Positions 1-64,000 of a DNA stretch of 64,000 nucleotides are shown here, one piece after another. Origin of the DNA: Monosiga brevicollis MX1 (lineage: Eukaryota; Opisthokonta; Choanoflagellata; Craspedida; Salpingoecidae); contig NW_001865040.1 of assembly GCF_000002865.3 (NCBI RefSeq), forward strand, positions 1,186,174-1,250,173. The letters run 5' to 3'. Numbering within the stretch: the first letter of the stretch is position 1; each line of letters starts with the position of its first letter. A program made the position numbers and the translations under genes. The notes beneath the pieces were generated by a model, which saw nothing but the letters and a program-made list of their open reading frames with translations, was not told the DNA's origin and did no database searches.

Positions 1-318
1 TCTCGCAATTCCGAGAAGCACAGCAAACACCAGAGGCGGACCAGGAACAGGGTTCGGGCAGCCCGCAGGTGGAGCGTCAGACGTCCAGCGAACAGACGTC
101 CAGTGAACAGCCGCCAGCGCAATTGCAGCGTTCATTGAGCCCACCGCAAGCGTTATCACGCACAAGGCCCGTGGTGCCAACTGCTCCACTCTCTCCACCC
201 ACACAGTCTCGTGATGTCAACACAGCGGGCGCCCACGCTCCACATCAAGCAAAAAGTGTGTTCAGCCTCAGCTATCTCTTTCAAAACGCAGAACACCACG
301 CCATGCCTTCAAAGCCAG
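1..318 (+). CDS. 3' part of an unknown Ser/Pro/Gln-rich protein (partial)
   Basis: One frame is open from the first base to a good donor (CAG|GTATGTGC at about 318). It encodes a low-complexity S/P/Q-rich segment including 'QTSSEQTSSEQPPAQLQ'. The 5' part lies outside the window. A terminal exon probably follows the acceptor TCATTCTCAG at about 440, but two frames are possible there, with stops near 514 or 598, so the C-terminus is not fixed. No domain is recognisable. It is called coding because of the open frame, the donor site and the abrupt change to non-coding sequence before the next gene at 621; that is weak support. Confidence 0.35.
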
Positions 319-620
319 GTATGTGCGCCGCAAGCCATCCTGCCAACATCGCGGATTGACATCCTTTTTTTTCTGCGCAACCGGCTCAACTCACCTGCTC
401 CATCCCCATGGTCCTATCGCTTGGATCTCATCATTCTCAGCCGTATCGAGGTCCGTCATTTCTCTATCGAGATTCACCCTCCGTGCCAAATTTCGGGGCC
501 ATGAACCGAGCATAGCTTGTCTGACACAATCTAGTGTTCACGCAATCATCCTTCCAATCTCAATCATCCTTTTGCTCGTTGGTGCTGGTGCGCAATAGAT
601 CTAACCGCATACCTTCCCCT

Positions 621-3600
621 ATGCACATGGCCTCATCCATGGAGCAGACGCCCACACACGTTGTTTTCCAAGGCCTGCCCGTGCCACTCACTTGCTTGAC
701 GTCACATGCCGAGTTTGCGGCGTACCTCGACCGAGCACCCACCCTTCGTCACCTCGTGACCCAATGGTCGCCTCCAAATGACGCAGAGACAGCTCAAGTC
801 CTGGACTCGCGCGCCTTGGAAGAGCCTGCACCGACCATGCACACGCTTCAGCGCCATGCTTCCGCCCCTACACCAACCAACCCTCCACATGATGAGAACT
901 CAACCACTCGCATTGGCCTTCCGCCACCTCTCTATGCCTCCTCGCGGTAAGATCGTATTTCACCGCCACTTGCCTCTCTCTCCTCGAAGGGTTTGCTGTC
1001 TAGCCCTTCCTCTGACACGGCAGTTCACTTGGCCAAACACTACCAATCAAAACCGGCCTCCGTCGCAGGGTACACCTGGACCTGGACTTGCTGGATCAGG
1101 ATGTGCCCCCGGCCACCGACGTGCACGCACCGGATCCCCTGCCACTCGAGCACGCCACCGATCGGCCTGCCCTCGGCCCACAAGCTAACACGCACGTTCA
1201 GAGCCAGACATCAAGTGTTGCCCCGTCAACTCAAGAGCTGTACAAGCCGGCTTCGCATGCCTCGCAACATCATCAAGTGGCTGCCTTGCGCCACCATCTG
1301 CACAGAGGCCATCTTGCACATGCGCAAGGCGTAAGTCGACGGGAGCCAGTTGCGCCATAGCCCAATCGGCACCGGCGCACCCAAAGATCATGGTTTTGAA
1401 GAGCAGCGAAAGCACAGATCTTACTTCTTCTCTTCTGTCCCCTCCTTTTGTGGGCACGTGGGTCCGACACATGCAGGATCTGGCTGGGGCCTTGAGCCAT
1501 GCTGACGCCGCTCTCAAGGCACACCCGGCTTCAGAGACAGCCTACCGCCTGAAGCTTTTGGTCGGTCTTCCCGTTTTTTTTTTTTTTTACTGCCCACATT
1601 TGCGTGATGCTTCGAGCGCCTTGCCTGTGTAGTCCAATTTCCCTCACCATACCCTTCCACTCCCGATTGCGGGTCGCTTTCTCCATGACAGCTAAGTCGC
1701 GAAATGCAGACCCCCGTCGATGGCATTGCATGCTATGAAGGCATGCAGCGCCTGGGCATTGCCTTGGACGCACGTGATTATTATGAGTCAGTCGGTGGCT
1801 GTGCCCTGCGAGTTTTTCAACCGTTCACAGCCCGATCAATGTCTTGGTGCATAGGCACTCATGCGCTTGACATTGGGGTGGGGCGTGTTCTGATCTTCTT
1901 CTTGGTTGTATAGTCTGTCCATGTTGTATCGCGCAGTCAAGCTTCGCAGGGCTCAAGAAGCCGCCCTCCGTCGTGCCGTACAACTGGCACCGAATGATAC
2001 GGTATGCTAACCTCTCCTCACCCCCTGCGTGCCTTGTGGCGTTGGGCCGCTCTAAAATCTTTGTCTGGGGGCTTCATCCGATGATGAATGTGGATATCGA
2101 GCGTACTTGCCTATTTGGCGGCAAGATTGGTCGCGCCCATACTCACTCGCTGACTGTTTGTTCCACTTTATGGCCTTTGGTTCGATTGACAGCGTCTGTG
2201 GTGGCTGCTAGGCCAGCTTGCCTGGCGTCGTCGACGCACCCGCTTGATTATTCATGCCTCCGAGCGACTACTTCAGCTGGTTGGCTTTCGTCACACGGTG
2301 AGGCGCTTGTTTTGTTCCACCGCTCTCAGTTCCGCCGGCACCGCGGCCTCAACTAGCTTGAACCTTACACCAACCACCCCGTGTCAGCTCTTCTTGCGTG
2401 TGTGGCACAGCTTGCGCGTGGGACAGCGCAAGCTGTCGCACCGCATCTTTGCCGGCTATGTACACGTCTTATCGGATATGTACGTTCACAAACTGGTCGT
2501 GCTTGGAGTGGTTGCAGTCTGCGAGCAGAGTTACTTGAGCACATACAACCTGCCTTCGCCTCTTCTGGCTCATGACCGGCTGCGCTGTTGATGCGTGCGG
2601 AATGGCAGCGTTATGGCGGCACCGGATGATGCGCTATCGACTACAATTGTTCGGGCCATGGCCGATTTGCAATGGCGGGCAGGTGCTCACCAGGATTTGA
2701 TTCACCTTGTCACTTCTCGCATGGCCCATTGTTGTTTTGACCTGTCCAATACTGGTATGATCTTGCGTGTTGTTGTGCTCTTCCCACGACCCACCCGCCT
2801 GGATCCGCCCGAAGCAAGGTCTCTTACCATTTGTTTCAGCTTGGACTCACGGTGATTCTCTGTTACTTTTGCATCTAGACTTGACCCACACGGGCGAGTT
2901 GAGCACGCGCTTGCTCCGGCACGAAACCTTTGGCGATGCAGTCCAAGCTCTATCCCACTCGAGCTTACAACAGCACGTTGAAGCCGCCAATGCCACGTGT
3001 GTATTTTTTACCCCGTCTTCTCGTGTCCCATGGTCCTCAATGCCACCGGCTCCCAAACCAAAGGCTACAGTGACCAGCCCTTGTCGAGTTGTTTATCAAT
3101 CTGTTTAGCGTCAAACCATTGGTTTGAGCAGCTCATCGGCCACACGCATTATCTGATGAGTAGGCTCGCTCAAGTCCGTGGACCGCTTGTCCATGCACAA
3201 TTTTTGGTTGGTCGCTTGAGCCAGACCTGACTTCCTTTCCCCTTGCTCTCCGCATCGTTGGCTCAAGGAAGCTGATCCCGTGTGTACATCGCGTATAAGC
3301 TGACCTCGTGCACTCGTGGGCCTGGCCCTGTGTGTGCGTGCAAATGTGTCACGCTTTAGAACGAACCGCTTTTGGCCTCTGATGGCACAGCAATACCCGA
3401 CACCTTCTTGCCCCACTTTCGTGCTCGTCTGGGGTTGGCGTACTTGAGCTTGGATGTTCACGATCGTGCTGCTCTGAGTAAGACTGGCGACGCTCTCCTG
3501 ATTTGTTTTTGATCAGAGATATTCCTCTCATCTGTCATGATCCCGGGCCTGCTAGACTTGTGCCTGTCGGTATTGCCCTTTGATGCGGAGGAGTACTATG

Positions 3601-6287
3601 CAGACCTACTCTTCGTCACCCAGCAGCTTACCCGTCGACGATTTTTCGCGCAAGCGTTGCCCTTGGTTCTGAAATTACGAGCCCACGCCACCAGTGATCG
3701 AGCCATCGTCTGGGTTGAGCATGTCAAATGTCTCTGCGCTTTGGGGCTTCGGAGCGAAACCGCCAAGAGCCTCTTGCAGGCAGCACAACAGGTGTGTTGT
3801 TTGCTTCATATGTTCTTTGCAGGCAAGCCTCGATGGCGTATGACAGACTCGGGGTTTCACGGCATGCTGCAAATCACTGCTTCTTCCAGGTTTTGAAGCC
3901 AAGCGCCGAATTGCGAAGCTTGTCTGAACAACTCGAGGTTTGTGTGTTGTTTCCCTTGCAGCCGGGCAACTGCAGCAGATGTATTGTCAACGAACAGACC
4001 ATTTCGCGCGGCCTCCGCCTATCCAACGCCTTTTTCAAACTTGGTGTCTGAATTGCAAGCAACGGCCCTTTGCAACAGGTGGGTCTCAACCACGTTCTTT
4101 GGTCTCTTCCGGGTGTGGCTGTAGAATTGTGACTTGCCGGCAGAACTGGAAGCTCAGCGCCGAGAAGCTAAGCGCAAACAGCGGCGCTTGGCACGCGATC
4201 GACAACGCAAACGGGCCAAGTTGTGGACGTATCCACCTCAAACAAGGGAATTCACCCTGCTTCCGGCTCCGCTGCAGCAGCAACTACGGGTATGAACTGC
4301 ACTCAAGCGTGCCCGGCAAGGTGTTCGTCTAGGCTCATCACACTTAATCATGCTGCCTCAAAAATGCCATTGAATAGCTGGTCCAACAACATTGGAAAGC
4401 TGGACGCAAGGATGAAGTCGTGGCAGTGGGGTTGCCCATGTGCAAATACTACGTGAAGCATGTTATGATGGGGTTGAGTTCAACACTCAATGGCTTTGCT
4501 CTCTTCACGCCGCTCATTGACTCAGATTTAGTCTGGCCGTAAGTTTTTGAGCTCTGACTGCACGCTTGTATTGTTATTGTGCTCGACTCTGCGTTGGCAC
4601 CCTCTTACAAATCGGGCATTGCACAGGCATGTTTTTGGAACGGGACTGGGGGGCTTGTCACGTCGTCCGTGGCTCGTGTATCAGCATTCCGCGGGCTTGG
4701 ATCAGAGCTGGAGTGGTCAGATCCAGGCCCAAAAAGGCACGTTTTGGGCTTGAGCAGCCAATCGGCCTGGCTTCCTTTGCTTCTAGGCCTTTTTTTTTTT
4801 TTTTTGTGTGTGAAGTCTGATATGTGTGTGTGTGTGTGTGTGCGTGCGTATCGTACTTGGCAGATGCACGACATGTGGCCAAGCTGAACAAGGCCATCGT
4901 TTTTGATCCAAGTGAGCTGCACCCAACTGACTGGTAAGCCCGGCATTGCCAGCCTTTTGCTGGGCGGTCTTTGGAGGCTGCCATTCCTCTCGCACATGTC
5001 CACTTGCCCAGGTTGAGTGCGTTTTTTTTTCTGCTTGCAGGGTTCATCTAGTTTTTCGTACCGTCGAAGCTCTGCTCGAATTGGAGCGGGGGCTTGAGGG
5101 AGCAGCTATTTTGATGCGACTTTTAACCGCAATGGGCCCGGAGCAGACCGTGGCTGTCCGAGCTCGCTTTCTGTACATCATCGCACTGGCACAGAGTGGG
5201 CGCATATCACTGGCCTTGCGCGAGTCCATGGCGCTTCTCAACCAGCACCACGATTTGCCACGCCTCTGGACCATGCACATGGGTCTCTTGCACTCGGCCA
5301 TCGGTATGAGCAAAGCATTCAACCCCTGCATCGTTCATGTCTTGACGGGTGTACCTTTTTGCTAATTGGTTTGGCATCGCCTGCTTAATGTCGTTTTAAT
5401 TCTTTTGTGCAGAGGGGTCCATTGTGTGCCATCGACATCTCATGCATCTGCTCAAGGATGCCGAAGAAACTTGGGCGGCACATCATGCACTGGCCAACAG
5501 CAGCTTGTTTAAGATTTACGATGCGGGCTTTGGCGTCGCCGGGTCAGTCACCCCTGCATCAAAATAGCGGGGTAGGCAAGGGTGGTCTGGTTCTGATCAT
5601 GCCGCATACTTGTGTTGGTATTGTCAGGTTTGCCAATGCGCTCGAGTGGGGAGGAGCCCCGGAAACGGCGGTGCTTCCTGTCCTGAGTATGAGTATTCTC
5701 TGTGCTGCACGGACGCTGCAACGCAGCGCTTTGGCGCGCCACGACCTCGCCGCACGAGCGTTGACCAGCATGCTTGTATACAAGCAACAACGTTCGGAGG
5801 GAAGATCAGCAAGCCAGGAGGCTCTGTTCAACATTGCCCGCCTCTTGCACTTTCTAGGTCCCGTGGGCACAGCACTGCCTGCGTACGAACGTGCTCGAGA
5901 AGCCGCCTCGGAGGTGGCGACTCGACTGCCAGCATTAGACAAAAAGGTCAGTTGTTGCTGTCGCTGTCGTGCCTCCTATCACAAGGAACATCCGCGGCTC
6001 ATCTCCTGGGTGTGTGTCAACTCAAATTTGATGCTCAGATGCTGGACGGGACCGCTGTGGACACCCTACGCGTAACGGCCAGCTACGACCATCCATGTGA
6101 TGCGCTGTTTGTACGGGATCGAAGCTTGTGCCGTCAAGTCGCCAAGATGACCGATGCGACAACCCCAGCCCCGGCAGATTTGACACAGCTGCGCGGGGAA
6201 GTTACCTTCAACATGGCACGAACACTTGCAAATGCGGATGCCGTGCCACAGGCTCGGCAAGTGGTGCGCAATGAGATTGTGTGGTAG
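621..6287 (+). CDS. GTF3C3: TFIIIC subunit GTF3C3-like TPR protein
   Basis: A multi-exon gene for a tetratricopeptide protein resembling the TFIIIC102/Tfc4 subunit of RNA polymerase III factor TFIIIC, which binds tRNA-gene promoters and helps recruit TFIIIB. Exon 1 starts at ATG 621 and ends at 946 (CG|GTAAG); exon 2 (1024-1330) continues in frame. TPR-like helices follow: 'HADAALKAHPASETAYRLK' (about 1.5 kb), 'YEGMQRLGIALDARDYYES' (1.7 kb) and 'MLYRAVKLRRAQEAALRRA' (1.9 kb). The best evidence is the C-terminus: 'QEALFNIARLLHFLG' and 'RGEVTFNMARTLANAD' parallel the vertebrate GTF3C3 segments 'QESFYNLGRGLHQLG' and 'RREIAYNLSLIYQSSG'. The stop is TAG at 6285-6287. The N-terminus is poorly conserved and acidic/proline-rich. 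Several middle exons (2.6-4.9 kb) are not resolved with certainty. Confidence 0.7.
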
Positions 6288-6662
6288 CTAGCATTGTGTC
6301 CCGTCGCGTGTCTTCTACTGGAGCCGACTTTGGCTGCTGTGCAGCAGGGCCCGGGTGGATTTCTTTGCGCGCCATGGCATTTGCGATCACAAAAAGATCT
6401 AATGACTGTGATTGCTCTTTTGTTTGTTTGATTTTTGAGGCAACTTTGGACACGAAGAAGTTCAGAGTCACGGGAGTAGAGACCAAACAATTGACGTATG
6501 CGTTCAAAGCTCCAGCTGTCATGGTGGCGCCGATGGCGGCCGAGGTGTGCGTAGTCGGTGATTCTGACTCGTAGATTTAGACATAACAAGAATGAAAAAA
6601 CGAAAACCAAACGCAACCTTTCTTCCCCTTTCGGCTCCTCAAATCACGCAGGCTGCGGGTGG
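6288..6662. other. Intergenic, convergent 3' ends
   Basis: Lies between the 3' ends of the GTF3C3-like gene (+) and the PH-ArfGAP gene (-). Only short open frames are seen, with no codon-like pattern. It probably holds both 3' UTRs. Confidence 0.5.
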
Positions 6663-8954
<2,292 letters not shown>

Positions 8955-9399
8955 GTCTACTGACACCGACACCAGCCTGTCAAAGCTGGCGCACACCCTT
9001 TGCCAGCCCTTCCCCTCTTGAATCGAGCAGCCACTTGGTCGTGTGATGTACCAGTCCCGAAACTAGTACGACTGCTGCTGCTCCTGCTGCTGCTCCTGTT
9101 GCTGCTGTTGCTGCTGCTGACACACATCAACAAAAGCTCAAAGGCACAACGCAAGCATAAACAGTCCAGCTAGCTCGTGCTCCTCTGCGAACAATGAACC
9201 GAAAAAGGATGACAATGAGAGAAAGGATGACATTCTGACAACTGGTCGCTGGCTCGGACTCAAAAAGGTCTTCGGATCTGTTTTTTTTTACGAGGTGGAG
9301 GGATTGTGACTTGATGGAAGCAGGATTGGGCTGTTTTTCCAAGGCAAAGCGGCGACGAGCGGTGGAGGCGACATCGGTGCGATCCACTGAAGGGTAGTC
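8955..9399. promoter_or_regulatory. Divergent 5' region with CTG-rich tract
   Basis: Separates the divergent starts of the PH-ArfGAP gene (-) and the RING gene (+). It holds an imperfect CTG/CTC trinucleotide stretch at about 9068-9120 that would encode polyserine or polyleucine by chance. No TATA box or other recognised site was seen. Confidence 0.4.
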
Positions 9400-10140
9400 A
9401 TGTCAGTTGGGTTTGATGGGTTTGAAACATGGCGTTCGGCGCTAGACATGCAAAGCAGCGAGGATGAAGCCTTTGCTCGCGCGTTGCAAGCCGAAGAATA
9501 CGAGCGGTCCTGTGCAAGCACCGCTGATGCGAAATTGGCCGAGGAGCTCCAGGCCCAGGCATACGAAGAGGCCGGGTTATCTGCCGCATCGGCCGTGGTA
9601 AGCGCCCGGCCCTTGTCTGCCGTATCGGCTGATGAAAAACTGGCTGAGGCACTCCAGGCTCAGGAATATGAAGAGGCCGGTTTGTCTGCCGCATCAGCCG
9701 TTGTACCTGCTCGGTCCATGCCGGCCGCGTCAGCTACGCAAGCTAGCGCGTATACCCCTGCGTGCATGCCCGTGAGGACATCTCTCCTCTCGCAGAGGCA
9801 CAGGTTACAGAATACCTCCCCATCTACCGCAAGGCCATCACGATCATCCCAAGCCGATATCGATCGCGCTCTCGAGGAGAACAACTATGAAGCTCTACTG
9901 GCTTTGGACGACGATAATGTGCGCATTGGAATAGACGATCCCGATGCCGTCTCATTTCTCACTTCCAAAGCCTTAGAAGAAGAGTGCAGCATTTGCCTGG
10001 ATACCATGGCTGGTTCAACGGCAGTGCGCCTCTTGTTGTGTCATCATGGCTTTCATGATGAGTGTATTCGCGAGCATTTCAAGACGAGTCAAGTTTGCCC
10101 CGTTTGTATGTCAGACCTGCGAGAGCTGGCAGCCAAGTAG
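9400..10140 (+). CDS. RING-H2 E3 ligase with repeated ubiquitin-binding-like motifs
   Basis: Intronless, 246 aa. The C-terminal RING-H2 runs from 'CSICLDTM' (about residue 197) through 'CHHGFHDECI' to 'CPVC', giving a complete set of Cys/His zinc ligands, so E3 ubiquitin ligase activity is expected. The N-terminal half has three copies of a charged helix: 'DEAFARALQAEEYE', 'DAKLAEELQAQAYE' and 'DEKLAEALQAQEYE'. The last two are each followed by a near-identical 'AGLSAASAVV' linker, so they look like a recent internal duplication. The motif resembles MIU-type (inverted UIM) ubiquitin-binding helices; that is inference. The start is the ATG at 9400; no better downstream start was seen. No membrane segment. 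Confidence 0.85.
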   Translation: MSVGFDGFETWRSALDMQSSEDEAFARALQAEEYERSCASTADAKLAEELQAQAYEEAGLSAASAVVSARPLSAVSADEKLAEALQAQEYEEAGLSAASAVVPARSMPAASATQASAYTPACMPVRTSLLSQRHRLQNTSPSTARPSRSSQADIDRALEENNYEALLALDDDNVRIGIDDPDAVSFLTSKALEEECSICLDTMAGSTAVRLLLCHHGFHDECIREHFKTSQVCPVCMSDLRELAAK

Positions 10141-10587
10141 CCCTGCTGTGACACCAGCACCTTTTACATGCCAGGGAACTGCCCCGACTTGCAGCCCCGG
10201 CCTGCTCCTTTCCTGGTCCCACCTTTGCGTCCAGTCGTGGCCGTCAGTCATACCCTAGAGAAATCCCGCTAGTGTGCAAGCCTCCATGCTGAGGGCACAA
10301 AAAGTGTCTGTTGTTTGTTGTTTCGTCTTGTGGCATGATGCCAACCTGTCCAAGCTGCGTGCGGCCGTCTTTCGGATCGGTTAAATGGAAAATGGCCAAA
10401 AAGGCTCAAAGCTCATCAATAAATTCATTCACAATCGCACGTGTCAAACTTTCTTCATAACACAGAAGCGCGAGATGAGTCTGCTGACCCAGCATCAGCC
10501 ACGTCAAAGCTCATCCAATTTTCCTTCGATGCAGAGGCCTGGTAAAGCTTGGGGCCAGCCGCAGATGCAGGTGGCATCTACTTGGCG
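10141..10587. other. Intergenic, convergent 3' ends
   Basis: Between the stop of the RING gene and the stop of the minus-strand gene at 10588. No supported gene seen. Confidence 0.5.
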
Positions 10588-11052
10588 CTAGCCTTGGATG
10601 GCGTGGGCCGAGGGGCACGATAACTCAGCATGCGTTGGCGCCTGATCAAGCCCGCAAGCAATGTGTCATGCCAGAGTGAAATGAGGCTGGTCAAAGAAAC
10701 GAGCGAACACAAGTTCTCATTGGTAGCCTTGGCTAACACACAGGCTTGAACTGACCGCTCCGCAGCTGCCTGTCGCTTAAGAGTCAACTCGTCAACTGGT
10801 TGGATAATTGACTGCCGCAGACTGGCGTGCTTTCGCGAGCTCCCTATGCCATCACGCGAGCACAGACATAGGTGGGTGACGAGTAGGAAAACCGCAAAAA
10901 AAAAAAAAAACCTTGAAGAAACGAACAGACAAACAAACAAAGCACGCCCTGTTCAAGAGTACAAAGCAAGACACGCGTACTTGGCACTTGACTGATGCTG
11001 GTCTCATGCGCGGCCAGCGATGCTTGAACAGCAGCAGCAAGCTTCTCCTGTC
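10588..11052 (-). CDS. 3' end of an unidentified minus-strand gene
   Basis: Two exons join well. One (about 10984-11052) follows acceptor CGACAG and encodes 'EKLAAAVQASLAAHETSISQ' plus VP. The other (about 10588-10853) follows acceptor TGGCATAG and continues in phase with 'SSRKHASLRQSIIQP', then 'DELTLKRQAAAERS', and ends 'RPTPSKASAK' with TAG at 10590-10588. The exons are helical, with a hydrophobic stretch 'LCSLVSLTSLISLWHDTLL'. No family is recognised. It may be the true 3' end of the NuSAP-like gene immediately upstream on the same strand, or a separate small gene whose start was not found. Confidence 0.4.
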
Positions 11053-11255
11053 GTGGCTTTGAAAGGGAATTGCTTGCTACAGCTCGTTTCTGGATGTCAT
11101 GACAACACTGTAGATGAACTCATGCCGTCATACACAGGGCGGAGAATCGACTGGCTTCAAACAATAGCGGAGAGTGCAAGCCACACGCAGAAGCAGACAA
11201 CTCAGATATCTGACCAGAGTTGAACCGGCGGCACCTTTGGAGGCGGCTTGCCGCT

Positions 11256-12751
11256 TCATGGGTGCCTTGGTGCTTGCGCCAAGCTTCTTCTCTGTTCCTT
11301 TGCCCTAAGCTCAGGTTCATTGAGTAAAGTCTGGTCATCAGCTGCGAACTCATCGACACGTTCGTGCTTCCATAGCCTTGAAACAAATTGCGGTCACAGT
11401 CGCACCTGGGGTGCCTTTTTCCCACCATTCTTTGTGGTTGAGGCACGATAGAGACGGCTACTGACGGATACGCCTTTGAGAAGCTTGGCAGCGCGTGCAT
11501 TGCGACGGTCTTGCCACGCTTCAATTCCTTCGCCTCGTCTATGAGCATACCATCGCAAGTCAAACAGGTTGGATGGGGCCATGTGAGAGACGTTAAGGTA
11601 GTTGGTTGTCTGGACCAAGGCAAGCCATTTTTGCTGCTCAGTAGGCTTGCATTATTGTATCGCTTGCCACCCAGAGGAGATACTCTCTCTTCAAGACAGA
11701 AGGGCGGCTTACAGCTTGGCGTGCTGACGGTCGAACTTCTGTTGCAGTTGCGAGCCGGAGCTGGGAATATTTTCATCGTCTGTCAAGCCGGTTGATGATG
11801 GCACAGGTTAGTCTTTTGCTACGCAGCTTGATCCTGCGACCAAAGCCGGACAGTCAGGAAACGAGAGAAGCGTACGTGCATGGGTCTTGCTTGTGCCTGC
11901 CGTCTGCGCCACCGGCTTGCCTCGGCTGGAGTGTCGGGTGCGAGGGTTGGCAGCCAAGCGCGAGGCCAGTTCGGCAAAAATTTCCGAACGCAATGACTCG
12001 CTCTGAGGTGAATCAGTGCAAAGGGGAGGGTTACAGGACTTTTCGTGAGCTGGAGCCCGCTGAACCAGAGGCTCATTCTGAAGAGCGAAAACTTTTAAGA
12101 GGCAGCGTCGACAGACTGAGGTGTCTCGAGACAGCCTGGTTCCGCTCACTTTGCTGTGGCTCATGCTGGGTGACTGAGATGTCTTCGGAATGGTGGGCAT
12201 GACTGGGATCTGCATACATTTTGGACTGTCACACCATTTTCGTCGCGCTTCAGAGCCTGCAAGTATGTGATAGGGGAAGGTGAGGCAAGACAGTGCGCAT
12301 CCATTGTGCTGTCGTACGGCGCAATGCGGCAGTTGCTCAACGATGCTCATGCTCAAGCGCCAGGGGGGCAAGCTTACGGGGCGTGGCCAAGGGCCGACGA
12401 GGCGTGTGTGGCGTTGGAGTCTGAGGCTCTTGGGGTGACAGCCCCGGCGCGGCGGACATGGGAGCGTCAGCGGTCTCGAGCTCGCTATCTGTGTCGTCTG
12501 TCCCCTCATCTCGATCAGCTGGGATGGTGGCGACTGCGTCTGGAAGAGTTGACGATGCCCTGTCAAGCAGCTGGTTGATGATCTCACTCGACTACAACAG
12601 ACAGGCCTCTGTGAAGCAACGTTCGGATAGATCGCAAAGCGATTGACCGTGAAGAGACACAAACCTTTGCGTTGGCGCGGATACCCTCTTTCTTGGCCAG
12701 GGACTGAAGCTCACGCCGCGACAAAGCCTCCAACTGTGCACGCTCCATCAT
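11256..12751 (-). CDS. NUSAP1: NuSAP-like spindle protein with N-terminal SAP-like motif
   Basis: Exon 1 (12665-12751) encodes 'MMERAQLEALSRRELQSLAK' then 'KEGIRANAK'. This parallels vertebrate NuSAP1 'LDSLKYSDLQNLAKSLGLR', with the diagnostic L-Q-x-L-A-K-x-x-G-[IL]-R-A-N signature. NuSAP binds microtubules and chromatin during mitosis. Exon 2 (12378-12591, acceptor TGTTGTAG) continues 'SSEIINQLLDRASSTLPD' into an acidic then Pro/Thr-rich stretch. Later exons are Ser/Pro/Lys-rich ('FAELASRLAANPRTRHSS', 'LQQKFDRQHAKL', 'AWQDRRNARAAKLLKG'), as in NuSAP. A tentative last exon gives 'HERVDEFAADDQTLLNEPEL' and a TGA at 11258-11256. The homology call rests mostly on the N-terminus. A CHR/E2F-like composite lies 111-128 bp upstream of the ATG. 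Confidence 0.55.
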
Positions 12752-12861
12752 GTAAGGATTGAGCCAACTCCCCAATCTTCAAAGCATCAAAGCATCAGAA
12801 AAAAAAAAAAAAAAAATAACATGCAGATATGAAGATGAAGAAAAAAGCGCCGACCCTTCCA

Positions 12862-12879
12862 TTTGAATTTTCCCGCGAA
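12862..12879 (+). promoter_or_regulatory. CHR-E2F composite upstream of the NuSAP-like gene
   Basis: TTTGAA (12862-12867), TTTT, then CCCGCGAA (12872-12879). TTTGAA is the canonical CHR element, and TTTTCCCGCG matches the E2F consensus. The same 6+4+8 arrangement occurs twice between NDC80 and the kinesin-12 gene. The nearest start codons are 12751 (-, NuSAP-like) and 13145 (+). Confidence 0.6.
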
Positions 12880-13144
12880 GGAAGAAAGCGTATCAGAATC
12901 TACAGTTTGGCACGATTTGCCTGACATTTCGCACCAATGCCATCACAAGCATCGCAGAGCTCAATTTTTTTTTTACGAAGAAGGGTCTGGAATTGCGAGT
13001 GTTGACTGCTTGAGTACATCGCATTGAACGCCTGCTTCGCCCGCTGCGGCAAAGTGGAGAAAGCGGAAGAGAGGTGGCCTCTAGGCCATTGTTGTTGACT
13101 GAGGAGGAGCGCGGTCGTGAATCAAGCCTAGGGCACGGGTCGCC

Positions 13145-13674
13145 ATGGAGTATGTCTTGCCAGTCACCGAATTTGTGAAAGCTGAGCGTACAAGTCATGA
13201 GAGGTCGCTCGTGCGACTTCATCGTCGCGAGACACAGCGCGAGGCCACGGTAAGCATCGCTTCTTGGCAGGCTGGTGTGTCGCCATCTCGCTGCCTGCAC
13301 AGTGAGCCAGTGGTGCTCAACAACTCACAACGACTTGCTAATCATGTCTTGGGATGCGGATCACATTTCTCTGGCTGGTCGTGCGCATGTGGGGGCAATG
13401 TGCAGTTGAAGCGGTTGTTGGAGACGCCGGAAGTTGCCGTCATTGGAGCCCAGGTTTGTCAATGCCTTGTGCTCCACCTGCGGCCCACCTGCGGCCCATC
13501 CAATCGCAGCATTGGGGGTGCCTTTTTAGGCACAATGTGTCGCCCTCACTTTACTACCTGCTTGGTTTGACAAACCCAGAGCGCTCGCAACGAGCAAGAC
13601 CGTAACACGGGTGACCGGGAGATAATCACTAATATGTCTGACTCTCTAGTATCGAGCCCTACTCCCTCTTTGTA
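13145..13674 (+). CDS. Small uncharacterised Cys-containing protein
   Basis: Three exons join in phase 0. Exon 1 (13145-13249) 'MEYVLPVTEFVKAERTSHER...' ends at GCCACG|GTAAGC. Exon 2 (about 13269-13453, acceptor TTGGCAG, donor CAG|GTTTGT) contains 'GCGSHFSGWSCACGGNVQL' and 'RLLETPEVAVIGAQ'. Exon 3 (about 13580-13674, acceptor ACCCAG) gives 'SARNEQDRNTGDREIITN', ending in TAA. About 127 aa in total. The C-x(8)-C-x-C spacing in exon 2 suggests a small metal-binding or disulphide-linked unit, but no family is recognised. Exon 3 assignment is least sure. It is divergent from the NuSAP-like gene and shares its upstream region. Confidence 0.45.
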
Positions 13675-14484
13675 AACGGAGTGCAATCTACCAGGCCCTC
13701 TGATCACCACACCAAAGCATTATATTATTGCATTGCAGCATGGTGCTGCTATGCGTTGCGTTGCCACCAATCATGGCGCTAGTGGTGCAGGTTGCCATGT
13801 GTGACGCCCGTGCAGTGGTCTGGCTCGACTCGAGAATGCCAGGCCGGCATTTTTGTTTTCTTCGGATTCATTTTCTGACATTCAAATTTATTTCTATCTG
13901 ACAATGACCACCATGTAAATTCCAATACTATGTTTTGACCCCCTGTTTTCTCTATCGCTCGATGCGGATTTATCACGTGGAAACAATTCAAAGTCAACTC
14001 TCGTGTGGCAGCACTTTTCTCATCCTGGTATCACCTGCTCACCCCCTGCTTTGCTCAGCCCTGTCCCACCGAGACCGCCAGCCCTGGCCAAGCGAGTTGA
14101 TGCGCTCGGCTGCGCTGTCCCTGGCCCGCCCATGCTCCCGATGGCGGCGGTTTGCGGAGCAGACGTGTTAGCATCGAGCTAGAAGATTGCACGTTGACGT
14201 TTCTCCCTTGCCGCCGCCTTTGGAAGTCGGATCAACGCGTGGCGCCTTTGACAGACGTTGGATGAATACAGACCGCAGGTCGCCGTCCTGAGCTTGGGCT
14301 TGGGCTTGGGCTGGGGCGCGTGGTGTCGGTGGTTGAGAGTTGCATTGTGCTGCTGTTGGTCCATGTCGCCTTTCCTCATCATGATGTCTCGTTTGCTCCT
14401 TGACCCGCTTCTTGGTTATGTTGCGCGCGTCGCGGAATTGGCGCCCGATTGATCACGTTGTTTCAGCTTGTTTAAACCGCCAAC
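13675..14484. promoter_or_regulatory. Region upstream of RPS3A
   Basis: No supported gene. It holds a short imperfect GGGCTT hexamer run at about 14287-14310 and the sequence 5' of the eS1 gene. Short open frames here have no recognisable content. Confidence 0.4.
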
Positions 14485-15662
14485 ATGGCTGTCGGCAAGA
14501 ACAAGGTGCGTGGCTGGCCTTCGGGGTCCATGGGGCAGGGGCAGGGGCAGGGACGCTTTCGTGAATACGCATGGATTTTAGGAGAATTGGGAAGGTGTTT
14601 CATGGCGGGCATGGGCATGATACAAGAGTCACGCTCCCACATTGATGTCTCGATGTCTTGGTTGGCTCGTGACTGATCTCTGTGCCAATGCTGCTGCTGC
14701 TGCTGCTGCTGGGATGATGGATTTGAGTAGAAGCTCATGAAGGGCAAGAAGGGCGGCAAGAAGAAAGTCGTTGATGTCTTCACCAAGAAGGAGTGGTATG
14801 ACGTCAAGGCCCCTTCCTACTTCAAGAAGGTGCGTTTCCCACTTTTGAGCTCTCGTTGTGTCATCTGGGTGCGGATAGATTCAGATGAGCTTCAAAATTG
14901 CCCGTACGGGGCATTTGTGTCAAGCGAGGCTCATGCGTGCCTGGTTCCTTTTCCTTACGGTTGCGGCCTCACCTTTTTTTCGTTTTGTAATTTTTTTTTT
15001 AGCGCCAAGTTGGCAAGACCCCGGTGAACCGCACCGCTGGTACCAAGCTGTCTGCTGACGGTCTCCGTGGCCGCGTGTACGAGATGTCCCTGGCCGATCT
15101 CAACGACGACGAGTCGACCTTCCGCAAGGTCAAGCTCCAGGTCGAGGAGATCCAGGGCACCGAGTGCCTGACCAACTTCCACGGCATGAGCCTCACCACG
15201 GACAAGCTCCGTAGCCTTGTCAAGAAGTGGCGCTCGCTCATCGAGGCCTTTGTTGATGTCAAGACCAACGACGGCTACGTTCTGCGTATCTTCTCCATTG
15301 GCTTCACCAAGAAGCAGGCCAACAGCGACCGCAAGACCTGCTACGCTCAGTCTGCTCAGAAGCGCGCTCTCCGCGCCAAGATGGTCGAGATCATGCAGCG
15401 TGAGGCCACCTGCGACCTCAAGGAGTTCGTCTCCAAGCTCATGCCCGGCACCATCGGTCAGGAGATCCAGAAGAAGTGCCAGTCCATCTTCCCCCTCCAG
15501 GATGTGTACATCCGCAAGGTCAAGGTCCTGAAGAAGCCCCGCTTCGACGTGTCCAAGCTCCTCGAGCTCCACGGCGAGGCCGGTGGTGTCACCGCTGACA
15601 AGGGCAAGACCGTTGCCAAGTCGGGCGAGTTTGTCGAGCCCAAGCCCCAGACCTCGGTATAA
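14485..15662 (+). CDS. RPS3A: 40S ribosomal protein S3a (eS1)
   Basis: Component of the small ribosomal subunit. Three exons. Exon 1, 14485-14505, is 'MAVGKNK'. Exon 2, 14731-14829, is '[17 protein letters not shown]...' to 'APSYFKK'. Exon 3, 15003-15662, starts '[15 protein letters not shown]'. All junctions are in phase 0 with GTGCGT donors. The sequence is collinear with human RPS3A throughout: 'CLTNFHGM', '[14 protein letters not shown]', '[17 protein letters not shown]', '[20 protein letters not shown]'. It is about 259 aa, near the usual 264. Codons are strongly C-ending, as expected for a highly expressed gene. The tail is shorter and more divergent than in animals. Confidence 0.97.
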
Positions 15663-16036
15663 GCGTGCTCCCCGAGCCATGACAGACGGTTGCGCGCCCG
15701 TGCTATCAACACCCAGGCCCTTTGTTGGTGGTTTTTCTATGTGCCAATTTAAGGCTTGAGGATATCATTACAGTCTTCTCGTCTCCCCTTTCCTTTTTTC
15801 ATGTGCACCGCCAGAAAGGCTCAAAAAGGTTTGAACCATTTGTTCTTCTCCTTTTGGAATGAATTAGGTTGGTCCAAGCAGCAATGCAGTCGAGTGCGTT
15901 GTAGGTCGGGTGAAAGCACAAAACAAAACCGAACAAGATAAGAAAAACGCGAAACCAAAAAAAATTAATGTACGACATGAAAACGCACAGCCAAGCCCTT
16001 TGGGTTGTGTCAAGGAAGGATGTGACACGCTTGTGG
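15663..16036. other. Intergenic, convergent 3' ends
   Basis: Between the stops of RPS3A (+) and the Slingshot gene (-). AT-richer than its surroundings, probably both 3' UTRs; nothing else seen. Confidence 0.5.
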
Positions 16037-16790
16037 TCAGAGGTGCAGTGATTGCTCATACTCCTATTGGTACAGAGCGCAAGGGTGAGGGGTGAGTCCA
16101 CCAAGCGAAGAGAGGTGAAAACAAGGTAGAAGAAATAAGTCGACGAAAACAAGAAAAAAAAAAAAAAAAAAAAAAAAGGAAAAGGAAGTACCTTCAGCTG
16201 TTCCCAGAATCCTTTGTTGGGTTGCACCACGTTTCGGCGCTCACGTACGTATTCAAAAGTATGGTCGCGCGTCCAGCTAATGGGATTAACAGCGAGGAGG
16301 AGGGCCGTCATTTCGAAAGCGAAGGAGCATCAGAGAAAGTTTCAAGATCACGTCAAGGCGGCAGCGGTGAGGGTGGTACGTGCTGACATACCCGTGAAAA
16401 CGCATGAGATATGCCATCACCGTCGAAGCCGAGCGACTCACACCCATTTTACAATGAACCAGAACGCGCGAGTCGTTTGCACGTGCAAGTTCAATAAAGT
16501 CAAAGGTGCGATTCCAGTGCTGCAGCAAATTCTCCGTTTCCTCATCTGGAAGCGATATCCGCAGATACTCAAAGTCTTGCTCAAAGTAGCTGGGTACTTC
16601 CTAAGCACAGCCACAGGTACTGCATTGGTCAGGACCACAACCATGGGCACGGGTGTGGGCACGCCTGACACGGCGTTTGCTCTATGGTGCTCCCTTGCTA
16701 TGACACGCCGCGTACCTCTGTCACGTTGAGAATGTGGGAGCAGCCATTTTCGCGCAGCTCCTCCAGGTTGCAGGCATTCCATTCAGTGCC

Positions 16791-16832
<42 letters not shown>

Positions 16833-18571
16833 AAGCGGCCATGGAATAAACATGTGAGTGCAAGCAGGCTCGAGTCCACTTCGTGTGGGGCGGAGAAGCA
16901 GATGGAGTGTGCACAAGTCCGGCGCACCCAAGAAGATGAGGTCGGAGATGGGGGAAGGAGGGGCCATCTGGCCAAAGGCAACAATCATCTGCTCGTCGAT
17001 GTAGCCTTTAAACTGCTTCAAGGTTCGCCCAAACTTGAGCTCCAGTGCCAACCGCACCTGAGGTAGGAAGCGGGGTTTAAATGAGGTCACTCTGGTTGAA
17101 GCAAAAAATATGTGAAGGTTCTCCCGATACTGAGGAAGTGGCAATGTACCAACCTCTTTGCTTGTCAAGGTGTCAAGATCGCTGGCCGCAATGATTTTCT
17201 TGATCTCTGGAAGCAGAAGCCGGCGCCACTCATCCTCCGAGCGCTCCTCGAAGGGTCGCGGTGTTGATGGCTCTGAGTTATCGTCCTATTCGACCCCAGA
17301 TTCAACGAGCAGGAAAGCAAGCGCAGTGAGGTTTTCTGTTGAGCGACGGTGTGGTGTGGATGCGGTACATACACACCCACCGCAGAAGAGGTTTCATCCA
17401 GCGCACTGGTGTCAGCAAGGAAGCTGGAGAGGGCTGGGGGGGCATCCTTGGAGGGCAGGTAGTGTCGGGTCCAACCCCAGTCAGCTTCGCTGGCCTTGGC
17501 GCGCTCGACAAAACCACTAATGGCAGCAACCGCGGTCCAGAGGGAGAGGACTGAAGCGAGTTTGAAGCGAAACGTCTACAAGCGCCGCCACCAGAAAAAG
17601 ACAAAGAAAAAAGAAAAAAGAAAAAGAAATACAGGTATGGGATGATAAAAAGCCGCGTCCCGACGGGATGTATGCCACATGAGCTGTTAGGTACTCGGTG
17701 AGAGGAGGAGGAGGGAGAGGCGGGGCAATGTTGTCATGATCCAAGCCAACCCCACGCATCAATAGCGCACCTCGTTCGTTTGATGGGGGTCAAGGATGTT
17801 ATTAAAGGTGAATGTGCCATCACCATGAAGTTTAAAGTTGCTTTGCCGGCCAATGGGCACAACATGATCGACATGGAAGGCATGGTCGCCGTCTTTAATG
17901 GGCTCAGCGGGAGTCTCGGCTTGGCGACTCAGACATAGGATGCAGGCCTGGTTTTCCGAGTGTCGGATGAGAGCCAGGAAGAAGCGCTTGTCTGAAGCCG
18001 TTTCCATATCCGAATCGAGTTGATGAAGCTTGCAGGCCAGCACACAATCGTCCTCTTCATTGAGAAGGCTGGCAGCCAGCTCCAACACTTGTTCCACTTC
18101 GGCCATGCCCGAGTCCTCGTTGCTCGGCGCATTGGTGGGGGCTGTGGAGGCTGGTGATGATGTGGGGGATGCACTCTGTTTCTTCAATTGACGTTGGCGT
18201 CGGAGTGCACTAGCGGCTTCAGCGGCTGAGATCCCTCCACCTCGACCTTGACGCGGATCGCGGGCGGCCGTGATGGAGTCTAGGCGAGCAAAAGGCAAAT
18301 CGCCGGCCACCGCGGTGGTGCGCGTCGTGTTGTAGGTGAAGAGGCCACCGCCACCCTCGCGATGACGCTGCAACACATACATGGGCAGTTCTTTAGCGGC
18401 TGCATGTGCACTGGCCGTGGCAATGGAGAGCGTGCGGCGCGGCCCATGGCGCATGACAGAAAACATGCGCGAGGCGGTGCGCTGCTTCAGACCCGCGTGG
18501 GGGGAGGAGATGGTAGTACGCCTGTTCAGCCCACTCAGCGAGCTTCCGCGTGGCGACTGAGAAGTTGCCAT
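16037..18571 (-). CDS. SSH: Slingshot-family cofilin phosphatase (short form)
   Basis: Dual-specificity phosphatase expected to dephosphorylate ADF/cofilin and so activate actin severing. In order: an N-terminal low-complexity region starting 'MATSQSPRGSS'; the conserved SSH-N region ending 'SNFKLHGDGTFTFNN' (17.8 kb); 'WGWTRHYLPSK' (17.4 kb); a DEK_C-like segment 'AASDLDTLTSKE' + 'VRLALELKFGRTLKQFKGYI' split by an intron (17.16/17.05 kb); then the phosphatase domain: 'SEWNACNLEELRENG', 'SHILNVTE' and the P-loop 'VLVHCKMGVSRSAST' with the catalytic Cys. 'FEYVRERRNVVQPN' follows. The last 27-nt exon (16037-16063) completes 'WEQLKEYEQSLHL', then TGA. The protein stops directly after the phosphatase domain, so the long actin-binding tail of animal SSH proteins is absent. 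An in-frame upstream ATG-like start extends to 18640. Confidence 0.9.
16154..16177. repeat. Poly-A/T tract in Slingshot last intron
   Basis: About 24 consecutive A on the + strand (poly-T in the transcript), within the intron before the final 27-nt exon. Confidence 0.85.
16795..16832. repeat. (TG)n microsatellite in Slingshot intron
   Basis: About 18 TG units (CA on the coding strand), lying in the intron just upstream of the 'SEWNACNLEE' exon. Confidence 0.9.
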
Positions 18572-18763
18572 GGTTTCGTTCTCAGGCTGATCTGTCCGGC
18601 AGCGCGGGTGCCTCAAAATCCTGCGGTTGTGACGGGTCACGACAACCGTCAGCGGTCCAGTCGACCCTCACCCCCCCCGTCGCCTCCCACCAAGCAAAGT
18701 AACGCAAGTGAGTCAGCGCCAACGCGGTACCGAACTCAGTGACCATAACCCAATTCTCTCTGA

Positions 18764-18920
<157 letters not shown>

Positions 18921-19014
18921 GTCGTTAACGAACACACACACAGAGTTCAATTCCCAAACAGCAAGAGTGCAGGATTCGAGGTCCGACCGAGCTCTCCGGC
19001 TGGTTGATGGCGAC

Positions 19015-19026
19015 GTTGCCGGCAAC
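19015..19026 (+). promoter_or_regulatory. RFX X-box-like palindrome
   Basis: GTTGCC immediately followed by GGCAAC. Both half-sites match the RFX consensus GTNRCC(N0-3)RGYAAC, with a spacer of 0. It is about 300 bp upstream of the NDK-fold gene start (19324) and 444 bp from the Slingshot start. RFX factors control ciliary genes in animals. Confidence 0.5.
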
Positions 19027-19323
19027 GGGAGGGTAAGGGTGTGCATTTGGCGAGCGTGAGGCAATTTTAGTAGCTAGCTTGACCGCCTGTGGAGCCATCA
19101 TCGAATGGGCGGCATACCTCCATCCTTGATTTCAGACTGCAACTTCTCAGCTGCCGCAGCCCGTCACCGTCAAGCGAGCATTTCAGTTCAGCTCTTCCTT
19201 TACGGCCTTCTGGCTTGCTTCCGACAAGCTCTGTCCAGCCGTGGCTTCGCCAGGCGAGTTCAAAGTTTTCAAGGAAATTGAAGTCGCGCCTTGGCTGGCG
19301 CACAGTGGAGGCCAGACGGCGCC

Positions 19324-21680
19324 ATGGACGGCCTGGGTTCACTGGATTTGCCCTCGTTGAGCAGTGATGACGAGGTAACCCGCGCTCGTCTTGCCTGTTC
19401 TTGTGCCTGAGGCGTTGGCAGGGCGTTGACAGGGCCTTGCGCAAAGCTAAGCTGCAGCATGATATCGGTTGGATCACATCGTTGCTAATCTCTCATGGTC
19501 ATCTTCCCCCTGTCTTGTGCCCTCTTCTCGCTCACGGCCCGACAGACAGCCTCTGAACCTGACATTGGCATCTTTCAACGAGGTGGAGACTGGGACTGGA
19601 AGGACGCTTTGGCACCATCCAGTTCCCGTGCGACCTCAATCCGCGCCCTTTCACCGACTCACTCACTGAGTGAGGTGGGGTCCATCGCTGGTGCTGACAC
19701 GCAACAATCCAATTCCCATAAACGCCAGGTCGATGCAGCCGATAGCCCTCGCATAGCCAGCCCCAACACCGCTGCGGGCATAGCGCCGGATCGTTTCCTG
19801 GGTCCAGATCCAAGCGAGGTCGACGCAGATCTCAATGCTTTTCTTGGACCACGTCCCGACCCAGCTGCTCTTGCCCTGGCGTCCCAAGTGGCTGCCGAGC
19901 ACCAACCAGTTCCAGGCCTTGGTGCGCTGCGGCTGGAGCTGCCTGACATGAGTGGTCTTGCTTCTTTCACGGTTCCGTCCACCGCGCCAATCAGGCCCAG
20001 TTGCACCCCAGTGTCAGCCGCGTCGTCACCAGGGCCAGCAAAGGCGTGCGTGCAGCAAGGTGGCCATGGTTTTGCAGCCCGATCCTCAAGGCAAATCACC
20101 ACGGCTGGCCATGATCGGCATCGCGAGCCCAGTCGCACAATGCGGGCTCGCATGCTATTGACCCCCAATGCCCAGCAGGCGATGGGGCATCATGGCCCGG
20201 GTGAGGGTGCACAGGCCACTGCTCAAAGCGATACAGATGAGGATGACGACGAGGATGACGATGATGATGATGATGACGACCTTTTGCTCCAAGCACGGCG
20301 GCAGCTGCGTGGCCGCGTAGCTGGTCCCATCACGGCACAGCAAGCTCGCGGACGTACCTCTTCATCGACGCGTGCCTTACACAACCCGTTGGGCGACGAA
20401 GATGCAAAAATGAGGCAGGAACCCTTGGGCAACGGGGTGGCCTCAAACCCAAGCCCGAGCACACACCGCGATCGTCACGTGCACTTTAATCCTTCTCTAC
20501 ATTTCTTCTCCTTGGAAACTGCCGAGGCGAGCGCGCGATTGACGCGCACGCCTCACTCTCGCCCCACTGTGGTACGAATGCGTCGTGCCAGTCGAACGCT
20601 GCCCTCTTCCGACGCACACCCCCAAGTGGAATCAGAAAGCCCTGGCATAGCACACAGGCCGCCAGATGATGGGCTCGACGTTGCTGCCACCGAGACTGCG
20701 TCCGCCACAAATGTCGTGGCTACCTCGGGTGCCACAGCGTCCGAGAATGTCGTGAGCGAAGGTGACACGGCCAATTCCGGCTCCACTCTAGCCGAGCCCA
20801 CCGACAAGAGCAAGGCCCTGCGGCTTCTGCTACAGACTACTAGTGATCCCGAAACAGCCGCGCTGCCCAAAGGCTTGCCACGCAGAGAGCGCGCGAGCGA
20901 TTTCACTCAAAGGGCGTTGCAGCGTCTTGATCAGCGTCGTGGCTGTGGACTCAGCTTGCACCAGTCCAACATTACCCTCACGCAGCCAGATTTTGGCCTA
21001 GTTTACCCGCTAGCCAGTGCCGACTTGGACCGTTGTGCCGACCACCGCTTTCGCCTTGACTTGACGGGCTTGTCGCTTTCTTGCATTGGGGCTATCATTG
21101 TGCCGCTGACCATGCTTTTGCACAACGAGGCGCTGCAGCTTACAGCGCTTCAAGTCTGTCGGGCACCCAGTAGCCGTATTTATTTGACCTTTCTATTGCG
21201 ATCTGATCAGTCCTTGGAAGTCACCACGGAGCGCCTGCGGCATCGGCTTCAGCAGGCCTCTTACGGAAGTCGCTTAGGTGCCCAAGAGGAAGTGATTGCC
21301 GCCGCCGTTGATGGCGTGACTGCAACCCCTTCAGAAGCTTGGGCGAGCTTTTCCCACGCCTGTGATGCACGCATAGCCCCAAACAACAATGGCTCCAACC
21401 TGCAGCACGATGTGGCTCTGCTCGAAGCTCAGTGTGAGCCAGCCTTGCTCGCTGAATGCCTGACCGTCCTTGAGGCCCATAGCGCTGCGTTATTTGGCTG
21501 CCGCCTGGTCTACCGGAGCGAGGTGCCCTGGTTAGCCCTGGCCGTCTACGGCAATGGCGTGGTGGAGCGTCTGACGAATTCTGTTGGTCCAGCAGATCTG
21601 GCTGTCGCGGCAGCAACTGCTCCTGGTTAGTCTTGCGAGGGTAATGGTAGCTTCTTCCTTCCTTTGATTGTCACGGGCGC

Positions 21681-21751
<71 letters not shown>

Positions 21752-24212
21752 CTTTCTCTCTTGTCTGCTCGCATCTGTTCGGACTCGTCCTTTCATGGCG
21801 CCTTGCTTTTCTCATTCGTCTGCCATCACACGGGTTTTTGCGACATAGAGAGCCTGCGAGCTCGCTTTGGGCATCAATTCGGGGATTGTGTCCGTGCTAC
21901 TCATCATAGTTACCAGGCGCTTGCCGACCTTATCACCGCGTTTGGGCCCCGTATTTGGACCGAGCGTCAACTCAAAGAGTACGCCACGCAGGCATTGGTT
22001 ATCGCTCCTTCCTGCTGTTTTCTGCCAGGACACGGTTGGCTTGTCCGATGCAGCTGGGCAAATGATCCCATCTCACGCGTGGCCGCAATGATTATCGCCA
22101 GGTACCAAGGCGTCCCAACCCTGCTGAGTACCCCAGATTTAGAAGGACTGGTTTTACTTGTAAGCGTCGCAACTGTTGATCTGGTCCGGCGTGCCATCTG
22201 TTCGCTTGTGGCCGAGGGTACGTGATCTTAGAATGCCATCCATTGCTTTGAGAGGGTTTGCTGCTGAGCGGACCGGTCAACAAGTGTGTTGATGACTGCT
22301 GTCTGGGTGGCTGCAGGCATCGGTATTGCGACCGCGGGATACGTGCGCTTGAGCAAGGAATTGGCAGCAAGTCTCCTGCCTGAAGCAACGCCCCGTTCCA
22401 TCTTCCTGGTGTCGTGCCAGGGTTTGGGTTTGTGGCAGCGGCGGACAGCGCTTCGCCAGCGGTTGCGAGACGCTACCTTGGCAAATGTCGTGCTTAGCCT
22501 CCGCTTCGTGGTGGGAGACAACGTCGAAGGAGCAAGCATTCCACGTCGGGTGCTGGATGAACATGAGCTTGCTGTTGTGCTTCAAGCGCAGCTGGCAGAG
22601 ATTCCACACGCACCACCTCAATCGGGGCGCCTCAGCAGTGCCTTTGAGCAACTTGACGCTCTACTTCCAGTGGTCGCCGTTGCCACGCTGGTGGATTCCA
22701 CACCTGACGTGATGGCAGCCGCACTTGACGAACTGCATGCCTTGCCCAAGTTCCACCTCATGGGTTTCAAGCGCGTGTGTCAGGTATGTCCCGCAGCTTG
22801 AGAAGGTCTATGCTGAGCGTCTGGTGGTACGATCGCGCTAACTCCTTCGTCTGGCCACCTAGCTGTCGCGCAGTCAGGTGCGAGCGCTGGCGCGGGGCGA
22901 AGTGGGGACGTCTGCTTGGAAAGCAAGCGTTGCTCAATTGTCGGCACCCGGCGTGTCCATATTCGCCCTTCTTCATGCACACGGAGACGACCTTCCGATT
23001 CTCCGGTATGATTGATGAATTTTGCCCCAGAGCGAGTCCTACCGGACAGGTTACTCATTGACTGGTCTTTGGGTGCTGTGATCGTGTTTTCAGGCGGCGG
23101 GGCTTTGCCTGGCAGGCCCCCACAACTTTGTCCTCTCTCTTTCACATGCACGAGCTTCGTTTGGTGGAAACGTGGTTCCGCCCCTGTCTCGCCCCACCAC
23201 GGCCGCTGCAATTGCTCGAGCCGCGCGTGTACGGCGCGGCAGAAAGCGTATGTGTTGTTGGAACGGCACAGGGCGATGCGGCCATTGCCGAGACATTGCA
23301 CTACCTGACCGATCACAACCAGGAGGTTGGATGCCTGAAACCATGAATCGTGGCTTTACAGCTCAGCCTTTATCAACTGAACGTCTCGAACTCAATCCAT
23401 TGCTTTGGGCGATGGGGACACTTAGGTCGAGTCTCTGCACACGGTGACGCTAGACGAGACGTTGCAACGCATGCTGGTTGCAGCGGATGAGGACGGGTTT
23501 GCAGAGATGGATAGCACAGCCTTTGGCGCAGGTAGCGCGGTCGTAGTCGCTTTGATTGGGGGCAACAACGCCGTGCAGCGCCTTCATGCCTTGCGTACGG
23601 AGCTTCAAGCACGAGGCCACATTGGCATTGCCGGTGCGTTTCTGCCCGCCTCGGATGCAGCTTCTGCTTCGGGCGAGACCTGCCTTTGTCAGTGCTGGCA
23701 ATGACTGACGGACCTGTTTGTCGATGGGATGGGCTTCTTTTGTTTTCTATTTTTGCTCGGGCACCTTGTCCCTTTGGGTTACAGTGAGCTCTTCATTTGA
23801 GGCCGCACAGGAGCTGGTTTGGACACTGCGACAACACCTGTCGACCGTCGATGCGTTGGGCATGGGCTCCTTGCGCCGCTCAACCCGTGTCTCGAGTTCG
23901 CCGCTGGACAAGTTGCAGGAGCTGCTATTACTTCAGGTGGCTCCCGGAGCTGTCGGGCGTGCTGTGCAGCTCGCTCGTAAGGAGGATTATGTGCTTGTTG
24001 GCGTCCAAAGCGTCGAATCGGATGGCGCCGTGGCCTTGGCGTTCGAGCGCGCGAATGCCGTCACCTGCGCACAACAGCATTTCGCGCCTTCGTGGCTGCA
24101 GGAGGTAGCGCCCACGCTTGGAGTAGCTGAGAATCTGCGCCAGATTGAAGGCCAATTTGGGGTTTTGTTCCATGGCGCTCACTGGCAAATTACCCGCTCA
24201 CTCATTTCATAA
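19324..24212 (+). CDS. Large multidomain protein with nucleoside diphosphate kinase fold
   Basis: Exon 1 (19324-19371) 'MDGLGSLDLPSLSSDDE' splices to a long exon 2 from 19546. The first about 450 aa of exon 2 are low-complexity, with a poly-Asp run near 20.25 kb. An NDK domain is then clear: 'WLALAVYGNGVVERL', 'NSVGPADLAVAAATAP' and, after a GT-repeat intron, 'ESLRARFGHQFG' followed by 'VRATHHSYQALADLITAFGP'. This aligns with the NDK signature [AV]-x-H-G-S-D...FFP. The active-site His is kept but Gly-Ser-Asp is altered, so catalysis is doubtful. Further exons look like degenerate NDK repeats ('VVVALIGGNNAVQRLHAL', 'VRALARGEVGTSAW', 'ARKEDYVLVGVQSVESDG'). The stop is TAA at 24210-24212. Multi-NDK proteins are often axonemal, which fits the X-box; no precise orthologue is claimed. 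Confidence 0.6.
21677..21752. repeat. (GC)n-(GT)n-(GC)n tract in the NDK-fold gene intron
   Basis: An uninterrupted alternating purine-pyrimidine tract: GC units, about 25 GT units, then GC units again. It lies in the intron that splits the NDK domain between 'AAATAP' and 'ESLRARFG'. Such sequence favours Z-DNA. Confidence 0.9.
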
Positions 24213-24872
24213 ATAATTTTAATTGACTGCTTTGGCACAATGAACAATGCCCTGTGGTCTCCTCCTGACTTGGCTGATTGCCTGTTTCCCAAGTGCATGC
24301 CCACTAGTAAATGGATTGTGTGGTCGTTTTGTTTGTTTCGCTTTGTTTTTGATTTGGATCTGGGAACGCAGTTTCTCCATGCAGTGAGGCTTGAGCACAT
24401 GAGCCTGGCTTGCCAGCCTCATGTGCTTCTGCGCAACCCGCATTTTCTGCCACAAATAAACATGAAGATGGCCGATTTGATGCTCCCTTGGCGATGCAAC
24501 CTGCTTCTCGAGACCAGGCAAAAGATGAACAGACAAGAGACGAGTTGCTGAGCATATATTCTTGGATTGAGGCTCCATGCAGCGCAAGCAAACATGGAGT
24601 TAGGCGGGGGGAAAGGGTGGGGATGGGAGAAGAATGTCACGGATGTGTCATCATGGGCATCGATCCTCATTGTTGCATATGGTGCAATCTAGATGGCCTG
24701 GCCAAAATGACAGCGCCAACACGAGCGCAGCACGGGCAGGCACCACTGGGGCTTCTTCAGGGTGGTAGGGGACCTCAGCCCTGAGGGTTGTCCAGGCTGG
24801 AGGATCAAGGAAAAAAAAAAAGAGTAGAGATCGAGGCAATTATGGGCAGATGGTGGCAAATCGAAGGGACAT
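24213..24872. other. Intergenic, convergent 3' ends
   Basis: Between the NDK-fold gene (+) and the small mitochondrial protein gene (-). No conserved coding signal; probably UTRs. Confidence 0.5.
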
Positions 24873-25079
24873 TTACGCCTTCTTGGCAACACCCATGCGC
24901 TCAGCCAAAACCTGGGCAACACGGTCGTCCAGGCTCTTGGCGTGCTTCTTGCCGTACTCCTTGAGCTTGTCGGCGAAGGTGTCACGCACGATATCCTTCT
25001 TGGGCGCCGCAGCCTTGGCCGAAGCAAAGCGGACCGAGCCGGTCACGCGCATCGCAGCAGTACGAACAGCAGCAAACAT
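24873..25079 (-). CDS. Small mitochondrial protein resembling ATP synthase coupling factor 6
   Basis: 68 aa, single exon, ATG at 25079, TAA at 24875-24873. The N-terminus 'MFAAVRTAAMRVTGSVRFAS' is Arg/Ala-rich without acidic residues, typical of a mitochondrial presequence. The mature part 'KKDIVRDTFADKLKEY' resembles the D-x-[VI]-x-x-x-F-x-D-K-[ILV]-[RK]-E-Y core of F6 (ATP5PF), a subunit of the F1Fo peripheral stalk. The following Lys/Ala-rich helix is shorter than in animal F6. The match is short, so another small mitochondrial protein is possible. Codon use is C-biased like the ribosomal gene, consistent with high expression. Confidence 0.45.
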   Translation of the reverse strand: MFAAVRTAAMRVTGSVRFASAKAAAPKKDIVRDTFADKLKEYGKKHAKSLDDRVAQVLAERMGVAKKA

Positions 25080-25500
25080 CTACAACATGAATGGTTCATG
25101 CACACAGTGGGGCATAGAATGGACGTTAGACCGAAAGCAGGCGATGATTGCCGGTACAGACGACACTGCCATGTCGTTACTCATCGACTCGCAATCATCC
25201 CCTATCTCTGCTCTCTTTCATACTATCCGTGGAAACATTCCATGCCTCCCCCACCCTTTCAAATGACAATTAAGATGGCCACATTCACAGCCGCGCTGCC
25301 GTTTGGGAGCGGTCGACGGCAGTCGGCACGTTGTGCCTGTGCTGGTTCGTCGTCGTCCTTACCTTGATGGTTTGTGGCAGGGGAACAAAATTGTACAATA
25401 GTTGTGATGTGTTTTTTCCTGCCAAACTTTATACTGAATCTCCGTGGCAATTTCTTCTCCCATCCGTTTTTGCTGACAACCGAGACAGTGACCAACAGTC

Positions 25501-25559
<59 letters not shown>

Positions 25560-25958
25560 AACGAAAGGAGAGCGAGCCAGGTCGAATCTTAAGCCTCGAG
25601 GGGCAATCAATTGTATGGTGGGGGATTTCACGCACAAGCACAGGCACGGATGAGGCACACGCTATCGGTGGTGGGCGGCAAACAAGCCACGACCCACCAA
25701 TGACGGGTACATGGCACGATCTTCGAGAAGCGACAAAGTCAACAGACACACAGACGGCGACAATCCGCCATCACAGCTAGATTTATACGAAAGCATTGCA
25801 TTGGACGATTGAGAGCAGCCAAGGAGAGGGTGGGGAAGAGACAATACAGGCTGCACAAAACAAGGAAAAAAAAAAAAAATTGACGCGAACACAGGGCGTG
25901 CGTGGAGTGCGTGGGGCTCGAAAAAGTGGTCGCTGCGTCTTAGGAGCCGGGTGGTCGC
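25080..25958. other. Intergenic with (TG)n microsatellite
   Basis: Contains about 24 TG units at 25504-25551 ending in CGCGCGCG. It is the upstream region of the F6-like gene and the 3' flank of the IDH gene. Nothing else supported. Confidence 0.5.
25504..25551. repeat. (TG)n microsatellite
   Basis: About 24 uninterrupted TG units followed by a short CG run. Confidence 0.95.
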
Positions 25959-27892
25959 TTACTGGCCTTGACCACGGCTGTAGCCAGCCTCGCCGTTGTA
26001 ATCATACAGGTTCTCCGTCTTGATGACATCAAGGCGAGAGTTGTCCATGCGGCGCATCAACTCGCAGATGTGAGTGTTTGAGGGCAGGTGATCGCGGCTG
26101 TTGCTGGTGAAGCGGCAACGCCAGTGGTTGACCTTGTAGGTGTTGGGGTTGCCATCAGGCCAAACCTTGACGCCTCGGTTGGAGATCATCTCGAGCTTGA
26201 GATGATCACCCTCGCAGGCTTGGAGGTGCTGGGCCAGGATGTTGGGGTCACGACCGGTGCCCTCCCAGTCAACAAAGATGTCACAGCCAACCAGGCTCTT
26301 GGAGGGGGGCGTGAAGACGGGACGCTCAGGCAGCTCAAAGGTGGGGACGTCAACACTGTCCGAATCGAGATCGATTTCCTCAGCAGGCAGGATGACGGGC
26401 AACTGGCCCAGGCGCTCAATGACGGCGTCGGCAAAGGCTTGGCAGCCGACCTTTTGCTTCGAGTTCTTGCCCTCACGGTAGATATCGGCGGTGTGGATGC
26501 CATCTTCAATGGTCTTGAGGAGAGCGTTCTTGATGGTCACAGCAACATCGCGCTGGCCAATGTGACCCAGCATCATGATGGCACCGTTGATCAGACCCGA
26601 GGGGTTGGCAATGTCCATGCCAGCAATATCCGGGGCTGAGCCATGGATGGCCTCGAACATGGCCGCACGATCACCAACGTTGGCCGATCCGCAGAGGCCG
26701 ACGCTGCCAGCCACTTCGGCCGCAACATCCGAGATGATATCACCGTACAAGTTGAGGGTCACGATCACATCAAAGAGGTGGGGCTTGGAGGCCACCTGAG
26801 CAGTGGCAATGTCCACAATGCGGTGCTCGCTCTCAAGGGTCGGGTATTGGTCGGCAGTCTACATGATTGGCAACGGTCGTGAGGGCGTGCGGTGTGCCAC
26901 CAGCTGCAGCGCGCCTTTGACGGTTTAGAGAGAGAGAGAGAGGGGAGGAGGAACACACAAGCGAGAGGGAGAAGAGAGAGATAGAGAAAGAGAGAAAGAG
27001 AGAAACACGAGAGAAAGATGCACAGACTTACGCGCTTGAAGACGCGGTGGAAAAGGCCGTCGGTGATCTTCATGATGTTTTGCTTGGTAATGCACGAAAC
27101 GCGCTTGCGGCCATGGGTCAAAGCATAGTCAAAGGCGTACTTGCAGACGCGGGCGGTACCGGGCACGGTAATCAGCTTGATGCACTGGGTCACCTCCGAG
27201 GTGTGGCGATGCTCAATACCGGCGTAGCAATCCTACAGATACAGGTCAAGCCGTGAGAGCACTACTATTTGAGACAGCTGGCTTTCTTGGGTACTATGGA
27301 GAAGGGAGAGGAATGAACACGCACCTCCTCGTTTTCGCGAACGATAACCATGTCAATGTTATCGTGCAGCGAGGGCACAAAGGGCGCGTACGACTTGACG
27401 GGACGAACGTTGGCGTAAAGGCCAAGCGTTTTGCGCACGGTCACGTTGAGGCTCTTGACACCGCCACCCAGAGGGGTCGTGATGGGGGCCTTGAGGAAGA
27501 GGTTGGTGCGCTTGAGGGATTCCCAGCCGTCTTTGTCGATACCGCTGCTGACGCCACGCTCGTAGACCTTCTCACCAATCTCGACAATTTCAGGGGCAAT
27601 CTTGGCGCCGGCCGCCTTGAGGACGCGCAGCGTTGCCTCCATGATCTGTCGTTGAACAAGATGTGGCGTTATTGAATCATCTGGCAACACGACGAGGCAA
27701 GCCCATACTAGGGGTGATTTGAATTCAGCATACCTCGGGGCCGATGCCATCACCGTACGCGACGGTCACACGGCGGTTGCCGTGCTCATCGTAAGCATCC
27801 GGGTTGCTGCGCGAGGCCGCACTCATCATCGAGCGGGAGGCCAGCAGGGTAGGCTGGCTGGTGCCGCGAACGGCACGGACCAACATGGACAT
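25959..27892 (-). CDS. Isocitrate dehydrogenase, Rickettsia/Thermus type, mitochondrial
   Basis: Oxidatively decarboxylates isocitrate to 2-oxoglutarate; a mitochondrial location is likely from the presequence 'MSMLVRAVRGTSQPTLLASR'. Exons: 27734-27892, 27325-27645, 27032-27232 and 25959-26858, all in phase; 526 aa. Motifs: 'VTVAYGDGIGPE', 'LNVTVRKTLGLYANVRPV', 'IVRENEEDCYAGIEHRHTS', 'TLNLYGDIISDVAAE', 'AIHGSAPDIAGMDIANPSG'. After the catalytic domain comes a C-terminal domain ending 'VNHWRCRFTSNS', 'RMDNSRLDVIKTENLYDYNG' and 'GYSRGQGQ'. This matches the extension of the ~480-residue bacterial IDHs of Rickettsia and Thermus, not the classic animal IDH1/2 or the IDH3 subunits. Cofactor preference was not judged. 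The first two introns are short, and the third carries GA-rich sequence. Confidence 0.9.
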
Positions 27893-29540
27893 GATGATGG
27901 CTACACCAATCGGGAGGCGGCAAGGAGGAACCGTATGAGCACAGATGCTATGCGGGAGGCTGGTTTTACAAGAAAGAACTCCAGTGTGTTTGGGTGATCG
28001 AAGACGAAGAAAGGAGGTGACGGAGAGGAGCCAAAGCAGGTGGAATTGAACATCTCGTGCCAAAGGGCAGAAACGCTCGCAACAAACATCAAGGCAAGAG
28101 GGCTCAAAGGTTTCAAGGACGCTTTTCAGCATAGCATGCAACGGCAAATTGGGTTGGGTGGTGGTGGAGCAAGTGTGAAATCAGTGGGGACCACTGACGC
28201 TCTGCCCTGAGCACTGCCTGCCTTCCTCGTCTTTGTTCTCCAGCACGTGATGATGTCCCTCACACAGGCTGGCTTGTAGCATCTCAACAGCAACAAGGAT
28301 GCAAAGCAACAAACGATGGCCGCGACAGCAAGGAAACGGCCACAGGGACTAGCATCCCCACACCAGCGAACGCATGATCAACACAAGGTAGTCTGGTTTG
28401 ATGGACGACCGACCTTGAAGGGGTGCCAAGGGGCAGCGGTGCGGCTTGGGCCCGAAGGAATGTCTACTAGGTCATATGGAAGCACTGTCAGCTTGGGCAA
28501 ACCAGTACTCAGAGCCAATCAAAAGCCTCTGCTTCATGCACCGTCCAAACAGCTCGCGCCAAGGCAAATCAGATGAACGATGAACAGGGCAGGCAACTTG
28601 ATCGGGACAGTCACATCACGACCACCACGACCGCCACCACGACCAACCAACCGGCAGAAGGGGAAAATGGCGCAGAACACTTATTCACTACTACAATTGA
28701 ACTCCAGGTTGACACAAACCAAAGAGACACCACACCCACAGCACAGAGAGAGAGTACACAGAGAGAGAGGAGAGAGAGAGAGGAGAGAGAGACAGAGACA
28801 GAGAGAGACAGAGACAGAGACAGAGAGACAGAGACAGAGAGACAGAGACAGAGACAGGAGAGACAAAGAGAGAGAGAGAAGAGAGAAGAATTGAGAGTTG
28901 AGAGAAGTCAGGGGGTTGAAGAAGATGAAGAAGATGAAGAAGATGAAGAAGATGAGCGAAGAAGGAGCCGAAGAAAGCGTCGTCGGGCTCGCCACGAGAG
29001 CTGAGTGTGTCGACTTGGCCCGACGGCCAGATGGCTTGCCCTCTGCCTTGCAGTCTCATCCTTCTCTCCAGGCCAGGCTAGCCCGAGAGCATCCCAAGCC
29101 CGGCTGCCATTTCGACCCATACAGACATGCAAAGGGGCAAACCAACAGAAGGGGGAGACGAGCGACAGTGGCAATCATTCAACAGATCCCTTTTGGCGGT
29201 GCACAGTGCGCAATGCTGCTGCGTCATAATCTTGATCTACACGTGTTTGTCACACATTCAACCCAAAGTGTAACTTTGTGAAGCAGAGATGACACAATAC
29301 ATGCATCTACTACACGAACACGGTACGTGTATCAGATCCCGCCCATCCGAGCTCACATCACGCTACTTGGGATGAGGCAATCGTTTCAGTGTGACTATAA
29401 TCACACTTCCGCAGAGAGGGGGTTTTCTTGAGTGACTGGCGTCGCGATCGAGCAAAAAAACAATTTCCGTGCGCTTCGACTGATCGGTGACTGAGACGGT
29501 GAGCAGCAGCACCCAGACTCCAGAGGGCAGGGCAGGGGCC
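27893..29540. promoter_or_regulatory. Divergent upstream region with GAGACA and GAAGAT repeats
   Basis: Separates the divergent IDH (-) and amidohydrolase (+) genes. It contains GAGA/GAGACA repeats (28741-28890) and GAAGAT repeats (28916-28955). The Glu/Arg-rich and Ser/Leu-rich open frames through these are repeat-driven, and no gene is supported. Confidence 0.5.
28741..28955. repeat. GAGACA / GAAGAT simple-repeat block
   Basis: Purine-only tandem repeats. The left part is GAGAGA/GAGACA units; the right part is about six GAAGAT units. Confidence 0.9.
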
Positions 29541-30851
29541 ATGTGGCGCCGCGGGCTGGTCAAACGCTCGCTTCTCCTTGTGGAACGTTCCTTCTTGGGT
29601 CAGGGGCGTGGGTGGCTCGTGCATGGGCGTCGTGACCTATCGACGATGCCGCACACACCAGAGACCGCATCGCTAGACATGGCGACGCTCGAAGCCGCCA
29701 TCCGTGCGGATCGTCGGCATTTGCATGAGCATCCCGAGCTCTCCTGGCAAGAGCATCAAACTGCTGCATATGTGCGCCGTCAAATCATTGCACTGGGCCT
29801 CTCTCCGCGGGACCTGTGCACCACCGGCCTCATCTGCGACGTACCCGACGCCAGCGGTTCCACAGCTGGGCCAAAAATCGCCATTCGTGCCGATCTTGAT
29901 GCCCTGCCCATACAAGAGGCCACCGCCCTCCCGTTTGCGTCCCAATCACCGGGCATCATGCACGCCTGCGGTCACGACGGCCACACCGCCATGGGACTCG
30001 GCGCACTGCGCCTCCTCATTGCTGGCGAAGCGCCACCCCTCCCAGTACGGTTCATCTTCCAGCCCGCTGAAGAATTGGCTACGGGCAGCGCCGCAATGAT
30101 CAAAGCCGGGGCTCTCGAAGATGTGGTTGCAGTCTTTGGCGGTCATCTCGACAACCGCTATCCCTGCGGCACCTTCATTGTTCATGAGGGCTGCGTCAAC
30201 GCCAGCACAGATACCGTGCGAATCGAGGTTCAGGGCAAGGCTGGCCATGCCGCCCGTCCACACCAATGTGTCGACGCCGTTGTCCTCGCCTCGTCCATTG
30301 TGATGCAACTACAAACACTCGTGGCACGTACCGTGGACCCGGGCCGCCCTGCCGTTGTGACCATCGGCCGCCTTCAAGCCGGCACTGCCTATAACGTTGT
30401 GGCCGGGAACGCTGTCCTCGAAGGTACCATTCGCTGCACCGATGCCGACACACGCGCCCTCCTTCTCGACCGCGTAGCAGCCATTGCCACTGGAACTGCC
30501 ACAACACTCGGTGGATCAGCCAGGACCACCTTTTCTGATGGCGTCCCACCGGTTATCAACTCACCACGCTGGACCGCAGTGGCTCGAGAAGCGGTGCTGG
30601 CGGTCGGTGGTCAACCTCAGCCCCTTCCCACGGCAAACCTTGGTGCCGAAGACTTTGCCAATTATCTGCAGCACGTCCCTGGCTTCTTTGTGCGCTATGG
30701 TGCGGCCCTGCCCGACGCCGATCCCAGTACAGCCCCGTCAGCTCACTCGGCCACCTGGGATTTCAATGAGGATATTTTACTACCAGGCGCTAGATATCTA
30801 GCCACCATGGCCCGCGCAGCCGGTGCTGCGTGGCAGCCAGTCTCAAATTGA
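29541..30851 (+). CDS. M20D-family amidohydrolase (ILR1/hippurate hydrolase-like)
   Basis: A zinc metallohydrolase expected to cleave N-acyl or IAA-type amino-acid amides. Intronless, 436 aa. Motifs: 'RRHLHEHPELSWQEHQTA', 'AIRADLDALPIQE', the metal-binding 'MHACGHDGHTAMGLGA', 'FIFQPAEE' with the catalytic Glu, 'EVQGKAGHAARPH' in the dimerisation domain, and 'ANLGAEDFANYLQHVPG'. All are typical of bacterial and plant M20D enzymes. The N-terminus 'MWRRGLVKRSLLLVERS' is basic and could be a mitochondrial presequence; a second candidate start, 'MPHTPETASLDM', lies at 29647 where family similarity begins. Lack of introns in an intron-rich neighbourhood suggests bacterial transfer or retroposition. 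Confidence 0.92.
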   Translation: MWRRGLVKRSLLLVERSFLGQGRGWLVHGRRDLSTMPHTPETASLDMATLEAAIRADRRHLHEHPELSWQEHQTAAYVRRQIIALGLSPRDLCTTGLICDVPDASGSTAGPKIAIRADLDALPIQEATALPFASQSPGIMHACGHDGHTAMGLGALRLLIAGEAPPLPVRFIFQPAEELATGSAAMIKAGALEDVVAVFGGHLDNRYPCGTFIVHEGCVNASTDTVRIEVQGKAGHAARPHQCVDAVVLASSIVMQLQTLVARTVDPGRPAVVTIGRLQAGTAYNVVAGNAVLEGTIRCTDADTRALLLDRVAAIATGTATTLGGSARTTFSDGVPPVINSPRWTAVAREAVLAVGGQPQPLPTANLGAEDFANYLQHVPGFFVRYGAALPDADPSTAPSAHSATWDFNEDILLPGARYLATMARAAGAAWQPVSN

Positions 30852-31675
30852 GACCCGCCACACCCAGGCCCCTCGCGTGTCCTGACGACACCCTTGCCTG
30901 GGTGACGTCGCCCCGGTAGCAGCGCTGAGCGCCTTCTCCATGTACCGGGCACTACAAATGCCATGCCCCCCCCCCCCCCCCCGGNNNNNNNNNNNNNNNN
31001 NNNNNNNNNNNNNNNNNNNNNNNNNNNNNNNNNNCCCCCCCCCCCCCCCCCCCCCCCCCCCCTTGCGCGATGAAAGGACCTTGGCTTCATTTCGTGCAAT
31101 GTGTTTCCTTCGTCCCTGTACCAATGTGCATTCCGTCCCCTGAAAAGTCGAAACTGATTGAGTTTGAGGGGGGCTTTGGCCTTGCCAAGGATATACCAAA
31201 TTTTAAATTGGAATCGAATAACTCTCATCATGGCCCGGCAGCGTAAAAGACGAAAATATGAAAAGGATAGGGCTGTTTCAGAGCAGAAAGAGGGCGCGTC
31301 TTATCAGCCTTCAACCGTCTGGCTTGTTCAAGCCAGCATGGAAAATAGGCTTGGGGTAGAAAAAGAAAAATAAGCACCGCGCGTAGACAATAAATACGCA
31401 AATGCACCAATGCACCGTACTTTTATGCCCAGCTCCCTTTAAGAACAAAACAAAATAAAACATCAAAGCACACCTTCAAACTTCATTCCCCAAGAATGCC
31501 CGTTTGTTACTCAAACAGAAGGGCAGGCACCTACCCGTCGCAGACGGGCAGATGGCACACAAAAGCTTGCACGCACAGAAAATCAAAACACGGCAGCCAG
31601 GGGGGGGGAAAGGGATACAATACAAGCAAGCTAGAAGAGAACAAAGCGGAAAAGCGGGGCTGCACAAGGCGCTCA
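30852..31675. other. Intergenic with poly-C tract and assembly gap
   Basis: Convergent 3' ends of the amidohydrolase (+) and the Notch-like gene (-). Besides the gap and poly-C tract, nothing coding is seen. Confidence 0.6.
30966..31062. other. Assembly gap inside a poly-C tract
   Basis: Fifty N (30985-31034) lie between C homopolymers of about 17 and 28 bases. The gap was probably caused by the homopolymer; its true length is unknown. Confidence 0.9.
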
Positions 31676-34615
31676 TCATGAGACCGCTGGCGCGGGCGGA
31701 CAGAGCGCCACACGCAGGTCTCCTTGGACAAACGTGGGCAAGCAGTCATGGGCCGATCGCAGCGAGTCGTCAACAATGTGCCGTTCTGCGCCGTGTTGTA
31801 GCAGGGCTCGAATGACGGGCTCGTGATGCTCCCGTGCCGCCAGGTGCAGTGCCGTCGCGCCGTGCTTGTTCGCCGCGTTCACGTTGGCCTGATGCCGCAG
31901 AAGCGCCATGGCAGCAGCCATGTTGCCCGTAGCAGCGGCGTAGTGCAACGCAGTCCACCCTTGTTGGTCTGTGGCATCGACAACGGTAAAGGGCAAGCGC
32001 TGGCCGGCCCGCAACAAGGCGGCCGGGGCATCGGCCTTGCGCGCACGCAGGCGAGATGGTCCCTTGTTGGCCTCGAGAAAAATGTAGTGACGCGTCGAGC
32101 GCAGCAGTGGCATGAGGCAGCTTTGCGCCTTGAGTTTCACACAGACCATCAACGGGGTGACGCCGTTTTCGTCGCGCAGGTTCAAATCAGCATCTTGCTG
32201 AATCAAAAAATTGACGCCTTCTGCCCAATCTTGGGCACACGCCACGTGAAGTGGTGACTGACCATGCCAGCCCGGTGCGGCGCCATCGACAAAGGCCCCC
32301 AGCTCCTCCACCAGCAGGCGCAGCATAGTCAGGTTTGTCGCGGTGCAAGCAAAGTGAGCAGGACATCGGCCCACGTCGTCTGGACGGTTGATGCCCTTGG
32401 GGTCCCGAGCGAACAGCTGACGTATGGCTTCCTCCCGGCCCTGCGCGGCTGCCTGAAACCACAAGGCGTGGTCACCGCTGCGATGCCGACTGGTGGCGCG
32501 CGCCGCCGGTGACGAAGGGTAGCGCGCGTGGTCTTGACCCTTGCGTTGATCATGGCCGCTACCATCAGTCACGCCACTGGCAATGGAGCGCGTATAGCCG
32601 CTGTCAATGCTAAAAATGGACGGTTCGGCGTTGGGCTGAGCACCTGCCAACCAGGGATCAGCATGCAACGGCGATGTCATGCCCATGCTGGATGAAGGAG
32701 TGGTGCTTTCCGCGGGCAGGCCAGCTCGTGCCGTGTAGTGCCCCAGAGACGGGCCATCCCCGTTTTCCCGATCAGCAAGGGCGCCCAAAAAGTCTAAATC
32801 GTCGCTGTACGGGGAGTTGGCGGTACCCGGCAATGAGACATCCCTGGCGGGGGCTGTGAGGAGTGCCGCGGACGGGCGCAGGCTCTCGCTGTCCGGAAGC
32901 ACGGGCGGGGAGACGGCGGGGGCTAGGTGCTGCGTCGGCAGATGTGGTGGCGCCATGGAGCGCTTCGTGGGGAGCGATCGGTCCTCAGTCCACGCGTCCG
33001 CCGGGACGTGGGAGTCATCGCTCTCGAGCGCCTCATCATAGTCTCGTGGCGGGGGTGTTGGCGGCGCACACGTGTCAATGTCGGTCACCTGATTGTGACG
33101 CAGCCGACCATGCATGCCTGGCCGTGCGCGGCTGGAGGTCCGCGAGGCCGACTGCCTTGCGGCTCGACCCTGTGGCTGGGCAGCCAGGTCAATATACTCG
33201 GCTGCCCTGTCAGCAGTGTCGTGGTGAATGTGGGGGCGCTTGCTCACGCGATGCACATTGGCCACGACAATGCGAGTGGGGCTATCACCGCTGGCTGAGC
33301 CGGCGACAGCGCCATCTTCTTCGGGGGCTGGTGCAAGGCGCTCATGCTGACGGCGCTTGGCTTGACGCACCACCGTGCCAACCAGGATGACGCATACTGC
33401 CGCCACGCAGACAAGAGCAATGACGAGGGGCCGTGCCCAAGGAGAGCGCGACTGCGGCTTGGCCACAGACGAGGTATTGTCGAGGCGGCCTGGTTCGGGG
33501 GTGACCAGACTCAAGCCCGAGGCCACCGCTCGGGCACCCCAGAGGCCACGCGGCGCGTGCCCCGCAGCAACGGCAGCATTGAGAGCGGCAGCTGCCTGCG
33601 CACTCGTGTTCAGACAGGCTGAAGGACCGGAACGTGCGGTGCACCCGGGCGCAAAAGCCAGCTCGAACCAGCGACCGGTCGGCAAGCGGCGGGTGCCCGG
33701 TGTTGGCGCCGTGGTGGGAGCGCGTGTCGACGGATTGGCTTCGCCCAGGCTCAAAACGGGACCACGGAGCAGCATGGGTAGCTCAAGCTCAAGCGTCAAG
33801 AGGTCGAGGACTGTGGCAACGCCATCCACAAGCAGCTGCACAATGGGCACAAACTCTTGATCGTATCCCACACAGTCACCTCCGTCAAACGCACAAGTAG
33901 CAAGCCCACCGCATTCAGAATCGCATCGTCCATCGGCAAAGGTGGCAGCGCAATGTGCGGGGCAGGGCTTTGTCAGGCTCGTGCCAATGGCCACGCAGTC
34001 ACCGCCGTCAAAAAAGCAAGAGGGGGTATTACAAGCCGAATTGCAGACGCCGTCGGCATAGGACGCGCGACAGGCCGGGCAGGTGCGCCACGGGTCCCAG
34101 TCCGAGAGGTTGGCACCAGTGCTGCTGGCTAGGCTATCAAGGCGCGAAAGATTGGTAGAGCCGGCGATGGGAAGAATTTGACCACAGTCCGGACCGGCGT
34201 AGCCAGGAAAGCAGACGCAGCCCTCGCTGGTCGGGCCGAAAAGAGGGGAGCCGAGAGGGCTGGTAGTGTTTGAAGAATCTTGCGTGAAGGCCGAGGCATT
34301 GCCCTCCGTGGCGAGCCAGTCTTGCTCGCAAAGACCGCCATAACGACAGCGTTGCTCTGACTGACACGCCGTGAGACGGCAATGGCCCGAGGCGACGCAA
34401 AATCCAGCGTGCTCTCCCAGTTGGCAGGGTGTGTCCGAATCGCGGGGGCTATCGATCACACATTTTTGCTGCAAACAGGCAGTCAGCTGGTAGCAAGGGT
34501 AGAGTGCGCGGCACTCTGCATTCGTGGAGCAGGCCTGTTGTGCCTCGACTGGGACAAGCACGGCCAAGAGGCCCAGAAGGAGGGCCAGCAGATATGCAGG
34601 GTGGGGGACAATCAT
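31676..34615 (-). CDS. Notch-like receptor: EGF, two LNR, TM, ankyrin repeats
   Basis: Single intronless ORF, 979 aa, predicted type I membrane protein. The signal peptide is 'YLLALLLGLLAVLVPVEA' (to about residue 25). A Cys-rich region follows, with an EGF-like unit 'CRYGGLC...CVCFPGYAGPDC' (about 90-144) split by a Ser/Thr-rich insert. Two lin-12/Notch repeats follow: 'CPACRASYADGVCNSAC'...'CFFDGGDC' (179-207) and 'CPAHCAATFADGRCDSEC'...'CAFDGGDC' (218-248). A juxtamembrane region (250-394) has no clear NOD/NODP match. The TM segment is 'LVIALVCVAAVCVILVG' (about 397-413), then basic 'RQAKRR'. The long Ser/Pro-rich cytoplasmic part ends in about six ankyrin repeats ('GQSPLHVACAQDW', 'GVTPLMVCVK', 'GWTALHYAAATGN', 'GATALHLAARE'; about 715-960). 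Domain order matches animal Notch, with fewer EGF units and no RAM or PEST motif recognised. Orthology is not proven; convergent shuffling is possible. Confidence 0.88.
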   Translation of the reverse strand: MIVPHPAYLLALLLGLLAVLVPVEAQQACSTNAECRALYPCYQLTACLQQKCVIDSPRDSDTPCQLGEHAGFCVASGHCRLTACQSEQRCRYGGLCEQDWLATEGNASAFTQDSSNTTSPLGSPLFGPTSEGCVCFPGYAGPDCGQILPIAGSTNLSRLDSLASSTGANLSDWDPWRTCPACRASYADGVCNSACNTPSCFFDGGDCVAIGTSLTKPCPAHCAATFADGRCDSECGGLATCAFDGGDCVGYDQEFVPIVQLLVDGVATVLDLLTLELELPMLLRGPVLSLGEANPSTRAPTTAPTPGTRRLPTGRWFELAFAPGCTARSGPSACLNTSAQAAAALNAAVAAGHAPRGLWGARAVASGLSLVTPEPGRLDNTSSVAKPQSRSPWARPLVIALVCVAAVCVILVGTVVRQAKRRQHERLAPAPEEDGAVAGSASGDSPTRIVVANVHRVSKRPHIHHDTADRAAEYIDLAAQPQGRAARQSASRTSSRARPGMHGRLRHNQVTDIDTCAPPTPPPRDYDEALESDDSHVPADAWTEDRSLPTKRSMAPPHLPTQHLAPAVSPPVLPDSESLRPSAALLTAPARDVSLPGTANSPYSDDLDFLGALADRENGDGPSLGHYTARAGLPAESTTPSSSMGMTSPLHADPWLAGAQPNAEPSIFSIDSGYTRSIASGVTDGSGHDQRKGQDHARYPSSPAARATSRHRSGDHALWFQAAAQGREEAIRQLFARDPKGINRPDDVGRCPAHFACTATNLTMLRLLVEELGAFVDGAAPGWHGQSPLHVACAQDWAEGVNFLIQQDADLNLRDENGVTPLMVCVKLKAQSCLMPLLRSTRHYIFLEANKGPSRLRARKADAPAALLRAGQRLPFTVVDATDQQGWTALHYAAATGNMAAAMALLRHQANVNAANKHGATALHLAAREHHEPVIRALLQHGAERHIVDDSLRSAHDCLPTFVQGDLRVALCPPAPAVS

Positions 34616-36071
34616 GTTGAACCGTCCGCTGCAATGGGGAACCGGAACACAATGACCAAGGGAGGGCGGCGATGTCAGCCAGAGCTGGGCACCACACTGA
34701 GACCGATGAATCGGCTTGCAAACTCAAAGGTTGCAAGAAAACAAGGTCATGGCGCACCTTAGATTCGAACGAAGAGACAAACAACAAGGACTGTGCGGGG
34801 ATGGACCGACCATTGGCGGGCGGAACCATTGATGTACCGAACCAGACCAGGAGGGCCAGCGTAGCGATCATTTAGTGAAGGGACGCAACGGTACAATCAC
34901 ACCTCCTGGCGTTGATATGTGTGCGCTTGTGTGGCGCGGTCGCCGCACCTGACTTGACCTGAAACGAAAGGAAGGGCGTCAACAAGCGGATGGCACGCCG
35001 ATTGGGTCTTGAAGAGAGGGCGGCCAACCCCGAAGCAGCGGGCCTGTGCCCGGATTGATGGACACCAAGACCCAGATGGTGCCCTGTTTTTCTGCCGTGG
35101 TTGATTCTGTTAAGGCAGGCGCGCACTGACAGCCAGCGTGATGTGCTTGGGTTGGCCCAATGGCGACTTTGGACGCCAACTTGTTCGACCCTTCGCAACA
35201 AACACGGTGGGCGACGTGCGATCTGGGGCGGCGCTTGACTGCACACCAAAAAGAAAAACACAGCCCCACTCCCCCCTTCTCTTTGACGCGACTTGTTCAA
35301 AGAGAGCCAACCAGGAACCTGCAGTCGTGCGCATAAACAATGGTCACCGGGAAACCAGCTGCAGCATGCAGGCAAGCTGCATACGACTGCCATCGTGCTC
35401 GTGGACGGACGCTTGAAGGCGTCGTGCGTCCACCGTCACCGTGCGCTATGCGGTAGTGTGATATAAAGCACACTCATGGCTGAGGGATTTGTCAGATAAA
35501 GTTTTCAGAGAGTCGTGGAACTGGCAATGGAGTTTGCAGAGAGGGTGGAGCTGTTGAGATCAGATGTAGCGTCAAATGGGAGGTAAAACAAGAGATGCCA
35601 CCCATAGAGACTGACCGGGAAGAGGTTTGCGCTGAACCGCCTGCTCGAGCTTATTCTGCTGTTCCTTCTTCCTGTTCCCTGATTTTCAGACCCTTCATTC
35701 CATCGAGGCTCGGCCCGGCAGCCGGTACGTGGTTGATGCGCCCGGTTGGTTGTGGCCCTGGTCTTCGAGCAGCGAGACTGGAAATGCTTGCCAAGGAAAG
35801 AAGTGGGCAGTGACGGGTGTGGGGTGCAACCGCATCAACCGATGATACTGACCCTTATGCGGCATGATTTGTCTCCCACCACCACCCCCCGAAGGCAGGT
35901 CGAGTTTCTCCAGTGCCACTCCCCGCCGCGACCCTGACCGGGCTGGCGCGGTTCTTTACCGTCGCCAGGAGAACGGCCTGTCTCTGCTCGGCGTGTTTGT
36001 AACTGGTGCTTGCCCGCACGCTACATGCATCTGCCCTCGCCCAACGCAGTGCCACTCCAGCAACCGGCAAC
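34616..36071. promoter_or_regulatory. Divergent upstream region of the Notch-like gene and Homer
   Basis: About 1.45 kb with no supported coding exon. A TATA-like GATATAAAG occurs at about 35460. Short open frames (for example around 35.6-36.1 kb) have no recognisable domain and may be Homer 5' UTR. Confidence 0.45.
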
Positions 36072-37948
36072 ATGAGGTACTACCGCGATCCATGTCGCCT
36101 GGATAAAGCAAGAATTCGGCAGACAGGCACCAATCATCTTGTCTCCGCCCTGTGTCCACAGTGAAAAGGCCATCCACAAGACGTCAGCCCACGTTTTTCG
36201 CATCGATCCTGCCACAAAGTCAAGCTGGCAGCCCATATCCAAGCGGGCTGTGCCCGTCCACGTCTACCATGATGCTGACAAGAAATTTTCCCGCATCGTG
36301 GCCATGGAAGGGAGCTCAGCCTTGATTAATTGCATCCTCAGTGAGGGCATTATCTTCACCAAAACCTCACCCAAATTTGGTCAATGGCGCGATCCACGCG
36401 CCAAAGCCGTCTACGGTCTAGGCTTTGCCACTGAAGACGAGATGCAACAGGTTTGTTGCAGCTCCGTTTCTTATCCACGCACGTTGATCGGTGTTGATCC
36501 GGCGCCCGTCACCCAACGTTAAATCCCTTTTCACACAAAGCGTGCACTTGAGTTTTCATGCGCTGACACTGTGACGATTGTCCCCCTGAGGCAGTTTGCC
36601 GACGCTTTTGATCAAGCCATGCAGCAGGCCGTTGGCGAGTCGACCTTGCGCCAGCGCACTGGCTCCATCAGGTTTCTTCGCCTCGACTGTTGGCAGCAAA
36701 CTCCATTGCGAATCAAGTACACAACGTCTCATCGCACCTGGCCTGTCCTTCATCATCCCTCCGCAGCTCCGTTCGGTCTTTTCAGGCAACTGCCCCGGTC
36801 CAGTCTACGCCGGCATCAACGCCGTCGACCATGAGTCCAACGCCTGCTCCGCCCCAAGCTCCCAGTGAGAGCCCAGCCGCGCCAGCTCCCATCAAAGCGC
36901 GCGATACAACCAGTACCGCGGCGGTGGCCTCTGCACCTCAAACGCCAACAGACACCACACCCCCAGACGCAACAGCGAAATCAGATGTACGTGTGTACTC
37001 TACAGCCACCTCGGCTGTGCAGCACACAGCGCCTTTGAGTGGACTCTATTGACAGCCTCTTTGGTAAACCCCGTTGCCGCGCAGGCTGCTGCACTCAAAT
37101 ATGAGAATGAGCGGCTACGCAATGCTCTTAAAACCTCAAAAGCCAACGCATCCAAGTGGGAAGAAGAGCTTCGCAACCTTCGCAACACAAACGCACGGCT
37201 GACAACAGCCATGCAGGACAGTGCCAAAAATGTCGAGCAGTGGAAGCACCAGGTAGGTCATTGAGCGTGACCTCATCGGACATGGTGCCGCCTTGCACAT
37301 GCTGATGAGACATCCCATTCGTGCGTGGCGCCTGTACACAGCTGGCTGCTTGGAAGTCAGAGACGGAGAAACTAAAAGCCGATCTCAAAGCCGAAAAGGA
37401 TCGGGCCTCTGCTCTTGAGGAGCAAGCAGCAGCCTCCACTGGACCAACCCCCGAGCAACAGGTAGGCGCTACACCAAGTGGCTGGCAGACCATGTACCGT
37501 GGCCGCGCATTGCGCATTCTTAGTGAGCAGTGCCTTGCTCGCTACCACGTGTGAACCGGCTAGGCGGAACTGGACGAACTGCGACAGGCCCTCGAGGCCA
37601 AAACCGAAGCCCATAAACGCGCCGAACAGGAGCGTGAGGAAAGCCACGCTGCCCTGGCGGAGCGCGACGTAACCATCGCTAATCTGGAGCGCAAAGTTCA
37701 GGTCTGCTCTCGGCTTGTTCTGTCCTCTGGCACCATCCTGACCCTCTCACGATTCCCTTTGAACCTCACGTCATCGCTTGCTTCATCTCTATTCAATAAC
37801 CCCTTAGGAGATGGAGGGCTTGGCAGCATTCAAGGAGCATTCGGAAATGCTCCAGCGCGAGATGGTGGCATGGAAACACTCTTTTGCGGAAAAATATGCC
37901 GAGCTTGGTGACTTTTTGACCGCCTTTGATGGTCTTTTGCATCAATAG
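36072..37948 (+). CDS. HOMER: Homer scaffold protein (EVH1 + coiled coil)
   Basis: Homer links receptors and channels in animal synapses; here a general scaffold role is inferred. A 5-nt first exon (ATGAG, 36072-36076) fits in frame to exon 2 (36162-36450), giving '[18 protein letters not shown]'. The EVH1 domain continues '[16 protein letters not shown]', '[21 protein letters not shown]' (split here as '[11 protein letters not shown]' and '[13 protein letters not shown]') and 'ATEDEMQQ', then '[12 protein letters not shown]' after the intron to 36595. This is collinear with animal Homer 'TRAHVFQIDP', 'FTKTSQKFGQW' and 'VFGLGF'. A Pro/Thr/Ala-rich linker (36.8-37.0 kb, exon limits unsure) leads to coiled-coil exons: '[17 protein letters not shown]', '[16 protein letters not shown]', '[20 protein letters not shown]' and '[20 protein letters not shown]'. 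The stop is TAG at 37946-37948. Confidence 0.88.
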
Positions 37949-38242
37949 GCATACCCATGGTCTTGCATACGCGCTGCTCCGTTTTACACCTTCTACTCCG
38001 CCTTGTGCTACATTTTCGTTTTGTCTTCTTCTTTCTTTGGAAGGTTTCTTGACTAAGAGGGTTTAATTCACAACTTAGTGATAAAATTGATTTACAGGCC
38101 ATCTCAGACCCCATGAGTCTGCGCCGGAAGGAACACTGCCCACATCTACCACATGGTAAGGGAATGCGTTGTCGCATGATATGGAAGTGATTACTCCAAG
38201 TCATGGCTGCCATGAACCGTCGTTTTAAAAGAGTCAGAATAA

Positions 38243-38291
<49 letters not shown>

Positions 38292-38340
38292 CGCACTGAG
38301 CATGACGCGAGATTGTGACCAATGCACGCAGCCTCAACTT
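37949..38340. other. Intergenic, convergent 3' ends, with (CA)n
   Basis: Between the stops of Homer (+) and the TNFR/C1q-like gene (-). It holds about 22 CA units at 38243-38290. Confidence 0.6.
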
Positions 38341-41138
38341 CTACGAGGCACCATCAAGAAGCATGGCGCTGAAGCCACTTTCTTGCTGTACGATGTAGGA
38401 GGTCGAGAATCCAGTCACCTGAACAAACACGGAGACGTAGTCGCCCTTCCTCAAGTATACAACACCCACTGGGCTCAAGGTTTGGTACGCGGGATTGACA
38501 GTGCCGTATGGAGTACGAACGGACGTCAAGCCAGCGTCCGTGTATGTGTTGTCGGCGCTGGATTTGATTGTGACCAGGGTCTGAGAGGCGGTATTCACTC
38601 CATCAACGCGGATGTTGGCAGCCACGTAATAAAAGCCGGAACGGCGAGCCGTAAAGCGTCCGCTGGCGGGGTCAAAAGCACCACCCTTGTTAAAGCAAAT
38701 GGAAACAGTCGCCGGCGTGACGGTCCAAGCGTTAATTTCTACCGGGTCACTGGTCGTCACTGTCATCGATGAGGACATCAAAGCACTGAAGGCATGACTG
38801 GTCTCAAGTCGGGCTACTGTCAAATGCGACTGGGGACTATAAGCAAAGCTGAAGGCATAGCTGTTAAAGCCGTACGGCTGTACACGATCGCCGGCGTTGA
38901 GGTAAGCCAAGCCACCGACGTAATTAACCATGTAATCATTTGGAAAGGGCGTGCCTTGGATCATGTGCAGAGGCGTGTTGTGCGTAGGGCTATCGTTGAC
39001 GACAATGGACAGGCGATGGTAGTGGCTACCGGTTGCGCCAGTGTCGCCGGGTCCATCCAAGCGCACGGTGGCGCTCAAGAGAAACACGCCGCTTTCTTTC
39101 ACCACGTAGGCCGAGCTTTGCAAGCTACCCCCAAACAAGTAGCGGGTTCGGCTGGTTGCCACGTCTGTGGTCCAACCATTGATCTTGAACCAGCTAGCGC
39201 TAGTCGTGATGCTGTAAGACGAGGTCAAAAGGGCATAAACACCCTCAGTGGGGTGCACACGATACGCTGACATGCCCGAGTCCTCATGCACTGTGAAATC
39301 GTTGTCGGCCACGGCGGCCATAAAGACGCCCACGCCCGTGCCGGATACCAGCTGAACGATGCCAGCGTTGGAGAAGGTCCACTGCTTGTAGTCGGTAGTA
39401 CCCCGGACAAGGCTCATTCCGTCGACCGCGGGATCGTTTGCGCCATTGAAACCCATGTTACAGTGCACCCAATTGTCCGATATGTCATCAATCCGAATGT
39501 TGTAGGCCAGGAAATAGTGACCGGCGTCGGTTGTGCTGACAGTGGTTCCATCAAAAGTTGTGCCTGCGCGAAGGAACGTGCTGTGCAGACTGGAGACATT
39601 CTGGCTAAAGCCCGTCAATGGCACATAGCTTCCTGCCCGGTTTAGCTGATGCAGGGATGTTGCCAGGTCAACGTTGAGGCCCCAGTTGGGAGCGAGGCAG
39701 ACCGTGTCCGCCGCAGCACTACAAGCCGTCAGCACCTCATCCTCTCCGCAGTCGGTGCATCGCAGGCACAGTGTGTCCGCGGTTGCTGAGCAGGCCCGAG
39801 CCTCGTAGAATCCAGCCTCACAGACCGTGCAGGTCTGGCACACGGCGTTGCTATCACTCTTGCACGGCTCAGCCATCCACTCGTTGGCTGCGCATGCGGT
39901 TGTGCACGCGTTGCACACACGCTCGCTGCTCACCGTGCATTCGCTGGCAATGTACTCGTTGCTGGCACACGTTGCGCAGCTTGAGCAGACACGGTTCGTC
40001 GACGTCGTACATGCCGTCGTCTCGTAGGTGCGCCCAGGCACGCACGTGGTGCAGCGCGCACAGACACGATCCGAGGAAGCCGTGCAGCCGTGCACCTCAT
40101 AATCGTCTGCAGCGCACGACTCGCAGTTGGTGCAGCTGGGAACGGATCCACCGTAGGAAAAGGATCCGGTACCGCATGCTGAGCACACGCGTGCGGTCCC
40201 AGCCCCGACATTGCATGCCGTCGCCTCGTATGTACCGGCCGCGCAGGCAGCACCGCAGTCCGTGCCCAGGCTCGCTTCTGCCGCGCCCAGGCGCGTCGCC
40301 AAATCATCCAGCACCAGACGCAGGGCGTTGTTGTCCCCCTCCGGGTTGTTGACAATGTCGTTGAGGAGGTCACGCGCGTCCTCGTCAGCGTATTGGGTAA
40401 CTGCATCCACCTTGGCATCCAAGGCGTTGCGCACGGCGTTGTTGGCGGGTTCGTTGTTGACCATGGCTGTCATGACCGCCCGGATCTGATCGTCAGTGCG
40501 GACGTCCGTGGCATCGGCCTTGGTTGAAGCCAACGACTCCACGACCGTAGCCAGGGTGTTATTGGCTTGCTCGAGGGCGGTGAGGCGCTCCTCAGCTGCA
40601 AAAGCACGCTGGCTGTTATCAGCGGCGAGGGTCTCGGCGCCCTGCAGCCGGGTGCGCAGGGCCGAGGCATTGGCCGTGTCTATGAGCATGGCATCCACGG
40701 TGGCTGCAAGTTCGGTGACGTTGAGCTTGGCATCGAGCTGGGCCTGCATTCGCTCCTGCATTTGCGCAAAACGCAACGCCCAACGACTCTCCATCGTTGC
40801 CTCCAAAGTCGTCAGCAACGCAGCGACTTGCGCCTGGGCAACCATGCAACCAAGCCGCTTTGATGAGCAAGCATGACACCGCTTGGAGTAGAATCCACCA
40901 TCGCACCAACCTTGGTCAAGAGTTGCGCATCATCGTCGGTGAAGAGATCGGTCTCTGCCTCGGCGGCCCCGCCAATGACCACGCGATTTGTTGCGGGATC
41001 GTCCAAAACGATGGCCAGATTTCCATCCACCACAACGATTTCGGCAGCACGAGTGTTCACCACAACCATCACAAACGCCGCAAGGGCCATTCGGTACCAC
41101 CCCACCAAGCGCCGTCCATCATTGGTTGGCGGTGCCAT
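38341..41138 (-). CDS. Secreted protein with TNFR-like Cys repeats and three C1q-like domains
   Basis: Two exons. Exon 1 (40911-41138) starts 'MAPPTNDGRRLVGWYRMALA' and includes a signal-peptide-like 'MALAAFVMVVVNTRAA' (alternative start 41090). It joins in phase 0 across a 77-bp intron to exon 2 (38341-40833); about 906 aa. Order: signal; a Gln/Ala-rich predicted coiled coil ('RFAQMQERMQAQLDAKLN', 'RLTALEQANNTLATVVESLA'); about seven Cys-rich units of 33-36 aa with a 'C-x2-C...Y...C...[DN]RVC' pattern ('CTTCVPGRTYETTAC', 'CATCASNEYIASEC'), like TNF-receptor repeats; then three beta-rich units of about 145 aa. Each of these has a C1q-type strand ('GHYFLAYNIRIDD', 'GVFLLSATVRLDG', 'GFYYVAANIRVDG') and ends with 'GVVYLRKGDYVSVFV'- and 'SGFSAMLLD'-type motifs. 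The TNFR and C1q assignments come from pattern only. No C-terminal membrane segment is seen, so an extracellular multimer is likely. Confidence 0.75.
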
Positions 41139-41599
41139 TTCGACCAACCGCGAGTGGGCGTCGCGGCCTGCTTCACGATGAGAGCGCGGGGAGGCGTGGT
41201 GATGAAGAGGCGATATCTCGCACGAAAAGTCAGCAAAACGTTGCGAAAAAGATGAATGGAGTTGTTACGTCATCAAGGTGTGAGGATGCATATGGGCCAT
41301 CACATTCATAATAGGCGTGGGTACCACAATGTCATTTAAAATTTTGATTTGCCAATCCCCCACGCCCCCCTTCCCTGGTCGAGGGCGTAGAGGCGGGCTG
41401 CGGCAGGGCGCAATTTAAACCCCCGACCCTTGACACACCTTTATCCTCATCTTGACACAGCCTTCTGAAATCTGGAATTGATTAGCATAAATTCGAAGCC
41501 ACACGTCAACAGTTTGCTATGTTCGTATCGACAAGAAAAATTATCTCTGGATCAGATCTGGAGTTTGCAGCTTACAGGGCAACCCACACTGTCAACGCC
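41139..41599. other. Intergenic
   Basis: Upstream of the TNFR/C1q-like gene and downstream of the EF-hand gene (both -). AT-rich patches flank a C-rich stretch (41359-41420). No coding or confident regulatory signal. Confidence 0.5.
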
Positions 41600-44269
41600 T
41601 CACACTGTCACCTCGCTGCCCGAGGGACTTTTATTGGGGGTGGAGCTAGTACTCCACAGCCGACCAAGAGACGAAAGCATACGCTTGCCAGCGGCACCAC
41701 GTGGCGTGGATGCCGGCGCGGACGGAGGCGAGGCTCCCACACCATGAGCAGGACCGGAGATGGACGAGCGCCGAGACCAGCTTCCGAAAAACGAGGTTGA
41801 GCGGCTACGCTGCAACAAGGCTGCATTGGAGGGACTGCTTCCTAGCGGACCTGGGCTACTGCGCCGCGATGAGAGCTGTGGCGTTGTCCGCGTAGACTTT
41901 GTTGGATGTGTGTCCATGTCTGTGGCCAGGACCATGTCAATGACAGGTTTGAGGACAGTCTTCTTGAGATGAATCTCGTTGCGGTAGGTCTCACGCTCAC
42001 CCAGCGTGCGCAGCAGCAGCTTGTTTCGGGCCGCCACCAGATCCTTGAGGGTTTGCCGTAGCTGGCGCAACTCGGGCACGGACATGTTTGCTGCTGAAGC
42101 CGGCGTCACAATCTTGACGCCCACCAAGTGTTGTGTAGAGGCAGCATAGAGTCGGAGGACTTGATTCAACTTGTCTTCCACCCGATTGGTGGCTTCGTCG
42201 GCCTGAGCCGACAAGACGGCATCAGCAAGGGGCGGGATAGCATTGGTGAATGGCGCTGGCACGGCCGATACCTCTTCAGGCAGTGCCGTCTCGGGCGCCT
42301 CGGTCATCTGCTGGGCCGACCCGGTCACGATCGGGGGATCGACCGAGGGTGTAATGATGCGCTCGCGAATGACTGACGGCGACGGTGAGCGGTCCTCAAA
42401 TACACTACCATTGGTGTCCGAATTGCTATGAATAGCTGCCGCCACGTGAGCCAATGAATTTGGCACTCCTGGGTTGGCCGTGACCTGGCCTGCGCGCGTG
42501 TCAGTGGGTTTGTAAATGGATTGCGCCACCAGTGAACCATTTTGTGAGGCCAAGCGCGTTTCCTGTAGATGTGGCAAGAGCTGCTGCAGCATGGAGACTG
42601 TGAGAGCGTCGTTGTCCTTGGTCTCTTCCTTGAGCTGGCTCATGACCAGGTCCTCAATTTCATTGAGGACTGAGCCCTTTGTAATGCCCTCCTCACCAAG
42701 CGCCATGCTGGAGAGCGTCATCTTGGCATCCTGCAGCTCCTCGCGCAGATTGATCATTTCAGTGTCGCGCATAGCAATGGCTTCTTGAAGCTCATGCACC
42801 TGTTCCTGTAGTGATACCACCTCGTGCTGATGTGACGAGGCTGTGGCGTCCAAGGAACGAAGGCGTTCGTGGCCCTCGCTATGGCGACGCGTGAGCAGCT
42901 GATGCTCGTGTGAAAGGGTCACATGAGCATCGCGAAGCTGGTCCAGCTCAACATGCAGCAGGGTGCTCTCCTGACACGTCAGGTTGAGTTGATCTGTGGT
43001 GGCACTGAGTTCTTGCTCCATCTGCCGAGCTCGCTCCACAGTCTCTGCGAGTCGCGTCTCGAGCTCTGATATGGTGGCGCGCAGTTCCTGCTCGGTCTGT
43101 CCTTGCCGCGTTGATTCCGCTTCGAGATCTTGTAGCTAAAATGTGTACATAATTGTGAGCAACTTGACATTAAAAAAAAAAAAAAAAAGACGCGAGGATG
43201 ACATCACTTCATACACCGGCCCTCCCACTCTCACAAAAGTCACACTCGGCACCAGGGGCTGAAAGTAGGAGATAAACAGGCACACCTTGTGTTCCAAGCG
43301 TTGCGATTCTTGTAGTGCAGTACGAGTTGCCTTTTGCTGAGCAAGCTGATCGTTGAGCTCGCTCTCCATGCGCTGGCATTCCTGCGTCAGGCTCTCATTG
43401 ACACGGTAAATGCGCTCCAGCTCAGCCCGCGCCCCATTGAGATTGGCGCTGGCTTGGTTCTGCAGGCGCTCAAACTCGCCGAAAGTCAACTGCAAATACA
43501 CAGAAGACCAACACATCGGATTGCATTGGGCAGGGTGAGGCGTATTGTGCACATTTGACTCTTTCATGTTGAGCCCCGAGTCCACGAGAAGCTTCCAAAG
43601 GAAAGACCTGCGTTGATCAAGACCTGCAGAGAGCCGCGCACCTCTTGAAGCTCACGGACTAGGCCCGAGTTGATACCAGACTGCTGCAGCTGACGCAGCA
43701 GCTGTTCGAGGCGATCAGTACCACCCTCGACTGACGTCGAATCGCTGGTCACATTGGAGCGCTGGCGCGCACCTCGAAGAGGCGAGGCACGGGGGCTCCT
43801 ACATGCATGGAACGTCAAAGCATGGCTTGAGCAAGGCGCAGTCATCGAGGCAAGGCACCACAGCACAAAGGCAACGTACTGCTGCTGTTGCTGTTGTTCT
43901 GCATGGGCCTGGAGAAAAGGGGCCATGGCAGTTGCAAAGTCTTCTTCAGAAACAACACCGTCACCTGTGGCCGAGGATGCCAGCAATATGCGAGCAGCCC
44001 TGAGTGGATCGCAACGGCTCAACAAAGACAGCATTTGATATTGAGCCAAAAGCCCACGATAGAGGATGAGCAGCAAAAGACCCACCATCAACGTCCAGTT
44101 GCGCCAGCATGGCAGCAACCTGAGTAGGCTCTTCCATCACGACGCCGTATGCATCCAAAACGTGTTGCAGCTCGATGAGACCAAACTCGCCCAACTCGCT
44201 GCAGAAGCTTCGGTACATGTCACGAGGAGACGGCATGAAGATGTCGTCCTCAACTTCGGGGCTCGCCAT
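41600..44269 (-). CDS. EF-hand and coiled-coil protein
   Basis: Exon 1 starts at ATG 44269, 'MASPEVEDDIFMPSPRD', and ends inside an EF-hand loop. Joining to the next exon gives 'DVDGDGVVSEEDF', a near-canonical calcium loop with Asp instead of Glu at position 12. A Gln run (QQQQQQ) follows. The central exons are long coiled coil ('LNGARAELERIYRVNESL', 'ECQRMESELNDQLAQQKA', 'MEQELSATTDQLNLTCQES', 'LREELQDAKMTLSSM'). The large last exon (41600 to about 43135) ends with a Ser/Pro-rich tail 'SSTPNKSPSGSEVTV' and TGA. A helical block 'LNQVLRLYAASTQHLVG'...'LRQLRQTLKDLVAARNKLLL' precedes the tail. Architecture recalls Rab-effector or centrosomal EF-hand/coiled-coil proteins such as Rab11-FIP3 or MCC, but no orthologue is assigned. 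Confidence 0.65.
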
Positions 44270-45398
44270 GGTGATGGCACCTGAGGTAGCGGGTGCCACG
44301 GCCCAGGCACAAAGCTAAGTGCACAGTTTGCTCAAATTAGTGCCCGTGCCTTCACGGGGCAACACCAATGGTGTGGTGACAGTCACTGTGGCTTGGAGGG
44401 CACATAAAAAGGCCAAGTTGAGCTCGCCACATTTTTTAAACCCCTTGCACTAGCGAGGCTCCCAGCACCAAAGCGGGCTGGGAGAGGGTGAACCCAAAGT
44501 GGCGCCGCCTTCCTTGATCCACGGAGCAAACAAGTGGGGACAAAAGGGAGGAGAGATGGTCGTCACACCACGCCTGGCGAAGCAAACAGCCGGTGATTGA
44601 GCTTCCTTTCCTGCCGTGTGGTGATCGAACGAGCCTGACGTGAATCTTGATTGGAACGACAAATTCGAGCCGGTAAATAGTTGCTTGGCCGTGTACAGGG
44701 TCATGCAGGGCCGCCGTGGGCCTCTCGCCTCTGGCACAACAACAAAGACTGCAAGACCCTCAGACGGCACAGCACAGAGACAGGGAGACACAGAGCGGGA
44801 CCCACACTCCCAGCCGCGATGGTGAAAGGGAAATGATCATGCACACACGCAACGGTCACAACAGTCAGTCATGTGGTGACGACACACTTCAAAAAACAAA
44901 CAAAAGGAATACAAAGTGTGTGTGTGAAGAAAAAGAAAAAGTGCGTGACACCCGCCACCGCGACCGTGTGAAGGGCAGCCAGCAAGAGTGTGAGCCGCCT
45001 TTTGACGCCCCTCACACACCCCAGCACTGGCAAACGGTTGAGCGTCCCAAACTTCAAGAGGGTTTTGGTCCAAGTTTCGCGACCTTCCCTAAGCAACCGC
45101 AGGGCTGGCACGGCAACCGCTCGTGGTGTTGACTAGCAACATCGCGACAGGGGCGAAATTTCAAAGTTTCACGACAAGACCTTTGAGTAGGAAATGCCGG
45201 TGCATTGCATGAAACCCTTGAGACTCGACCCCGCTACGTCGCTGCATGTCGCGTTCTCGTCCTTTTGATCCCAGCCAACTAGTCAAACCGTGGCCCCTCC
45301 AATAATTACTGTCAAGTACTAACCATAAATATACTGGCAATCCCCGAACTTTTCAATTATGACGCCAATGATCCCGGGGCTACCCTGGCGAGGCACCG
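44270..45398. other. Intergenic
   Basis: About 1.1 kb upstream of the EF-hand gene and downstream of the UFD1-type gene (both -). No coding signal. A weak CTTTGAAATTTCGCCCC element (- strand, about 45151-45167) resembles, but does not match, the CHR/E2F composite. Confidence 0.5.
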
Positions 45399-48300
45399 TT
45401 AGGCAGCCGTCAACAGCGTTTCGATGGCTCGATGCAGATCCCCAGCGCGCTTCCGCAACGCTGCCTCACTCTGCGCACGATCAAAGCCGAGCTCCTGCAG
45501 CGTATGCAAGGCTTGCTCGCGCGCCTGCTCCAGGCAAGCAGCGTCGCAAGGGTTGTGAGCGCCGAGAGAGCCCAGTGGTCATTTGAATCGGTGGTTGACT
45601 GACAGGAAGGCGTACTGCCACACACCTCGGCAATACAGATATTCATATGCGGTTGAGGCCGAAGTGCTTGCTGGCTCAAGGCAACGCTCTGCTTGATGGC
45701 CTCCGCTTCTGCTCGCCAGCAACCCACACACACGTGACCAATGCGCCGTGGTCGCACCAATTACAACTAAACATGGGGGATTAAACGACGGACGTACGCT
45801 CCAACGGGGCACCGCGACACGTGGCGCAATTGGGCACTTGGCATTGATTTGAGCCGCACCCTTGCGTTGCCTGCGGGTCCAGAGGGGAAATGTATGAACG
45901 ATCAGACTTTGAGGCGTGAGGTGTACCTCGAAGCAAGGCACAACAGGGCAAAGCACGAACCTGAGAAAAATAATAGCGAACAAGCAGACCCAGCAAGGCC
46001 TTGGCATCGTCCTGGGGTAGGGCTTCCATCTCCAAGCGAGCACAAAGCTAAGGCACCCAAAGGTCAGTTGCAGGCAGGGCTGCGCAAAGAGCAAGGCTGG
46101 CGGATTTCCCCGCGTGCCCAGGCTGCGCTCGCAGTTGGACCCATGCCTTACCGTCTGTTGACAAAGCGCACACAAAAGTCCACTGCTGAGGCGTGTATTG
46201 TTGCACTGGGCATTGGCGCACTCCATGGACACTGGAGGCGCTGGCTCTGCTATTGTTGTTGGCTTTGGTCTGGGCGCTGGCACAGAGGCAGGGGTTGACG
46301 AACCAGCCCCGTAAAACTCATATCCTGCCGCGGCATACCGACGAGCCAGCTCGGCGGCATCCACGGGGGCTGATTGCGCTACGGTGCCCACGCTGCTGCG
46401 CGGTTGGTCTGTTGTCGTTGTGGACGCTGGATGCAGCAAACGATGCACGGGAAATTGCTTCAATTGCACGCGTTGTCCGCATACCTCGCACACCTCAGTT
46501 CGGGCCCCACACTCGCTCTGAGAGAGAAAGAGCCACCAGACACACCAGGTTCGAACATTGAGCTGAATAGCCAAGCGTTGACCCGGACAGAGAAAATAAA
46601 GCATGAACCAAACACACCAACCTCGTGCGCAGTGAGCCCGGCCAAGCGATCGTTGTGGTTGCTCGGAGCAGCCCCGGCTTCGTGATGCAGATAACAGAAG
46701 CGGCATATGACGGTCCGTTGGGGGCAGGTCTAATCCGCAAAACATAGTACCGAGACTGCGATGAGGACAACGTCTTGCAAGCGAATGCAGGCATGCGAGT
46801 GGACAGCACGTCCAGGTTGGGAAAAATGGGACAGACCTGGCGTCGATGCTCCTGCAGAGCCAATATGTCAAGCCGGGCTCCACATGTGCAAGTCTGGGGA
46901 GTGTGAAACACGTCCCTGTGTTTCTGGGCCAAGGCCTCGGTGGGCAAGACCACGACCTGGTCGATGCAATCCTCGCAATGCCGATGCTGCTCCCAGTCTA
47001 CCTAGACACCGTGTTGGATCGGGCTCAGTGTGAGGCAAGCGTTGCACTATGCGAGCCCAAGTGCGCGCCCAAATTTGCCTTGAAGCTTGCATCACACAAA
47101 CCTTGCGTACGACGCGATTACAGATGGTACATTTCTTGTTGTGCCGCACGCAGTAGGCCGTGTGCATTGTCAAGCGCGAGGAAGGAACTTGTTCGCCGCA
47201 GTTGGGGCAAGCCGTTCGCTCTCCCTGTCCCATAACATGATGATTCAAATGCATTGTGTGAACGTTACAGCGGGACACAGGAGCACGCACCCACACCGGC
47301 GTGCAAGGGTAAGGATATTCCAAATGCGAAGAACAAGATGCCAAGACTCACCAGGGGGTCTGGGATCTGAGAGTCTGTCGCAGGCACACCTTGCGCCTCA
47401 CTCGGCTGGCTTGCAACCTGCCCAGCCGCAGCCGCTGATCCGTACGCATAGATTCCGATATAAAAGGTGGATGAATGCTTGATCGGGGTAGGCACAACCA
47501 CCCGTGCCAAACCCGGCTGATATTCTGGGCCAACGTCAAGCATCCAATGCAAACAAATGAGCTATGGTGGCCTCGAGCTGCAGATGCTGGAAGAAGAGCA
47601 GAATTGAGCCACATGAGGCTGCTTCAACTTGGCAAATCACCCACCGCGGCAAGTAAAGGTAAAGTTGGTACGACTAGGGCGTCTGGTTTCATCAACAGAG
47701 GCGACATACACCTCGGCATCCCCGCTCTTAATCTAATAAAAAGTTGAGGCGGTGGAAAAGAAAAGAAGTCCCGCTTGAGCTCTCGCGCGCATCTTCAATC
47801 AGATCACGCCACCCTAGCGAACACGGGGACGCGACTATGGACTATGTAGAGGGCATGATGAAATGCATCGGATCTTGCCTGAACAACGACTTGAAACCCT
47901 TTGTCCAAAGCCGGCACGTCGACCTTGACAAACGTTGGCTCATTCGCTGTGCAGGACCAAGGAATGCCGTCCACAAAGCCGAATGGGATTTCTCCGCGGT
48001 CCTAATGTTGCCAATTGAAGTGTAGTTGAACATCGGAGACACAAGAGCAAAGGATGGTCGATCATGAGGGCCACGCTCTGGAAAGAAAGCCGACCGGGCG
48101 AAAGGGTGGCTAAAACGTGTGTACGATTATACACAAGCGTGTGTACGCGTTGGATGCAACTCTGTGCCCCGCGCCAAAGTCAATGGTGGTCCAGCGCTGA
48201 CTGACGTACTTTGGTGGGACTTTCGGGTGCCTCATTGGTCATGCCAACGAGGTCGACCACCAACTCTTTGTCAACAAACAACAATTGGAGAATGAATAAG

Positions 48301-49223
48301 TGAATTAAGCAATCGCAGGTGCTACCACCTGCACAACTGGGAGCCGCCGATTGGAGGAACCTTGGATGATGTTGCGCACCTGTGTCCATGAGCTTGCAGG
48401 ATCGTTCCGGCTCCAACGCAGTGACTTGCAATGCAAAAGGTCGCCCGTTATGAGCAATGACAATTTTGGCACCCTAATGGTTCAAACACCATGAGGCCGC
48501 TGCTTCATCACGCCACTGGAGTGTGGGGGCAGAATTCTCCTGGCTCGTCTCGCCTGCACTATCAACGCCGCCCCGAGTATACATGACAGATGTGCACGCA
48601 CTATGCATTGTTTTTTTTTTTCATTTCCCCAGTTTCCCCTGATGGTAGGAAGGCCTACCTCAGTGAGTGTGCGATACGAGGCGCTGAGAGCGTTCTCCAG
48701 GACGGCGCGTGGGTTGGGCAGCTCCAAAAACGCAGGGTCATTGGCCTTGAGCTGTACAGTATCAGCACGTGGCAAAGCCGTGCCCTCCACGACCTCAAAG
48801 CGAATACGAGCACCCTCCTTGACCCCCAAAACCTCCATCATCCAGACGGGCAGGTAAAACGTGTCTGGCGGGGCGTCAAAGTGTCCCACTCCAGCCGTCA
48901 CAGATTTGCTCAGGTCTCCAAAGGCATTGGGGAAGAAGCGAAGATAAAGCGGCTCGCCTGGAGGTGTGAACGACGAGCGGGGTCACGCACCGGCATCAGA
49001 AAAGGCACTGGGCAGCAAGTACGGAAGAAACCACGCGACCATTGCAAAGTTGCGGCTGGTGGGGCTGCCACGTCATGCACGTACCCGACTGCATGCGCCC
49101 GCTGAGGGGCTCCAGCATTGCGGTGGGCAAGCTAACCAGGTCAGTAAAGTTCCTCTCCCGCTGCTCCGCTGCCGGCACTCGCACCAATCCCCAGTACGTT
49201 GGAGCCCGCCCCCTCCCAGCCAT
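45399..49223 (-). CDS. UFD1-domain protein with TRAF/XAF1-type zinc fingers and C-terminal UBA
   Basis: Ubiquitin-pathway protein, probably a p97/Cdc48-associated factor by its UFD1 domain (inference). Exon 1 (49085-49223) 'MAGRGRAPTYWG'...'FTDLVSLPTAMLEPLSGRM' joins exon 2 (48659-48957) with 'FDAPPDTFYLPVWMMEVLG' and 'FLELPNPRAVLENALSASY'. Exon 3 (48380-48473) gives 'AKIVIAHNGRPFALQV'. These are both UFD1 subdomains. A beta-rich region follows ('GDAEVYVASVDE', 'SSTFYIGIYAYG'), as in plant PRLI-interacting factor K. Zinc fingers come next: 'CPNCGEQVPSSRLTMHTAYC', 'CTICNRVVRK', 'CTCGARLDILALQEHRRQVC' and 'CEVCGQRVQLKQFPVHRLLH'. A last exon (45399-45524) encodes 'AREQALHTLQELGFDRAQS'...'LHRAIETLLTAA', a UBA domain. 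TAA at 45401-45399. Several internal exons (45.5-46.1 kb) are uncertain; one intron may use a GC donor near 47870. Confidence 0.8.
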
Positions 49224-49527
49224 TTTGCCGTTTGTCTCTGTGCCAGTCCCTCCCTCCACGTCACAGTGTGCTCCAGTCGTCGACTTGTTGATCAAATGAA
49301 TGAAGTGTGCTGGCCACTTCAAGCCGAGCTGACAATTCCAAAAAAAAAAAAATCAGCAGAAATTGCGGACAGGTGCTCGACAACAGAAATCCAATGATCA
49401 TTCGCTTTTTTTTTTTTCCTTCTGTCTCTGGATCGAGATCGAGAGCTTCCGCCTGTCGGTTCTTTTGCTCCCTGTCTCTTGAGCCTGGGCGCCGAGAGAA
49501 AGGCAGGGCAATACAGGTCAAGTGAAC
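49224..49527. promoter_or_regulatory. Short divergent upstream region
   Basis: Only 304 bp separate the divergent UFD1-type (-) and sialidase-like (+) starts. It contains two short A/T homopolymers (about 49340-49351 and 49407-49418). No specific site recognised. Confidence 0.5.
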
Positions 49528-51824
49528 ATGGCTGCTTCTTTGCTTAACGTTGTGCTGGGTGCCACACTGTTGGCAACAGCCGTCAAGGCCGATGATGTCG
49601 ATTGGCGTCGCCTTGATGCTGGTCGAATCATGTACTCAGAGATCGCGACAAATGGCTACATGGATCAACCGGTATGTGCTGCCGAAACCCAAGCAACCAC
49701 CGCTTTTTGCCGTTTGTGCTCTTGTCGACTCGGAAAAGAGGTGTGTCATTCAGATGAGAAGGAGCCATCTCACCTGTGCTCGCGGACATGGCTTGCTCGC
49801 TGCCCCCAAGTATTGCAGCGTGCTCACGCCAGAGCAAGTGGGCCGAAGCAGCAACGGGTCAAGTCGCTGGCTCTGCTCTGTCACTCTCAATGATCGACCT
49901 GAGGGAAGCGCCGGGGAACATGTGGCCACGTTGTACACGGATAACCAAGGCCTCAACTGGACCGGTGAGCCTCGTCACTTTCCCCCAGCCGCGCGTGCGA
50001 GCACATGTCAATCCATGGGTGTGCCATCTCACTCTCTTCTCGGACTGGCTGCATGGGGCCTATAGAACCACACGTTTTGTATCCAGAGCTGCTGGCTCAA
50101 AACATTGACACTGCCTACAGTGCCAATATTCTCAGCCATGCAGGCCGTGTGTACGTGCTCAACAACGCCAATCTTGGTTCGTGCATCGATCCCATCCCCA
50201 CCAGTCTCGGCCCGGAATAGCTCCGATTTGAACCTCCTCACCCATTTGCTCCTAACTGTTCGATTCCGACCTTATCGCTTCGCGGCCTGGTGCTCTGTGG
50301 GCATCATACTGGCTATTAGATAATGTCACGACTCTTCCAGATGGCAGCCCGCTCGGCCGCACCGACGAGCTGGGCTACTTTGTCTTTCGCTATACGGATG
50401 ATGGGGGCGCATCTTGGAGCCCAAACTTTTACAACATTTCCAACCGCCAGACAGCCATTGACCGAAACAACTCCTTTGCTGGCCGGACCAACATCTTTTG
50501 GAACGTAGACCAGTTCAAGTCCCGAGGGAACGACACCTACGCCATGTTCACCAAGATCAAGTCGTATCCACAAAACCCACCGGAACAAGGCTTTGTGCTG
50601 CATTCACCCAATGCTCTCACAGAGCTCAATGCCTCGGCCGTGCTCTGGAATTTGCTGCCAGATGCTGATGACGGGCCAACGGCCCCAACCCCCTTTGACT
50701 CGGCGAAGGTAGTGGCTGAAGAATGGCACGTCGTTCCGTTGGCCCAATCCCCGGGCTTTTTTGCCGTCTTCCGCACCTCTACAGGCTACTTGGGTGCAAC
50801 CAAAACGGCCGATCCCACGGGCCGCGCCGGCTGGGAGCCCTCGTCGTTGGCCACCTACGATGCCCAACCCTTGCCTGGTTACCGGGCGAATGCCACCACC
50901 AGCCTCAAGAACCCACGCGGGCCCATTACCCTCAAGCGTTTCCAAAACGGCCGCTACCTGCTTCTGTGGTATTTCAACAGTGCGAGTGGATATACAGCCG
51001 GTGCACGCAGCAGTCGTAACCCTTACTGGCTCTCGTCGGGACGCGAAGTGGATGGGGCCGTGCTTTTTTCGCAGCCTGAAATCGTTCTCTATGATACAGC
51101 CTCCACCAACGCTCGCATCGGCTATCCGGATTTCATCGAGGACGTGGATGGTTCTATTTGGATCACGGAGACGGACAAAGTCACCGCTCGCGTCCACTCC
51201 TTGCCCGCGGGCTTTGTGAACGCGCTTTTCGGTCAATTCGAGGCCAATCGCCTCATTACGAACGGGCTCGTTCTCAACGTCACCCAGAATGCCACCGCCC
51301 GGACTCACTTCGCCGTTCCTCTTTCCTCCCACACCGAAACCTCTTTTGCGGCGGGTGGCATTGGTCAAAGCGCCGGATCCGGCACCACCGTGGTGTTCTG
51401 GCTACCGACCAAAGCCCCGCCCGGTGAGCTGTTTCACGCAAGCAACGGTTCGGCCACACTCCATGTGCAACTTCTGCCCAACTGCACCGCCGTATGGCAG
51501 GCTGAGCAGGAGAACACCACGTCCACTCTGGCCACAGACCCCGCTTGCTCGGCAACGCTTGGCACAAGTGGACCTCACTTCTTGGCGTTTGTCTGCGACA
51601 CGGCTGCCGGTCTCGTCTACGTGATGGTGGATGGCCACGTTTGTGATGGTGCACACGTGGAGGAGTGGGGCTGGAACTGGCTCGCCTCTGATCAGGTGAT
51701 TGTGGGCCGCGGCACTAGCGCCTCGGTGTCTGACGCCGTGCATCAAGGCCTGGTCTATGACCGAGCCCTCCTCACAACCGAACTTGTCTCTCTCTGGCGA
51801 GCCTCGGCCCCCTACCAAATCTGA
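49528..51824 (+). CDS. Secreted BNR/sialidase-like protein with C-terminal LamG-like domain
   Basis: Exon 1 (49528-49671) encodes signal peptide 'MAASLLNVVLGATLLATAVK', then 'VDWRRLDAGRIMYSE'. Exon 2 (49811-49964) joins in phase, giving 'NGYMDQPYCSVLTPEQ', 'SSRWLCSVTLNDRPEGSAG' and 'HVATLYTDNQGLNWT'. Exon 3 begins 'EPHVLYPELLAQNIDTAYS'. Exon 4 (from about 50323) has 'DELGYFVFRYTDDGGASWS' and runs to TGA at 51822-51824. 'TDDGGASW' fits the Asp-box S/T-x-D-x-G-x-x-W, and 'TDNQGLNW' fits with Asn for Asp. These are the beta-propeller hallmarks of sialidases. The pattern DQPY...RWLC...G.H...T..D.G..W resembles sialidase-like proteins common in planctomycetes. The last about 190 residues ('GTTVVFWLPTKAPPGELFH', 'VYVMVDGHVCDG', 'VSDAVHQGLVYDRALLTTEL') look like a LamG/concanavalin fold. 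Many N-glycosylation sequons. Substrate unknown. Confidence 0.75.
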
Positions 51825-52182
51825 GAATTCCCGACTAAAGTTGTCCAATGCAAGGATCGCTCTTGTCTCAAATTTTCAATAGAAAACCAATGAAAAAACT
51901 TGTTCTGAACAATATCAATCACCGACGTCTTGACAACGAGCAGCATCGAATGCTCCTTTGGCATTCACCGCTTCGGTCAAGTTCCTCACGCACCGGAAGA
52001 CTTTGAGTTGCCACCATTGCCGATTCCACGAGTCGCATCTGTGTCCTCGAGGCAGAAAACGGCCAGACGGTCGATGCGCACAGCTAGCCCTCCCTGTCTT
52101 CTTTTCTTGCTGTCTCTGCCTCTCTCTTTGCTGAGCGAGCGCCCCCATTGTTCCTGGTGTGCTGATCCGTGGACCTGCCGAC
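51825..52182. promoter_or_regulatory. Intergenic between sialidase-like gene and ODAD4
   Basis: Tandem arrangement. It holds the ODAD4 upstream region; a single GTTGCC half-site at about 52007 has no paired GGCAAC, so no X-box is called. Confidence 0.5.
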
Positions 52183-54552
52183 ATGGGTGATCCAAACGCC
52201 AGCTTGGCCGCCTATAACGGCTTTGTTGCTGAAGGTGGTACCTTTGAGCAGGCCGGCAACCATGCGCGTGCGATTGACTGTTACACCAAGGTACGTGGCT
52301 TTGGCGCAGCCGACTGTGCCACGCCTAGTCATGATCGTGTGCGCATGTCTGGTGATGATCGCCTCCCGGTGCGGGGCCGCCTCACCCTTCTTGCCGGTAT
52401 TGCTGCGCACTAGGCGCTGGAAGCCATCTCCGTGAACGGTGTGCTGCAAGACCCAATTGGCATCAATTGCCTGTGCTCGCGCAGCCGTTGCTATCTTCAG
52501 CTGGGAGAGCTTGACGCTGCCCTGACCGATGCTGAAGATTCGCTCAAGGAAAACCCAGAGTTCAATAAGGTAATGCCGTCGAACAGGCTTTTTCCCCCAG
52601 CAAGCCTTGGCATGCTGGCCTTGAATAGCGTTTCATGAACACGTCTTCTCTCAACATGTCTGGATTGTGCGGCTTTGCGCAGGGCTTGTTCGCCAAGGCC
52701 GAAGCCTTGTACAGCAAGGGTGAATTCGAGTTTGCCCTGCTCAACTTTCACAAGGGCCAGCATCTGCGCCCAGACATGGCTCAGTTTCGCTTGGGCGTGC
52801 AAAAGGCACGCGAGGCTATTGAGACAGCCATTGGTGACACGCGCCGCTGCCAACTCTCGAGCGAGGGCGACCTCACGCTCTACCACGACTTTGTGGCTGA
52901 GCAGGAGGCTGCACGGATAGCACGCAACAAGCGTGGTGGCAAGAAGGTTGCCACGATGGCCGCCCCCTCGCGGCGACGCCCCGACGCGCACCGGGCACGC
53001 AGCGGCAAGAAACCCACCAGCAACGTTAAGCAGCTTCTTGGTGAATTGTACACAGATCGCGAATATCTGGAGAACCTTTTGGCAGATCCCAGTCTGAAGC
53101 TGGGAGAGGGTACCTCTGTCAAGTCTTTGGCTAAAAACGGTATCCAGTACCTCGACAAGCGAACTGAGTTTTGGCGCCAGCAAAAGCCCATGTATGTGCG
53201 CAAGAGCGAGCAGCGCGAACTCCGTTCCACCAAGTCCAAGTGAGTAGCCATGCTTCGGCTTGACCAGGGTACTCTCACCTCAGCGACCATTGTGCGCTCG
53301 AATTCACGTCACCGAGTGCCCCCGTGTTTCCCAGGTCTAAGAGCACAACACAACGCATGGCCACTGCACCTTCCGTAGATCGCGTAGCTCGCCTGATCGA
53401 GCAGGCTGAAAATCGTTCGTGCCCACACCGAACCTTGACACCACCCAACAAACATCACTGCTTCCCCCGCTCACCTGAACTTGGGTTGCCCTACCTTGTC
53501 CTCTTGATACAGTCAATGATAAGGGCAACTTCGATACAGGCTTGGAAAAGGCCGAACAAGCCAAGGCCGGTGTGGCTGGCGTAATCTCGGCCGACAAGGA
53601 TCTCTTCGTGGCACGTGTGCACAATGCCTTGGGCACGGCCCTTTTTGCCACAAGCAAAATTGATCAGGCCCATGATGAGTTTTCACAGGTTTGTGCCAGT
53701 GCGAATGCGTGTGCGTGTCTTGGCCTCGCTTTGAGGCAAGGCGTGGCGGGCTTTCATGGCCTCTCATGGTCACATCTCACAACTTTGCCCTTCCAAAATT
53801 CAGGCAGTGGACGTGGCGCGCAACTTGAAGGACCCTGAATTGCTGGCACGATCCTTGTCCAACCTGGCCAAGAGTCATGCGGCCAAGGGCAATTTCGATG
53901 CCGCTGTGACCTGTTGGTCCGAGGCGCAGCCAAACATTACGGACCGCGTGGAGCAGTCTTGGCTGCAACACGAAATGGGCCGTGCGCATCTGGAAATGGG
54001 CAAGGCCGACGAGGCTCTAGAGTGCGGCCTGGCCGCGGAGCGGGCCGCAAATGAGACAGGCGATCAAGACTGGCAACTGCACTCTTGGATCCTCTGTGCA
54101 CAGGCCAATGTTGCGCTGGGCGGTCATCAGTCGGCACTCTCTTATTACGAACAGGCCGCCCAACTGGCGCAACGGCTGCACAAAAGTTCTCTGCATGATG
54201 CCATCCGTCAGGAAATGGTGCTGATCGAAGCGCAAGCGTCAGCAGCTTCTGTGCTTGACGGTAGGTCCTGGTAATGATTAATGATTGCTAAGAGACGTAG
54301 GCAGAGCAGCTACGAGTTGCACATGACGTGCGAGTTGCACATGACGTGCGGGTTGCACGTCCACCGAGCTCACCGTGTCGCCATCTCTTTCTAGAAGACG
54401 AGGACGAAGAGACAGAAGCTGAGAACACCGGTACCGACAATGCTCAAGCTGAGGACCACGCGGATGCAAATGAAGAGTCGACAGCAGAAGATGCGGCTGT
54501 GGAGGACCCTGATGCCAATGATGAGGGCGAAGACAATGCGAGCTCTGCCTAA
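52183..54552 (+). CDS. ODAD4: Outer dynein arm docking complex subunit 4 (TTC25)
   Basis: TPR protein needed to dock outer dynein arms onto ciliary doublet microtubules. Exon 1 (52183-52290) 'MGDPNASLAAYNGFVAEG'...'CYTK'. Later exons give 'CSRSRCYLQLGELDAALTDA', 'EDSLKENPEFNK' and 'KAEALYSKGEFEFALLNFHK', aligned with human TTC25 'ARSKCFLKMGDLERSLKDAE' and 'KAETLYTMGDFEFALVFYH'. The most diagnostic part is 'VKQLLGELYTDREYLENLL'...'FWRQQKPMYVR', matching human 'VRQLLGELYVDKEYLEKLL' and 'FWRQQKPIYAR'. C-terminal TPRs: 'SLSNLAKSHAAKGNFDAAV', 'SWLQHEMGRAHLEMGKADEA', 'ALSYYEQAAQLAQRLHKSSL'. The last exon is a very acidic tail ending 'NDEGEDNASSA', TAA at 54550-54552. Its presence fits a flagellated organism. 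Confidence 0.95.
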
Positions 54553-55188
54553 GTGGATCAAATGTCCTTGCAATTTTCGTTGCGCCGAGCCATCACACCT
54601 GTGTCTTCCTATGCAAGGACGCATCATGTATTATCTGTCTCATGTTTTCATCACTTGTTCGGTGGGTGCAGCGCATGCTGTCCTATTTTATCCCATCTGC
54701 CAGCCTCGGCAGGCAGCTGTGGATGCGCCTTTTGTATGCTGACGAGTAACCTTCACAAAATTGACTGAAACTTGCCAAAGGGCAACAAATCGGCATGGAA
54801 GAAGGGTGATGGTGTTGGGGTTTGGGTTTGGGTAGCCAGAAGAGACAGGCCGGCCTCTAGGGCAGGATGAATCGCTAATCGACATGCAGTTGAACAGCTC
54901 ACAGGTCAAGTTTCAAATTTTCCATAGTTTCCAAATGCCAGCATTTTCACTCGCGCGCCGTGTCCTAACCGCAGACTTTCTGAGGAAATGCAGAAGCCCG
55001 TTGCACCAAAGAGCAATGACGAGGGGCGAGATATGTAATCGTGATCTTGTGGTAATGTTGTAGTGGTGGTGCGTTGAGTGCAGATGGTTCTTCAAAGAGG
55101 CAAGGAGATGTAGGTGCACGAGACGGGATGGAGAAAGAACCAGACCCCAGACCGCCCATCGCACCATTCCATTCAGCCCGGGCCGTAA
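54553..55188. other. Intergenic, convergent 3' ends
   Basis: Between the stops of ODAD4 (+) and NDUFA8 (-). No supported coding exon. Confidence 0.5.
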
Positions 55189-56037
55189 TTACTGCAAAGA
55201 AGGCTTTGATCGATCGGTATCGTACGTCTCAAACGCACCGTCCAAACCCTGACAAGCATCCAGCGTGAGCATGCTGGAGCACGATGTGCGAGCGAAAGTG
55301 ATGCGCAAGAAAAGCCATGGGCGTGTACCGGGATGGACACCGTGAATTTGTCAAAATACTCACCAGTTTTTCAAAAACGCAGGTATCCAGAGCCGACTGC
55401 GTCTCGCGGCACTTGGTAAAGTCCTGGTTCTTCTGGTCCAAGCATTGCCACTGGGCATCCAGCTCTGCGCCGCAGTGCTCGCGCATCTGACGAAAGCTGC
55501 AAAAAGACCCAATGTTCCATTCCCAGGACCACACCTTCATAAGTTGAGCCCGATGCACAAGCATCTGCATGGAATCTGACCCGAACTTCCCGAGTCCCAG
55601 CAGCTCCAGATATCAGCTGCAAAAAAAAAAAAACGTTGCGTTGGAACGACCTCAGACCAGCCGGGCTGGTTCAAGGAAGACTTACAAGTTGATAGCACAA
55701 GTTGTGACGGCAGTACCCTGATCCAGACAGGCACTAGGATCGCCGTTGTTATCGGCCTTGCACCTGCGTGTATGGAGGACACCAGCGCCGACCATGCATG
55801 AGGCGCGAAGCAAAGAGCTTTACATGCAAAGAGCACTGCTTGACCAAAAGCGTGCGTGTCGGCTGGAGCCAAGGAGCGCTCTCCAAAGTGGCAAGAGAAG
55901 AGGAAAACGCACTTAACAAACGCTTCGTTCTGGGCCTTGCAGGCTTGACCGAGGTGACGCGCAGCGGCCAGTAGCACGGCCGACGTGACGGGCAGCTCGG
56001 GGCTGCTCATAGCCTTCTTGTATGCTTCACTGTCCAT
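55189..56037 (-). CDS. NDUFA8: NADH dehydrogenase 1 alpha subcomplex subunit 8 (PGIV, twin CHCH)
   Basis: Accessory subunit of mitochondrial complex I, oxidatively folded in the intermembrane space. The exon starting at ATG 56037 reads 'MDSEAYKKAMSSPELPVTSA' then 'VLLAAARHLGQACKAQNEAF'; human NDUFA8 has 'ISSAVLKAAAHHYGAQC'. The next exon 'CKADNNGDPSACLDQG' and then 'RQMREHCGAELDAQWQCLD', 'FTKCRETQSALDTCVFEKL' give paired CX9C motifs, as in human 'QIKRHCAEPFTEYWTCID' and 'CRKQQAKFDECVLDKLG'. A 60-nt last exon (55189-55248, acceptor CTTGTCAG) supplies 'GLDGAFETYDTDRSKPSLQ' and TAA, echoing the human 'LGW...KTDRPLP' tail. The protein ends earlier than the animal one. Confidence 0.9.
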
Positions 56038-56696
<659 letters not shown>

Positions 56697-57726
56697 ATGG
56701 CCATGTTCCTGAACCGCGTGCAGCGCCACTTGGTCGCCCCGCGGCAGCCTCTGGCGGTGCTTTACCGCCGTGCGTTGAGCCGTGCCACTCCGCTTTGGGC
56801 AAACAAGGATGATGAGGATGTCCTGGCTGCACTGCAAGGTATTGCCCTGGAACCCCAGACTGAGACAACCAGCGCCCAACCTCGCGCTTCGACCGAGCCG
56901 AGCCCTCAAAGTGCAGCGGAGGTCACGGAGGGGGCCGCTTCCGAGGCAGGCAACCTCTCCACGATGCTGAAGGACAACGATAAGAAGGGAGAAACTCCCA
57001 ATTCAATTCCGTCCTGGGCCCGCCTGGCCACGTTGTCCGGTGCGTCTTTCCACCCTTCACCGCTTGTGCTACACCCATGTCTGCCACGGCCGCAGTTCGG
57101 TCGCACTCATTATGCACCGCTGCCCCAACTGTAATAGGTGCGGCCGCCCCTCGTACGCAGGATCTGCGCGCTGTGCTGCACAAGGCTGCTGATCAATGGT
57201 GAGCTACGACCACCCGGGCCACTTCACGCTCACCCTCCTTGAGCTCAAAGATGTGGGCTCGTGTCTGCGCTGTTCGTCCTCACTGTGCTACCGCCCCGTT
57301 CATCCCCCTCTTACACAGGAATGCGCGCCGCGCGCTCCCCAAGGCTGACTTGAGCCGTTTCCCGGGTGGCATGGACAATGACGATGCTGTCTATGCTCTG
57401 GTACGTTGCCTCTCCCTGGCTGTGTGCGAGTGATGCTTTGAGATCCTTGCCAGCTCATTCTACGCTAAATGGGGCCTGTGGCGAATCGATAGGGACTCGT
57501 CGATGCCTCGCTGTCGGTCGAGGAGCAAATCAAGGCTCACACGGACTTTAGTTCACAGTTGGAAGAGCTCAAATCTGAGCCCGCCTACGCCCGTTACTTT
57601 GGTCATCTTTCTGCAACGGCCCTCGGTCGCAACCCTCATATGAGTGCTGAGCGCAAGCGGGAAATTCTGCAAAACATCTTCACGGAGCTCAAGGGGGCCA
57701 TTGCCGCTCGCAAGGCCACTGCATAA
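56697..57726 (+). CDS. Uncharacterised protein, probable mitochondrial presequence
   Basis: Four exons joined in phase. Exon 1 (56697-57039) begins '[20 protein letters not shown]', Arg-rich and without acids, as in mitochondrial targeting sequences, then an acidic Ser/Glu-rich stretch. Exon 2 (about 57138-57197) is '[20 protein letters not shown]'. Exon 3 continues with '[20 protein letters not shown]'. Exon 4 (about 57494-57726) contains '[20 protein letters not shown]'...'[20 protein letters not shown]' and ends 'IAARKATA', TAA at 57724-57726. About 233 aa. The C-terminal half is helical. No family recognised. Confidence 0.7.
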
Positions 57727-58507
57727 TGCAGTTCACACCCACCTAGCAGTCGTCATCTGGCCCAGTCTCCTTGCAACCTTCCGTCTCACAATAGCCGCTC
57801 CTCTTTATTCTTTCATGCTGACGCTGTGTGTGCCCTGTGCGCAAAACACAGCATTCGTCCCTTGACCAAACTTCTTTCACCTCACTCCGATGCAATGACC
57901 TTGTCTTCATCCATAAATGAATTTTCCCCGACCCCTTCCTGTATCCCTTGTTTTCCCTTGCTCCCTCGCCCCCTTTTTTCTCCCCTTTCCACCACTCTGC
58001 CTTCGTTTTTTAAAAGAACAATTGTATCCCACTGAATCCTGCTTCGTCCACTCGTGTGCCGCGGACTGCAAGCCCAGCCCCACGCAAAGAACGAGGCAGC
58101 CATGCAAGGATGACAAACAACTTTCTATTGTTTATTGGACAGGTGGCCCGGCGGGATTAAGACGTCTCCCACACGAAAGCAGATAAAGGCACTCCAAATT
58201 TTCCACGAAAACGACAGAGAACAATGCACCAAAGGAGGGGACACAAAGCACCACCTTGAGCTAGAGTAGTAGACGTACAACGTCACAAAAGAAGAAACAC
58301 ACAATGCGCCAAGGGCTGGCAGGAACAGATATGGAAGGAGAGAAAAAAAAAGGAAAAAGCAAGCAATCGCCATACACATGTACCAGGCAACACAAGTCCC
58401 AGCTCACCAGGAGAAGCCTTGGGCACGCACACATTCAGTTAAAAAAAAACAGCTCCCCTGACACAAAATCAGGTGAGTGGGGTATACCTGACACAAAGGA
58501 GGTATAA
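57727..58507. other. Intergenic, convergent 3' ends
   Basis: Pyrimidine-rich downstream of the mitochondrial orphan (+) and downstream of NDC80 (-). Probably two 3' UTRs; no other feature seen. Confidence 0.5.
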
Positions 58508-60983
58508 CTACGCCTTCTGCTCCTCCACAAAAGCTTGCAGGGTGCGCAGAATGGCCTTGCTCTCCGCCACTACGCCGTCCACGCCACCCTCCAAGGTTTC
58601 AAGCTGCTCGTGAATCTCATTGGCAAAGGGAGTGAACATCTGGATCAGCCGGCGCACCGAGTTGGCAAAGGCTTTGCGCTCCTGGGCCTGTGCCACCTGA
58701 AGCTGCTGCTGCTTGGCCTCAAGATCGGCCTTACGCGCCAGCATATCCTGTAGGTCGCCGGCCAGCTGCATACGGCGTTTCTGGTTCTCGCTTTGCATGA
58801 TGGTCACGTGACTTTGCTGCTTCTTGTACTCGCGGCTGATGACCTCTTGCAGCTCGCCACACTGCTGTTCCAGTGCTTCCAGCTGCGTTTGCATCACGCT
58901 TAAGTCATCGCGCTTGGTGACAACAGCCTCCTCCAGCTGTTGGCAGCGGTCCTTGAGCTCCAGCTTGTGCAAATCACTGTCCTTGGTCTGACTTGTCAGC
59001 TTGTGCAACTGACCCTGCAACACAGGCAACACTTGTCGTTGCAACAGACCTACGACATGAAGACGGTGAATTAAGCGCCACAGGATGTGAGATCTCGCCG
59101 GGTTGTTGCCTAGCACCAAAGGTGAACAAGGCATGCACATCATCAATCCAACAGGTGGGAAACTGACGGTTGAGCTGTTCATGGGGTTGGTCCACGCTGC
59201 CGTTCACGGAGACGACCGCCTCCATGCCAAACTGTTGCAGCAAAACATTGGCTTCTGCTGTTTGCTCCTGCAAGCCATCGACGGTCTTGGAGATGTCAAT
59301 CTCGACTTTGCACAGGTCTTGCTCGAGCTGATCCTTGCGCTGCTCTGCCAAATCCAGGTCACGCTCCAGCTGACGCTGTTTGGCGTTGATGCGCTCCACG
59401 TCTGCAGTCGTCATCTCTTGCTGATCTCGCATCACCTGAAGTATATTTAGCACAAACGTGATGAGAATGAAACAACAGAGCCAAAAAAAAAAAAAAAAAA
59501 AAAAAAAAAGAGTAACAACAAACAAAAAACGCCAGACCAACACCAGCCTGATTGGCTCGATGCCGTTGGGCTGAGCCCGGCACGAAACTCATGGGGCCAA
59601 GCAAGCTGAGCCTTTCCCAACCTTGAGCTTGGCAATCTCGGCGTTCAGCGCCTCGAGCTCTTGCTCCTTTTCCGTGATGGCCTGCATGGTCTGAGCAGTC
59701 TTGAGCTGATAGCGCTCTTGGTGCTGCTTGAGCGTCTTGATGAGCTCCAAGAAGCGCGTACGGTCCTCCTGCAATGCCGAGCGCTTTGTCTCAATGGCCG
59801 ACAGGGCCGGGCACTCTGCCTCGAGCTTCTGTAGCTCCTCAATGCAACCCTGGTGTTTCTCCTCCAGGTGTGCGTGGGTATTGACGAGCTCCTCCATGCG
59901 ACCCGCAAACAGCAGTTCACACGAGGGCTTGTCGATGTGTCCGGACATGAAATCGGCATATGACTACACGGATGAGCCGCCGGGGCAGCCGGCCAGAGAT
60001 TTGAAGTCACCAACATGAGGACTGGTATGCGTACTATTACCATACCCTTGATTGAGCTGCAAGAAACACCACGCGCAACGCACCTGGATGCCGTGATCGA
60101 AGATGTCGGCTGAGAAGAAGAGATCTGAGTCCTGGGGGTCGAAGATGTTCTCGCTAATGCGGGTTAGCGTGATGATTTCGTCCTCCATATCAAGAAACTG
60201 CACAAGCATGGCGCAACGAACAGACGAAAATGGAATCAAAATGATGCTCGATGGCAACAAAACACACGAGTGCATGCCGACTGAACGCGGGGGGAAGCCG
60301 GCACGCTGTACGTTGACAGGTCGAGGTTCAGCCCCAACGCTCTGGCAAGATTGACATACCCGAGTAGCATCGACGAGCCACGTCAGCGCGCCCAGCAGCT
60401 TGGGCCAGTTGTGCGAGGAGCCCGACGCAAAGATGGTTGACTTTTTGATCGGGAAGGGGTAACCCAAATACTTCATTATCTCGGGGATCTCGTCTTCAGG
60501 CTTGTACTTGTCCCAGGGAAACATGGGGTCAAGCAGGCCATAGATGTGCTGAAACATTTTCACAAAGATCTTGTTGGAGGGAGCGGCCAGCATCTTGGCC
60601 GAGATCATGTCAGGATAGCCGGTCTCGCTGAGAAACACCACCAGGTCTCGGATGGCCTTCTTCAGGTATTGCTTGTCGGACCATTCTCGAGGGTCGCTGG
60701 TGCCTGTGGCGGAACCGTGGATGCTGGAGCGACGACCGCCGATGCTGCGACGACTGCTCATGGACGACGCGAGAGATCCGCGGCTAATAGACTGGCGCGA
60801 CGCATCCCACGCCGCTGACGAGGTTGGACGCGAGCTCAATCCCATGGACCGACGACTCACTCCCATGGATTGTCGGCTCACACCAACGCTCTGACGGTCC
60901 TTCTTAACCACTCGCCGAGCATCGCCAAACGACTGACGGCCGTGCAAGTTCTCCAAACCTCCGAGTGAGGCGCGAGACGTCAT
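58508..60983 (-). CDS. NDC80: Kinetochore protein NDC80/HEC1
   Basis: Outer-kinetochore subunit that binds microtubules through an N-terminal tail and a calponin-homology head. ATG at 60983. The Ser/Arg-rich tail ('SVGVSRQSMGVSRRSMGLSS') is basic, with repeated R-x-S sites, as expected for Aurora targets. The CH head has 'LVVFLSETGYPDMISAKML', 'PSNKIFVKMFQHIYGLLDP', 'EIPEIMKYLGYPFPIKKS' and 'SSHNWPKLLGALTWLVD', collinear with human 'LCEFLTENGYAHNVSMKSL' and 'PHTWPHIVAALVWLID'. The coiled coil follows from the 'SYADFMSG' exon (human 'CFMSG'), with 'DVERINAKQRQLERDLD' (human 'DIERINHERNELQ'). The last exon ends 'ESKAILRTLQAFVEEQKA', TAG at 58510-58508. Introns at about 60.1-60.36, 59.5, 59.05 kb. 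Confidence 0.93.
59481..59509. repeat. Poly-A tract in NDC80 intron
   Basis: About 29 A on the + strand (poly-T in the transcript), close to the 3' splice site of a coiled-coil exon. Confidence 0.85.
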
Positions 60984-61122
60984 GGTGACGGTGGCAGCCA
61001 GCGCACAACAGCCGCCCAACTCGTCACGATCGCTCCAAAACTCAAGCTTGGTGCAGCTGTGCGACAACGAAATAAAAAAAATGCTGGGCTGACGACACCT
61101 TTCGCCCTTTGCGAATAAGAAT

Positions 61123-61140
61123 TTCAAATTTTGGCGCCAA
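61123..61140 (+). promoter_or_regulatory. CHR-E2F composite, copy 1 (NDC80/kinesin-12)
   Basis: TTCAAA, TTTT, then GGCGCCAA. TTGGCGCCAA is a palindromic E2F-type core, and TTCAAA is CHR read on the other strand. Read on the - strand, toward NDC80, GGCGCC precedes TTTGAA, the order of animal CDE/CHR tandem elements. It is 140 bp from the NDC80 ATG. Confidence 0.6.
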
Positions 61141-61186
61141 TGAAATTCGTGACACCATTCAGGGGGTCAACCTATAGCTAAATTTT

Positions 61187-61204
61187 TTCGCGGCAATTTT
61201 CAAA
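61187..61204 (-). promoter_or_regulatory. CHR-E2F composite, copy 2 (NDC80/kinesin-12)
   Basis: On the - strand: TTTGAA, AATT, then GCCGCGAA. Same 6+4+8 layout as copy 1 and the NuSAP-side copy, opposite orientation to copy 1, 46 bp away. Confidence 0.55.
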
Positions 61205-61599
61205 CGACAATCATCCATCGTCTCAAGTGTGGTCTCTCTATCTCTCTCTCTCTCTCTTCCTCTCTCTTCCTCATTTTCTTTTCATCTTTCTTTTCTATAC
61301 TGTTCTCTCTCTTTTTCTCTCTCGTGACAAAATTTTCAGGAGACGGTTTTTTTTGGGGGGTGGGGAGTGTGCGTGTGTGTTTTTAGGGGGGATCGGGTGC
61401 CTGAAGACTTGGTTCCGGCTCCTGTCTGCCTTCCCTGCAACAGCAGTGGCTATCGCTGACAACGAGGGGTAGGCACCAGTGCTTCCATCCCCTGTAGCGC
61501 AGTCACATCTCTCCCACAGACTGACCTGACGCCTGTTGGTTCAATGTCCACGGCCTCGATGTTTAGAGTGTCAGGCGAAAGCACATTGTGATATACATC

Positions 61600-64000
61600 A
61601 TGGCCCCGCGACGCTCGACGGGAGGCGAACGGTGAGCCTTCGCGGTTGAGCTTCTTCCTGTCGCAAACCCGCCTAGTCATTGGCTGGCACGCTGACAAGC
61701 GCGGCTAGTCAGGCAGAAATCAGTCTTTCTCACGCATTCGCCGCCTCTGCTTGCGACCACCTCGGCTAGGGAGAACATCCTGGTCGCCGCTCGTGTTCGC
61801 CCAAACATCCATTCAGGCGTCAACGATGACGATGAACAGGAGTGTGTCACAGTCAATGGCAACCGCATCATTGTCAATGACCGCAACTTTGACTATGACC
61901 AAGTTTTAGACAACTCTAGCAGCCAGGTACGTGGACCTCAGTCCCAACGACTTGAATCGCCTTCCTGTATGCGCTCACCTTGGTATATGCCATGCTCTCT
62001 ACCTGAGTTCAGGCTGATGTTTTTGAGCGAATCGGGAAGCATGTCGTGATGGGCTGTCTCGATGGCTTCAACGGCACCATCTTTGCCTAGTATGAATCGC
62101 TCCCACCCCTGGCGCCTCAGCCACGACCCCCATGAAGCCATGCCAATTCACAAATTGTGCTTGCTCGGCCCCCACCTACAGTGGCCAAACGGGTAGCGGC
62201 AAGACTTTTACCATGCTGGGTAAGGCAAGAGTGGTACTGTACGCCATCTGCATCTCTTCTCTCCGGCAACCCTGAGTGGCTCACGCGCATCAAATTCACA
62301 AACTAGGTGCGCAAAGCACTCTCGGCAGCCTTGTGGAGAACATGCAGGGCGTCATTCCCCGGGCGTGTGACTACATTTTTGATCACTTGGTACGTGGAAA
62401 GAGCGTGAAAGAACCTCACGAGGGGTTTTCCCATTCAATCACAAATGCCACTTGCTTTGCTCTCACGCTTGGGCATACCCCCGCCGCGCTTCAGAATGAA
62501 AGCGGATCAAGCTTCAAGATCAAATGCTCCATGGCCGAAATTTACAACGAGGCCGTCTATGATCTACTCGATCCAGCGGCCAAGGCTAAACCTGTGCGCG
62601 AGGACAACGCCCGAGACATCGTGTTTGTTGAAGGACAAGAAGAGAAAATCATCGGCTCACCTCAAGAGGCCTTGGCCGTAAGTTGGTCAACGATAGTTCC
62701 AGAAGGCGCCCGTGTCAACATGCTGCTGGCGCCATTGAATGCACCCTCTGTGCTGGCACTCACTGCGCGAGAGTGCGCTCTGACGCTTCAATCCAAGTTG
62801 GTCGCCTTGTTTCCCTGACGTCCCGGTCTGCCCTCCTCGATGCTGTTATCCATAGGTTCTGGAGGAAGGCAATCGCAACCGCCGCGTGGCTGAGACATCC
62901 ATGAATCGTGAAAGCAGTCGCTCTCACGCTATTTTCACCCTGAACATCGAAGTTGTGGTAAGTTGTTAATTCTGCTCGGCCCAAGAACACGTTGGTGGAA
63001 CACTCACGCATACATACTCACATACCTGACCCACCTTGTGATTGCTTATCAACAGCAAGAGCACGAGGGTGGCATCAAGACAGTGCGAAAGTCCCGGCTA
63101 AATCTTGTTGACTTGGCCGGCTCGGAGCGCCAACGTGACACCCAAGCTGCAGGCGAGCGTCTCAAGGAAGCCAGTCAGATCAACAAGTCACTCTCAACTT
63201 TGGGCAATGTCATCAACAGCTTGACTCGCACATCAAGCAGTGGGCGCCATGTTCCTTATCGTGATTCAAAGCTTACCTTCTTGTTGCGCGATTCGCTGGG
63301 TGGCAATACCCGAACAGCCCTCATCGCCACAATCAACCCCTCCAGCAAGTGAGTATGCACATCCAAATTCACGCCCTTGGGGCGTGCTGATGACCTGCCT
63401 GCCATGCCCTTCAAAGCATGTGCTATGCACCAGTTTATCAGGCACATGTCAACTCATCAACCTGATCTGTCCTCCCCGATGGCCAGATCATTTGGCGAGA
63501 CCCTGTCCACACTTCAGTTCGCGCAACGCGCCAAGCTCATTCAAAATCGCACCAAGAAGAATGAGGGCTTCACTGGCAGCGTAGCCGAGCTGCAAGCTGA
63601 GATTAAGCGGCTCAAAACTGCCCTCGAAAAATTTGAACGTACGGTCATTACTACAAGCCGCTTTAACCCCCCATCACCTCCAAGACCTGTCTTTTGATAC
63701 CTTTCCCTCCCGCTTTTCATGCACACACAAAGTCATCTTTGATATCCATCATACTTGGAACCGAAGCCATGACTCACAGTGCTTGACGTGTTTTTTTTTT
63801 TCGGCTCCTCGCCACCTTGTGCTGGCCCGCGATCGCTAGAAGGTGATGGGATTGCTGTGATGTTGCCAGCGGGCGCCAACGAGCCTCTTGCTGTTGTGGC
63901 CGCCAATGCACTGGAAAACCATCAAGAAGCTGAGCGTGAGAAGGTGACTCTCACACGCCGCCTCGAGTCAGAGGCCAAGCAGCGAGAAGTGTTGGAGAAG
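61600..64000 (+). CDS. KIF15: Kinesin-12 family motor (KIF15-like), 3' truncated by window
   Basis: Plus-end spindle motor by family. Exon 1 (61600-61631) '[11 protein letters not shown]' splices to exon 2 (61770-61926), giving '[20 protein letters not shown]'. The P-loop is assembled across an intron: 'NGTIFAY' + '[13 protein letters not shown]' (TA|T codon split at about 62090/62182). Next: '[17 protein letters not shown]'; switch I '[13 protein letters not shown]'; switch II '[15 protein letters not shown]'; then '[18 protein letters not shown]' and '[19 protein letters not shown]'. The neck region '[17 protein letters not shown]', '[20 protein letters not shown]' is closest to KIF15 '[17 protein letters not shown]' and 'VSQLQAEVKRLKEQL', which separates it from kinesin-5. 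The final exon ('[20 protein letters not shown]') continues beyond the window. Confidence 0.85.

Follow-up and report, generated by a model that had tools for sequence, protein, structure and literature searches.

Three 18-bp sequences in a 64,000-nucleotide stretch of Monosiga brevicollis DNA (hereafter the window) are probably bipartite E2F-CHR (CDE/CHR-type) elements of a DREAM/MuvB-type mitotic regulon, of which the strict motif TTYRAA-N4-SSCGCSAA marks a part; we put the probability of this reading at roughly 78%. At 46 sites genome-wide, the CHR hexamer TTYRAA adjoins a GC-rich E2F/CDE core across the four-nucleotide spacer of CDE/CHR-type elements, the spacing and relative orientation of the two halves are fixed, the composites lie upstream of mitotic genes with a usual polarity, and proteins of the expected reader families are encoded in the genome. 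Most likely, E2F/DP and LIN54 read the element jointly as parts of a MuvB-type complex, and joint binding of these proteins at the sites as well as periodic expression of the genes would be expected. DREAM/MuvB complexes time animal cell-cycle genes, and the DNA code involved has been described mostly in animals; such a code at the kinetochore, checkpoint, spindle and condensin genes of a choanoflagellate provides a testable intermediate.

The composites in the window were defined by their sequences and by pattern matching, and all three 18-mers were found at the coordinates and on the strands given by the initial annotation. Composite A (61123-61140, + strand) consists of the CHR TTCAAA at 61123-61128, the spacer TTTT and the E2F core GGCGCCAA at 61133-61140, and in the direction of the NDC80 gene, whose ATG is 139 bp away, the order is E2F, CHR, NDC80. 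Composite B (61187-61204, - strand), with the CHR TTTGAA at 61204-61199, the spacer AATT and the E2F core GCCGCGAA at 61194-61187, is located 395 bp from the kinesin ATG and is oriented opposite to composite A, which gives the order E2F, CHR, kinesin. The two copies thereby point in opposite directions, each facing its own gene of a divergent pair, and the interval flanked by both genes measures 616 bp from the NDC80 ATG to the kinesin ATG, as previously stated. A CT-rich simple sequence is present at 61233-61323, in the stretch from composite B to the start of the kinesin gene. Composite C (12862-12879, + strand; CHR TTTGAA, spacer TTTT, E2F core CCCGCGAA) shows the order E2F, CHR, NuSAP-like gene, with 110 bases between the site and the ATG at 12751, which agrees with the claimed distance of 111 bp from that ATG to the start of the site. 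Dinucleotide shuffling of the window (n=100) gave an expected 0.02 sites, with 0/100 shuffles reaching three, and no further composite was found in the 64-kb window with one mismatch allowed.

The neighbouring genes were identified with varying precision. The NDC80/HEC1 gene (58511-60983, - strand, ATG at 60983) is a partial gene model whose 3′ limit is the last coding stretch seen, and its identity was confirmed by a Pfam Ndc80_HEC match with an E-value of 2.7e-35 (ORF 59979-61136). The kinesin gene (61600-64000, + strand) starts with the ATG at 61600 and continues past the window end; it had been called a kinesin-12, and the Pfam Kinesin match (E = 2.9e-38) confirms it at the level of a kinesin motor. 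In the genome-wide profile search, the exons of this kinesin correspond to C55:1248347-1249528. The 5′ part of the NuSAP-like gene (12340-12751, - strand) was recognized by eye from its translation, and no Pfam match was obtained for the pieces scanned.

To place these composites in a genomic context, the 39.47-Mb M. brevicollis assembly was scanned with the strict motif and with variants having spacers of N3 and N5 or a flipped E2F half, with the reversed patterns serving as the background control. The strict motif was found at 46 sites (25 on the + and 21 on the - strand; one per ~0.86 Mb) compared with nine for its reversed control, while the N3 and N5 variants yielded 10 and 9 sites, against 9 and 12 for their reversed controls, and the flipped variant 14 against 7. 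The excess of 46 sites over seven control counts with a mean of 10 had a conditional binomial P of 1.6e-13. Comparison of the counts at N4 with those of the N3, N5 and flipped variants indicates that both the spacing and the relative orientation are fixed, which is more than composition alone would give. Thus, the rigid CHR-E2F geometry proposed from the window was upheld by the genome-wide scan. A shorter form that requires the opposite end of the E2F consensus, TTYRAA-N-TTTSSCGC, was found at 21 sites compared with one for its reversed pattern; 12 of these overlap strict sites and nine are new, so the shorter form does not provide independent evidence.

These counts also bear on two simpler explanations. 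The window was chosen because three hits had been noticed in it, at a genomic density of only one site per ~0.86 Mb, so that base composition and selection of the window might together have produced a chance co-occurrence; the N4 excess, however, is independent of the window, and the genes neighbouring sites elsewhere again include mitotic ones. With the spacing, orientation and reversed-pattern controls all rejecting it, an origin by chance and composition is extremely improbable. It could also be that function resides solely in an extended E2F site, with TTYRAA an inconsequential AT-rich flank; in favour of this, the spacer starts with AA in 18 of 33 oriented sites, extending the E2F consensus to GCGSSAA. 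However, an AT-rich flank would also have raised the N3, N5 and, in part, the flipped counts, which stay near background (10, 9 and 14 versus 46), and this makes a solitary E2F site unlikely.

Genes were annotated for 33 of the 46 sites, comprising 30 sites read at 3 kb (20 of them also at 10 kb) and the three window sites; at three further sites, seen in 0.8-0.9-kb pieces, no gene was recognized by eye, and the remaining 10 fell outside the survey. The 33 sites are accounted for by 11 tool-supported cell-division genes, three genes recognized by eye, one MND1 site, five sites within open reading frames (L007, L011, L019, L022 and L027) and 13 sites adjoining genes with no recognized division link, with the gene classes assigned after the genes had been seen and several identifications derived from hand-joined exons. 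Tool-supported neighbours were those with an inferred ATG, chosen from the translations, at most 0.75 kb from the site. Six core mitotic genes adjoin the 33 sites, namely NDC80, PLK1, CENP-C, MAD2, TPX2 and SMC2, and one kinesin does so as well. PLK1 was identified by Pfam Pkinase and POLO_box matches, and its closest solved polo boxes are those of PLK1; CENP-C by CENP-C_C, with E-values of 7.2e-8 for the joined peptide and 0.027 for a single exon; MAD2 by a match of 1.2e-26 on joined exons, the single exons giving no Pfam match; TPX2 by Pfam; and SMC2 by a match of 1.4e-23. A cyclin is found beside site L045, for which a local Pfam scan placed Cyclin_C above and Cyclin_N below the cut-off, and a RACGAP1-like protein with C1 and RhoGAP domains, the latter under the curated cut-off, beside site L005. 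Further neighbours are a RhoGEF, with NET1/ARHGEF3 nearest, and a protein matching PF14976 (E = 2e-41 on the joined peptide), a family named YPEH2ZP in Pfam, which we take to be FAM72. This FAM72-type gene in a choanoflagellate is located at L050:5740-6352 (+ strand), and the strict composite lies 730 bp upstream of it in reversed polarity.

The neighbours recognized by eye are the NuSAP-like gene of the window, a Bora-like gene (L028) and a Greatwall/AGC-type kinase (L025). The Bora-like gene had no Pfam match, and a protein search returned only M. brevicollis's own unnamed protein; among proteins of solved structure, the Greatwall-like kinase fragment came closest to NDR/MRCK/ROCK kinases. 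A second GC core (TTGGCGCT, TTCGCGCA) lies immediately 3′ of the CHR in the promoters of the RACGAP1-like (L005) and Bora-like (L028) genes, which suggests that the CHR may have E2F-like halves on both sides. The meiotic gene MND1 flanks one side of another site. Sites adjoining genes without a recognized link (L003, L004, L006, L009, L010, L012, L017, L018, L021, L023, L024, L026 and L030) are expected in kind, since about 10 of the 46 sites would be background, and some of these 13 neighbours may nevertheless be real targets.

Although sites were assigned to genes by distance and not by direction, the order E2F, CHR, gene, in which the GC core is upstream of the CHR as in CDE/CHR elements, was observed for nine of the 11 tool-supported genes, the exceptions being CENP-C and FAM72; the count covers genes with an inferred start, which leaves out MND1. 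All three genes recognized by eye (NuSAP, Bora and the Greatwall-like kinase) displayed the usual order, and the distances between the site and the inferred ATG ranged from 42 to 730 bp for the 11 genes. Consistent with this polarity, the mean coding score on the CHR side of the 33 loci was 30.4 on the same strand versus 12.2 on the opposite strand. On the E2F side, a gene often leads away from the site (27.6 versus 12.7). The presence of genes on both sides indicates that many sites are located between divergent genes, and the coding profile alone therefore cannot choose the target.

To control locally for the gene classes, we took from the 20 ten-kb loci all reading frames that were 60 residues or longer and had a coding score of at least 10, and divided them into near frames, within 2 kb of a site (n=90), and far frames, at least 2.5 kb away (n=80), from which two frames of the PLK1 gene were dropped to leave 78. 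Near frames matched 31 Pfam families, and the 25 listed include polo box, TPX2, TPX2_importin, Mnd1, Cyclin_C and RhoGEF, as well as RMI1, where the site is inside the RMI1 frame; many others, such as ceramidase, mitochondrial carrier, FMO and acyl-CoA dehydrogenase, have no division link. Far frames (n=78) matched 29 families, and among the 25 listed none is specific to cell division; they comprise PEX11, Bax1-I, aconitase, HECT, DHHC and similar families, together with HEAT and Arm repeats, which are uninformative, and a Pif1 piece that is probably part of the PIF1 gene close to site L009.

The proposed association with mitotic genes thus stood in so far as many sites adjoin such genes and the far control families listed include no division-specific ones, and had to be narrowed in that the strict motif covers no more than a part of the mitotic programme. 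At least 131 exon-piece matches to kinesins were obtained, and no kinesin but that of the window has any of them within 5 kb of a strict site. The seven cyclin-box matches, which do not include the cyclin at L045, all lie away from strict sites. With one kinesin and 0/7 cyclin-box matches at strict sites, not all mitotic genes are marked, and the idea that the strict element is a feature of most mitotic kinesins or cyclins found no support in these coordinates. The weak kinesin exons at C51:1361594-1361716 (- strand) have a relaxed composite, TTTGAA-T-TTTGGCGC (C51:1362959-1362973), ~1.2 kb upstream, which makes this weak kinesin a possible second kinesin target.

We then asked which proteins could read the two halves. 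Genome profile searching identified two CXC (PF03638) matches at one locus, and the CXC pieces aligned to the human LIN54 DNA-binding domain (5fd3) with E-values of 1.9e-21 and 1.4e-13. In human LIN54, Tyr536 and Tyr610 are described as reading TTYRAA (PMC4974476), and the CHR-reading tyrosine, placed by alignment, is retained in each of the M. brevicollis CXC domains, while the human Asn609, a backbone contact, is replaced by Arg. Four E2F_TDP (PF02319) matches at three loci, one partial match to the LIN9 domain DIRP (PF06584) and one match to the pocket protein domain RB_A (PF01858) were also obtained, showing at the family level that the genome has genes for E2F/DP, LIN9 and a pocket protein. 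The LIN54 and E2F/DP genes, whose presence had been proposed as a check, were accordingly found, and LIN9 and the pocket protein likewise; E2F, DP and RB of M. brevicollis have already been published (PMC3224931). LIN52 (PF10044) gave no genome match in a search whose controls were equally silent. Two of the E2F_TDP matches lie ~0.4 kb apart on one strand at C55:1081603-1082312, and may represent a single, E2F7/8-like gene carrying a pair of DNA-binding domains, or else exons that encode neighbouring domains.

Given these proteins, the E2F/DP dimer would contact SSCGCSAA through the major groove, and the two CXC domains of LIN54 would contact TTYRAA through the minor groove, with both halves held by a MuvB-based complex that would be DREAM-like when joined by the pocket protein. 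Such a complex would keep mitotic genes off until G2/M, and Myb-MuvB would perhaps take over later in the cycle. E2F and LIN54 might instead sit side by side as separate factors, or the sites might serve a mainly activating Myb-MuvB complex rather than one DREAM repressor. The present evidence does not separate a repressor from an activator, and mammalian CHR sites are described as serving both DREAM and Myb-MuvB (PMC5716687, PMC5355254); yet spacing that is rigid to one base, with a different DNA-binding domain on either side, points to a fixed protein bridge, and both the pocket protein and LIN9 are encoded. We consider such separate or mainly activating use the less probable arrangement, albeit one that deserves consideration. 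Within the preferred reading, a composite read by E2F/DP and LIN54 in one complex, we tentatively propose a further step, for which the odds are rather against us: a single hard-wired E2F-CHR composite could switch a compact mitotic module in common, a module made up of kinetochore, checkpoint, spindle and condensin components, PLK1 and regulators of cytokinesis. This composite would combine invariant spacing and relative orientation with a nearly invariant direction, its register might be shifted by one base compared with the mammalian CDE/CHR, and a divergent mitotic pair such as NDC80/kinesin would have two back-to-back copies, one per gene.

Elements of this kind have been described in mammals, worm, fly and Tetrahymena, and the occurrence of the present one in M. 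brevicollis and concentration on mitotic genes appear to be unreported within the open-licence matches listed, among which no report of an E2F-CHR element in any choanoflagellate was found. Relative to the spacer, the GC core may be shifted by one base compared with the CDC25C, CDC2 and cyclin A sites; a printed copy of the four mammalian site strings was not found in the open-licence literature searched. The MKI67 site, described with a four-nucleotide spacer and an overlapping TTAGCGCC, does not settle the register question (PMC8629999). Mammalian CDEs are reported four nucleotides upstream of CHRs (PMC5716687), and a structural model at that spacing places LIN54 and E2F-DP on opposite DNA faces (PMC4974476). 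The DREAM-bound mammalian CDE/CHR and E2F/CLE tandem elements accordingly share with the M. brevicollis composites the E2F-like GC core, the four-nucleotide spacer and the CHR, with the CDE upstream of the CHR, as well as G2/M target genes including PLK1 (PMC5716687, PMC4974476, PMC10581385, PMC4747163). In contrast, the mammalian CDE is described as having low E2F affinity, whereas the M. brevicollis pattern demands a full E2F-like core (PMC5716687).

The E2F/DP-LIN-54 hybrid motifs of C. elegans and Drosophila (DRM/dREAM) likewise have adjacent halves, occur under LIN-54 peaks and have cell-division targets, and the C. elegans hybrid is reported to resemble the human one in orientation and spacing and to be related to the Drosophila motif (PMC3093354). 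Those motifs are defined by ChIP (PMC3093354), whereas the M. brevicollis element is known from sequence. Outside animals, the hybrid motif has been reported in one ciliate in the literature examined: in Tetrahymena, a lineage distant from animals, an E2F/DP-CHR hybrid motif occurs under the peaks of the LIN54 protein Anqa1, but the target terms given there are gene expression, chromatin, translation and metabolism, with mitosis not named among them (PMC8216455). Capsaspora, a unicellular holozoan, has a periodic cell-cycle transcriptome with a mitotic expression wave, while the words motif, promoter, LIN54 and DREAM are absent from the main text of that study (PMC7098662).

The suggestion that such a regulon existed before animals is a reasonable one, although the idea itself is not new in view of the Tetrahymena hybrid motif (PMC8216455). 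If true, a mitosis-specific DREAM code would predate animals, with the mitotic branch, beyond E2F control of S phase, already so wired in a choanoflagellate, and its geometry could be tested in a unicell. The specificity of the motif (46 sites versus ~10) also makes it a handle for discovery, as unnamed neighbours of strict sites become candidate mitotic factors. Efforts to identify the genes at L042, L024, L047 and L034 yielded no mitotic name. Unnamed gene starts near strict composites with the usual polarity were seen at L047:5094 (+), L042:5216 (+; an ORF start, not a checked ATG), L024:614 (-) and L046:5199 (+). These four genes are candidates for unknown mitotic proteins, and some of them appear by eye to be coiled-coil or disordered.
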